NCBI GenBank assembly: GCA_027081015.1
Contig: JALWMA010000066.1
Span: forward strand, 10,389 to 48,296
Origin: Campylobacterales bacterium
Lineage (GTDB): Bacteria; Campylobacterota; Campylobacteria; Campylobacterales; Hydrogenimonadaceae
Length of the DNA stretch: 37,908 nucleotides
Direction of reading: 5' to 3'
The notes under the pieces are model-generated. The model was not told the DNA's origin and did not search any database. It saw only the letters and a program-made list of their open reading frames with translations. The position numbers and the translations under genes were made by a program. Positions 1-37,908 of the stretch are shown here, piece after piece (position 1 is the stretch's first letter; every line of letters starts with the position of its first letter).

Positions 1-2
1 AG

Positions 3-188
3 AGTGAAAAAAGGGTCGTGGTAGAGGGTTTGGACATTCCGTTCTGGAACCTTGTCTGGTTCATGGTAAAACTGGCGCTGGCTTCGATTCCGGCCCTGTT
101 TATCGTCTACTTCATATTCGGCCTGCTTGCGATGCTTTTCGGAGGCCTTTTCCATATGATTATGATGCCGCCGCGTGCCGGGTTTTGA
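3..188 (+). CDS. C-terminal fragment of a small membrane protein (5' end outside window)
   Basis: Open frame from base 3: SEKRVVVEGLDIPFWNLVWFMVKLALASIPALFIVYFIFGLLAMLFGGLFHMIMMPPRAGF*, with one hydrophobic segment. Confidence 0.7.
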   Translation, partial: SEKRVVVEGLDIPFWNLVWFMVKLALASIPALFIVYFIFGLLAMLFGGLFHMIMMPPRAGF

Positions 189-262
189 GAGTGCGACCTG
201 GGTAGCGGTGATTTCATTGGAAAGGGAGTAATATTGGGTAACAGGAGTCGCACAAAGAGTGC

Positions 263-317
263 AGGGCCGCTCACCTCCTGCCGGATTGCGGGCTTTGCCC
301 GGAGTCCGTGTAACATA
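263..317. repeat. Intergenic repeat copy 1 (agggccgctcacctcctgccggattgcgggctttgcccggagtccgtgtaacata)
   Basis: Nearly identical to 380..434; last 41 bp differ at one position. Contains GGGC-ttt-GCCC stem. Confidence 0.8.
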
Positions 318-379
318 CCGGCGTTTTGGTAGCTAAACGCCGTCTCGAAATCTTGGATTTCGAAGCTTTAGGGGGTTGT

Positions 380-434
380 AGGGCCGGTCAGGCCCTGCCG
401 GATTGCGGGCTTTGCCCGGAATCCGTGTAACATA
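380..434. repeat. Intergenic repeat copy 2
   Basis: Direct repeat of 263..317 by eye alignment. Confidence 0.8.
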
Positions 435-468
435 AAAATGAAATAAAAAAGAGAGAAAGGGGTCCAAA

Positions 469-1020
469 ATGTGGAAAATATGGCTCGATATGGACGAAGA
501 GACGAAAAAGAGAGTCTCGAAAAACTTCAAAATTACCGGAATCGTCTTGATGCTTCTTGGAATAGGAGGCATCCTTTTTCCGGGGATTATGTCGCTTGCG
601 ACGCTCTTTTTCGTGGCGTGGATGATGCTTTTCGGCGGACTCATGACAGGCTACTTTACGTGGATGAGCGACAGGAGCGACTGGCTCGGCTGGCTGAAAA
701 CCTTCGTTCTCGTAGCGACGGCCCTGCTGCTGATTTTCAAGCCCATGCCCGGAATAGCCGCCGTCGGACTGCTTCTGGCCATCTATTTTCTCTTCGATTC
801 GTTTGGAAATATGGCGATCGCCTTTACGATGAAGCCCGCGAAAGGTTGGTGGCTCTGGCTGCTGAACGGGATATTCTCCCTGCTGCTGGCGGTTATCTTT
901 CTGGTTGGCTGGCCGTTCAGCTCGCTCTATCTTGTGGGTCTGTTCGTAGGCATAAGCCTGTTCATAGACGGTATAGTCCTAATAACACTCGGCAGCTATC
1001 TGAAAAAAGGCGGAGAGTAG
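469..1020 (+). CDS. HdeD/DUF308-family membrane protein
   Basis: 183 aa, about six hydrophobic segments with internal duplication typical of HdeD; RBS-like aaagggg upstream. Confidence 0.75.
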   Translation: MWKIWLDMDEETKKRVSKNFKITGIVLMLLGIGGILFPGIMSLATLFFVAWMMLFGGLMTGYFTWMSDRSDWLGWLKTFVLVATALLLIFKPMPGIAAVGLLLAIYFLFDSFGNMAIAFTMKPAKGWWLWLLNGIFSLLLAVIFLVGWPFSSLYLVGLFVGISLFIDGIVLITLGSYLKKGGE

Positions 1021-1325
1021 CCGGCATCCGAAAACTCCCGGCCCGTCTCTTTCTACACGCCCGTTTACGGGAAAGACTCGAAAAGATCGAGAGGGAGAGC
1101 AGAGAGCTTTTCATTTCAGCCGTTGCCGGAGAAAAACGGCTCTCAAAGAGAGTGTGACAAAGAAGCAGCCGGAGCTGCGAAAACCTGCAGGGTGCCTGCT
1201 TCTGTGAAGGTGACGATAGCCGCCGGGTCGTCACCCGCCCCGCCGGTAATGGGCCAGGCCCCGGCTCTTTGACCTCTTTCCGGTTTTCTCCATCCCATGC
1301 GAATCTATCTTTGAAAGAGATCGGC

Positions 1326-3206
1326 TCAGTGTCTGTATCTGTATGTTATGACCATGCCTATATCTCTGCCGAGTTTCGAATGAAGCGTCTCTGTTATCTT
1401 CTCTTTTTCGGAACTGTTCAGCTCTCTCGGCGTTATAACCGAAAACTTCGCGAAATCGCCATCCGGAGTATGTGAGATACCGCTCAGCCTTATGTCGACC
1501 GGTGTGCCGCCGACGACGACCCTTTTGAAACTCTCGAATCTGCTGTAGATCTTCTCATCGGCCACCACGCTCCTCGTGGAGAGATAGAGCGGAATCGCGA
1601 TCACCGCAACCATCAGAAGTTTTATAAAAAAGGCGGTTGAAGCGTATCTGCTGGAGGCGTATCCCAATATATAGAACATGGCGCCGGATGCGACTATGAT
1701 TCCTACGATGTTGGCCAGAAAGAGGAGAAGAGCGTTGGAAAAGAGGGGCCACGATCCCCACCCTATACCGATGCCGGAGACGCAGAGCGGAGGCACCAGT
1801 GCGACGGCGATCGCGACACCGGCGAGGCTCTCCCCGATCTTCGAATCGGCGTATCCGTACGCTGCGGCGATACCGGCAAAGACGGCGACGGCGAGATCGA
1901 GCAGCGTCGGGTGGGTTCTCATCGACATCTGGTCGGTTATATGGGTAAAAGGGAGCAGCCACGCATAGAGCGCCGAAGCCGCGAGGGCTATCGCTACTGA
2001 GAGTAGTATGGTCTTTGTGCTCCTTTGCATGAGGGTTTCGTCGAATCGAACGGCTCCCATCGCAAAGGCGACTATCGGGGCCATGAGAGGTGCGAGAATC
2101 ATCGCGCCTATGATCGTCGGAGAGGAGTTTTGAAAGAGGCCGGTAGACGCCATGAGTACGCTTACAAGAAGCAGGAGAAGGTAGCCGGCGGAGATCTTCG
2201 CGGAGTTACGAAGTTTCATAAAAAGCTCCGCAAAGGCCTCTTCCGATGCTATGGGCACAAGCGGCAGGGTTCTGCGTGTGAAGAAGTTTATCAGGTCGCT
2301 CTCCTGCGGAAGGTTCTGTATGCGCAGGCTCTCCTTCTCTTCACCGCTCGCGCACCCTTTCCACCCGGTTACGATCTTCGATTTTGTCTCTATCGTCTCG
2401 AAAGAGATCTCTTTCGCCTCCCTTTTTATACCGTCGACAGTGAAGTGTATGGGTTTTGTGCTGCCGCTTTTTATGGTGATGCGTTCGCTCTTTACCGTTC
2501 CGACGCCCGGCGGCAGGGTTTCGGTCGGGTTGATTTTCCGTTTTGCGAGAAAAAAGCGCAGTTTAAGGGCGCCGAGAACGCTTTGAGGCGCGTATATGAC
2601 CGAAGCGATGCGCCTGCACCGGTTGTCGGACTCTTTGAAAAAGTAGGGACGCTTCGCCTGCATTACCGCCTCCGCACCGGCTTCTACCAGCAGTGACGCG
2701 GTCGTTATCTCTTTCTCTTTGGCCGTCTCGATCTGAAGAGGAAAAAGCTTCATTGAGAAGAGGCTCTCAAAAACCGATTTCGCCATAGCCTTGGCTCCCC
2801 TGCCGCTTATCCATCCGCTCTCTCCGGCGGATGCACACCCGATGACGACATCTCCGTTGCAGAGAACCTGGTGATCCAGAAGATGCACACTCTCGGCTTT
2901 CGCAAGTTTTATAGCCTCTTTCAGATCAGGCGGAATAGCATACGATTCACGACAGAGCCCGTTTTTCTCATATGGAAGTACAGCTATGCGTATATCGGCA
3001 TGACGAATATGTTCGAGCCACTCCCGAAACTCTTCGTCTTCCGCCATTACATAGACCGTAGTTCCGGGTTCGAAAACGTTTTTGCGCCTTTTGAATATTT
3101 TGCTTGTGACTGGACGGCCCGTTATCTCCTCTATCGTGCTGCAAACAAGCGATATTTTCTCTTTTTCGAGCGTATGGTCATGTAGAAAGATAGAGGCTTC
3201 GGCCAT
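1326..3206 (-). CDS. DUF389 (TIGR00341-like) membrane protein with N-terminal diacylglycerol kinase-like region
   Basis: C-terminal half has DUF389-type helices (SPTIIGAMILAPLMAPI, AYGYADSKIGESLAGVAIAVALVPPLCVSGIG); N-terminal region resembles YegS/DAGK (LPYEKNGLCRESYAIPPDLKEAIKLA; PPGVGTVKSERITI...FTVDGIKREA). Confidence 0.75.
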   Translation of the reverse strand: MAEASIFLHDHTLEKEKISLVCSTIEEITGRPVTSKIFKRRKNVFEPGTTVYVMAEDEEFREWLEHIRHADIRIAVLPYEKNGLCRESYAIPPDLKEAIKLAKAESVHLLDHQVLCNGDVVIGCASAGESGWISGRGAKAMAKSVFESLFSMKLFPLQIETAKEKEITTASLLVEAGAEAVMQAKRPYFFKESDNRCRRIASVIYAPQSVLGALKLRFFLAKRKINPTETLPPGVGTVKSERITIKSGSTKPIHFTVDGIKREAKEISFETIETKSKIVTGWKGCASGEEKESLRIQNLPQESDLINFFTRRTLPLVPIASEEAFAELFMKLRNSAKISAGYLLLLLVSVLMASTGLFQNSSPTIIGAMILAPLMAPIVAFAMGAVRFDETLMQRSTKTILLSVAIALAASALYAWLLPFTHITDQMSMRTHPTLLDLAVAVFAGIAAAYGYADSKIGESLAGVAIAVALVPPLCVSGIGIGWGSWPLFSNALLLFLANIVGIIVASGAMFYILGYASSRYASTAFFIKLLMVAVIAIPLYLSTRSVVADEKIYSRFESFKRVVVGGTPVDIRLSGISHTPDGDFAKFSVITPRELNSSEKEKITETLHSKLGRDIGMVITYRYRH

Positions 3207-3308
3207 CCGGTCTCCTTGAAGCTGTCATACACGAATTCACTATTATACACCAACAAACCATCCGATTCGGAGATCTTTTTCGAGAGCGGCCTCGAAAAGT
3301 CTACCGTT

Positions 3309-3324
3309 TGTCAGCCAGCTGACA
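3309..3324. promoter_or_regulatory. Perfect palindrome TGTCAGC-CA-GCTGACA, candidate operator
   Basis: 7+7 bp inverted repeat upstream of the orf59 operon, just before an AT-rich promoter-like region (ttgtattaaaatatg). Confidence 0.5.
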
Positions 3325-3467
3325 TTCATTAAAAAATAAGTTGTATTAAAATATGTAGGATTGCCAAAGAGTGTCCGAGGGGCCCATACCGGTTTTTTGC
3401 GCCGCAGCCGCAAAGAGCCTACTCGCTCAGAAACTAAATTTGGATGTGAACAGTGAAGGAGGGGAGT

Positions 3468-3647
3468 ATGCAGAAGAGGGTAGAGTACGAGTTGTTCGAC
3501 AACGGTACCGTAAGGGTGAAAAAGGTGGATGCGTCCGAAAACGCGAAAATTGGCCGCACCAAAGCCGGTCGCCTCGAAAAGAGGCTTGAAGAGTCAAAGG
3601 CGCAGCCGGAGAAGAGAAGAGACAAATCGGTGCCCGTCCTGCCATGA
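3468..3647 (+). CDS. Small hypothetical charged protein (59 aa)
   Basis: ATG at 3468 preceded by aaggagggg; stop overlaps the next start (ATGA at 3644). ORF track extends to a GTG at 3453. Confidence 0.6.
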   Translation: MQKRVEYELFDNGTVRVKKVDASENAKIGRTKAGRLEKRLEESKAQPEKRRDKSVPVLP

Positions 3648-4240
3648 GAGGGGAGGCAGACATTCGCCCGGAGCCCTCTTTGAATGGGAAAGACGATCGG
3701 GCAGAGGGTCAAAGGTACCGCGGTACTGTACTATTTCGTAGTCTCGACGCGACTGCCGAATCGTTCGAAAAGAGACTCTTTCGTGCCGAACTGAAAGAGA
3801 ACCCTGTCTATTTCGTTTTGCAAAACCTCCTGGATCTCCTCTCTACGGAGGGGGATGGGAGTGCGGCGAAAGCGATTGCCAGGGCCTCCTTCATTATGAT
3901 CGACGAGATGGAGTCGAAGACCAGGTACGGAATGAAAAAGGGCAGGAGAGAGGCGCTGGCACAGATGGAGGTGCCGGGAGAGCTCGCAAAAGAGAGCGTG
4001 TGGTACCGCAATAGTGCGGCAGATACGTACGAACTGACGATCAGAAGAGCCAAAAGAGGCAGGAAAAACCTGGCGTTGACACTTGAAGGCGTAGAGCGTT
4101 TCTATATGGAGCATCCGTACGGAGAGCTTGCCGAAATTATCGTTTCGGCCGCCCGGAGTCTCGCACATATCGATATTATGATATCCTTGTATGAAGAGGA
4201 GATGAAAGAGCTGATCTCCTCCGAAGAACGTGAACGGTAA
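3644..4240 (+). CDS. Hypothetical helical cytosolic protein (198 aa)
   Basis: Open frame with 4-bp overlap with upstream ORF; followed closely by Crp/Fnr gene; no family recognised. Confidence 0.7.
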   Translation: MRGEADIRPEPSLNGKDDRAEGQRYRGTVLFRSLDATAESFEKRLFRAELKENPVYFVLQNLLDLLSTEGDGSAAKAIARASFIMIDEMESKTRYGMKKGRREALAQMEVPGELAKESVWYRNSAADTYELTIRRAKRGRKNLALTLEGVERFYMEHPYGELAEIIVSAARSLAHIDIMISLYEEEMKELISSEERER

Positions 4241-4258
4241 AGATGTAAGGAGATCGGT

Positions 4259-4969
4259 ATGTGCATGGAGTCCCCCTTTTACGAAGAGGGCAGGAGGGTG
4301 CTGAAATCGAGTGCTCTTTTCGGCGGATTGAGCGACGAGGAGCTCGATACGGTTTTGAAAAGCGGAAGGTACGAGGTCTATAAAAGGTCGGAAACCATAG
4401 AGAACGACGAGGGTGAAGAGTATCTTAACATCATCATAAAAGGTGAAGTGAAGCTCTCGCAGGTAGATCCCGATAGCGGCAGGAGTATAACTCTTTTTGT
4501 ATTGGGCCCGGGTGATATTTTCGATGTTTTCCCGCTTCTCGACGGCAAGAAGCACACCATGTTCGCCACGGCGCTGCATGAGAGCGTAATAGAGCGCGTA
4601 AAGATGTCCGAGGCGAGAGAGTGGCTTAAAAAGTTTCCGGAGTTCAATGCCCGGATGCTCCCGTATCTGGGATCGATGATGAGAGAGCTGGAAGCCTTTA
4701 GCGAACAGCTCGTTTTCGACGATACCGCTACAAGGCTCGCGAAACTGATCCTGAAACATGCGAGCGGCCGAAATAGTGAAAACAACCACTTCCCTGTAGA
4801 TCTGATAAACAGGCTTTCGCACGAGACGATAGCCGAGATGATAGGCTCCGTAAGATCGGTCGTCACTACTCAGCTCGGAAAGATGAGAGAGGAGGGGCTC
4901 ATTTTGAGCCGGCGCGGCAAGCTCCTGGTAAAAGAGCTCGAAGCGTTGAAAGAGAGGTACGGGCTCTGA
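4259..4969 (+). CDS. Crp/Fnr-family transcriptional regulator
   Basis: N-terminal cyclic-nucleotide-binding-like fold (GEVKLSQVDPDSGRSITLFVLGPGDIFDVFPLLDG) and C-terminal HTH (LSHETIAEMIGSVRSVVTTQLGKMREEGLI). Confidence 0.9.
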   Translation: MCMESPFYEEGRRVLKSSALFGGLSDEELDTVLKSGRYEVYKRSETIENDEGEEYLNIIIKGEVKLSQVDPDSGRSITLFVLGPGDIFDVFPLLDGKKHTMFATALHESVIERVKMSEAREWLKKFPEFNARMLPYLGSMMRELEAFSEQLVFDDTATRLAKLILKHASGRNSENNHFPVDLINRLSHETIAEMIGSVRSVVTTQLGKMREEGLILSRRGKLLVKELEALKERYGL

Positions 4970-4993
4970 TTTTTATTTAGACTTTTTTCAAAA

Positions 4994-5027
4994 GTAAACG
5001 GTCGGTAAACGATTTTTGGAGTAAAAT
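4994..5027 (+). promoter_or_regulatory. ppsA promoter region: direct repeat GTAAACG-N4-GTAAACG followed by TAAAAT -10-like box
   Basis: GTAAACG at 4994..5000 and 5005..5011 (11-bp period); TAAAAT at 5022..5027; ppsA ATG at 5057. Confidence 0.4.
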
Positions 5028-5056
5028 TGTTTTAGACACGTTTCAGAAAGGAGTCG

Positions 5057-7477
5057 ATGATGGGGAAGTTCGTTAAATGGTTCAAAGAGATCGGCATAGA
5101 GGATGTAGCTGAAGTCGGAGGCAAAAACGCCTCTTTGGGGGAGATGTACAGGACTTTGACGGAGGAGGGAGTCCGTGTTCCGAACGGTTTTGCGGTGACA
5201 GCCGACGCATACAGATATATTCTGGAGTATAACGGTGCATGGCAGAAGCTGCATAAACTGCTCGATGATCTCAATCCGGATGATGTCAAGCAGCTTCAGG
5301 AGCGCGGAGCCGCATGCAGGAAGCTGATTCGGGAGTGCAAGATTCCCGATGACCTGAAAGAGGAGATCTTAAAAGGGTATGAGGAGCTCAAAAAGGAGTA
5401 CGGCGAAGATGTCTCTCTGGCCGTCCGCTCCTCCGCCACCGCCGAAGATTCGCCGGAAGCTTCGTTCGCCGGGCAGAACGACACCTATCTAAACATATCC
5501 GGCGAAGAGGCGCTGCTGGACGCATACAGGCGCTGCCTCGCCTCAAACTTCACCGATCGCTCCATCCACTATAAGTACGATCACGGATTCGACTGGTCGA
5601 AGGTCTACCTCTCCGTCGTGGTTATGAAGATGGTCCGTTCGGACTTGGGTGCCAGCGGCGTAATGTTCAGCCTCGATACCGAGACCGGATTTAAAGATGT
5701 GGTCTTCATCAACGCCGGATACGGCCTTGGGGAGAATATCGTGCAGGGAACGATAGACCCCGACAGCTTCTACGTACACAAACCCACTTTCGAGAAGGGT
5801 TACAGGGCCGTTTTGAAAAGAAGGCTCGGAAAAAAGCAGCTCAAGATGGTCTTTGCGGAGGAGCTGAACACCGGAAACATAGCCGTGGAGTATACGAAAA
5901 ATATAGAAACCGACGAAAAGGAGCGAAGCCGATTCTGCATAGAGGATGACGATGTGATGGTGCTTGCGGACTACGCCATAAAGGTGGAGAACCACTACTC
6001 CAAAAAGGCCGGCTACCGCAAACCTATGGATATGGAGTGGGCGAAAGACGGTGTTGACGGCCACCTCTATATGGTTCAGGCGCGACCAGAGACGGTAGAG
6101 TCGCAAAAAAGCGGGACGGTTCTGAAGATGTACCATCTCGAAGAGAAGGGCAGACTGCTTGTAAGCGGCCGTGCGGTCGGCACGAAGATAGGGCAGGGCA
6201 AGGTTAGGGTCATAAAAGATATAAGTGAACTGAGCAGCTTCAAGCCAGGAGAGGTACTCGTCTCCGAGACGACGACGCCGGACTGGGAACCGGTCATGAA
6301 GACGGCGGCCGCGGTAGTCACCGACCGCGGAGGGCGTACATGCCATGCGGCTATCGTCAGCCGTGAGCTCGGTATTCCGGCGGTTGTGGGAACGGACAAC
6401 GCGACCGAAGTCCTGAAAGACGGAATGGAGGTTACCGTTAGCTGTGCCGAAGGAGAGACGGGCAACGTCTATGAAGGGCTGCTCAAGTACGAGATAGTGG
6501 AGACCGACCTCTCGAAGATGAAAAAGCCCAAAACCGAAATCATGATGAACCTCGGGAACCCCGATATCGCTTTTTCGCTGGCCGGACTGCCGGTGGACGG
6601 CATAGGGCTTGCGAGAATGGAGTTCATCATAAACGAGTATATCAAAGCGCACCCTATGGCGCTGAAGCATATGGAGAGGGTCGACGAAGAGACCAAAGAG
6701 GCTCTCGAGAGGCTCTTTGGAGCGTTCGACAGCCCGGAAGAGTTTTTCGTAAAGACACTATCCGAAGGGGTGGCGACGATAGCCGCATCGGTCTACCCTA
6801 ACCCGTGCGTGGTTCGCATGAGCGACTTCAAGAGCAACGAATACGCAACGCTTCTGGGCGGTAAATTTTTCGAACCCGAAGAGGACAACCCGATGATAGG
6901 CTTCCGCGGTGCTGCACGCTACAGCCATCCCGCGTACGAAGAGGGTTTCGCCCTCGAGTGTGCGGCGATGAAGAGGGTCAGGGAGGTGATCGGCATGGAG
7001 AATGTCATCTTGATGATACCTTTCTGCCGGCGCGTCGAAGAGGGCAAGAAAGTGCTCGAGACGATGGCAAAATACGGGCTCAAAAAAGGCGAAAACGGCC
7101 TTAAGATCTATGTAATGTGCGAAATTCCGAACAATGTGATCCAGATAGACGCTTTCAGCGAGATCTTCGACGGCTTCAGCATAGGAAGCAACGACCTTAC
7201 GCAGCTTACACTCGGAGTCGACCGTGACAGCGAGATAGTCGCGTTCGATTACGACGAGCGCGACCCGGGTGTGATGAAGATGATAGAGATGGCGGTCGAA
7301 GGGGCGAAACGAAACGGGCGCCACAGCGGTATTTGCGGTCAGGCCCCTTCGGACTACCCTGAAGTGGCCGAATTTCTTGTAAAGCTGGGAATAGACTCGA
7401 TCAGTCTCAACCCCGACAGCGTACTGAAGACGATGCGGGATATCGTAGAGCTCGAAAAAGAGCTGGGAAGGAGCTGA
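5057..7477 (+). CDS. ppsA: Phosphoenolpyruvate synthase
   Basis: 806 aa; VGGKNASLGEM N-terminus, TDRGGRTCHAAIVSRELGIPAVVG phosphohistidine domain, SIGSNDLTQLTLGVDRD and GICGQAPSDYPEVAEFLVKLGIDSISLNPDSV C-terminal domain. Confidence 0.97.
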   Translation: MMGKFVKWFKEIGIEDVAEVGGKNASLGEMYRTLTEEGVRVPNGFAVTADAYRYILEYNGAWQKLHKLLDDLNPDDVKQLQERGAACRKLIRECKIPDDLKEEILKGYEELKKEYGEDVSLAVRSSATAEDSPEASFAGQNDTYLNISGEEALLDAYRRCLASNFTDRSIHYKYDHGFDWSKVYLSVVVMKMVRSDLGASGVMFSLDTETGFKDVVFINAGYGLGENIVQGTIDPDSFYVHKPTFEKGYRAVLKRRLGKKQLKMVFAEELNTGNIAVEYTKNIETDEKERSRFCIEDDDVMVLADYAIKVENHYSKKAGYRKPMDMEWAKDGVDGHLYMVQARPETVESQKSGTVLKMYHLEEKGRLLVSGRAVGTKIGQGKVRVIKDISELSSFKPGEVLVSETTTPDWEPVMKTAAAVVTDRGGRTCHAAIVSRELGIPAVVGTDNATEVLKDGMEVTVSCAEGETGNVYEGLLKYEIVETDLSKMKKPKTEIMMNLGNPDIAFSLAGLPVDGIGLARMEFIINEYIKAHPMALKHMERVDEETKEALERLFGAFDSPEEFFVKTLSEGVATIAASVYPNPCVVRMSDFKSNEYATLLGGKFFEPEEDNPMIGFRGAARYSHPAYEEGFALECAAMKRVREVIGMENVILMIPFCRRVEEGKKVLETMAKYGLKKGENGLKIYVMCEIPNNVIQIDAFSEIFDGFSIGSNDLTQLTLGVDRDSEIVAFDYDERDPGVMKMIEMAVEGAKRNGRHSGICGQAPSDYPEVAEFLVKLGIDSISLNPDSVLKTMRDIVELEKELGRS

Positions 7478-7478
7478 G

Positions 7479-8393
7479 ATGCTAAAGAGATATCTACCGG
7501 CCGATGTGCCGGAGGAGAGGGAGGGAGATTTTCTCGAAAACTTCGACAAGAGTACGGGCGGCAGCGGGCGGTTGATGCTCTTTGCGGGCGATCAGAAGGT
7601 CGAGCATCTGAACAGCGACTTCTTCGGCCCCGGCATACCGCCCGAAGACAGTGACCCCGAACATATGTTCAGGATCGCTTCAAGGGCCGATATAGGCGTT
7701 TTTGCCACACAGTTCGGGCTTATATGCAGATATGCGAGGGACTATGGAAACATTCCATACCTGGTGAAACTCAACTCCAAAACCAATCTTGTGCCATACA
7801 GCGACAAAGACCCCTATTCGCAGCAGTGGCTGAATGTGGAAGATATCGTCCGTTTCAAAAAGAGCAGCGGTCTGGATATCCGCGGGGTCGGCTACACGGT
7901 ATATCTGGGAGGAGAGCACGAACATTCGATGCTGCGGGAGGCCGCCCGAATAGTGCATAAAGCGCACGAAAACGGGATGCTGGCGGTACTCTGGATATAT
8001 CCGAAGGGGCCTTACGTAAAAGATGAGCACGATGCCCACCTGATCGCCGGTGCCGCTGGTGTCGGTGCATGCCTCGGGGCGGACTTTGTCAAGCTGAAAG
8101 TTCCATATGTCAAGGAGAGTTTCGACCCAGCACTCCTGAAAGAGGCGACAGCGGCGGCGGGCCGTACCGGCGTTCTGTGCGAAGGGGGCGACAAGGTGGA
8201 CGAGGCGCAGTTTCTGGCCCGGCTTCACGAGCAGATACACATCGGCGGAAGCCGCGGAAACGGTACCGGCCGCAACATTCACCAAAGGCCGCTCGAAGAG
8301 GCGATACGCATGGCGAACGCGATCTATGCGGTTACCGTCAAAAACGTTTCCGTCGACGAGGCGTTGAAGATCGCCAAAGGAGAGGCGGCATGA
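7479..8393 (+). CDS. fbaB: Class I fructose-bisphosphate aldolase (archaeal/FbaB type)
   Basis: 304 aa TIM-barrel: LMLFAGDQKVEHLN, PYLVKLNSKTNL, FVKLKVPY, GGSRGNGTGRNIHQRP. Confidence 0.9.
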   Translation: MLKRYLPADVPEEREGDFLENFDKSTGGSGRLMLFAGDQKVEHLNSDFFGPGIPPEDSDPEHMFRIASRADIGVFATQFGLICRYARDYGNIPYLVKLNSKTNLVPYSDKDPYSQQWLNVEDIVRFKKSSGLDIRGVGYTVYLGGEHEHSMLREAARIVHKAHENGMLAVLWIYPKGPYVKDEHDAHLIAGAAGVGACLGADFVKLKVPYVKESFDPALLKEATAAAGRTGVLCEGGDKVDEAQFLARLHEQIHIGGSRGNGTGRNIHQRPLEEAIRMANAIYAVTVKNVSVDEALKIAKGEAA

Positions 8394-8412
8394 GCGGCAC
8401 GATAGGGAGCCC

Positions 8413-8487
8413 ATGCCCCAAAAGCACTCCTGCAAGCCGAAGCGAAAGGCCCGCAAAGCACGGAAGGCTGCCGGTGACCGGGGATGA
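8413..8487 (+). CDS. Possible very small basic peptide MPQKHSCKPKRKARKARKAAGDRG
   Basis: ATG with gggag upstream in the 145-bp fbaB-glgP1 gap; Lys/Arg-rich. Could be chance. Confidence 0.15.
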   Translation: MPQKHSCKPKRKARKARKAAGDRG

Positions 8488-8538
8488 GCTCGGGTCGAAC
8501 GAGCTCTACTGCCGGAAACGTTCTTGAAAGGGGATACC

Positions 8539-10683
8539 GTGAACTCCGATCCCTCCGCGAATATCGCGATACCGGAACTTCCGGATGAACTGAGCGGTCT
8601 GGGCGAAATCGCCCTCAACCTCTGGTGGACGTGGAACCCCAGGGGCAAAAACATCTTCAGGCAGCTAAACCCCTATCTATGGAAAGAGAGCGGGCACAAC
8701 CCGATAGAGATGCTCAAAAAGCTCTCGCCCAAAGAGCTGCAGAGAGCCTGCGACAACGAAAACTTTATGCGCGAATACCGTTACGTCAACGCACTCTTTA
8801 AAGAGTATATGCACGACAAGACGGTCTACAGCGAAGAGGAGCCCCTGCCCATAGCCTACTTCTGTGCCGAATACGGCCTTCACCACTCCGTCCCCATCTA
8901 CTCCGGCGGGCTCGGTTTTCTGGCCGGTGACATCCTGAAAGAGTCGAGCGATATGGGGCTACCGATGGTGGGAATCGGGTTTATGTACCCGCAGGGGTAT
9001 ATCCGCCAGATAATAGGAAGCGACGGCTGGCAGAACGGAACCAACGAGCCTATAAACCGCGATACGGCGCCGATAGAGAGGGTACTCGACGACAGCGGTG
9101 GGCACTTTACGATTCAGGTTCCCTTCATAGACCCTCCCGTCTATGCGGCGGTCTGGAAGATAAACGTCGGCAGGGCCACTCTCTACCTTCTCGATACCGA
9201 TATACAAAAGAATGACCCGTGGGACAGGGAGATATCTTCGAGGCTCTACACTCCAGACATGAACCAGCGCCTGCGTCAGGAGATAGTTCTGGGCATAGGA
9301 GGCTACCGGGTTCTCGAAGAGCTCGGCATCGAGTACTCCATTCTGAATCTGAACGAGGGTCACCCCGCCTTTGCGCTTTTCGAGCGTGTACGTTCGTTTA
9401 TGGAGGATGAGGGGATGGCGCTCGACGATGCGATAGAGGAGGTGAGAAAGAGCTCCGTTTTCACGACCCACACCCCTCTTCAGGCGGGTACCGATGTATA
9501 CGGTTTCGATATGATGAGCCACTACTTCGAAGAGTACTGGAAGCGTCTCGGGATGGACAAAGAGCGTTTCATGGGCTTCGGCATAAACCCGGACGCTCCG
9601 AAGGCGGGGTTCAACATGACTGTACTCGGGCTCAGGATGTGCAGCCACCGCAACGCCGTCAGTAAAAAGCATCGCGACGTTACACGTACTATCTGGAAGA
9701 GTGTATTCGACCACGAAAACGAGAAAGAGGTTCCGATAGATTACGTCACGAACGGTGTGCATATACCTACATGGATAGGCGACGAACTCTTCGAAGAGCT
9801 CGACCGCAAACTGGGAGAGAACTGGCTGCATATGCAGGACAACGAGGATCTTTGGAGCCGCATCGAGGAGATAGACGACAAAAAGATATGGGATCTGCAC
9901 TATATCTACAAGGTGCGTATGGTCAACTTCATAAGAGAGAGGGTGCGGCGCAAATGGGCCGATGAGGGGATAGACCCGCTGGTGGCGATGGCAGAAGGAG
10001 TGATGCTCGATCCCGATGTTTTGACCATAGGGTTCGCGCGGCGTATGACATCGTACAAAAGGCCCGACTTGATACTGCACGATCTCGACCGCCTCGAGAG
10101 GATAATCAACGACTTCGCACGCCCGGTGCAGATAATTTTTGCGGGAAAGGCGCACCCCTCCGACAACCCGGGGAAAAAGATACTTCAGCACATCTTCAAG
10201 ACCGCGCAGGATCCGCGCTTCAGGGGGCGCATAGCGTTTGTGGAGGATTACGGCGAGAGTGTCGCCAAATATCTCGTTAGAGGGTGTGACGTCTGGCTCA
10301 ACAACCCTCTGATTCCGATGGAGGCGTGCGGGACGAGCGGAATGAAGGCGGCTATAAACGGTACGATCCACTGCTCGAGCCTCGACGGATGGTGGCCCGA
10401 AGGTTACAACGGACAAAACGGCTGGGCGTTCGGCGGTGAATCGTCGGACGATGCCGCCGATGCCGCCGCGCTCTACGATACGATCGAGCAGAAGATAGTA
10501 CCTCTTTACTACACGCTGAACGAGAGGGATCTTCCGGGCGGGTGGGTCAGTATGATGAAAGAGTCCATGAGATCGGTGGCGCCGAAGTTCAGCGCCAGAA
10601 GAATGATGAAAGAGTACCTCGGAAAGTTTTATATTCCGGTATCCAAAGAGCTGACCGAAGTAAAAAAAGGAGAAGAGTCATGA
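8539..10683 (+). CDS. glgP: Alpha-glucan (glycogen/maltodextrin) phosphorylase, paralog 1
   Basis: ~715 aa with DUF3417-like N-terminus (LNLWWTWNPRGKNIFRQLNPYLW), AYFCAEYGLHHSVPIYSGGLGFLAGD, SYKRPDLIL, and PLP motif ACGTSGMKAAINGT with Lys. GTG start at 8539 has gggg upstream; ORF track uses TTG at 8524. Confidence 0.93.
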   Translation: MNSDPSANIAIPELPDELSGLGEIALNLWWTWNPRGKNIFRQLNPYLWKESGHNPIEMLKKLSPKELQRACDNENFMREYRYVNALFKEYMHDKTVYSEEEPLPIAYFCAEYGLHHSVPIYSGGLGFLAGDILKESSDMGLPMVGIGFMYPQGYIRQIIGSDGWQNGTNEPINRDTAPIERVLDDSGGHFTIQVPFIDPPVYAAVWKINVGRATLYLLDTDIQKNDPWDREISSRLYTPDMNQRLRQEIVLGIGGYRVLEELGIEYSILNLNEGHPAFALFERVRSFMEDEGMALDDAIEEVRKSSVFTTHTPLQAGTDVYGFDMMSHYFEEYWKRLGMDKERFMGFGINPDAPKAGFNMTVLGLRMCSHRNAVSKKHRDVTRTIWKSVFDHENEKEVPIDYVTNGVHIPTWIGDELFEELDRKLGENWLHMQDNEDLWSRIEEIDDKKIWDLHYIYKVRMVNFIRERVRRKWADEGIDPLVAMAEGVMLDPDVLTIGFARRMTSYKRPDLILHDLDRLERIINDFARPVQIIFAGKAHPSDNPGKKILQHIFKTAQDPRFRGRIAFVEDYGESVAKYLVRGCDVWLNNPLIPMEACGTSGMKAAINGTIHCSSLDGWWPEGYNGQNGWAFGGESSDDAADAAALYDTIEQKIVPLYYTLNERDLPGGWVSMMKESMRSVAPKFSARRMMKEYLGKFYIPVSKELTEVKKGEES

Positions 10684-11693
10684 AAAAGAGAGTAGCCGTA
10701 AACGGACTTGGACGCATAGGGAATCAGGTGCTTAGGCACTATATACACAACCTTCCGGCAGAGTGTGAGATAGTCGCCGCCAATACGTCGAGCGTCGAAG
10801 ATGCCGCATACCTGCTGAAGTACGATTCGGTACACGGCAGGGCCGACTTCGAGATAGAGACGTTCGGTAACGAGAAGCTGGTCATAGACGGGCACGAGAT
10901 CGCGATAGTGAGCTCCCACAATCCGCTGGAGCTTCCTTGGAAAGAGATGGGCATCGATATAGTGCTCGAGTGTACGGGGCACTTTACGGAGCGGAGTGCG
11001 GCTGCCCGGCATATCGAAGCGGGTGCGAAAAAGGTCGTGATATCGGCGCCCGGCAAAAACGTCGACAAGACATTCGTTATGGGCGTGAACGAGAAGGAGT
11101 ATGACGATGCGAAGCACCATGTGGTCTCCAACGCATCGTGTACCACCAACTCCCTTGCACCTGTGATGAAGGTTCTCGAAGAGAGTTTCGGTGTCCAAAA
11201 CGCGATGATCACGACGACACACGCCTATACATCTTCGCAGACCACCGTGGACAAGAGGGCCAAAAAGAGAAGACGCGGCAGGGCGGCGGCGGTCAACATC
11301 ATACCCACGACCACCGGTGCCGCGACTGCGACCGTGGAGGTCATACCTTCGCTCGAGGGCAAAATGGAGGCAATGGCGCTTCGCGTGCCGGTGCCCGACG
11401 GTGCTATAACGGAGGTCGTTGCGCTTCTAAAGAGCGATGTTACTGTCGAGAGCGTCAACGAAGCGTTCAAAAGAGCGTCGGAAGGGGAGCTGAAAGGGAT
11501 ACTGGAGTATTCGACCGAAGAGATTGTCTCTACCGATATAATAGGCAACAGACACTCTTCGATAGTCGATGCGCCATCCACATCCGTAGTGGGCGGCAGG
11601 ATGGTCAAGGTTATGGCATGGTACGACAATGAGTACGGCTACTCTCAGCGACTTTTGGAGCTTGCCGACCATATAGCGAAAAATATGAGATAG
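10680..11693 (+). CDS. gap: Type I glyceraldehyde-3-phosphate dehydrogenase
   Basis: NGLGRIGNQVLRHY, SNASCTTNSLAPV, NIIPTTTGAA, WYDNEYGYSQR; start overlaps glgP stop (ATGA). Confidence 0.96.
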   Translation: MKKRVAVNGLGRIGNQVLRHYIHNLPAECEIVAANTSSVEDAAYLLKYDSVHGRADFEIETFGNEKLVIDGHEIAIVSSHNPLELPWKEMGIDIVLECTGHFTERSAAARHIEAGAKKVVISAPGKNVDKTFVMGVNEKEYDDAKHHVVSNASCTTNSLAPVMKVLEESFGVQNAMITTTHAYTSSQTTVDKRAKKRRRGRAAAVNIIPTTTGAATATVEVIPSLEGKMEAMALRVPVPDGAITEVVALLKSDVTVESVNEAFKRASEGELKGILEYSTEEIVSTDIIGNRHSSIVDAPSTSVVGGRMVKVMAWYDNEYGYSQRLLELADHIAKNMR

Positions 11694-11702
11694 GAGGATG
11701 AG

Positions 11703-12206
11703 ATGAAAAAGACGCTTGTAGCGATATACGAAGACCATGAGGATGCCTCCGAGGCCGTAAAAAAGCTACTTGAAGGGGGTGTCTCGAAAGAGCACATCTA
11801 CGCCCTATCCAAAGGTGAGGATACACCCGAGAAGAGTTTCGAGATCGAAAAGGAGAACGAGAGCATACTCTTCTGGGGCAGACAGGGTGCGATCTGGGGC
11901 GGCCTCTTCGGACTTCTGGCGGGCGGAATCTTTTCGCTGGTACCGGGTTTCGGGCCGATTGTAGCCGCAGGGCCGGTGGTATCGTCACTGGCCGGTTTTC
12001 TGGGCGGAGCGGCGACATTCGGCAGTGCATCGGCGCTTGCGGCGTGGCTTGCCGATTTCAGTATGGAGAAGGCGGAGGCGCTTCACTACGAAAATCTTCT
12101 CAAAGAGGGAAAGATTTTGGTAATCGTGCATGCAAAAGATGATGAGCTGCAGAAGGCCGAGAGAGTGCTCGAAGAGCTCGGCAAAGGCGAAATGAAACTG
12201 CATTAA
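11703..12206 (+). CDS. Glycine-rich general-stress-like membrane-associated protein (DUF1269/YflT-like)
   Basis: 167 aa; ferredoxin-like flanks around a Gly/Ala-rich hydrophobic hairpin (GAIWGGLFGLLAGGIFSLVPGFGPIVAAGP). Confidence 0.6.
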   Translation: MKKTLVAIYEDHEDASEAVKKLLEGGVSKEHIYALSKGEDTPEKSFEIEKENESILFWGRQGAIWGGLFGLLAGGIFSLVPGFGPIVAAGPVVSSLAGFLGGAATFGSASALAAWLADFSMEKAEALHYENLLKEGKILVIVHAKDDELQKAERVLEELGKGEMKLH

Positions 12207-12227
12207 AGCGCCGAAAAAAGGGGTGTT

Positions 12228-12920
12228 ATGAGAGAGTCCAAACTGATTCTGCTGCGCCACGGCGAGAGTCTTTATAACAGAGAGAACCTCTTTACGGGCT
12301 GGACAGATATAGACCTGAGCCAAAAGGGGATAGAGCAGGCCGAAAGGGCGGGAAAAAGATTGGCGGAGAACGATCTTTATCCCGATATCTGTTTCACATC
12401 CTGGCTCAAAAGAGCCATCCATACGGCGCAGATTACTTTGAAAGAGATGGAGTGGGAGCATATCGACTCGATAAGAAGCTGGAAGCTCAACGAGCGGCAC
12501 TACGGCGCCTGGCAGCAGCACAACAAGGATGCCGTAAAAAGAGAGGTGGGCGAAGAGATGTTCATGGCGATCAGACGGGGCTACGACACCCCGCCACCGC
12601 CGCTGAAATCCGGAGACCCGAGACTGCCGGAAAACGACCCCAAATACAGCGGTGTGGACCCCGCTCTGCTTCCGAGGAGCGAATCACTCAAACAGACCCG
12701 TATACGAACTCTGAACTACTTCGCCGAGTCGATTGCCCCGCAGCTGGCACGCGGTAAGTGCGTACTCGTAAGCGCCCACGGCAACTCCCTGCGCGCATTG
12801 GTTATGGCGATAGAGAATCTTACACCGGCGGAGGTGGTAAAACTGGAGATTCCGACTGGAGAGCCGATTCTATACCGCTTCGACGAGACACTTCATCTTC
12901 TGGGAAAGAGATTGCTTTAA
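12228..12920 (+). CDS. gpmA: 2,3-bisphosphoglycerate-dependent phosphoglycerate mutase
   Basis: LILLRHGESLYNRENLFTGWTDIDLSQKG, LNERHYGAWQQHNK, VSAHGNSLRAL. Confidence 0.95.
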   Translation: MRESKLILLRHGESLYNRENLFTGWTDIDLSQKGIEQAERAGKRLAENDLYPDICFTSWLKRAIHTAQITLKEMEWEHIDSIRSWKLNERHYGAWQQHNKDAVKREVGEEMFMAIRRGYDTPPPPLKSGDPRLPENDPKYSGVDPALLPRSESLKQTRIRTLNYFAESIAPQLARGKCVLVSAHGNSLRALVMAIENLTPAEVVKLEIPTGEPILYRFDETLHLLGKRLL

Positions 12921-12923
12921 TGG

Positions 12924-12958
12924 AAACCGGCTAAAAATATCAATTTTTCTCGGTTTTA
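12924..12958 (+). terminator. Candidate intrinsic terminator after gpmA
   Basis: AAACCG-gct-AAAAAT-atca-ATTTTT-ct-CGGTTTT nested stem followed by T-rich sequence. Confidence 0.4.
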
Positions 12959-12963
12959 TTCGA

Positions 12964-12969
12964 TATAAT
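12964..12969 (+). promoter_or_regulatory. TATAAT -10 box upstream of FIST/HK operon
   Basis: Exact TATAAT in cgaTATAATaggggg; leader to the start codon of about 130 nt with an imperfect hairpin. Confidence 0.4.
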
Positions 12970-13102
12970 AGGGGGTATAGGTTACGAAGAGTCCGTTTAG
13001 CCATTGAAAAGGGCTCTTCATAACCTCTTTTGAATGGTCCCCGATATACAATTTGAGAGTAGTGTTTTATTTACGGTTTTATAAAATGATCAAAGGATTT
13101 TT

Positions 13103-14257
13103 TTGCGGCTCGATACATACCTATATACGCCTGAAAGAGGGTGGAACAGACCGTTCGACAGGGGGCTCGATTCTGAAAACAGCCTCGTCATCATTTTCGG
13201 TGATCCGGATATAGATGACGGGCATGTCGGTTTGAAAGAGCTGATCTCGTCATACTCCGAATCGAAAGTAGTGGGGTGTTCGACAGCCGGGGAGATATTT
13301 GAAGATGAGCTCTACTCCGGAGGTATAGCGGCCGCTGTTGTACGTTTTGAGTGCTCCAAAATAAGGGTTGCGGCATGCAGTGTGGATTCCGTCGCAGATG
13401 ACTTTGAAATCGGTGAGAACCTCATAAAGACTCTTGATGATCATGGATCTCTCAGAGCCGTTTTTGTTTTGAGCGACGGCCTCAATGTCAACGGTTCGGA
13501 GCTGACGAGAGGGATAAACAGAAGCCTGGAGCGCTCCAAAGCTGTAGTAACCGGCGCCCTTGCGGGCGATGAGGACCGTTTCGAGTCTACATGGGTCGTT
13601 GTCGGACGTAGATTGAAGCAGAACTATGTGACGGCGGTAGGGTTTTACGGCGACAACATCCATGTGGAGTTCGGTTCGCAGGGGGGATGGGACCGCTTCG
13701 GCATCGACAGGAGGGTGACACGGGCAAAAGGGAACGTACTCTATACGCTCGACAACAAGCCGGCTTTGGAGCTCTATAAGAGATATCTCGGCGAGTATGC
13801 CGACGAACTACCAGCTTCCGGGCTGCTCTTTCCGCTGCAGGTCAAAAGAGGTGACGAGGAGCCCAAGGTCAGGACCATAGTGGCGATAGACGAGAAAGAG
13901 AACTCCATCACGTTCGCCGGAGATATAGAGCAGGGGAGCTCCGCATCTTTCATGAAGGCCAACTTCGACAATCTCGTAAGCGGTGCTGAACATGCCGCAC
14001 TGCAGATCGATAGCGGTGAGAATGAATATGAGGGGGAAGACTCCCTTCTGATAGCGGTAAGCTGCGTCGGCAGAAGGCTTGTGCTGGGCCAAAGAAGCGA
14101 AGATGAACTGGAGGTCGTGAGAGATGTCTTTCCTCCATCGGTAAAGATGGTCGGTTTCTACTCCTACGGTGAGATATCTACACGTACAAACGGGCGGTGT
14201 GACCTTCTAAATCAGACGATGACCCTTACCAGGATATGGGAAAAGTGTACCAAATGA
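13103..14257 (+). CDS. FIST N/C domain signal transduction protein
   Basis: 384 aa; VVGCSTAGEIFEDELYSGGIAAAVVRF, VFVLSDGLNVNGSEL, VVTGALAGDEDRFESTWVV, FYSYGEIS are FIST-type. TTG start with aaagga upstream. Confidence 0.85.
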   Translation: MRLDTYLYTPERGWNRPFDRGLDSENSLVIIFGDPDIDDGHVGLKELISSYSESKVVGCSTAGEIFEDELYSGGIAAAVVRFECSKIRVAACSVDSVADDFEIGENLIKTLDDHGSLRAVFVLSDGLNVNGSELTRGINRSLERSKAVVTGALAGDEDRFESTWVVVGRRLKQNYVTAVGFYGDNIHVEFGSQGGWDRFGIDRRVTRAKGNVLYTLDNKPALELYKRYLGEYADELPASGLLFPLQVKRGDEEPKVRTIVAIDEKENSITFAGDIEQGSSASFMKANFDNLVSGAEHAALQIDSGENEYEGEDSLLIAVSCVGRRLVLGQRSEDELEVVRDVFPPSVKMVGFYSYGEISTRTNGRCDLLNQTMTLTRIWEKCTK

Positions 14258-15156
14258 CAGAAAACAGACTCCTGAAGAGGCAGCTGAAAAAGTGCGGCAT
14301 AGAGTCTATAGACTCGATAGACCCGAAAAAGTTCGAAAAGTTTCTGAAGCTTGTGGAGGCCTCCTACAAAGAGAACGAGAAGAGTCTGAAGATGCTCGAC
14401 CGCTCATTGGAGATAGCCTCCGAAGAGATGCAGGAGGCGCTCGAGAGAAACAGGGAGCAGTCGTGGCGGATGATCCGGCAGTCGAGGCTCGCAACGATGG
14501 GAGAGATGATAAGCATGATCGCCCATCAGTGGAGGCAGCCCCTAAACGCCATAAGCCTGACCGCGTCGGATCTGAAGCTGAAGAAGATGATGGGTGAAGC
14601 CGATGATGCGGCGGTTATAGAGGGGCTTGAGAAGATTGTGACATATGTCCACCACCTTAGTGAGACGATCGAGGATTTCAGGACATTTTTCAAAGCCGGA
14701 AAGAGGCGGGCCGAAATCTCTTTCAAAGAGATTGTGGAGAGCTTGAAGGGAATTATCGAAGCCTCTTTGAAAAAGAGTTCCATCGTCATTGAGTACGACC
14801 TCGACAAGAGCCGGCGCTTTACATGCTATCCGAACGAGATTAAGCAGGTCGTTTTGAACCTCGTGAAAAATTCCGAGGATGTTCTCATGGAGAGGGGGGT
14901 GGAGAACCCCCGCATAGAGATCGAAGCCGGTTTCGAGGATGGTATGCACTATCTTCAGGTACGCGACAACGGCGGGGGAGTCGATCCGGCCATTTTGGGA
15001 CGTATCTTCGAGCCGGACTTCTCCACAAAGGATGAAAAGGGGACAGGAATAGGTCTCTATATGAGCAAAATCATAGTCGAGGAGCACTGCGGCGGTGAAC
15101 TCAGGGTGGAAAACTCCAAAGAGGGTGCCGTCTTTACGATTCTGCTGGAGAGTTGA
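14254..15156 (+). CDS. Soluble sensor histidine kinase, no transmembrane segment, no adjacent response regulator
   Basis: H-box MIAHQWRQPLNAISL; N-box NLVKNSEDVL; G-boxes DNGGGVDPAILGRIFEPDFSTKDEKGTGIGLYMSKIIVEEHCGG. ATGA overlap with FIST gene; ORF track start is 14236. Confidence 0.88.
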   Translation: MTENRLLKRQLKKCGIESIDSIDPKKFEKFLKLVEASYKENEKSLKMLDRSLEIASEEMQEALERNREQSWRMIRQSRLATMGEMISMIAHQWRQPLNAISLTASDLKLKKMMGEADDAAVIEGLEKIVTYVHHLSETIEDFRTFFKAGKRRAEISFKEIVESLKGIIEASLKKSSIVIEYDLDKSRRFTCYPNEIKQVVLNLVKNSEDVLMERGVENPRIEIEAGFEDGMHYLQVRDNGGGVDPAILGRIFEPDFSTKDEKGTGIGLYMSKIIVEEHCGGELRVENSKEGAVFTILLES

Positions 15157-15213
15157 TCGGATGTTATAGACTCTTTTGCTATAGTTTCGGTATTGCGGAA
15201 GGGAGCGCTGCCG

Positions 15214-15621
15214 ATGTCAGACCTTCTTCAGAATAGCGTCTTGCAGTTTGTCGAACACTTTAAAAGCCATACCGGTCTGTTTGTACTCTTTTCCGCATTT
15301 TCGAAACTATTCCAAGGCCTGGATTTCTGATACCAGGTTCGATTTCTTCTTATGGGGTTGTTCAGAGGCTGCACCGCTTCAATATCGGAATGTACTCGTC
15401 TTTGTCGTTGCGTACTTACGGTACGGGAGTGGTTTTTTGAAAAACCGTGTTGCATATTTCGGAGAAGACGGCCGATACCACACTCCGTTTTCTCAACTAT
15501 ATGTAGCGAAGTCGGTATTCAAAGCAGGATTTCACAGGCTTTGAAAGAGATTTTCATTTTCGGCTTCTATCTACAACTTATCGAAGATCTGAACGAATCA
15601 CAGGCTTTTCGACAGAATTGA
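15214..15621 (+). pseudogene. Possible decayed coding region of unknown family
   Basis: ATG at 15214 (ggaaggga upstream) opens MSDLLQNSVLQFVEHFKSHTGLFVLFSAFSKLFQGLDF*, then the same frame reopens to 15621. No intact ORF in a ~600-bp gap. Confidence 0.2.
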
Positions 15622-15762
15622 TCGGAAAATATTTCCAAAATCGTGTTCCGTTATACTCTATTATGATTATGATGATTATGTAGGCCGCCTGCCGCAAAAG
15701 AGCGGCTCTTCACGGCCATATTTCTACGACGTACCGTATGGCACTAACGGCTTTCTAAGATA

Positions 15763-18621
15763 CTAACCTCTCTCATGTGCCGGGGTCCGCTCCTCGAAAG
15801 AGAGATTGATATTGATACGCTTACCGTTTCGCAATACGGTAACTTCGACCATTTTGCCGGTAAAGAAGAGCTCCAGTTTTAGATCCGGGATGGTATTTAC
15901 CTCTACGCCGTCCACCGCCACTATAACATCATCTTTTTTTATTCCTGCCCTTTTTGCCGGTGAGTTCTCTACAAGCTTCACCACTTTGAGATTGTCGTCG
16001 CCTTCGAGATAGACGCCGATCTTCTTCTCTTTAGCGGTCTCTATCGGTTCAGGATATAGAAGATAGTCCGCTATGCCCGGTTTCGGTTTCATGGAGTTGA
16101 CTACGATTTTGTAGTCCTGGATCCCTCTTCTCTTGATTCTGTCGGGGATACCGAAACCGAACATAACATGTCCGTTCCCGGCCAGAACGGCCATGCAGTA
16201 GTCGGGGTGCTCTTTCAGGAATCTGGATACGTTTTTGGCCATAGTCTCGTCCCACAGAAGCTGGGCGTAGTAGAACTCGTCGAAATTTTTGAAATTTTTT
16301 GAGCTGTGGCTCGAAAAGATGTTTCGCAGCTCGTCCCTGTATCGTGTGTTGGAGAAATCGATCGATTCGGGAACCCTGCTTCTCTCCTTGGCATTGAGAG
16401 AGTCGATCCCCTCCCTTACGACTTTTTTTGTGATCTCCTTCTCTATGTTGAGCGCTACGATCGGCAGCTTCTTCTTTTTCGCGTAGAGTATTATGGGACG
16501 GTAGAGGTGGTAGTTGTATTTCCACCGCTTGAAGTACTCGGTCTTTTTGAGCATCTCTTTTTCTGAAATCTCTCCCGCTATATACCGGTCCAGATAGTTC
16601 TGGTACGGCTCTTGAAACATCTCCATACCGACGGCTACCTTCTTACCCGCTTCCACCATCGCCTTTATGATTTTGAGCTGGTTGAGATGGTTCGAAAAGT
16701 TGGTGTGCTGCTCTCCTATGAAAACAACCCTCTGTTTCACGAGATCCGGGAAGATGGAGCTTAGGGGGTCGAGATTCGGTTTGAGAGCGTACGAGCCGCT
16801 CGCAACGGTGTAGATCACCCCTTTTTGCGACGGCTTCGTGCTCTTTTTCACGATTTTGCCGTTTTTTATGACGACGGTGGAGTATTTTCCGAGGTGCCTC
16901 AGCCTGAAAAAGATCGAACGCGACAGTCTCTTGCTTTCGAAAACGGCTACGACACGCGACTTTTCGAAAGGGTTTTTGAAAAGCTCTATCTTCGTATCCC
17001 CCTCCATCGTAAAGTCTATGGCTACCTGTTTCAAAAAGCTGTTCGAGGCACCCAGAACGAGGATGTCTCTCTTTTTCAACTCCTCATATTTCACCTCGTC
17101 CGAATAGACCGCCTTTTTAAAGACTTTCAGCATCTTGGAGAAGCGCTTTTCATCTTTGCGATCGACTATGACTGTTACGTCACCGTCGAGAATGCGCGAA
17201 ATCACGGGCGGCACCTCCGCCGGGTAGAGGCGGCGGAAGATCTCGTAGTTTTCGTCGACTACGATCTTTTTCGGTTCGATATCGAGCTCCAGTCTGTGGG
17301 CCGTTTCGGTCAGGTCGATCGTCTCCCAGAGGCACTCGCTCTCGGAGCATACCTTGATGGGTAGGCGGGAGAGCATTCCGTTGCTCTGAATGTCGAATTC
17401 GAGGATATATCTGTCGTCCACGAAACTGAGACCGATGTTTGAGAGCCTGAAGTCGAATGCGCCCTTCCTATATACCCAGGTTTTGAAAAAGTCGAGCAGT
17501 CTTTGGCCCGAAACCTCTTCGAAAATCTCCCTAAGATTTTTGTAGCTTGCCGTTTTGTATGGGTACTCTTTCAGGAGTTTGTCGATTCCCCGGCGGAAAG
17601 CCTCTTCGCCGATCCTCTTTTCGAGCATGTAGAAGAAGAAGGCGGACTTGCCGTAACCTACCGCATTTTTGCTCTCTCTGTTCTTCGAGGTGAACTCTAT
17701 GAGGGCGATTTCATTTTCGGAGTTTACGTAAGAGTCATATTTTATGAGCAGATCTTTTCTATACTCTGCGCCGCGTTTCGACTCTTTTGCGTAGAGGTAG
17801 TCGGAGTAGAAGGTGGTGAGACCCTCTACCCAGTTGCCGCGGTAGGGTGCATAGACGTAGTTTCCGAACCACTGGTGTACGATTTCGTGACCCAGCGAGG
17901 AGTTCAATACGAAAGGTTTGTCTATTATCTGTCTGCCTATGAGAGTGAAAGTCGGCATAGAATATCCGGCAGGAAAAGGGGCCTCGACAATCTTGAATGT
18001 GTCGAAAGGGGTGAAGCCGAACATCTCTTTGTATTTCGAAAAGTAGTCGGCGCTCTTTTTTAAATAGGTGTTTGAGAGGCGGCTCTCTTCGGGGTAGAGG
18101 TATGTGGAGATCGTCACGCCGCTTCTACTTTTTAGGCTCTCGGTTTTATAGCGCGAAGAGGCTACGAGGTGCAGCACATCGAGCGGATGGTCGTACCTGT
18201 ATATCGTTCCGTTTTTTGACTCTTCCGTCTCTGTGGCCTCGGTGACTATCTTCATACCGGGCGCCTTTACGACCGTTTCATACCTGCACATGAGATCTAT
18301 GGCCGGATACCAGCCATTTAGCAGCGTCACATCTTTCGCACCGGGATCGAAGCCGTATAGAAACGAGAGTTCGATCGGATCGTTCTTCGAGGCTTTCAAT
18401 AGTACCGGCCTGTTCTCTTTTACGACGAGCCTGGCGCTCTTTATGGAGGTAATGTTCGCCTTCGTATCCAGAAGAGAAACGGAGTCGTGGTCTGTAGTGA
18501 TCTTCGCCACCCCTTCAAGAAGACCTCTGTCGGTATCCAAAGATAGTCTCATCTCATATCTGCACTCGTGCGCAAAAATGGAGCCCATCAAGATCATGAA
18601 GATCAAAAACGCTTTTTTCAC
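15763..18621 (-). CDS. Exported M1 peptidase-like / ChaN haem-binding-like / PDZ fusion protein
   Basis: 952 aa; signal peptide-like N-terminus; HEIVHQWFGNYVYAPYRGNWVEGLTTFYSDY (HExxH...E); ChaN-like VFIGEQHTNFSNHLNQLKII and LAGNGHVMFGFGIPDR; C-terminal PDZ VVKLVENSPAKRAGIKKDDVIVAVDGVEV. Confidence 0.87.
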   Translation of the reverse strand: MKKAFLIFMILMGSIFAHECRYEMRLSLDTDRGLLEGVAKITTDHDSVSLLDTKANITSIKSARLVVKENRPVLLKASKNDPIELSFLYGFDPGAKDVTLLNGWYPAIDLMCRYETVVKAPGMKIVTEATETEESKNGTIYRYDHPLDVLHLVASSRYKTESLKSRSGVTISTYLYPEESRLSNTYLKKSADYFSKYKEMFGFTPFDTFKIVEAPFPAGYSMPTFTLIGRQIIDKPFVLNSSLGHEIVHQWFGNYVYAPYRGNWVEGLTTFYSDYLYAKESKRGAEYRKDLLIKYDSYVNSENEIALIEFTSKNRESKNAVGYGKSAFFFYMLEKRIGEEAFRRGIDKLLKEYPYKTASYKNLREIFEEVSGQRLLDFFKTWVYRKGAFDFRLSNIGLSFVDDRYILEFDIQSNGMLSRLPIKVCSESECLWETIDLTETAHRLELDIEPKKIVVDENYEIFRRLYPAEVPPVISRILDGDVTVIVDRKDEKRFSKMLKVFKKAVYSDEVKYEELKKRDILVLGASNSFLKQVAIDFTMEGDTKIELFKNPFEKSRVVAVFESKRLSRSIFFRLRHLGKYSTVVIKNGKIVKKSTKPSQKGVIYTVASGSYALKPNLDPLSSIFPDLVKQRVVFIGEQHTNFSNHLNQLKIIKAMVEAGKKVAVGMEMFQEPYQNYLDRYIAGEISEKEMLKKTEYFKRWKYNYHLYRPIILYAKKKKLPIVALNIEKEITKKVVREGIDSLNAKERSRVPESIDFSNTRYRDELRNIFSSHSSKNFKNFDEFYYAQLLWDETMAKNVSRFLKEHPDYCMAVLAGNGHVMFGFGIPDRIKRRGIQDYKIVVNSMKPKPGIADYLLYPEPIETAKEKKIGVYLEGDDNLKVVKLVENSPAKRAGIKKDDVIVAVDGVEVNTIPDLKLELFFTGKMVEVTVLRNGKRININLSFEERTPAHERG

Positions 18622-18630
18622 GGCTACTCC

Positions 18631-19995
18631 TTATAGTAGAATCAGTGTCGCCAGGCCGAGGAAGCTGAAAAAGCCCACCACGTCGGTTACTGTCGTCAGC
18701 AGAACAGTCGAGCCGACCGCCGGGTCGACGCCGAGGCCTCTTAGTACCAGGGGGATCGTGGCCCCGAAGAATCCTGCTGCAAGCAGATTTATCACCATCG
18801 ATAGGGCGATCACGAGACCCAGAAGCGGCATGTCGAACCAGAGGTATGCTATAACTCCCATAACGACCGCATATATAAGTCCGTTTCCGAGCGATAGAAG
18901 AACCTCTTTCGTGATGACACGTTTGGCTTCCTTCGGGTCAATATCTCCCAGTGCCAGCTGACGGACCGTAACGGTGAGCGACTGTGTACCGGCGTTGCCC
19001 CCCATCGATGCGACTATCGGCATCAAAACGGCCAGGGCCACTATCGACTCTATCGTGGAGTCAAAAAAGCCGATCACGATAGATGCCGCGATCGCCGTCA
19101 GGAGGTTGATCCCGAGCCATACGGCCCTCGATTTTCCCGCTTCGAGCAGGCTTTCGCTCTCTTCCGACTCCTCCTGCACACCGGCCATGCCGTAGATCTG
19201 GTCGGTCGCCTGCTTCTCCATAAGGTCGTAGATGTCGTCGGCCGTGATTCGACCGAGAAGAATACCGAACTCGTCTACGACCGGTATGACGTTCATGTTG
19301 TAGTTACCGGCCAGTTCGATCACTTTGTCGATCGAATCTTTCGGATTCACCGCCACGGTCAACGCACCCTCTTTTGCCAGCACATTGCGGTATATTTCGT
19401 CCGGCCCCTGCAAAACGAGGTCCTCCATCGGCATCATTCCCATGAAACGGTCCCTGCTGTCGACTATGAAGACGTGGTAGGCGTTGTCGAGGCCGCCCTC
19501 GACCTTCATCTGTTTGAGCCGTTTTACAGACTCGCCGATCGTCTCGTCGATATAGGCTTTGAAGAGTTCGGTCTGCATGTGCGCGCCAGCTTCACTCTCA
19601 TCGTAGCTGATGAGTTCGCGGATGACCCTGCTCTCTTCTTTGTCTATCTCGTCGAGGACCTCTTCGGCTTTCGTCTCGTCGATCTCCTCGATCTGCTGGA
19701 CGATGTCGGCGGCGTCGTCGGTATCCATCTCTTCGATGATATCGGCGAGCTCTTTCGCGTCAATCGCTTCGAGCGCATCCTCCTGCGCACTTTTTGAAAG
19801 CTCCGAAAGTACGTCCGCCTTGAGGTCTTCAGGGAAAGATTTAAGCAGCTCTATGAAGCGCTCTTTGTCCACTTCGCGCATCTGCTCGAGAAGTTCGGCG
19901 ATCTCGTACGCCTGGGCATTTTCATCCATACCCTCCGTAAAGAGTCTTATGCGGCGTTCGATCTCGATACCGAGCTCTTCTATGTTGCGATCCAT
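18631..19995 (-). CDS. mgtE: Magnesium transporter MgtE
   Basis: MgtE N domain, CBS pair (NVIPVVDEFGILLGRITADDIYDLM), membrane domain (MPIVASMGGNAGTQSLTVTVRQLALG). Start placed at ATG 19995 (MDRNIEELG) with ggagaagggg upstream rather than the ORF-track 20196. Confidence 0.95.
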   Translation of the reverse strand: MDRNIEELGIEIERRIRLFTEGMDENAQAYEIAELLEQMREVDKERFIELLKSFPEDLKADVLSELSKSAQEDALEAIDAKELADIIEEMDTDDAADIVQQIEEIDETKAEEVLDEIDKEESRVIRELISYDESEAGAHMQTELFKAYIDETIGESVKRLKQMKVEGGLDNAYHVFIVDSRDRFMGMMPMEDLVLQGPDEIYRNVLAKEGALTVAVNPKDSIDKVIELAGNYNMNVIPVVDEFGILLGRITADDIYDLMEKQATDQIYGMAGVQEESEESESLLEAGKSRAVWLGINLLTAIAASIVIGFFDSTIESIVALAVLMPIVASMGGNAGTQSLTVTVRQLALGDIDPKEAKRVITKEVLLSLGNGLIYAVVMGVIAYLWFDMPLLGLVIALSMVINLLAAGFFGATIPLVLRGLGVDPAVGSTVLLTTVTDVVGFFSFLGLATLILL

Positions 19996-20078
19996 GGCCC
20001 CTTCTCCTGTCGTATGCGTCTGTTTGCGCTTTCGATAAGTGGGATTGTACTTAAGCCGACCTCTCAAATCCCTGAACT

Positions 20079-20096
20079 TTTGTACCTTGTTACAAA
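20079..20096. promoter_or_regulatory. Inverted repeat TTTGTA-ccttgt-TACAAA in mgtE/dehydrogenase divergent region
   Basis: Perfect 6-bp arms. Confidence 0.35.
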
Positions 20097-20122
20097 GAGC
20101 AAAAAGAGACGAGTCGAAAAAA

Positions 20123-20152
20123 CTGTTCACACTCTGCTCACGATGTGAACAG
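20123..20152. promoter_or_regulatory. Inverted repeat CTGTTCAC-N14-GTGAACAG in the same divergent region
   Basis: Perfect 8-bp arms, 14-bp spacer, ~20 bp upstream of TACAAT (20175..20180). Confidence 0.4.
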
Positions 20153-20222
20153 CTGCCCGTTAACCTCCGAATGGTACAATATCCATATAAGTGCACATGA
20201 GCGAAAAAGAGGGAAGGGAGAG

Positions 20223-21158
20223 ATGATGAAAATTGCTTTTTTTGAAATCAAACCGGAGGAGAAAGAGTTCTTCTCCAGTCATTTGAAAGAGGAGGAGCTC
20301 TTCTTCTTCGATGAGACGATCAACGAGGCTTTGGAGTCTGAAGCCGATTATGATGCCGTAAGCGTTTTCGTCCACTCCAGGATCGACGACGATGTCCTCT
20401 CGAAGCTTCCAAAGCTCAGATATATTCAAACCAGGTCTACCGGATACGAACATATTGTATGCGATGCGCTCTACAGGCGCGGAATCGTCGCTTCGAACGT
20501 TGCGGGTTACGGCGGTCCGGCAGTCGCCGAGTTCGCCTTTTCACTGCTGCTGAACTCTACAAGGCATACACATACGGCTATAGGCAGGGCAAAAGAGGGG
20601 ATCTTCGAGTATAGAGACCTCAAAGGTACGGAGCTCTTCGGTAAACGTCTTGGGATACTGGGACTTGGTACCATAGGCTCGAGAATGGCCCATATAGGCG
20701 CCGGTATGGGTATGAGGCTGGCCGCATGGTCGCGGACGAGACGCAAAATAGTGGATGAGCTCGGCATAGAGTTCAGCGAGGACCTGGATGCTGTTCTCGA
20801 ATCGAGCGACGTAATCATGATTGCCCTTTCCCTTACGCCGGCGACCAAGGGGCTCATAAACGGTCGTAACATTAAAAAGGTAAAAAGAGATGCTGTCATA
20901 GTCAATGTCGCAAGGGCACAGATTATCGAAGATGAGCTCTACGGGAGTCTCGAAAACCGGCTCTGTCTCGATGTGATAAGCGATGTAAAGTATGTGCCCC
21001 GCCACAACATTCTATATACACCCCATATGGCATACTATACCGAAGAGGCGCTGACGAGAATTATGGAGATTTCACTTGAAAACATGAAAGCTTTTATAGA
21101 GTCAAAGCCGCTTCCGAACTGTTTGAAGATTGCATGCAGGCGGGATTACGGCGAGTAG
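20223..21158 (+). CDS. D-isomer-specific 2-hydroxyacid dehydrogenase family protein
   Basis: GKRLGILGLGTIGSRMAHIGAGMGM NAD-binding fold, VNVARAQIIEDE, YTPHMAYYTEE. Start at 20223 or 20226 after aagggaga. Confidence 0.88.
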   Translation: MMKIAFFEIKPEEKEFFSSHLKEEELFFFDETINEALESEADYDAVSVFVHSRIDDDVLSKLPKLRYIQTRSTGYEHIVCDALYRRGIVASNVAGYGGPAVAEFAFSLLLNSTRHTHTAIGRAKEGIFEYRDLKGTELFGKRLGILGLGTIGSRMAHIGAGMGMRLAAWSRTRRKIVDELGIEFSEDLDAVLESSDVIMIALSLTPATKGLINGRNIKKVKRDAVIVNVARAQIIEDELYGSLENRLCLDVISDVKYVPRHNILYTPHMAYYTEEALTRIMEISLENMKAFIESKPLPNCLKIACRRDYGE

Positions 21159-21243
21159 CACGCATACAGGATCGCTGCCGGCAAGCTCGGCACTACAGAT
21201 TTTACGCACCGTGTGCAACATTGGATTATGGAAAGGATGGAAA

Positions 21244-21468
21244 ATGGTGGAGTTCCTTAAAAAGGCTACAGAGTGGGTTCTCGACAAAGAGGAGGAGGCG
21301 GCGAAAAAGTGCCGAATTGACCTGGAAGATCTGCAAAAGCAGATAGACCTTATAAAAAACAGGAGGGACGCACTCAAAAAGGAGTGCGAAGACAATATTG
21401 CCGAACTGGAGCATATCCTGCACCGTCTGGAGGTCATTAAAGCGAAAGAGGAGCCCTGCAAACGGTAG
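21244..21468 (+). CDS. Small coiled-coil protein (74 aa)
   Basis: MVEFLKKATEWVLDKEEEAAKKCRIDLEDLQKQIDLIKNRRDALKKECEDNIAELEHILHRLEVIKAKEEPCKR; ggaaaggatgg upstream. ORF track extends to 21130. Confidence 0.6.
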   Translation: MVEFLKKATEWVLDKEEEAAKKCRIDLEDLQKQIDLIKNRRDALKKECEDNIAELEHILHRLEVIKAKEEPCKR

Positions 21469-21474
21469 ATTTTT

Positions 21475-22566
21475 TTAGCCTCCCAATCTTCTGACGGTGT
21501 CTTGGAGGATCTCGAATCCGAGTTTACTGGAGTTTTCGACCATCTTCATATCTTCTACGGCCGCCCTGAAGTCATTTTTGTCGAAGAAGTGTTCAAATGC
21601 CCTCATAAGGCCGTTATGGACATTACGGTGGTGCTGGCTTATTGTAGCAAGCGCATCTCTTTCGCCGGCAAGCAGCTTTCCGAGTTCGCCGCCGAACCAC
21701 TTTCCGAAGCGGCAGCTATTCTCGTCCGGCAGATCTACCTTTTTGCCGTTGAGAAGCGCATTATAGCCCTGTAGTTTCAGATGAATATGGTCGATCTTTC
21801 CGTTGCTAACCTTCATGCCGTTTATAATGGCCGACATCTGCTCTTTGAGCCTCTGTGAGTTCTCTATGACCCTGTCGGTACGCTCTTTGAAATCCTCCAG
21901 CTCCTCCATGCCTCTTTGAGCATCTGCCTGAAACGACTCTCCCGCCTCCACGATGGCGGACGAGCTCTGCTTGAGTGTGGAGATGTTGATCTCTACCTCC
22001 TGCGTAGCCTTTTGGGTCCTCTCGGCGAGTTTCCTTACCTCGTCCGCGACAACAGCGAACCCGCGCCCGTGCTCGCCGGCCCTTGCGGCTTCTATAGCGG
22101 CATTCAGAGCAAGCAGGTTGGTCTGGTCGCTTATATCTTTTATGAGATTTATGATTTCGGAGATCGAGGCTACATGGCTGTTGAGCGCTTCTGAGTCCTC
22201 TTTGAGCGAGTCTGATTTCTGAACGATATTCTGCATGGACGATATGACGTCGCCGCTCTTTTCGCCTATCTGTGCAGCCTCTTCTGTATTCGTATTGTTC
22301 AGCCTTCCCCCATCTTCGAGCATCTGCAAGTTCTCTTCGATCGAATTCTGTAGAAACTCGGTGCCGTCGTCGTAACTCTCTATAAGAAGCTTAAGCAGCT
22401 CCTCTTTGAGCTCGGAGTCATCTTTGGACTCCTGAGTCTGCTCCCTGCCTATCGATGCTTCGAGTTCGCTTTTGAGCGACTCGATCTCACTCTTCAATAA
22501 CCTGTTTTCGCTCTCGAGCTCTACGATTCTATCTTTCAGAGCGCTGCTCCTGCTGCCTGAAAACAT
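21475..22566 (-). CDS. Soluble methyl-accepting chemotaxis protein with C-terminal CZB domain (TlpD-like)
   Basis: MCP signalling tip [43 protein letters not shown]-type [11 protein letters not shown]...CRFGKWF...HHRNVHNG; no transmembrane segment. Confidence 0.92.
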
Positions 22567-22739
22567 CTCTTATGCTCCTCTGCTCTATATTTATTATTAC
22601 AACTCTCCCGTAAATTTCGGTGGAGCCTGAACGGGGCCTGAAAAGGCCGGCTCTATTTACAGGATTTGTCATATGTAGCATATCGGCGATAGTAGAATAT
22701 TTTTTATAGTTATTTGACGGCAGGTGGAGTGCAGAGGGT

Positions 22740-22771
22740 GCGGTTTCCGTGCCGAAGGCACGAAAATCCGC
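22740..22771 (-). terminator. Hairpin at 3' end of ompA-like gene
   Basis: GCGG-tttc-CGTGCC-gaa-GGCACG-aaaat-CCGC stem-loop just past the stop of the 22777..24057 gene. Confidence 0.4.
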
Positions 22772-22776
22772 GGCTG

Positions 22777-24057
22777 TTAGCGTTCCGTAGGGATCAAAAC
22801 GGCTTCCACTCGGCGGTTTTGAGCTTTGCCTTCCGGTGTCGCATTGGATGCGATCGGGTTCTCTTCGCCATACGCTTTGGTGGTGATTCTGGAAGCGGCT
22901 ATACCCCTTGCGATCAGCTCTTTTTTGACCGCTTCGGCGCGTTTCGCCGACAGCTTGAGGTTGTAGGCGGCACTTCCGTCGCTGTCGGTGTAGCCTTCGA
23001 GGCGTACCTTTGTCTGGGGATGCTCTTTCATGAACGCTGCAAGCTTGTCGATATAGGGTGTATCTTTGGACTCGATCCTGGCCGAGTTGGTAGCGAAGTT
23101 CACATGCATCGTAAAGCCTACGGCACACCCCTGTGAGTCGACCTTGAACCCTTCCGGGGTGGTGGGACACTTGTCGAGATAGTCAGCTACACCGTCGCGG
23201 TCGCTGTCGAGCGCGCAGCCGTGCTCGTCCACCTTTGTCGTTTTGCTGTTCGGGCATCTGTCCATAAAATCGGCCACACCGTCGTTGTCGCTGTCGATCG
23301 GGCACCCTTTGGCGTCAACTTTCACACCGTCGGGTGTGCCTCTGCACTCATCTTTGTAGTCTGCCACACCGTCGCCGTCGGTATCGAGGGGGCATCCGTT
23401 CAGGTCAACCTCCACTCCTTTGGGCGTACCCGGGCACTTGTCGTCTCTGTCTGCCACACCGTCGTTGTCGCTGTCGGCTATCTTTTGGGGAGCTTCGGCC
23501 TTCACCGGAGCAGGTGCGGGCGCGGCCTTTTCAACCTCCCCGAAAGAGTATGCGAGACCGGCCGTATAAGCCAGGGTGTGACCGCCGTCATCGTATCTTA
23601 TGAAATCCCTCGCTTCGAGTCTCAAATCGAGAGCGTCAAGAAGGCCTATTTTGAGTCCTAAACCGAGATTACCGATAAGACCGTCTCTCAATCCGGCGAG
23701 ATTGTTGGTAAAGTCCTGCACTCCGACACCGGCAAGTAGATAGGGCCGTATCCGGTTCTCCGGCTCCAAAAAGTGGTATAGATAGTTGGCACTGAACTGG
23801 TGGGAGTCGGTATCTCGTCCCGGGATCAGAGCTTTATAGTCTATACTGTCCATGAAGTCGTAGCCGAGCTCCAGCGTCTGGCTTTCGTCCAGATTGTAAC
23901 CCACTCTTGCACCCAGGCTCGTACCGTTATCGAGAAACTCCTTGTTTAGCGGCTCCACACCTCCGAACATCGGGGTTATGGAGTATTTGTACTCCGATGC
24001 CGCCAACGTTCCGGCCGCAGCGACACTAAGCAGCAATGCACCGATCTTTTTCATCAT
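22777..24057 (-). CDS. OmpA-family outer membrane protein with thrombospondin type 3 repeats
   Basis: Signal peptide, beta-barrel N-terminus, four DSDNDGVAD..DKCP repeats, OmpA C-terminal domain (LEGYTDSDGSAAYNLKLSAKRAEAVKKELIARGI). Confidence 0.93.
   Translation of the reverse strand: MMKKIGALLLSVAAAGTLAASEYKYSITPMFGGVEPLNKEFLDNGTSLGARVGYNLDESQTLELGYDFMDSIDYKALIPGRDTDSHQFSANYLYHFLEPENRIRPYLLAGVGVQDFTNNLAGLRDGLIGNLGLGLKIGLLDALDLRLEARDFIRYDDGGHTLAYTAGLAYSFGEVEKAAPAPAPVKAEAPQKIADSDNDGVADRDDKCPGTPKGVEVDLNGCPLDTDGDGVADYKDECRGTPDGVKVDAKGCPIDSDNDGVADFMDRCPNSKTTKVDEHGCALDSDRDGVADYLDKCPTTPEGFKVDSQGCAVGFTMHVNFATNSARIESKDTPYIDKLAAFMKEHPQTKVRLEGYTDSDGSAAYNLKLSAKRAEAVKKELIARGIAASRITTKAYGEENPIASNATPEGKAQNRRVEAVLIPTER
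23119..23475 (-). repeat. Four in-frame ~90-bp units encoding TSP3 calcium-binding repeats
   Basis: Translated units of 30, 30, 29, 30 aa starting DSDNDGVADRDD, DTDGDGVADYKD, DSDNDGVADFMD, DSDRDGVADYLD. Confidence 0.85.
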
Positions 24058-24176
24058 ATTCTCCTTCTTTTTGTTGAGGGCACAATTATACCGTATAACA
24101 ACATAAAGTAAATTGAGTTATTATTAATGCAAATAAACGGACTCTTGGCGGAAAAAGGGGATTTCGACTTTTTATG

Positions 24177-25115
24177 CTATATCCATCTCTTCTTTTTGAG
24201 CCATTTGAAGATGAGATAGGCGATGAGCAGGTTTACTATCCAGACGGCAAGATATCCGTATCTCCACTCCAGTTCCGGCATGAACCTGAAATTCATTCCG
24301 TAGTTGCCGACTATGAACGTAAGAGGGAGGAAGATGAGAGAGATTGCGGCGAGCCGCTGCATGGCCTGGTTCATACGGTTGCTCAGGAAACCCATCAGCA
24401 GGTTCTGAAGGTAGCCTGTACGGTCCAGGTACGTTTTCGATTCGTTTATCAGAAACGATAGGTGCTCCTTGAGATCGATGAACTCATACTTCAGCTTTTT
24501 TCTCATGACGACCGGAAAGTGGTTGAAAATTTTGTTTATAGTGTCGTTTTGCTGGACTGAGAGTTTTGCTATCCGGTTTAGTGTGCGTCTTGCGAAATAG
24601 AGGTTCTTCTGGACTTCCTGCTCATCCAGGCTCTCGTTGAAGATTCTGTCTTCTATCTCTTCAAGCCTGTTGTCGACATGGTCGATGACGCTCATCGTAT
24701 GGTCGACCATAATATCTATGACAAGATAGAGAACGTACTCGAGGGAGTCGGTGGCCTTGTATCGCTTGTATAGACGGTTTACAATCGATTTTACTATCCT
24801 CTTCTCCCTTGCGAGGAATATGAACTTCTGCTCGTGCATGATGATCGCGACGTTTCTGTCGTTGTAGAGAAGTTCGTTCTCTTCGTCTTTTTGAAAATAT
24901 TTCAAAATTGCCAGCTTGAACGATTCGTTCTCTTCGTATGCTACACTCTGGCCTTCGTTTTTGATATCTTCTATGAAGCTTTCGGGAAAGTTGCGATCTT
25001 TCAGCCAGGAGATGATATCTTCGTTCTCTATGGAGGTGAAGATTATCTGCTTCTTGTGATCGAGCAGCTCTATCTCATCTTTTCTGTAGAGTCTGTCGTC
25101 AGATAGTATGTACAT
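24177..25115 (-). CDS. corA: CorA-family Mg2+/Co2+ transporter
   Basis: 312 aa; two C-terminal TM helices with YGMNFRFMPE signature. Confidence 0.93.
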   Translation of the reverse strand: MYILSDDRLYRKDEIELLDHKKQIIFTSIENEDIISWLKDRNFPESFIEDIKNEGQSVAYEENESFKLAILKYFQKDEENELLYNDRNVAIIMHEQKFIFLAREKRIVKSIVNRLYKRYKATDSLEYVLYLVIDIMVDHTMSVIDHVDNRLEEIEDRIFNESLDEQEVQKNLYFARRTLNRIAKLSVQQNDTINKIFNHFPVVMRKKLKYEFIDLKEHLSFLINESKTYLDRTGYLQNLLMGFLSNRMNQAMQRLAAISLIFLPLTFIVGNYGMNFRFMPELEWRYGYLAVWIVNLLIAYLIFKWLKKKRWI

Positions 25116-25119
25116 ATTT

Positions 25120-26940
25120 TTACTCCTCCCGTTTTACGATTTCGAGCCGGTCTTTTATGTCGCGAACGTGCAGGTCGAGCTGCGGGAAGGGGATCTCGAT
25201 GCCGTTTTCATAGAGTGTGTTGTAGATCAGTACCAGGAATTTGTCGGCGGTGCGCAGCGGCTTGAGGGTCTCGTCTCCCTCGACCCATACGAATAGTTCG
25301 AAGTTTACGCTGCTGCTCCCCATCTCTGTCATCACGACCATCGGCTGCTTTGTCTCGTCGTCGCGTATGTAGTGCAGAGAGCTCTTCTGAAGCGCATCCA
25401 GAATCGCGCTTTTGACCATTTTTATATCGCTTCCGTACGCCACACCGAAAGGGATGCGCATCCGTCTCCTGCTGTCGCTTAGGGTCCAGTTTACGACATC
25501 GTTTTGTATGAAAGTCTGGTTCGGAACCAGAATGTCTATGTTGTCATTGGTTCTTATCGTGATGGATCGCATATGGATATCTACGACACGCCCGCGAAGT
25601 CTGTCGTTTATCTCGAGAAAATCTCCTATCTTTATACTCTTTTCAAAGAGCAGTATTATGCCCGATATGAAGTTTGCCACGATATTCTGCAGGCCGAATC
25701 CTATGCCGACCGAGAGGGCTCCGGCTATGAGCGTGAGGGAGCTCAGGTCGAGCCCCATGCTCTTTAACATTATGAAAAAGGCTACGGTGAGTATGAGGTA
25801 GTAGCCGATATTGCTTACAATTATCTGGTTTGACGGGGTTATGTTTATGAACATATGGGTAATTCGCCTGATATAGCGGCGGTAGAGTCCAGCAAGCGTG
25901 AAGCCGGCGGCGAGTATGAAGAGCGCGACGATAATATTCCAGCTGCTTATGGGCTTTTCGTTTATGCTAAAAAGCGGGGTCTGCAGTCTCTGCCAGAGAT
26001 CCTTCTCTATCATCTGCAGCCCCTCTTTGGTACGGTGAAGAAGAATTTTTGTCTTTCCGAGCCTCTGTGTGCTCAACTGCTCGATGGTCTGAAGTACAGG
26101 GGCATATTCGGCTTTTTCGTCTGCAGAGAGGCTCTCTGCCAGTTTTCTTATACCCTCCTGCCTATCGAAGAGTTTAGGGCTTTCGGCCTGCAGTGCGCCG
26201 AAAAATCCTACGAGTTCGTTTCTTATCAGCTCCTTCGTAATCTCGTCCACCCTACGCTTCTGCAGATCGATCCTCTTTTGCATATCGTTCGCTTTCGCTT
26301 CGCGCCCAAGCAGTCCGAGACGCTCCTTCTCGATTTTGAGGTTTTCAAGCTCCATCTGCGCTTCGTGCAGCCTCTTTTCAACCTTCCGATACTCATCTTC
26401 ATACCTTTTTGTATCGAACTTTATACTTGGAAGGCTCTCTTTCAGTATATCTGTATTGTGCTCCACAGCCTCTTTTAGAAGCCTGAGACGTTTTTCAATC
26501 TCCTCCCTGCTTCTGTAGTAGAAAGCGTACTGCAGCTCCTCTACGGTTGGAAACGATCGGTTCGAGTCCGAATGTGATACGATTTTGGAGAGATACGAGA
26601 GCTTCTCGTTCACTTCTCGTAGGGAGTTTTGAAGATGCGCGACCCTCTTTTTCTGCCCTATCAGGGTCCAGAACGCCTTCATATACGTACCGCTGCCGTT
26701 TATATCTGATGTCTCAAGCAGCTTCGGCGGCTTCTGCTTCGCATATTTGGTGATGTTTATCAGTTTGTAGAGCAGGGAGCGTTTCAGTTTTGTCTCGGCC
26801 GTTTCGTTCCTCTCTTCATTCAGCGCCGCCAGGTAGTGTTCGTAGTTTTTCAGGGCGTCCGGTCCGATCAGCACGCTATTACCTGCCGGGGATGCGAAGA
26901 TGAAAATTGCGTAGAGGGTTAATAAAAGAGTATATTTCAT
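25120..26940 (-). CDS. MscS-family mechanosensitive channel with long N-terminal coiled-coil extension
   Basis: 606 aa; LIAGALSVGIGFGLQNIVANFISGIILLFEKSIKIGDFLEI MscS core; signal-like N-terminus and coiled coil. Four bp upstream of corA. Confidence 0.9.
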   Translation of the reverse strand: MKYTLLLTLYAIFIFASPAGNSVLIGPDALKNYEHYLAALNEERNETAETKLKRSLLYKLINITKYAKQKPPKLLETSDINGSGTYMKAFWTLIGQKKRVAHLQNSLREVNEKLSYLSKIVSHSDSNRSFPTVEELQYAFYYRSREEIEKRLRLLKEAVEHNTDILKESLPSIKFDTKRYEDEYRKVEKRLHEAQMELENLKIEKERLGLLGREAKANDMQKRIDLQKRRVDEITKELIRNELVGFFGALQAESPKLFDRQEGIRKLAESLSADEKAEYAPVLQTIEQLSTQRLGKTKILLHRTKEGLQMIEKDLWQRLQTPLFSINEKPISSWNIIVALFILAAGFTLAGLYRRYIRRITHMFINITPSNQIIVSNIGYYLILTVAFFIMLKSMGLDLSSLTLIAGALSVGIGFGLQNIVANFISGIILLFEKSIKIGDFLEINDRLRGRVVDIHMRSITIRTNDNIDILVPNQTFIQNDVVNWTLSDSRRRMRIPFGVAYGSDIKMVKSAILDALQKSSLHYIRDDETKQPMVVMTEMGSSSVNFELFVWVEGDETLKPLRTADKFLVLIYNTLYENGIEIPFPQLDLHVRDIKDRLEIVKREE

Positions 26941-27075
26941 CGACTGCCCGCTATCGTTTGGATATTACAGGCCGATGTTACTACACTTCACCTCTCAAAA
27001 GGCTGAACGACAGAAAAGGTAAATGAGAACTTTGATAGAATAGCGTGGTACACTCGTCGTATCAAAGGCATTTTT

Positions 27076-27999
27076 ATGAAAAAAGTAAACAGCTATTTTC
27101 TACGAAGTATAAAAGATATACTGCGTTGGGATGTTTTGAAACTCACGCTCGCTATAGGGCTACCCCTGATGGCGGTATGGATAGCGATAGGGTGGCTCTA
27201 CTGGGATCAGGCGGTTTCGATCACTTCGAAGATAATAAGCTGGGTACCCTTTTCGATCGTGAAGGCCAACGGGGCACTCTTTATACTCTTTTTTATCTGG
27301 TTTGTGGCCGTTCTGGTTACATTCGCGATCATTACGGCTCTCATAGGTCCGCCGATACTCAGAAAGTTCAAAGAGAGGACATACTACTTCTACACCTTCT
27401 CCTCTCTTCTCATACTCTCGGCAGGCTGGGCTCTCGTACTTCTGCTGAACTGGCACCTGGTAAACGAGCAGATACAGAGGCTCCTTACCCTTCTTCCGTT
27501 TCAGACCGTCGCCGACGGAATCGCATGGCTGATAGCCTTCTATCTCTTTTACAACATGTTCATACTCTCGCTCTACCTTGTCATATCCTATTTCAGAAAG
27601 CCGTTTCTGGATGCGATAAAAGAGATGGATTACCCCCATATAGATACTTCAGGCAGCGGTATAAGCAAAAAACACCATCTAAGCGTTTTGCGCGACTCTA
27701 TGCTCTTTATCATCCTCTCCGTCGTTCTCTTTCCCATACTCTTCATACCGGTCGCCAACGTCTTCGTTCAGCTCTTTTTGTGGGCGTGGCTCTACAGGGA
27801 GTCCTATTTTCTAAGCACCTGCTCCCTGTATTGCAACGAAGAGGATTACAACACCCTGCGCCACCACAGCTTTACGATATGGAGTATAGCCCTCTTCGCT
27901 TCGCTTCTCAACTTTTTGCCGGCGATAAACATTTTCGCTCCATTCTTCGCGCAGCTGATGTTTTTTCACTGGATAATGGAACACAAGGGTAAAGATTGA
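27076..27999 (+). CDS. EI24/CysZ-like integral membrane protein
   Basis: 307 aa, multiple TM helices; WLIAFYLFYNMFILSLYLVISYFRKPFLDAI and FAPFFAQLMFFHWI resemble EI24 domain. Confidence 0.65.
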   Translation: MKKVNSYFLRSIKDILRWDVLKLTLAIGLPLMAVWIAIGWLYWDQAVSITSKIISWVPFSIVKANGALFILFFIWFVAVLVTFAIITALIGPPILRKFKERTYYFYTFSSLLILSAGWALVLLLNWHLVNEQIQRLLTLLPFQTVADGIAWLIAFYLFYNMFILSLYLVISYFRKPFLDAIKEMDYPHIDTSGSGISKKHHLSVLRDSMLFIILSVVLFPILFIPVANVFVQLFLWAWLYRESYFLSTCSLYCNEEDYNTLRHHSFTIWSIALFASLLNFLPAINIFAPFFAQLMFFHWIMEHKGKD

Positions 28000-29651
28000 A
28001 AAAAGTATCTCCAATGTCCCATCCGTTTGCCGGCAGACCCGTACCGAAGGGTGAGCTTGTCGATATCCCCGCCCTGGTTTCGGCGTACTACGAACTAAAA
28101 CCCGGTCCTTCGGTAGAGAGCGAGAGGGTTGTTTTCGGCACCTCGGGGCATCGCGGCAGCTCTTTGAAAAGGAGCTTCAACGAGACTCATGTAACGGCGA
28201 TTTCCCAGGCCGTATCCGATTTTAGAAAGAAGCGGGGCATTAGCGGCCCCATATTTATGGGAATAGATACCCACGCCCTATCTACCCCTGCACAGATGAG
28301 CGCCGTACGCGTTCTGGCCGCGAACGGTGTCGATCTCTATATCGCCCAAGACGGTGAGTATACCCCCACACCGCTTGTATCGTTTGCGATTCTGCAGCAG
28401 AACGGTCGCAGCACGAAGAGTTCCGACGGCATAGTGATTACACCTTCGCACAATCCGCCGGAGGACGGCGGTTTCAAGTATAATTCCCAGAACGGCGGGC
28501 CTGCAGAGACCGAGATAACCGCAGAGATAGAGAAGCGCGCGAACCGTATTTTGGAAAGCGGTATGAGGGGGGTGAAGCGTGTAGATTACGAAGCAGCCGT
28601 CGGTTCACCGTCTGTAGAGGAGTACGATTTCATAACCCCGTATGTGGAGGCTCTGGCCGATATCGTGGATATGGGGAGCATAAAGAGGTCAGGCCTGAGG
28701 CTGGCGGTCGATCCGCTGGGAGGGTCCGCAATCGGGGTATACAGAAAGATAAACGAAATTTACGGACTCGATATGGAGATAGTAAACCCATATGTGGATC
28801 CGACCTTTTCGTTCATGACGCTCGATCGTGACGGTAAAATAAGGATGGACTGCTCATCCGAGTGGGCGATGGCCTCTCTCGTAAGGCTCAAAGATAGTTA
28901 CGATCTGGCGTTCGGAAACGATACCGATGCGGACAGGCACGGTATAGTCACTCCTGTCGGGGGGCTGATGAACCCCAACCACTATCTATGCGTCGCTATA
29001 TGGTACCTCTTCAAGCACCGTAAATGGGCGCAGCATCTCAAAATAGGCAAGACTCTTGTCAGCAGTTCGATGATTGACCGCATAGCCGCAAGCCTGAAGA
29101 GGGAGGTTTACGAAGTACCGGTGGGCTTCAAATGGTTCGCCGAGGGGCTCTTCGAGGGGTGGCTCGGTTTCGGCGGCGAAGAGAGTGCGGGTGCTTCGTT
29201 TTTGAGGTTCGACTCATCCGTCTGGACGACCGACAAAGACGGCATAATCATGAATCTTCTCGCAGCCGAGATAAAGGCTGTCACGGGCAGGGACCCTGCC
29301 GAGATATACGCCGATTTCGAAAACGAGTTCGGAAAATCGTACTACAGGCGCATAGACGCCCCAGCCACGCAGGAGCTAAAAAAGAGGCTCAAAAAGCTTG
29401 ATGAGAAGGAGTTGAGACTCACCGACCTAGCCGGTGAAAAGATAGAGAGAATCTACACCAGGGCTCCCGGAAACGGCGCCCCTATCGGTGGAGTGAAGAT
29501 CGTGACCGAAAACGGCTGGGTGGCCGTGCGGCCGTCGGGAACGGAGGATATCTACAAAATCTATGCAGAAAGTTTCCGCTCCGAGGAGCATCTGGATGAG
29601 CTTCTGGAGGATGCCGGGCGGGTAGTGTCGTCTCTGTCGGCACAAAAGTGA
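27996..29651 (+). CDS. pgm: Alpha-D-glucose phosphate-specific phosphoglucomutase
   Basis: FGTSGHRGSSLKRSFNETH, VITPSHNPPEDGGFKYN, NDTDADRHGIVTP, RPSGTEDIYKIYAESF. TTG 27996 or ATG 28014 start. Confidence 0.96.
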   Translation: MKKVSPMSHPFAGRPVPKGELVDIPALVSAYYELKPGPSVESERVVFGTSGHRGSSLKRSFNETHVTAISQAVSDFRKKRGISGPIFMGIDTHALSTPAQMSAVRVLAANGVDLYIAQDGEYTPTPLVSFAILQQNGRSTKSSDGIVITPSHNPPEDGGFKYNSQNGGPAETEITAEIEKRANRILESGMRGVKRVDYEAAVGSPSVEEYDFITPYVEALADIVDMGSIKRSGLRLAVDPLGGSAIGVYRKINEIYGLDMEIVNPYVDPTFSFMTLDRDGKIRMDCSSEWAMASLVRLKDSYDLAFGNDTDADRHGIVTPVGGLMNPNHYLCVAIWYLFKHRKWAQHLKIGKTLVSSSMIDRIAASLKREVYEVPVGFKWFAEGLFEGWLGFGGEESAGASFLRFDSSVWTTDKDGIIMNLLAAEIKAVTGRDPAEIYADFENEFGKSYYRRIDAPATQELKKRLKKLDEKELRLTDLAGEKIERIYTRAPGNGAPIGGVKIVTENGWVAVRPSGTEDIYKIYAESFRSEEHLDELLEDAGRVVSSLSAQK

Positions 29652-29664
29652 AAAAGGATCGACG

Positions 29665-30924
29665 ATGATTACCTACGACCACAACCTGGGATGGAGAGCC
29701 GACGATGATGCGAACGAACTGATGGCGGAGGCTTTCGGAAACCTCGTTTACGAAAGGGAGAAGGGTGTTGTCGGCTACTACAACCTCCCTTTCGATTCCG
29801 GATTGATCGTCAGCGAAGCGGAGGCGTACGCGGCATCGAGCGACGCGGTGCGAAACTGCGACACGATAGCGGTCATAGGGATAGGGGGCTCTTCGCTGGG
29901 TGCCAAGGCGGTAGACTCGATTCTCAGACCCCGCTCCCCGGAGGCGAAGCGGCTCCTTTTCTTGGAGAATCCCGACCCTGTGGATATAGAAGAGAAGTTC
30001 GATACGCTGCAGAAGGAGAAGACCCTCTTTATCGTAATTTCGAAATCCGGTACCACCGTCGAGACCATCTCCATCTTCAAAGCAGCCGTCGAGAGATTCG
30101 GGCTGGATCTGGACGGAGAGGACAGGGAGCGGGTCATAGCGATAACGGACGAGGGTTCACCTTTATGCCACTTCATCGACCGCCACGGCCTTAAAGCCTA
30201 CACGATCCCTCACAATGTGGGAGGCCGATTCTCGGTACTGAGCAGCGTGGGCATAGTGCCGCTCACACTGGCCGGCTACGATACGCGCTCCATCCTTTCG
30301 GGCGCATCGGAGATGGTGGAGAGGTTTTTCGACGCGCAGGAGGAGCATCTTCTGATCAAAGCCGCCTTTATAGCGAGCAGCTGGAGGGAGTATCGTATAA
30401 ACGTAGTGTTCGCCTACGCCTCCCGGCTGGAGGACTTTACGAAGTGGTACGTGCAGCTGTGGGGTGAATCGCTCGGAAAGATCGACCGCTGCGGAAACCG
30501 TGTCGGGCCTACGCCGGTAGGGCATATCGGCCCCGTAGACCAGCACTCGTTTCTTCAACTCGTCATGCAGGGGCCGCGTGACAAGAGCGTTACATTCATA
30601 AAGGTGGAAGATTTTGAGAAAAGTCTGAAAATACCCGATATAAGGCTTGAACATATAGAGAAGAGCGACTATCTCAACGGCCATACCTTCAACGAGCTTA
30701 TAAACGCCGAGTGTGACGCGACGATGGAGAGTCTTGCGGGCGAAGGCATCCCGGTAGACTCGATAACCATGAGCAGGGCCGATGAACGGAGTGTCGGGGA
30801 GCTCATCGCATATTACGAGCTTCTGACTTCGCTGACGGGTGCCATGCTCCATATCAACACCTACGATCAGCCCGGGGTGGAGACCGGTAAGCGCATTTTG
30901 GCGAAAAAATTTGAAAAGGGATGA
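29665..30924 (+). CDS. pgi: Glucose-6-phosphate isomerase
   Basis: IGIGGSSLGAKAV, VISKSGTTVETISIFKAA, GGRFSVLSSVGIVPLTLAG, GPVDQHSFLQLVMQGPRDK. Confidence 0.96.
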   Translation: MITYDHNLGWRADDDANELMAEAFGNLVYEREKGVVGYYNLPFDSGLIVSEAEAYAASSDAVRNCDTIAVIGIGGSSLGAKAVDSILRPRSPEAKRLLFLENPDPVDIEEKFDTLQKEKTLFIVISKSGTTVETISIFKAAVERFGLDLDGEDRERVIAITDEGSPLCHFIDRHGLKAYTIPHNVGGRFSVLSSVGIVPLTLAGYDTRSILSGASEMVERFFDAQEEHLLIKAAFIASSWREYRINVVFAYASRLEDFTKWYVQLWGESLGKIDRCGNRVGPTPVGHIGPVDQHSFLQLVMQGPRDKSVTFIKVEDFEKSLKIPDIRLEHIEKSDYLNGHTFNELINAECDATMESLAGEGIPVDSITMSRADERSVGELIAYYELLTSLTGAMLHINTYDQPGVETGKRILAKKFEKG

Positions 30925-32576
30925 AACGGATGGATCTCTTTCCCTACAACATAGATGAGAAATACAGGACGAAAGTGGCCTACTTTTCGATGGAGTTCGC
31001 CATCGACCAGGCGCTAAAGACATACTCCGGCGGCCTCGGCTTCCTGGCCGGCTCGCACATGCGCAGCGCGAACGACAGGCGCCAGCACACGATAGGCGTG
31101 GGAATACTCTGGAGCTACGGCTATTACGATCAGGGGCGCCACGAGGACAACACCCTCAAGATCGAGTACAGGCGCAAGTTCTACTACTTCATAGAGGAGA
31201 CGGGAATAAAGGTGGAGGTGGTCATAAACGGCAAACCGGTGGTCGTCAAAGCCTATCTGCTGCCCGCCTCTACGTTCGATACCGCACCGGTGATCCTCCT
31301 CTCGACCGACTGCTTCGAAAACGACCACCTCTCACGTACGATCACGCACAAACTATACGATGCCAACGAAGAGACGCGCATAGCACAGGAGATCGTGCTT
31401 GGTATCGGCGGAGTGAGGGTGCTCGAGGCGATGGGGGTCGATATAGATGTCTACCATATGAACGAGGGGCACTCGCTGCCGCTCGTTTTCGAACTGATGA
31501 GGAGATATCCGGCTTTGGAGGAGCTGAAAAAGCATGTCGTCTTTACGACCCATACGCCCGAGATGGCCGGTAACGAAGAGCACGACGTGGAGCTCCTGGA
31601 GCGGATGGGCTTTTTCAACGGCTTTTCAAAAGCCGAGATAGCGGAGAGGATCGACTATTACGAGAGGAGCTTTTCGCTTACGGTCGGAGCCCTCAAAACC
31701 TCCAAGCGGGCCAATGCCGTTTCGAAGATACATGAAAAAGTGGCCAACGAGATGTGGAAGGGTATCGGCGGCAGGTGCGAGATAATCAGCATAACCAATG
31801 CGCAAAACATGCGGTACTGGGCCGACAAACAGCTTCTGAGTTGGATGCAGGAGCATGAAGACTACCAGCTTGTCGGGCGGAAGAAACATCTCAAGCATAT
31901 CCTTTTCGAAGAGGTCGCCCACCAGACCGGAAAGCTTTTCGACCCCGATGTGCTGACGATCGTCTGGGCCAGAAGGTTCGCCGAGTACAAGCGTCCGGGC
32001 CTGCTCATATACGATATGGAGCGGTTCAGAAGGTTGATCTCCGACAAGGAGAGGCCGGTCCAGATAATCTGGGCCGGAAAGCCGTACCCGCTCGACTACC
32101 GCGCGATCCAGATGTTCAACGATCTCGTCCTGATGAGCAGGGAGTTCAAAAATGTGGCCGTCCTGATCGGTTACGAGCTTCGACTTTCGAAGCTCCTGAA
32201 GCAGGGGAGCGATCTGTGGCTCAATACGCCGAGGTGGGGGCGCGAAGCGAGCGGTACGAGCGGAATGAGCGCAGGCGTCAACGCCTCCATTCACTTCTCC
32301 GTCGACGACGGCTGGCATGCGGAGTTCCAAAAAGACGGGATCAACTCCTTCACCATACCCCACGCCGACCCGTCCCTGCCGGTAGAGGAGATAGACCGGC
32401 TCGACTACCTTACGATGATGCAAAAGCTCGAAGAGGTGATAATTCCAATGTATTACGAAAACGAAAAGGGGTGGCTCGATATAGCAAAGAACGGAATGAA
32501 CGACATAATCGCCTACTTCAGCTCCTCCAGAATGGTGGAGGAGTACTACGAGAAGCTCTACGACTACGGGAGCTGA
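30921..32576 (+). CDS. Alpha-glucan phosphorylase family protein, paralog 2 (short, PLP-lysine position is Ser)
   Basis: 551 aa; AYFSMEFAIDQALKTYSGGLGFLAGSHMRSA, VYHMNEGHSLPLVFEL, VFTTHTPEMAGNEEH, EYKRPGLLIYD, REASGTSGMSAGVNASIHFSVDDGWHAEF. ATGA overlap with pgi. Confidence 0.88.
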   Translation: MKRMDLFPYNIDEKYRTKVAYFSMEFAIDQALKTYSGGLGFLAGSHMRSANDRRQHTIGVGILWSYGYYDQGRHEDNTLKIEYRRKFYYFIEETGIKVEVVINGKPVVVKAYLLPASTFDTAPVILLSTDCFENDHLSRTITHKLYDANEETRIAQEIVLGIGGVRVLEAMGVDIDVYHMNEGHSLPLVFELMRRYPALEELKKHVVFTTHTPEMAGNEEHDVELLERMGFFNGFSKAEIAERIDYYERSFSLTVGALKTSKRANAVSKIHEKVANEMWKGIGGRCEIISITNAQNMRYWADKQLLSWMQEHEDYQLVGRKKHLKHILFEEVAHQTGKLFDPDVLTIVWARRFAEYKRPGLLIYDMERFRRLISDKERPVQIIWAGKPYPLDYRAIQMFNDLVLMSREFKNVAVLIGYELRLSKLLKQGSDLWLNTPRWGREASGTSGMSAGVNASIHFSVDDGWHAEFQKDGINSFTIPHADPSLPVEEIDRLDYLTMMQKLEEVIIPMYYENEKGWLDIAKNGMNDIIAYFSSSRMVEEYYEKLYDYGS

Positions 32577-33958
32577 CTCTCGATATCGCGCCTGTTTATG
32601 TAGCGGACGCTTTTGCCCTGGAAGATCTTCTCCCCGAGGTAGCCGGTCACCATCACGAACGCCGACGGACTCTTTCCGATCAGCTTCAGGAATTTGGCCG
32701 TAAGCTCCTTTTCGCTTCCGAACTCCTCTATCGCGACGCTCTCGTGCACTCCCCACACCAGGGAGCTCTTGTTCAGCAGATCCCTGTCGGTCGTTATCGC
32801 GTATATCGGCTTTTGGGGCCTGAATTTGCTCAGGTGTCGCACCGTATACCCCGAGAGCGTGAGCGCCGCGATCAATTCGCAAGGTATCAGCTTCGACATC
32901 TCGACGGCCGCGTGGGAGAAGGCTTCGGCCGGCTCGGGAGCCGCATCTTTCGGCGGTGTGCATAGGTGTTGAGTCTGAAGAATCGTATCTTTGAGGACAC
33001 CCACCGCTTTTTCCGGGTAGCTGCCTACGGCCGTCTCGTCCGAGAGCATTACGGCGTCGGTGCCGTCGAGCACCGCATTGGCTATATCGGATACCTCCGC
33101 CCTGGTAGGGTAGGGGGAGCCTATCATCGATGTGAGCATCTGTGTAGCCGTTATTACCGGTTTCGCGGCTATGTTGCACTTTCTGATTATCTCCTTTTGC
33201 AGCAGGGGGACCCTGTAGAGTCCGGCTTCCGCACCCAGATCGCCGCGTGCGACCATTACCGCATCGCTCGCCTCGATGATTTCGTCGACCCTCTCCAGTG
33301 CGCTCTTCCTCTCTATTTTGGCCGTAATCCAGGAGCTGCCGCCGGCCTCTTTCACGATTCGGCGGGCTTCGTTCAGGTCGTCGGCGGAGCTTACGAAAGA
33401 GACGGCCACAAAGTCGACTCCCGCTTTTGCGCCGAAGCGGAGATCCTCCCTGTCTTTTTGTGTCAATGCGCTCAGAGATATTTCGCTGTCGGGCAGGTTC
33501 ACCCCTTTGCCTTCGGCAAGCGTCCCCGGGGTGAGTATTTCGAGTTCGACAATTCCGCCGTTCCTCTTGACGATACGGGCATGGACCGTGCCGTCGGCGA
33601 AAAATATATCTTCACCCTCCCTGAGCGACTCCAAAAGCTCGGGGTGCGTGATCGAAAATGCCTTTTCCGACGGCTCTTCGGCCATGAAGAGCCTCTGTGA
33701 CCGCTCTACTTTGAGCCTCTTTTTCAGACCCCTTATTCTTATCTTCGGGCCGCAGATATCCTGAAGAATCCCGATATGACGCCCCTTTTTGCCGGCTATA
33801 TCCCGAATGGTGCGGATGCTTTTTAGATGCTCTTCATGAGTGCCGTAGGAGAAGTTGAGCCTGAATATGTTGACTCCTGCATCTATCATCCTTTCGATAC
33901 TCTCCGGGCTCTCTGTCGAGGGCCCAAGGGTGGCCACAATCTTTACTTTCGGGTACAC
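32564..33958 (-). CDS. pyk: Pyruvate kinase
   Basis: YPKVKIVATLGPSTESPESIERMIDAGVNIFRLNFSYG, ITAKIERKSALERVDEIIEASDAVMVARGDLGAE, ATQMLTSMIGSPYPTRAEVSDIANAVLDGTDAVMLSDETAVG. GTG start at 33958 with aaggag upstream. Confidence 0.96.
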   Translation of the reverse strand: MYPKVKIVATLGPSTESPESIERMIDAGVNIFRLNFSYGTHEEHLKSIRTIRDIAGKKGRHIGILQDICGPKIRIRGLKKRLKVERSQRLFMAEEPSEKAFSITHPELLESLREGEDIFFADGTVHARIVKRNGGIVELEILTPGTLAEGKGVNLPDSEISLSALTQKDREDLRFGAKAGVDFVAVSFVSSADDLNEARRIVKEAGGSSWITAKIERKSALERVDEIIEASDAVMVARGDLGAEAGLYRVPLLQKEIIRKCNIAAKPVITATQMLTSMIGSPYPTRAEVSDIANAVLDGTDAVMLSDETAVGSYPEKAVGVLKDTILQTQHLCTPPKDAAPEPAEAFSHAAVEMSKLIPCELIAALTLSGYTVRHLSKFRPQKPIYAITTDRDLLNKSSLVWGVHESVAIEEFGSEKELTAKFLKLIGKSPSAFVMVTGYLGEKIFQGKSVRYINRRDIESQLP

Positions 33959-33989
33959 TGAAACTCCTTGTTTACCAATATGTGTTAAC

Positions 33990-33995
33990 ATTATA
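33990..33995 (-). promoter_or_regulatory. TATAAT -10 box for pyk (minus strand)
   Basis: Reverse complement reads gTATAATg about 30 bp before the GTG start. Confidence 0.4.
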
Positions 33996-34023
33996 CATCC
34001 TCTACGATCGAAAAGGAGAGAGA

Positions 34024-34983
34024 ATGCCGCTTGCGATTGTCTGTTCGGGAGGGGACGCGCCCGGGATGAACCCCGCCATAAAGAAGTTCGTGGACTACGT
34101 CTACGAAAAGGGCGAAATCCCGTACTTCGTATACAACGGTCTCGAAGGGCTCATAGACGGCGATATAGCTTTGGCGACACACAAGGATGTGGCAGGCATC
34201 GTCCACAGGGGCGGTGCTATAATCAGGTCGTCGAGATCGAAGCGCTTCTACGAGTACAAATATAGGAAAATCGCATACGAGAACCTGAAAAAGAGCGGCA
34301 TAACGGGTCTGGTCGTTCTGGGGGGCGACGGGTCGTTTAGGGCCATGCAGAGGCTCAGCGAAGAGTTCGAGCTCAACTTCGTAGGCATTCCCACAACGAT
34401 CGACAACGACATATACGGCACCGACACATGCATCGGCGTCGATACGGCGCTGAATGTCATTCGCGACGCACTCGACAAGATCAGGGATACCGCGTCCACA
34501 TTCAGCCGCGCCTTCGTCGTAGAGGTCATGGGGCGTGAGTGCGGCTACCTGGCGGCGGTCTCCGCCATTACGAGCGGTGCCGAAATATGCCTCATACCCG
34601 AGGCCGACTTCAACAGGAGCGTTGCTCGGGAGCATCTGAAAAGGGAGATCGAAGAGGGCAGAAGCTATATACTCTGCATCGTCTCCGAAGGTACCGCGAT
34701 GACGAACGATATAGCGCAATGGCTCGAGAGCGAGATCGGGATGGAGACCAGGATAACGGTGCTCGGCCATATTCAGCGCGGAGGAAGCCCTACGGTGAAC
34801 GATCGTATGCTCGCGTTCGAGTTCACGGTTCGCGCGGTAGACCACCTTCTCCGATCTGTCGACTCGAACAAGGTAATGGTGATCGAAAACGGCCGGTACG
34901 GGATGAAGGATATAGAAGAGGTGGTCGAAAATCGGTACAGGATCGATCCTGAGCTGCTTGGAATGTTGAACCGGCTCGACTGA
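34024..34983 (+). CDS. pfkA: 6-phosphofructokinase, probably ATP-dependent
   Basis: CSGGDAPGMNPAIKKFVDY, LGGDGSFRAMQRL, PTTIDNDIYGTDTCIGVDTAL, VVEVMGRECGYLA, LGHIQRGGSPTVNDR. Start at 34024 after aaggagagaga. Confidence 0.95.
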   Translation: MPLAIVCSGGDAPGMNPAIKKFVDYVYEKGEIPYFVYNGLEGLIDGDIALATHKDVAGIVHRGGAIIRSSRSKRFYEYKYRKIAYENLKKSGITGLVVLGGDGSFRAMQRLSEEFELNFVGIPTTIDNDIYGTDTCIGVDTALNVIRDALDKIRDTASTFSRAFVVEVMGRECGYLAAVSAITSGAEICLIPEADFNRSVAREHLKREIEEGRSYILCIVSEGTAMTNDIAQWLESEIGMETRITVLGHIQRGGSPTVNDRMLAFEFTVRAVDHLLRSVDSNKVMVIENGRYGMKDIEEVVENRYRIDPELLGMLNRLD

Positions 34984-35015
34984 TCGAAGATGGACGGGAT
35001 TGCGTGCGTAGAGCT

Positions 35016-35055
35016 CCTTGCGAATTACGGGCTCTGCCCGGAACCCGGGCGGCAT
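35016..35055. repeat. Diverged third copy of the 263/380 intergenic repeat
   Basis: ccttgcgaattacgggctctgcccggaacccgggcggcat matches the last 40 bp of the 380..434 copy at about 30 of 40 positions by eye. Confidence 0.5.
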
Positions 35056-35095
35056 CGGATAGCTGGAGTGCGGCAGAATGAAAAAAGGAGTCGAG

Positions 35096-35374
35096 ATGGT
35101 GAAGATAACGAAGAGAGGCAAAAAGGCGTGGGTCACATTCACTCTCGAAGAGGGTGGATTGGGTTCGGCAGAGATCAAGGGGAGTTGGAACGGATGGGAG
35201 CCCGAATCCATGAGGCGTAAAAAGAGCGGGGGCTTCTACATTGTAAAGGTGCTTCCCGCAGGCGAATCCTTCGAATTCGGCTATGTTTTGGAGGATGGCA
35301 GGTGGCTTAACGACGAGACTCTTCCGTCTACAGACTCTCCGTTCGGCAGCAAAAATTCGGTTTTGAAAACCTGA
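35096..35374 (+). CDS. Stand-alone CBM48 (isoamylase N / glycogen-binding domain) protein
   Basis: VTFTLEEGGLGSAEIKGSWNGWEPESMRRKKSGGFYIVKVLPAGESFEFGYVLEDGRWLNDE; aaaaaaggag upstream of ATG 35096 (ORF track start 35078). Confidence 0.85.
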   Translation: MVKITKRGKKAWVTFTLEEGGLGSAEIKGSWNGWEPESMRRKKSGGFYIVKVLPAGESFEFGYVLEDGRWLNDETLPSTDSPFGSKNSVLKT

Positions 35375-35450
35375 GCGTAGGACAGGGGGTGTTTCGGTAC
35401 CGCGGCGCTCTTGAACGAAAGAGAAGCCGAAATAGAGAAAGGAGGGGCCA

Positions 35451-37908
35451 ATGTCGAAAAAGATAAAAGCGGTCGTGATGGCGGGCGGGTTCGGCACCCG
35501 CATACAGCCTCTGACCCACTCGATACCGAAACCTATGCTGCCGATCGTCAACCTCCCGATGATGGAGCATACGATAAACAGTCTGGCTGAGATCGGAATC
35601 AAAGATTTTATAATTCTGCTCTATTTCAAGCCCGACGTCATAAAGAGCCGCTTCGGTGACGGGAGGGAGAGGGGGATCAACATCGAGTATGTTCTCCCAG
35701 ACGACGACTACGGCACGGCGGGGGCAGTCGGGTTTGCAAGAGAGTATCTCGATACTACCTTCATGATCGTCAGCGGCGATCTCGTCACAGACTTCGACTT
35801 CAAAAAGATTGTCGAATTCCACAAAAAGAGAAAGTCGAAACTGACCATTACGCTCACCTCGGTCGAAAACCCGCTTCAGTTCGGTGTCGTGATTACCGAC
35901 GAAAACGGAAAGATAGAGAAGTTTCTCGAAAAGCCGAGTTGGGGAGAGGTCTTCAGCGATACGATAAATACCGGAATCTATCTTATCGAGCCGGAGATTT
36001 TGAACTATATCCCCGTAGGGGAGAATTTCGATTTCGCAAAAGATCTCTTTCCCCTGCTTATGGAGGAGGGGGTGGAGATTCTGGGCTACGATGCGGCCGG
36101 CTACTGGCGCGATGTAGGCAATCCGGATAGTTACCGCGAAGTGCACGACGACATTTTCAACAGCAGGTTGAACTTCAAAATCCCCGGCAAAAAGATCGAA
36201 TATCCCGACGGGATCCTCTATCTTACGGGAGAGAGCGAAATAGGGCCTGACATAGAGATAATAGATACGGTCGTGATAGGAGAGAACGTAAAGATCGGCA
36301 AACGTACGCGCCTGCACAACGTGGCTATAGGGGACAACGTAACGATCGGTAACGAGTGCCGCATAAGAAACTCTGTACTCTGGCACGATATTCAGCTCGG
36401 CAAAAAGGTGGTTCTCGACAACAGCGTCATCTGCAACGACAACAAAATAGGCGATGGAGTAGTCGCAAAGGCCGGGCTGATACTTGCCGAAGGGTGCGAA
36501 GTTGGCAAACTGGCCCATTTCGAGCAGGATGTTACGGTCTGGCCAGACAAGAAGATAGAGCCGGCCGCCATCGTCAACAACAACGTCGTATGGGGGAGCC
36601 GCTACCGCAACACGATATTCGAAAACGGCAGTATCAGCGGCAAAAGCAATATAGAGATCAGCTGCGAAATGGCCTGCAAGATCGGGGAGGCCTTCGGTTC
36701 CCAGCTTCCGCCAGGAAGCAGAGTGGTGGTAGGCCGCGACTACGACAAGAGCCCCCGCATGATCAAACGGGCCTTTGTCGGAGGTCTGCTCGCCGCAGGT
36801 ATAGATGCGATAGATCTGCGGGCCATTCCGCCGGCCGTGATGCGTTACAATCTCAGCCGGGACGCGACGCTGCTCGGCGGGGTACACTTCAGAAAGAGTC
36901 TCGTGGACCCCGCCGGTGTGCAGATTACGCTCTACAACGAAGAGGGGCTGAGAATCGATACCAATTCGGCCAAAAGCATAGAGAAGACCTTCTTCAAGGA
37001 GGATTTCAGGCGGGTCGACTATAACGAGATAGGCTCGATCCACGACAGCAACCTCTACCACTACGACAGCTGCATCTCCTATAAAAGGGCACTGGAGCTC
37101 TCTATAGATCACAAGATCATCAAAACGAAGGGTTTTAGAGTTGCCGTCGACCTGATGTTCGGCATAACCAAAGATGTCTTTCCCCAGATCATGACCGATC
37201 TGCAGATCGACAATATCATGCTCAATGCCTATACCGATGCCAGAAAGCTCTCCAATATTCACAATGTGAAGATAAAACTCAAAGAGGATATTTCGCGCAT
37301 AGTGACCGGACTCGGTCTCGATATGGGAATTTTGATCTACCCGCACGGTCAGCGGCTCACGCTTGTGACCGACAAGGGTGATGTGCTGAACAAGGTGGAG
37401 GCCCTTAATGCGGTTTTGGAGCTTATGAACATGGAGGCGGAGCACTGCCAGACCAAACTGAAGGTCTTCCTGCCTACATGGGCTCCGGACCTGATGGACG
37501 AGTCCTACTCGCACCTTTCGATCAAGCGCGGTAAATATACCAACTTCAAGGCATCGACACTCAAGCGTTACGACCTTATAGCCACGATCGACGGAAACTA
37601 CGCATTTACCGAATTTTCTCTGCACAGAGACGCGATGTACGCCAGTCTGAAAATAATGGAGCTGCTTACGCGCCACGATGTCAGGCTTTCGGAGGTGGCC
37701 AAAGAGATGACCCACTTCTATTTCCATATATGCCGCATTCCGTGTCCCCAGTCGATGAAGGGGAGGATGATACGCAAATTTCTCGAGTATGCGAAAGGGA
37801 AAAAGGCCTCCACCACCGACGGAGTGAAGATTTGGGAGAACGAGACGGACTGGATACTGATGATACCCGACCAGTACAGCGAACATCTCAACTTCTATAT
37901 CCAGGCGC
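35451..37908 (+). CDS. Sugar-phosphate nucleotidyltransferase / hexapeptide / phosphomannomutase-like fusion (3' end outside window)
   Basis: My translation: MSKKIKAVVMAGGFGTRIQPLTHSIPKPMLPIVNLPMMEHTI; IGENVKIGKRTRLHNVAIGDNVTIGNECRI hexapeptide repeats; C-terminal PMM/PGM-like fold. ggaggggcca upstream; frame open to window end, so missing from ORF track. Confidence 0.92.
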   Translation, partial: MSKKIKAVVMAGGFGTRIQPLTHSIPKPMLPIVNLPMMEHTINSLAEIGIKDFIILLYFKPDVIKSRFGDGRERGINIEYVLPDDDYGTAGAVGFAREYLDTTFMIVSGDLVTDFDFKKIVEFHKKRKSKLTITLTSVENPLQFGVVITDENGKIEKFLEKPSWGEVFSDTINTGIYLIEPEILNYIPVGENFDFAKDLFPLLMEEGVEILGYDAAGYWRDVGNPDSYREVHDDIFNSRLNFKIPGKKIEYPDGILYLTGESEIGPDIEIIDTVVIGENVKIGKRTRLHNVAIGDNVTIGNECRIRNSVLWHDIQLGKKVVLDNSVICNDNKIGDGVVAKAGLILAEGCEVGKLAHFEQDVTVWPDKKIEPAAIVNNNVVWGSRYRNTIFENGSISGKSNIEISCEMACKIGEAFGSQLPPGSRVVVGRDYDKSPRMIKRAFVGGLLAAGIDAIDLRAIPPAVMRYNLSRDATLLGGVHFRKSLVDPAGVQITLYNEEGLRIDTNSAKSIEKTFFKEDFRRVDYNEIGSIHDSNLYHYDSCISYKRALELSIDHKIIKTKGFRVAVDLMFGITKDVFPQIMTDLQIDNIMLNAYTDARKLSNIHNVKIKLKEDISRIVTGLGLDMGILIYPHGQRLTLVTDKGDVLNKVEALNAVLELMNMEAEHCQTKLKVFLPTWAPDLMDESYSHLSIKRGKYTNFKASTLKRYDLIATIDGNYAFTEFSLHRDAMYASLKIMELLTRHDVRLSEVAKEMTHFYFHICRIPCPQSMKGRMIRKFLEYAKGKKASTTDGVKIWENETDWILMIPDQYSEHLNFYIQA

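Follow-up and report, generated by a model that had tools for sequence, protein, structure and literature searches.

The window analyzed here, the whole stretch of 37,908 nucleotides, encodes two alpha-glucan phosphorylase homologues, paralog 1 and GlgP2. The latter belongs to a branch of the GT35/TIGR02094 family in which the lysine that carries PLP was lost once, long ago, and its gene is under strong purifying selection. The loss of the lysine, combined with a catalytic site kept under such selection, suggests an enzyme that is active without the usual cofactor bond, and we see close to an even chance that the branch consists of active alpha-1,4-glucan phosphorylases working without Schiff-base PLP. 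Textbooks present glycogen phosphorylase as a PLP enzyme, and according to a recent review, PLP sits on a specific lysine in all phosphorylases, with one archaeal exception in activity. Our search of open-licence papers found no description of a GT35 branch without the PLP lysine. What appears to be new is the defined bacterial clade of lysine-less (K-less) proteins, together with its origin in one event and its switched motifs. Features of the window are listed in Table 1.

Table 1. Genes and sequence motifs in the window
Feature	Position	Strand	Basis
Paralog 1, lysine-bearing (K-type) TIGR02094 phosphorylase with PLP lysine (Lys608, AAG, 10345-10347)	8524..10683	+	Family HMM, codon reading
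pgm, phosphoglucomutase	27996..29651	+	TIGR01132, 819 bits, over cut-off
pgi, glucose-6-phosphate isomerase, overlaps glgP2 start	29665..30924	+	PRK03868, 560 bits, over cut-off
glgP2, lysine-less GT35/TIGR02094 protein, 551 aa	30921..32576	+	Family HMM; GT-B model, pLDDT 89; best PDB matches are glycogen phosphorylases
K33-T-Y-S-G-G-L-G glycine loop with clade-invariant Lys33 (mostly Pro in K-type)	31017..31040	+	Alignment; low AF2 confidence, residues 30-40
RRFAEYK: R351, R352, Y356, K357 = MalP K534, R535, Y539, K540 (phosphate sites)	31971..31991	+	Alignment
GKPYPLDYRAIQ, in place of K-type GKAHPxDxxGK	32076..32111	+	Alignment
EASGTSGMS motif: E442 (MalP E638), G445/T446 of anion cradle, S450	32244..32270	+	EASGTSG invariant in K-less family
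Ser450 codon AGC at PLP Schiff-base lysine site (MalP K646)	32268..32270	+	Alignment, codon reading
Pyruvate kinase, convergent, 13-base overlap with glgP2 end	32564..33991	-	Profile search
pfk, 6-phosphofructokinase (cluster c9)	33982..34983	+	Cluster membership; homologue L096:11192-12148 is PFK
Small glycogen-binding (AMPK1_CBM-like) protein (cluster c10)	35078..35371	+	Homologue L096:10887-11162 matches PF16561
Sugar nucleotidyltransferase/phosphomutase fusion, runs off contig end	35451..37907	+	Homologue L095:9634-12153

Cofactor site and active site of GlgP2

The glgP2 open reading frame starts with ATG and has no internal stop. Its product scored 420.4 bits against TIGR02094 (curated cut-off, 191.7 bits) and only 41 to 45 bits against Pfam Phosphorylase (PF00343, 45 bits) and TIGR02093. 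It had no match to TIGR02095, the GT5 glycogen synthase model, at an E value of ≤1e-3, and reached 22.9 bits with a home-made GlgA HMM. Paralog 1 scored 796 bits against TIGR02094 and has an N-terminal DUF3417 domain. In databases, proteins of the GlgP2 type are named glgP, "alpha-glucan family phosphorylase." The AlphaFold2 model of GlgP2, built from a 39-row alignment, had two domains, with a mean pLDDT of 89.2 and a pTM of 0.88; the glycine-rich loop at residues 30 to 40 was its sole low-confidence part. When the model was compared with the PDB by Foldseek, the first match was the Segatella copri glycogen phosphorylase (E value, 4.5e-43; query TM, 0.86), and the best 50 matches were all phosphorylases, which places GlgP2 in the GT-B fold.

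The PLP motif of paralog 1, with Lys608, is GTSGMKAAINGT. The equivalent stretch of GlgP2, with Ser450, reads EASGTSGMSAGVNAS (also given as GTSGMSAGVNAS), so that the family pattern E-A-S-G-T-x-x-x-K is broken at the lysine by Ser450. An alignment anchored on Escherichia coli MalP pairs Ser450 with K646, the Schiff-base lysine that covalently carries PLP (PMC11046441). A preliminary description of this DNA had claimed that serine replaces the PLP lysine and that the substrate-region stretch, GKAHPSDNPGKK in paralog 1, is altered to GKPYPLDYRAIQ in GlgP2; both readings held, as did its other factual statements about the sequence. A search of the alignment for another lysine at the PLP site found none, although the clade has four new invariant lysines of its own (K33, K86, K321, and K427).

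Among 108 distinct K-less homologues from Campylobacterota and Bacteroidota, the PLP position was occupied by threonine in 70, serine in 30, and alanine in 8, and never by lysine, as opposed to lysine in 30 of 30 proteins of a K-type TIGR02094 comparison panel. Thus, the loss of the lysine is due neither to chance nor to sequencing error. In 38 additional loci (19 + 19), which were fetched afterwards, the position held serine or threonine wherever the motif was found; in one locus besides these, L204, the motif was missed by the simple pattern.

The residues around the vacated site were largely retained, as were the fold motifs, in agreement with the preliminary description. GlgP2 has the glucose pocket and phosphate-binding residues E442, R352, K357, N293, Y356, G445, and T446. 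Invariant or nearly so among K-less proteins were E442 (MalP E638), R351 (K534), R352 (R535), Y356 (Y539), K357 (K540), K387 (K574), N293 (N450), H211 (H346), G445, and T446. This conservation argues against decay. Near the active-site motifs, the K-less proteins carry the switches D45S, G348V, F349W, G294A, H296N, A388P, H389Y, and K396I, and residues E214, N218, E419, and K427 are invariant and specific to the clade. Judged from these residues, the active site is remodelled rather than abandoned. Lys33 was considered as a compensatory, KxGGL-like lysine and was rejected as not diagnostic, since the lysine-bearing proteins L145 and L158 also have it.

Distribution and single origin of the K-less branch

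Homologues were collected from genome contigs, whole genomes of relatives, 396 Bacteroidota genomes, 397 Campylobacterota genomes, and plasmids. K-less proteins, 50 to 95% identical to GlgP2, were found in Hydrogenimonas, Nitratifractor, Nitratiruptor, and MAGs within the Campylobacterota, and in Mucilaginibacter, Pedobacter, Chitinophaga, Pontibacter, Runella, and others within the Bacteroidota. The host of glgP2 itself is a deep-sea vent bacterium. Profile scores in the Bacteroidota were bimodal: K-less proteins scored at least 793 bits, followed by a gap and then by a protein at 471 bits, L145, which retains the lysine. No relatives were found in the viral contigs searched, and the matches in phage records were either distant (30% identity) or canonical host genes. 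The plasmid and PDB searches found no archaeal relative.

In a maximum-likelihood tree of 82 rows (quick method, SH-aLRT support), all K-less proteins formed one clade with a support of 100, nested within the K-type proteins. Therefore, the lysine is ancestral and was lost once, before the branch spread over two phyla. This supports the suggestion of the preliminary description that the loss might define a subfamily. Its idea that the loss may extend to related short TIGR02094-type proteins is, as worded, not supported: L145, L155, L167, L168, and L171 are relatives of 569 to 578 aa that keep the lysine, and shortness is thus not a marker of lysine loss. The sister of the K-less clade was lysine-bearing L145 (support, 98), a long branch whose placement is less secure than the clade's unity. 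The stem of the K-less clade was long, with 1.5 changes per column, and within the clade the Campylobacterota and Bacteroidota sequences fell on different sides (supports, 91 and 94).

Pairwise dN/dS values between glgP2 and its close relatives were 0.043 to 0.061, compared with 0.058 to 0.065 for pgi and 0.093 for pgm.

Genome content and gene neighborhood

We examined 50 Bacteroidota genomes with a K-less gene. In all 50, the K-less protein was the only PF00343 protein, and in 44, GlgB scored over its cut-off. The K-less protein was likewise the sole PF00343 protein in at least 9 Campylobacterota genomes that were 97 to 100% complete (for example, G052, a single contig, and G009, G021, G030, G041, and G047). 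In a glycogen- or maltodextrin-using cell of this kind, either phosphorolysis is absent or it is done by the K-less protein.

Among 60 Campylobacterota relatives, GlgA scored over its cut-off in 31 of 33 K-less genomes as opposed to 3 of the 27 others (Fisher test, 2e-11); such co-occurrence P values overstate the case because related genomes are not independent. In the Bacteroidota, GlgA was present in 29 of the 42 K-less genomes sampled and in 293 of the 354 others, an association that is absent or slightly negative. The idea of a glycogen-synthesis partner was thus rejected as a general rule, the link to GlgA being strong in one phylum and missing in the other. Six Bacteroidota K-less genomes had neither GlgA nor GlgB over the cut-off. 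K-less and K-type proteins never occurred together in the 396 Bacteroidota genomes, where about 23 cases were expected, although this exclusivity is confounded by taxonomy. They did occur together in 12 Campylobacterota genomes, which is above chance, so the two types are not simply interchangeable.

The stop codon of pgi and the start codon of glgP2 overlap (ATGA), and the arrangement is consistent with the pgm-pgi-glgP2 operon put forward in the preliminary description, which also rightly considered the gene intact. In other Campylobacterota, the same cluster extends to two GH57 proteins, one of the 4-alpha-glucanotransferase type, a GalT-like protein, GlgA, a ROK sugar kinase, and GlgB, and in some genomes it also includes a K-type glgP. 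The Bacteroidota K-less gene was mostly a lone gene: no conserved neighborhood was found in the first set of Bacteroidota loci, and shared neighbors occurred in small subclades only. In three Bacteroidota genomes without GlgA or GlgB, the K-less gene lay a few kilobases from genes for a cyclomaltodextrinase, a second GH13 protein, and an MFS transporter.

Proposed phosphorolysis without a Schiff base and its rivals

We propose that this ancient, single-origin GT35/TIGR02094 branch, having lost the PLP lysine, became a phosphorylase that works free of Schiff-base PLP. In the predicted mechanism, R352 and K357 would bind the attacking phosphate, and R351 with the G445-T446-S447 turn, formerly the cradle for the phosphate of PLP, would take a second anion, free phosphate being the likeliest. 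Phosphate itself would then donate a proton to the glycosidic oxygen while displacement proceeds from the front side (SNi-like), and the released glucose 1-phosphate would be passed to Pgm and Pgi. Two anion subsites, together with an operon that leads from glucose 1-phosphate via Pgm and Pgi to Pfk and Pyk, favor phosphorolysis. An SNi-like mechanism in which phosphate donates the proton has been described for both GT4 and GT35 phosphorylases (PMC8950772). A review reports that the glycogen phosphorylase of the archaeon Methanococcus maripaludis (MmGP) does not require PLP, unlike all other characterized phosphorylases (PMC12267944), which gives the idea of phosphorolysis independent of PLP a precedent. 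Some observations speak against phosphorolysis. The length of the stem and the motif switches (D45S, G348V, F349W, A388P, H389Y, and K396I) could reflect a changed reaction, K-less and K-type proteins are not simply interchangeable in the Campylobacterota, and the neighboring NDP-sugar pyrophosphorylase fusion and GlgA, read as genome context, suit synthesis equally well.

GlgP2 shares the fold, the family HMM, and the catalytic and phosphate-site residues with TIGR02094 phosphorylases such as that of S. copri (9l6i/20yr), but it lacks the PLP lysine and the DUF3417 N-terminal domain, has a shorter middle region, and has switched the K-type motifs GKAHPxDxxGK, GF(A)RR, LAGD, and TNGVH. The TIGR02093-type E. 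coli enzymes MalP and GlgP, which have a homologous GT-B core, are much longer; MalP E638, R535, K540, N450, and T642 are retained in GlgP2, in contrast to the Schiff-base lysine K646. GT4 retaining trehalose phosphorylases are not known to use PLP. They are retaining phosphorylases of a GT family with a proposed SNi-like mechanism (PMC8950772), a likeness by description, and they differ from GlgP2 in family and substrate. GT5 GlgA has in common with GlgP2 the GT-B fold, the R/K pair, the first Glu of the donor loop, and a weak HMM similarity. A GT5-like shift in the K-less proteins was nevertheless rejected: the median scores with the GlgA HMM were 28.7 bits for K-less and 10.4 bits for K-type proteins, but lysine-bearing L145 reached 31.8 bits. 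Single domains did not separate the groups, and the profile-profile comparison favored the K-type proteins, which leaves this evidence neutral. Once controlled in this manner, GlgP2 was no closer to GlgA than lysine-bearing GT35 proteins are.

GlgP2 might instead have turned, or turned back, into a retaining glucosyltransferase that depends on NDP-glucose, with the nucleotide in the vacated PLP site and the diphosphate in both anion subsites, and would then act as a further glycogen synthase or as a primer enzyme. We consider this rather unlikely, even though the pocket loops are remodelled yet strictly conserved (W349, W384, P388, E419, K427, and a small residue at 450) and, in several genomes, the K-less gene adjoins an NDP-sugar pyrophosphorylase/phosphomutase fusion, with GlgA and GlgB in the same cluster. 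Moreover, PLP has been proposed to have replaced the nucleotide of a proto-GT35 NDP-sugar enzyme (PMC11046441). However, most host genomes already have GlgA and would be left without any phosphorylase, the similarity to GlgA is not tied to lysine loss given the score of its lysine-bearing sister L145, and in three of the six Bacteroidota without GlgA and GlgB, the K-less gene adjoins a maltodextrin-degrading locus. It is a doubtful prospect that the branch represents a GT35 enzyme using NDP-glucose in place of phosphate and PLP, which would amount to a natural reversal of the proposed PLP recruitment and would give two bacterial phyla a new alpha-glucan synthase class. The PLP-independent transferase of the preliminary description keeps some plausibility, but genome content and neighbors fit a phosphorylase somewhat better.

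GlgP2 might still be a PLP phosphorylase that holds the cofactor noncovalently or on a lysine placed elsewhere (K33 of the glycine loop or K427, for instance). The retention of R351, G445, T446, and Y418 and the four clade-specific lysines are in keeping with this reading, as is the fact that the phosphate of PLP, and not the imine, does the chemistry in glycogen phosphorylase. We nevertheless judge it quite improbable: a small residue occupies the position in 108 of 108 homologues, lysine was never regained, the residues beside the anion site changed in concert, and Lys33, found in L145 and L158, is not simply compensatory. Least likely of the readings, and in our estimation decidedly remote, is a noncatalytic pseudoenzyme acting as a glucan sensor, a scaffold, or a regulator of paralog 1 or GlgA. 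A textbook catalytic-cofactor residue has indeed been lost, and a K-type paralog adjoins in some genomes. Yet the glucose- and phosphate-contacting residues are invariant or nearly so over two phyla, and the dN/dS of 0.04 to 0.06 resembles that of a metabolic enzyme; both findings disfavor the pseudoenzyme or sensor raised in the preliminary description. Most hosts, moreover, have no GT35 protein besides the K-less one and hence no paralog to regulate.

An intact K-less branch under strong selection makes it testable whether GT35 chemistry requires PLP and whether a nucleotide preceded PLP in the proto-GT35 enzyme. Since K-less genes are annotated as glgP, the glycogen models for Mucilaginibacter, Pedobacter, Chitinophaga, Hydrogenimonas, and their relatives rest on a predicted activity.

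A nucleotidyltransferase/phosphomutase fusion beside the glycogen genes

Among the glycogen genes of Campylobacterota, a conserved neighbor encodes a sugar nucleotidyltransferase joined to a hexapeptide region and a phosphomutase, about 840 aa in all. This fusion falls under all of the NCBIfam cut-offs. It may replace GlgC as the source of NDP-glucose for GlgA. The strand opposite the fusion gene contains a long open frame for which no family match was found, and which is most likely spurious, a product of codon usage. In several Campylobacterota, two glgA paralogs are adjacent within one cluster, with a ROK kinase gene between them.

Coordinates of fusion genes, paired glgA genes and other features
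Feature	Locus	Position	Strand	Length
Nucleotidyltransferase-hexapeptide-phosphomutase fusion	window	35451-37907	+	
Fusion homologue	L095	9634-12153		
Frame antisense to fusion	window	35328-37886	-	852 aa
glgA paralogs	L096	3805-5346 and 1447-2931		
glgA paralogs	L094	10771-12162 and 12997-14463		
TIGR02094-type remnants	G506:C1	456699-458228		

Plasmid copies and copy number

The lysine-less gene is also carried on plasmids of Pontibacter actiniarum (L165) and Runella rosea (L166). On the Pontibacter plasmid it follows a DUF1622 gene, as does a lysine-bearing glgP on a Methylophaga plasmid (L168), hinting that the two types share a cassette niche. Five Bacteroidota genomes (G066, G174, G265, G376 and G467) carry the lysine-less gene twice and lack a lysine-bearing counterpart, and these pairs would allow a division of labor to be studied. 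In one campylobacterotal genome, G506, the TIGR02094-type gene is broken into several short fragments, one of them interrupted by a stop codon, and has apparently been lost.

A lysine-bearing sister protein

The sister of the lysine-less clade is a 575-aa protein of a Bacteroidota genome (G306, loci L145 / L202), which retains the PLP lysine and also has the LKTYSGG loop, the glycine loop whose Lys33 is invariant in that clade. This protein is a natural intermediate, useful for reconstructing the sequence of changes.
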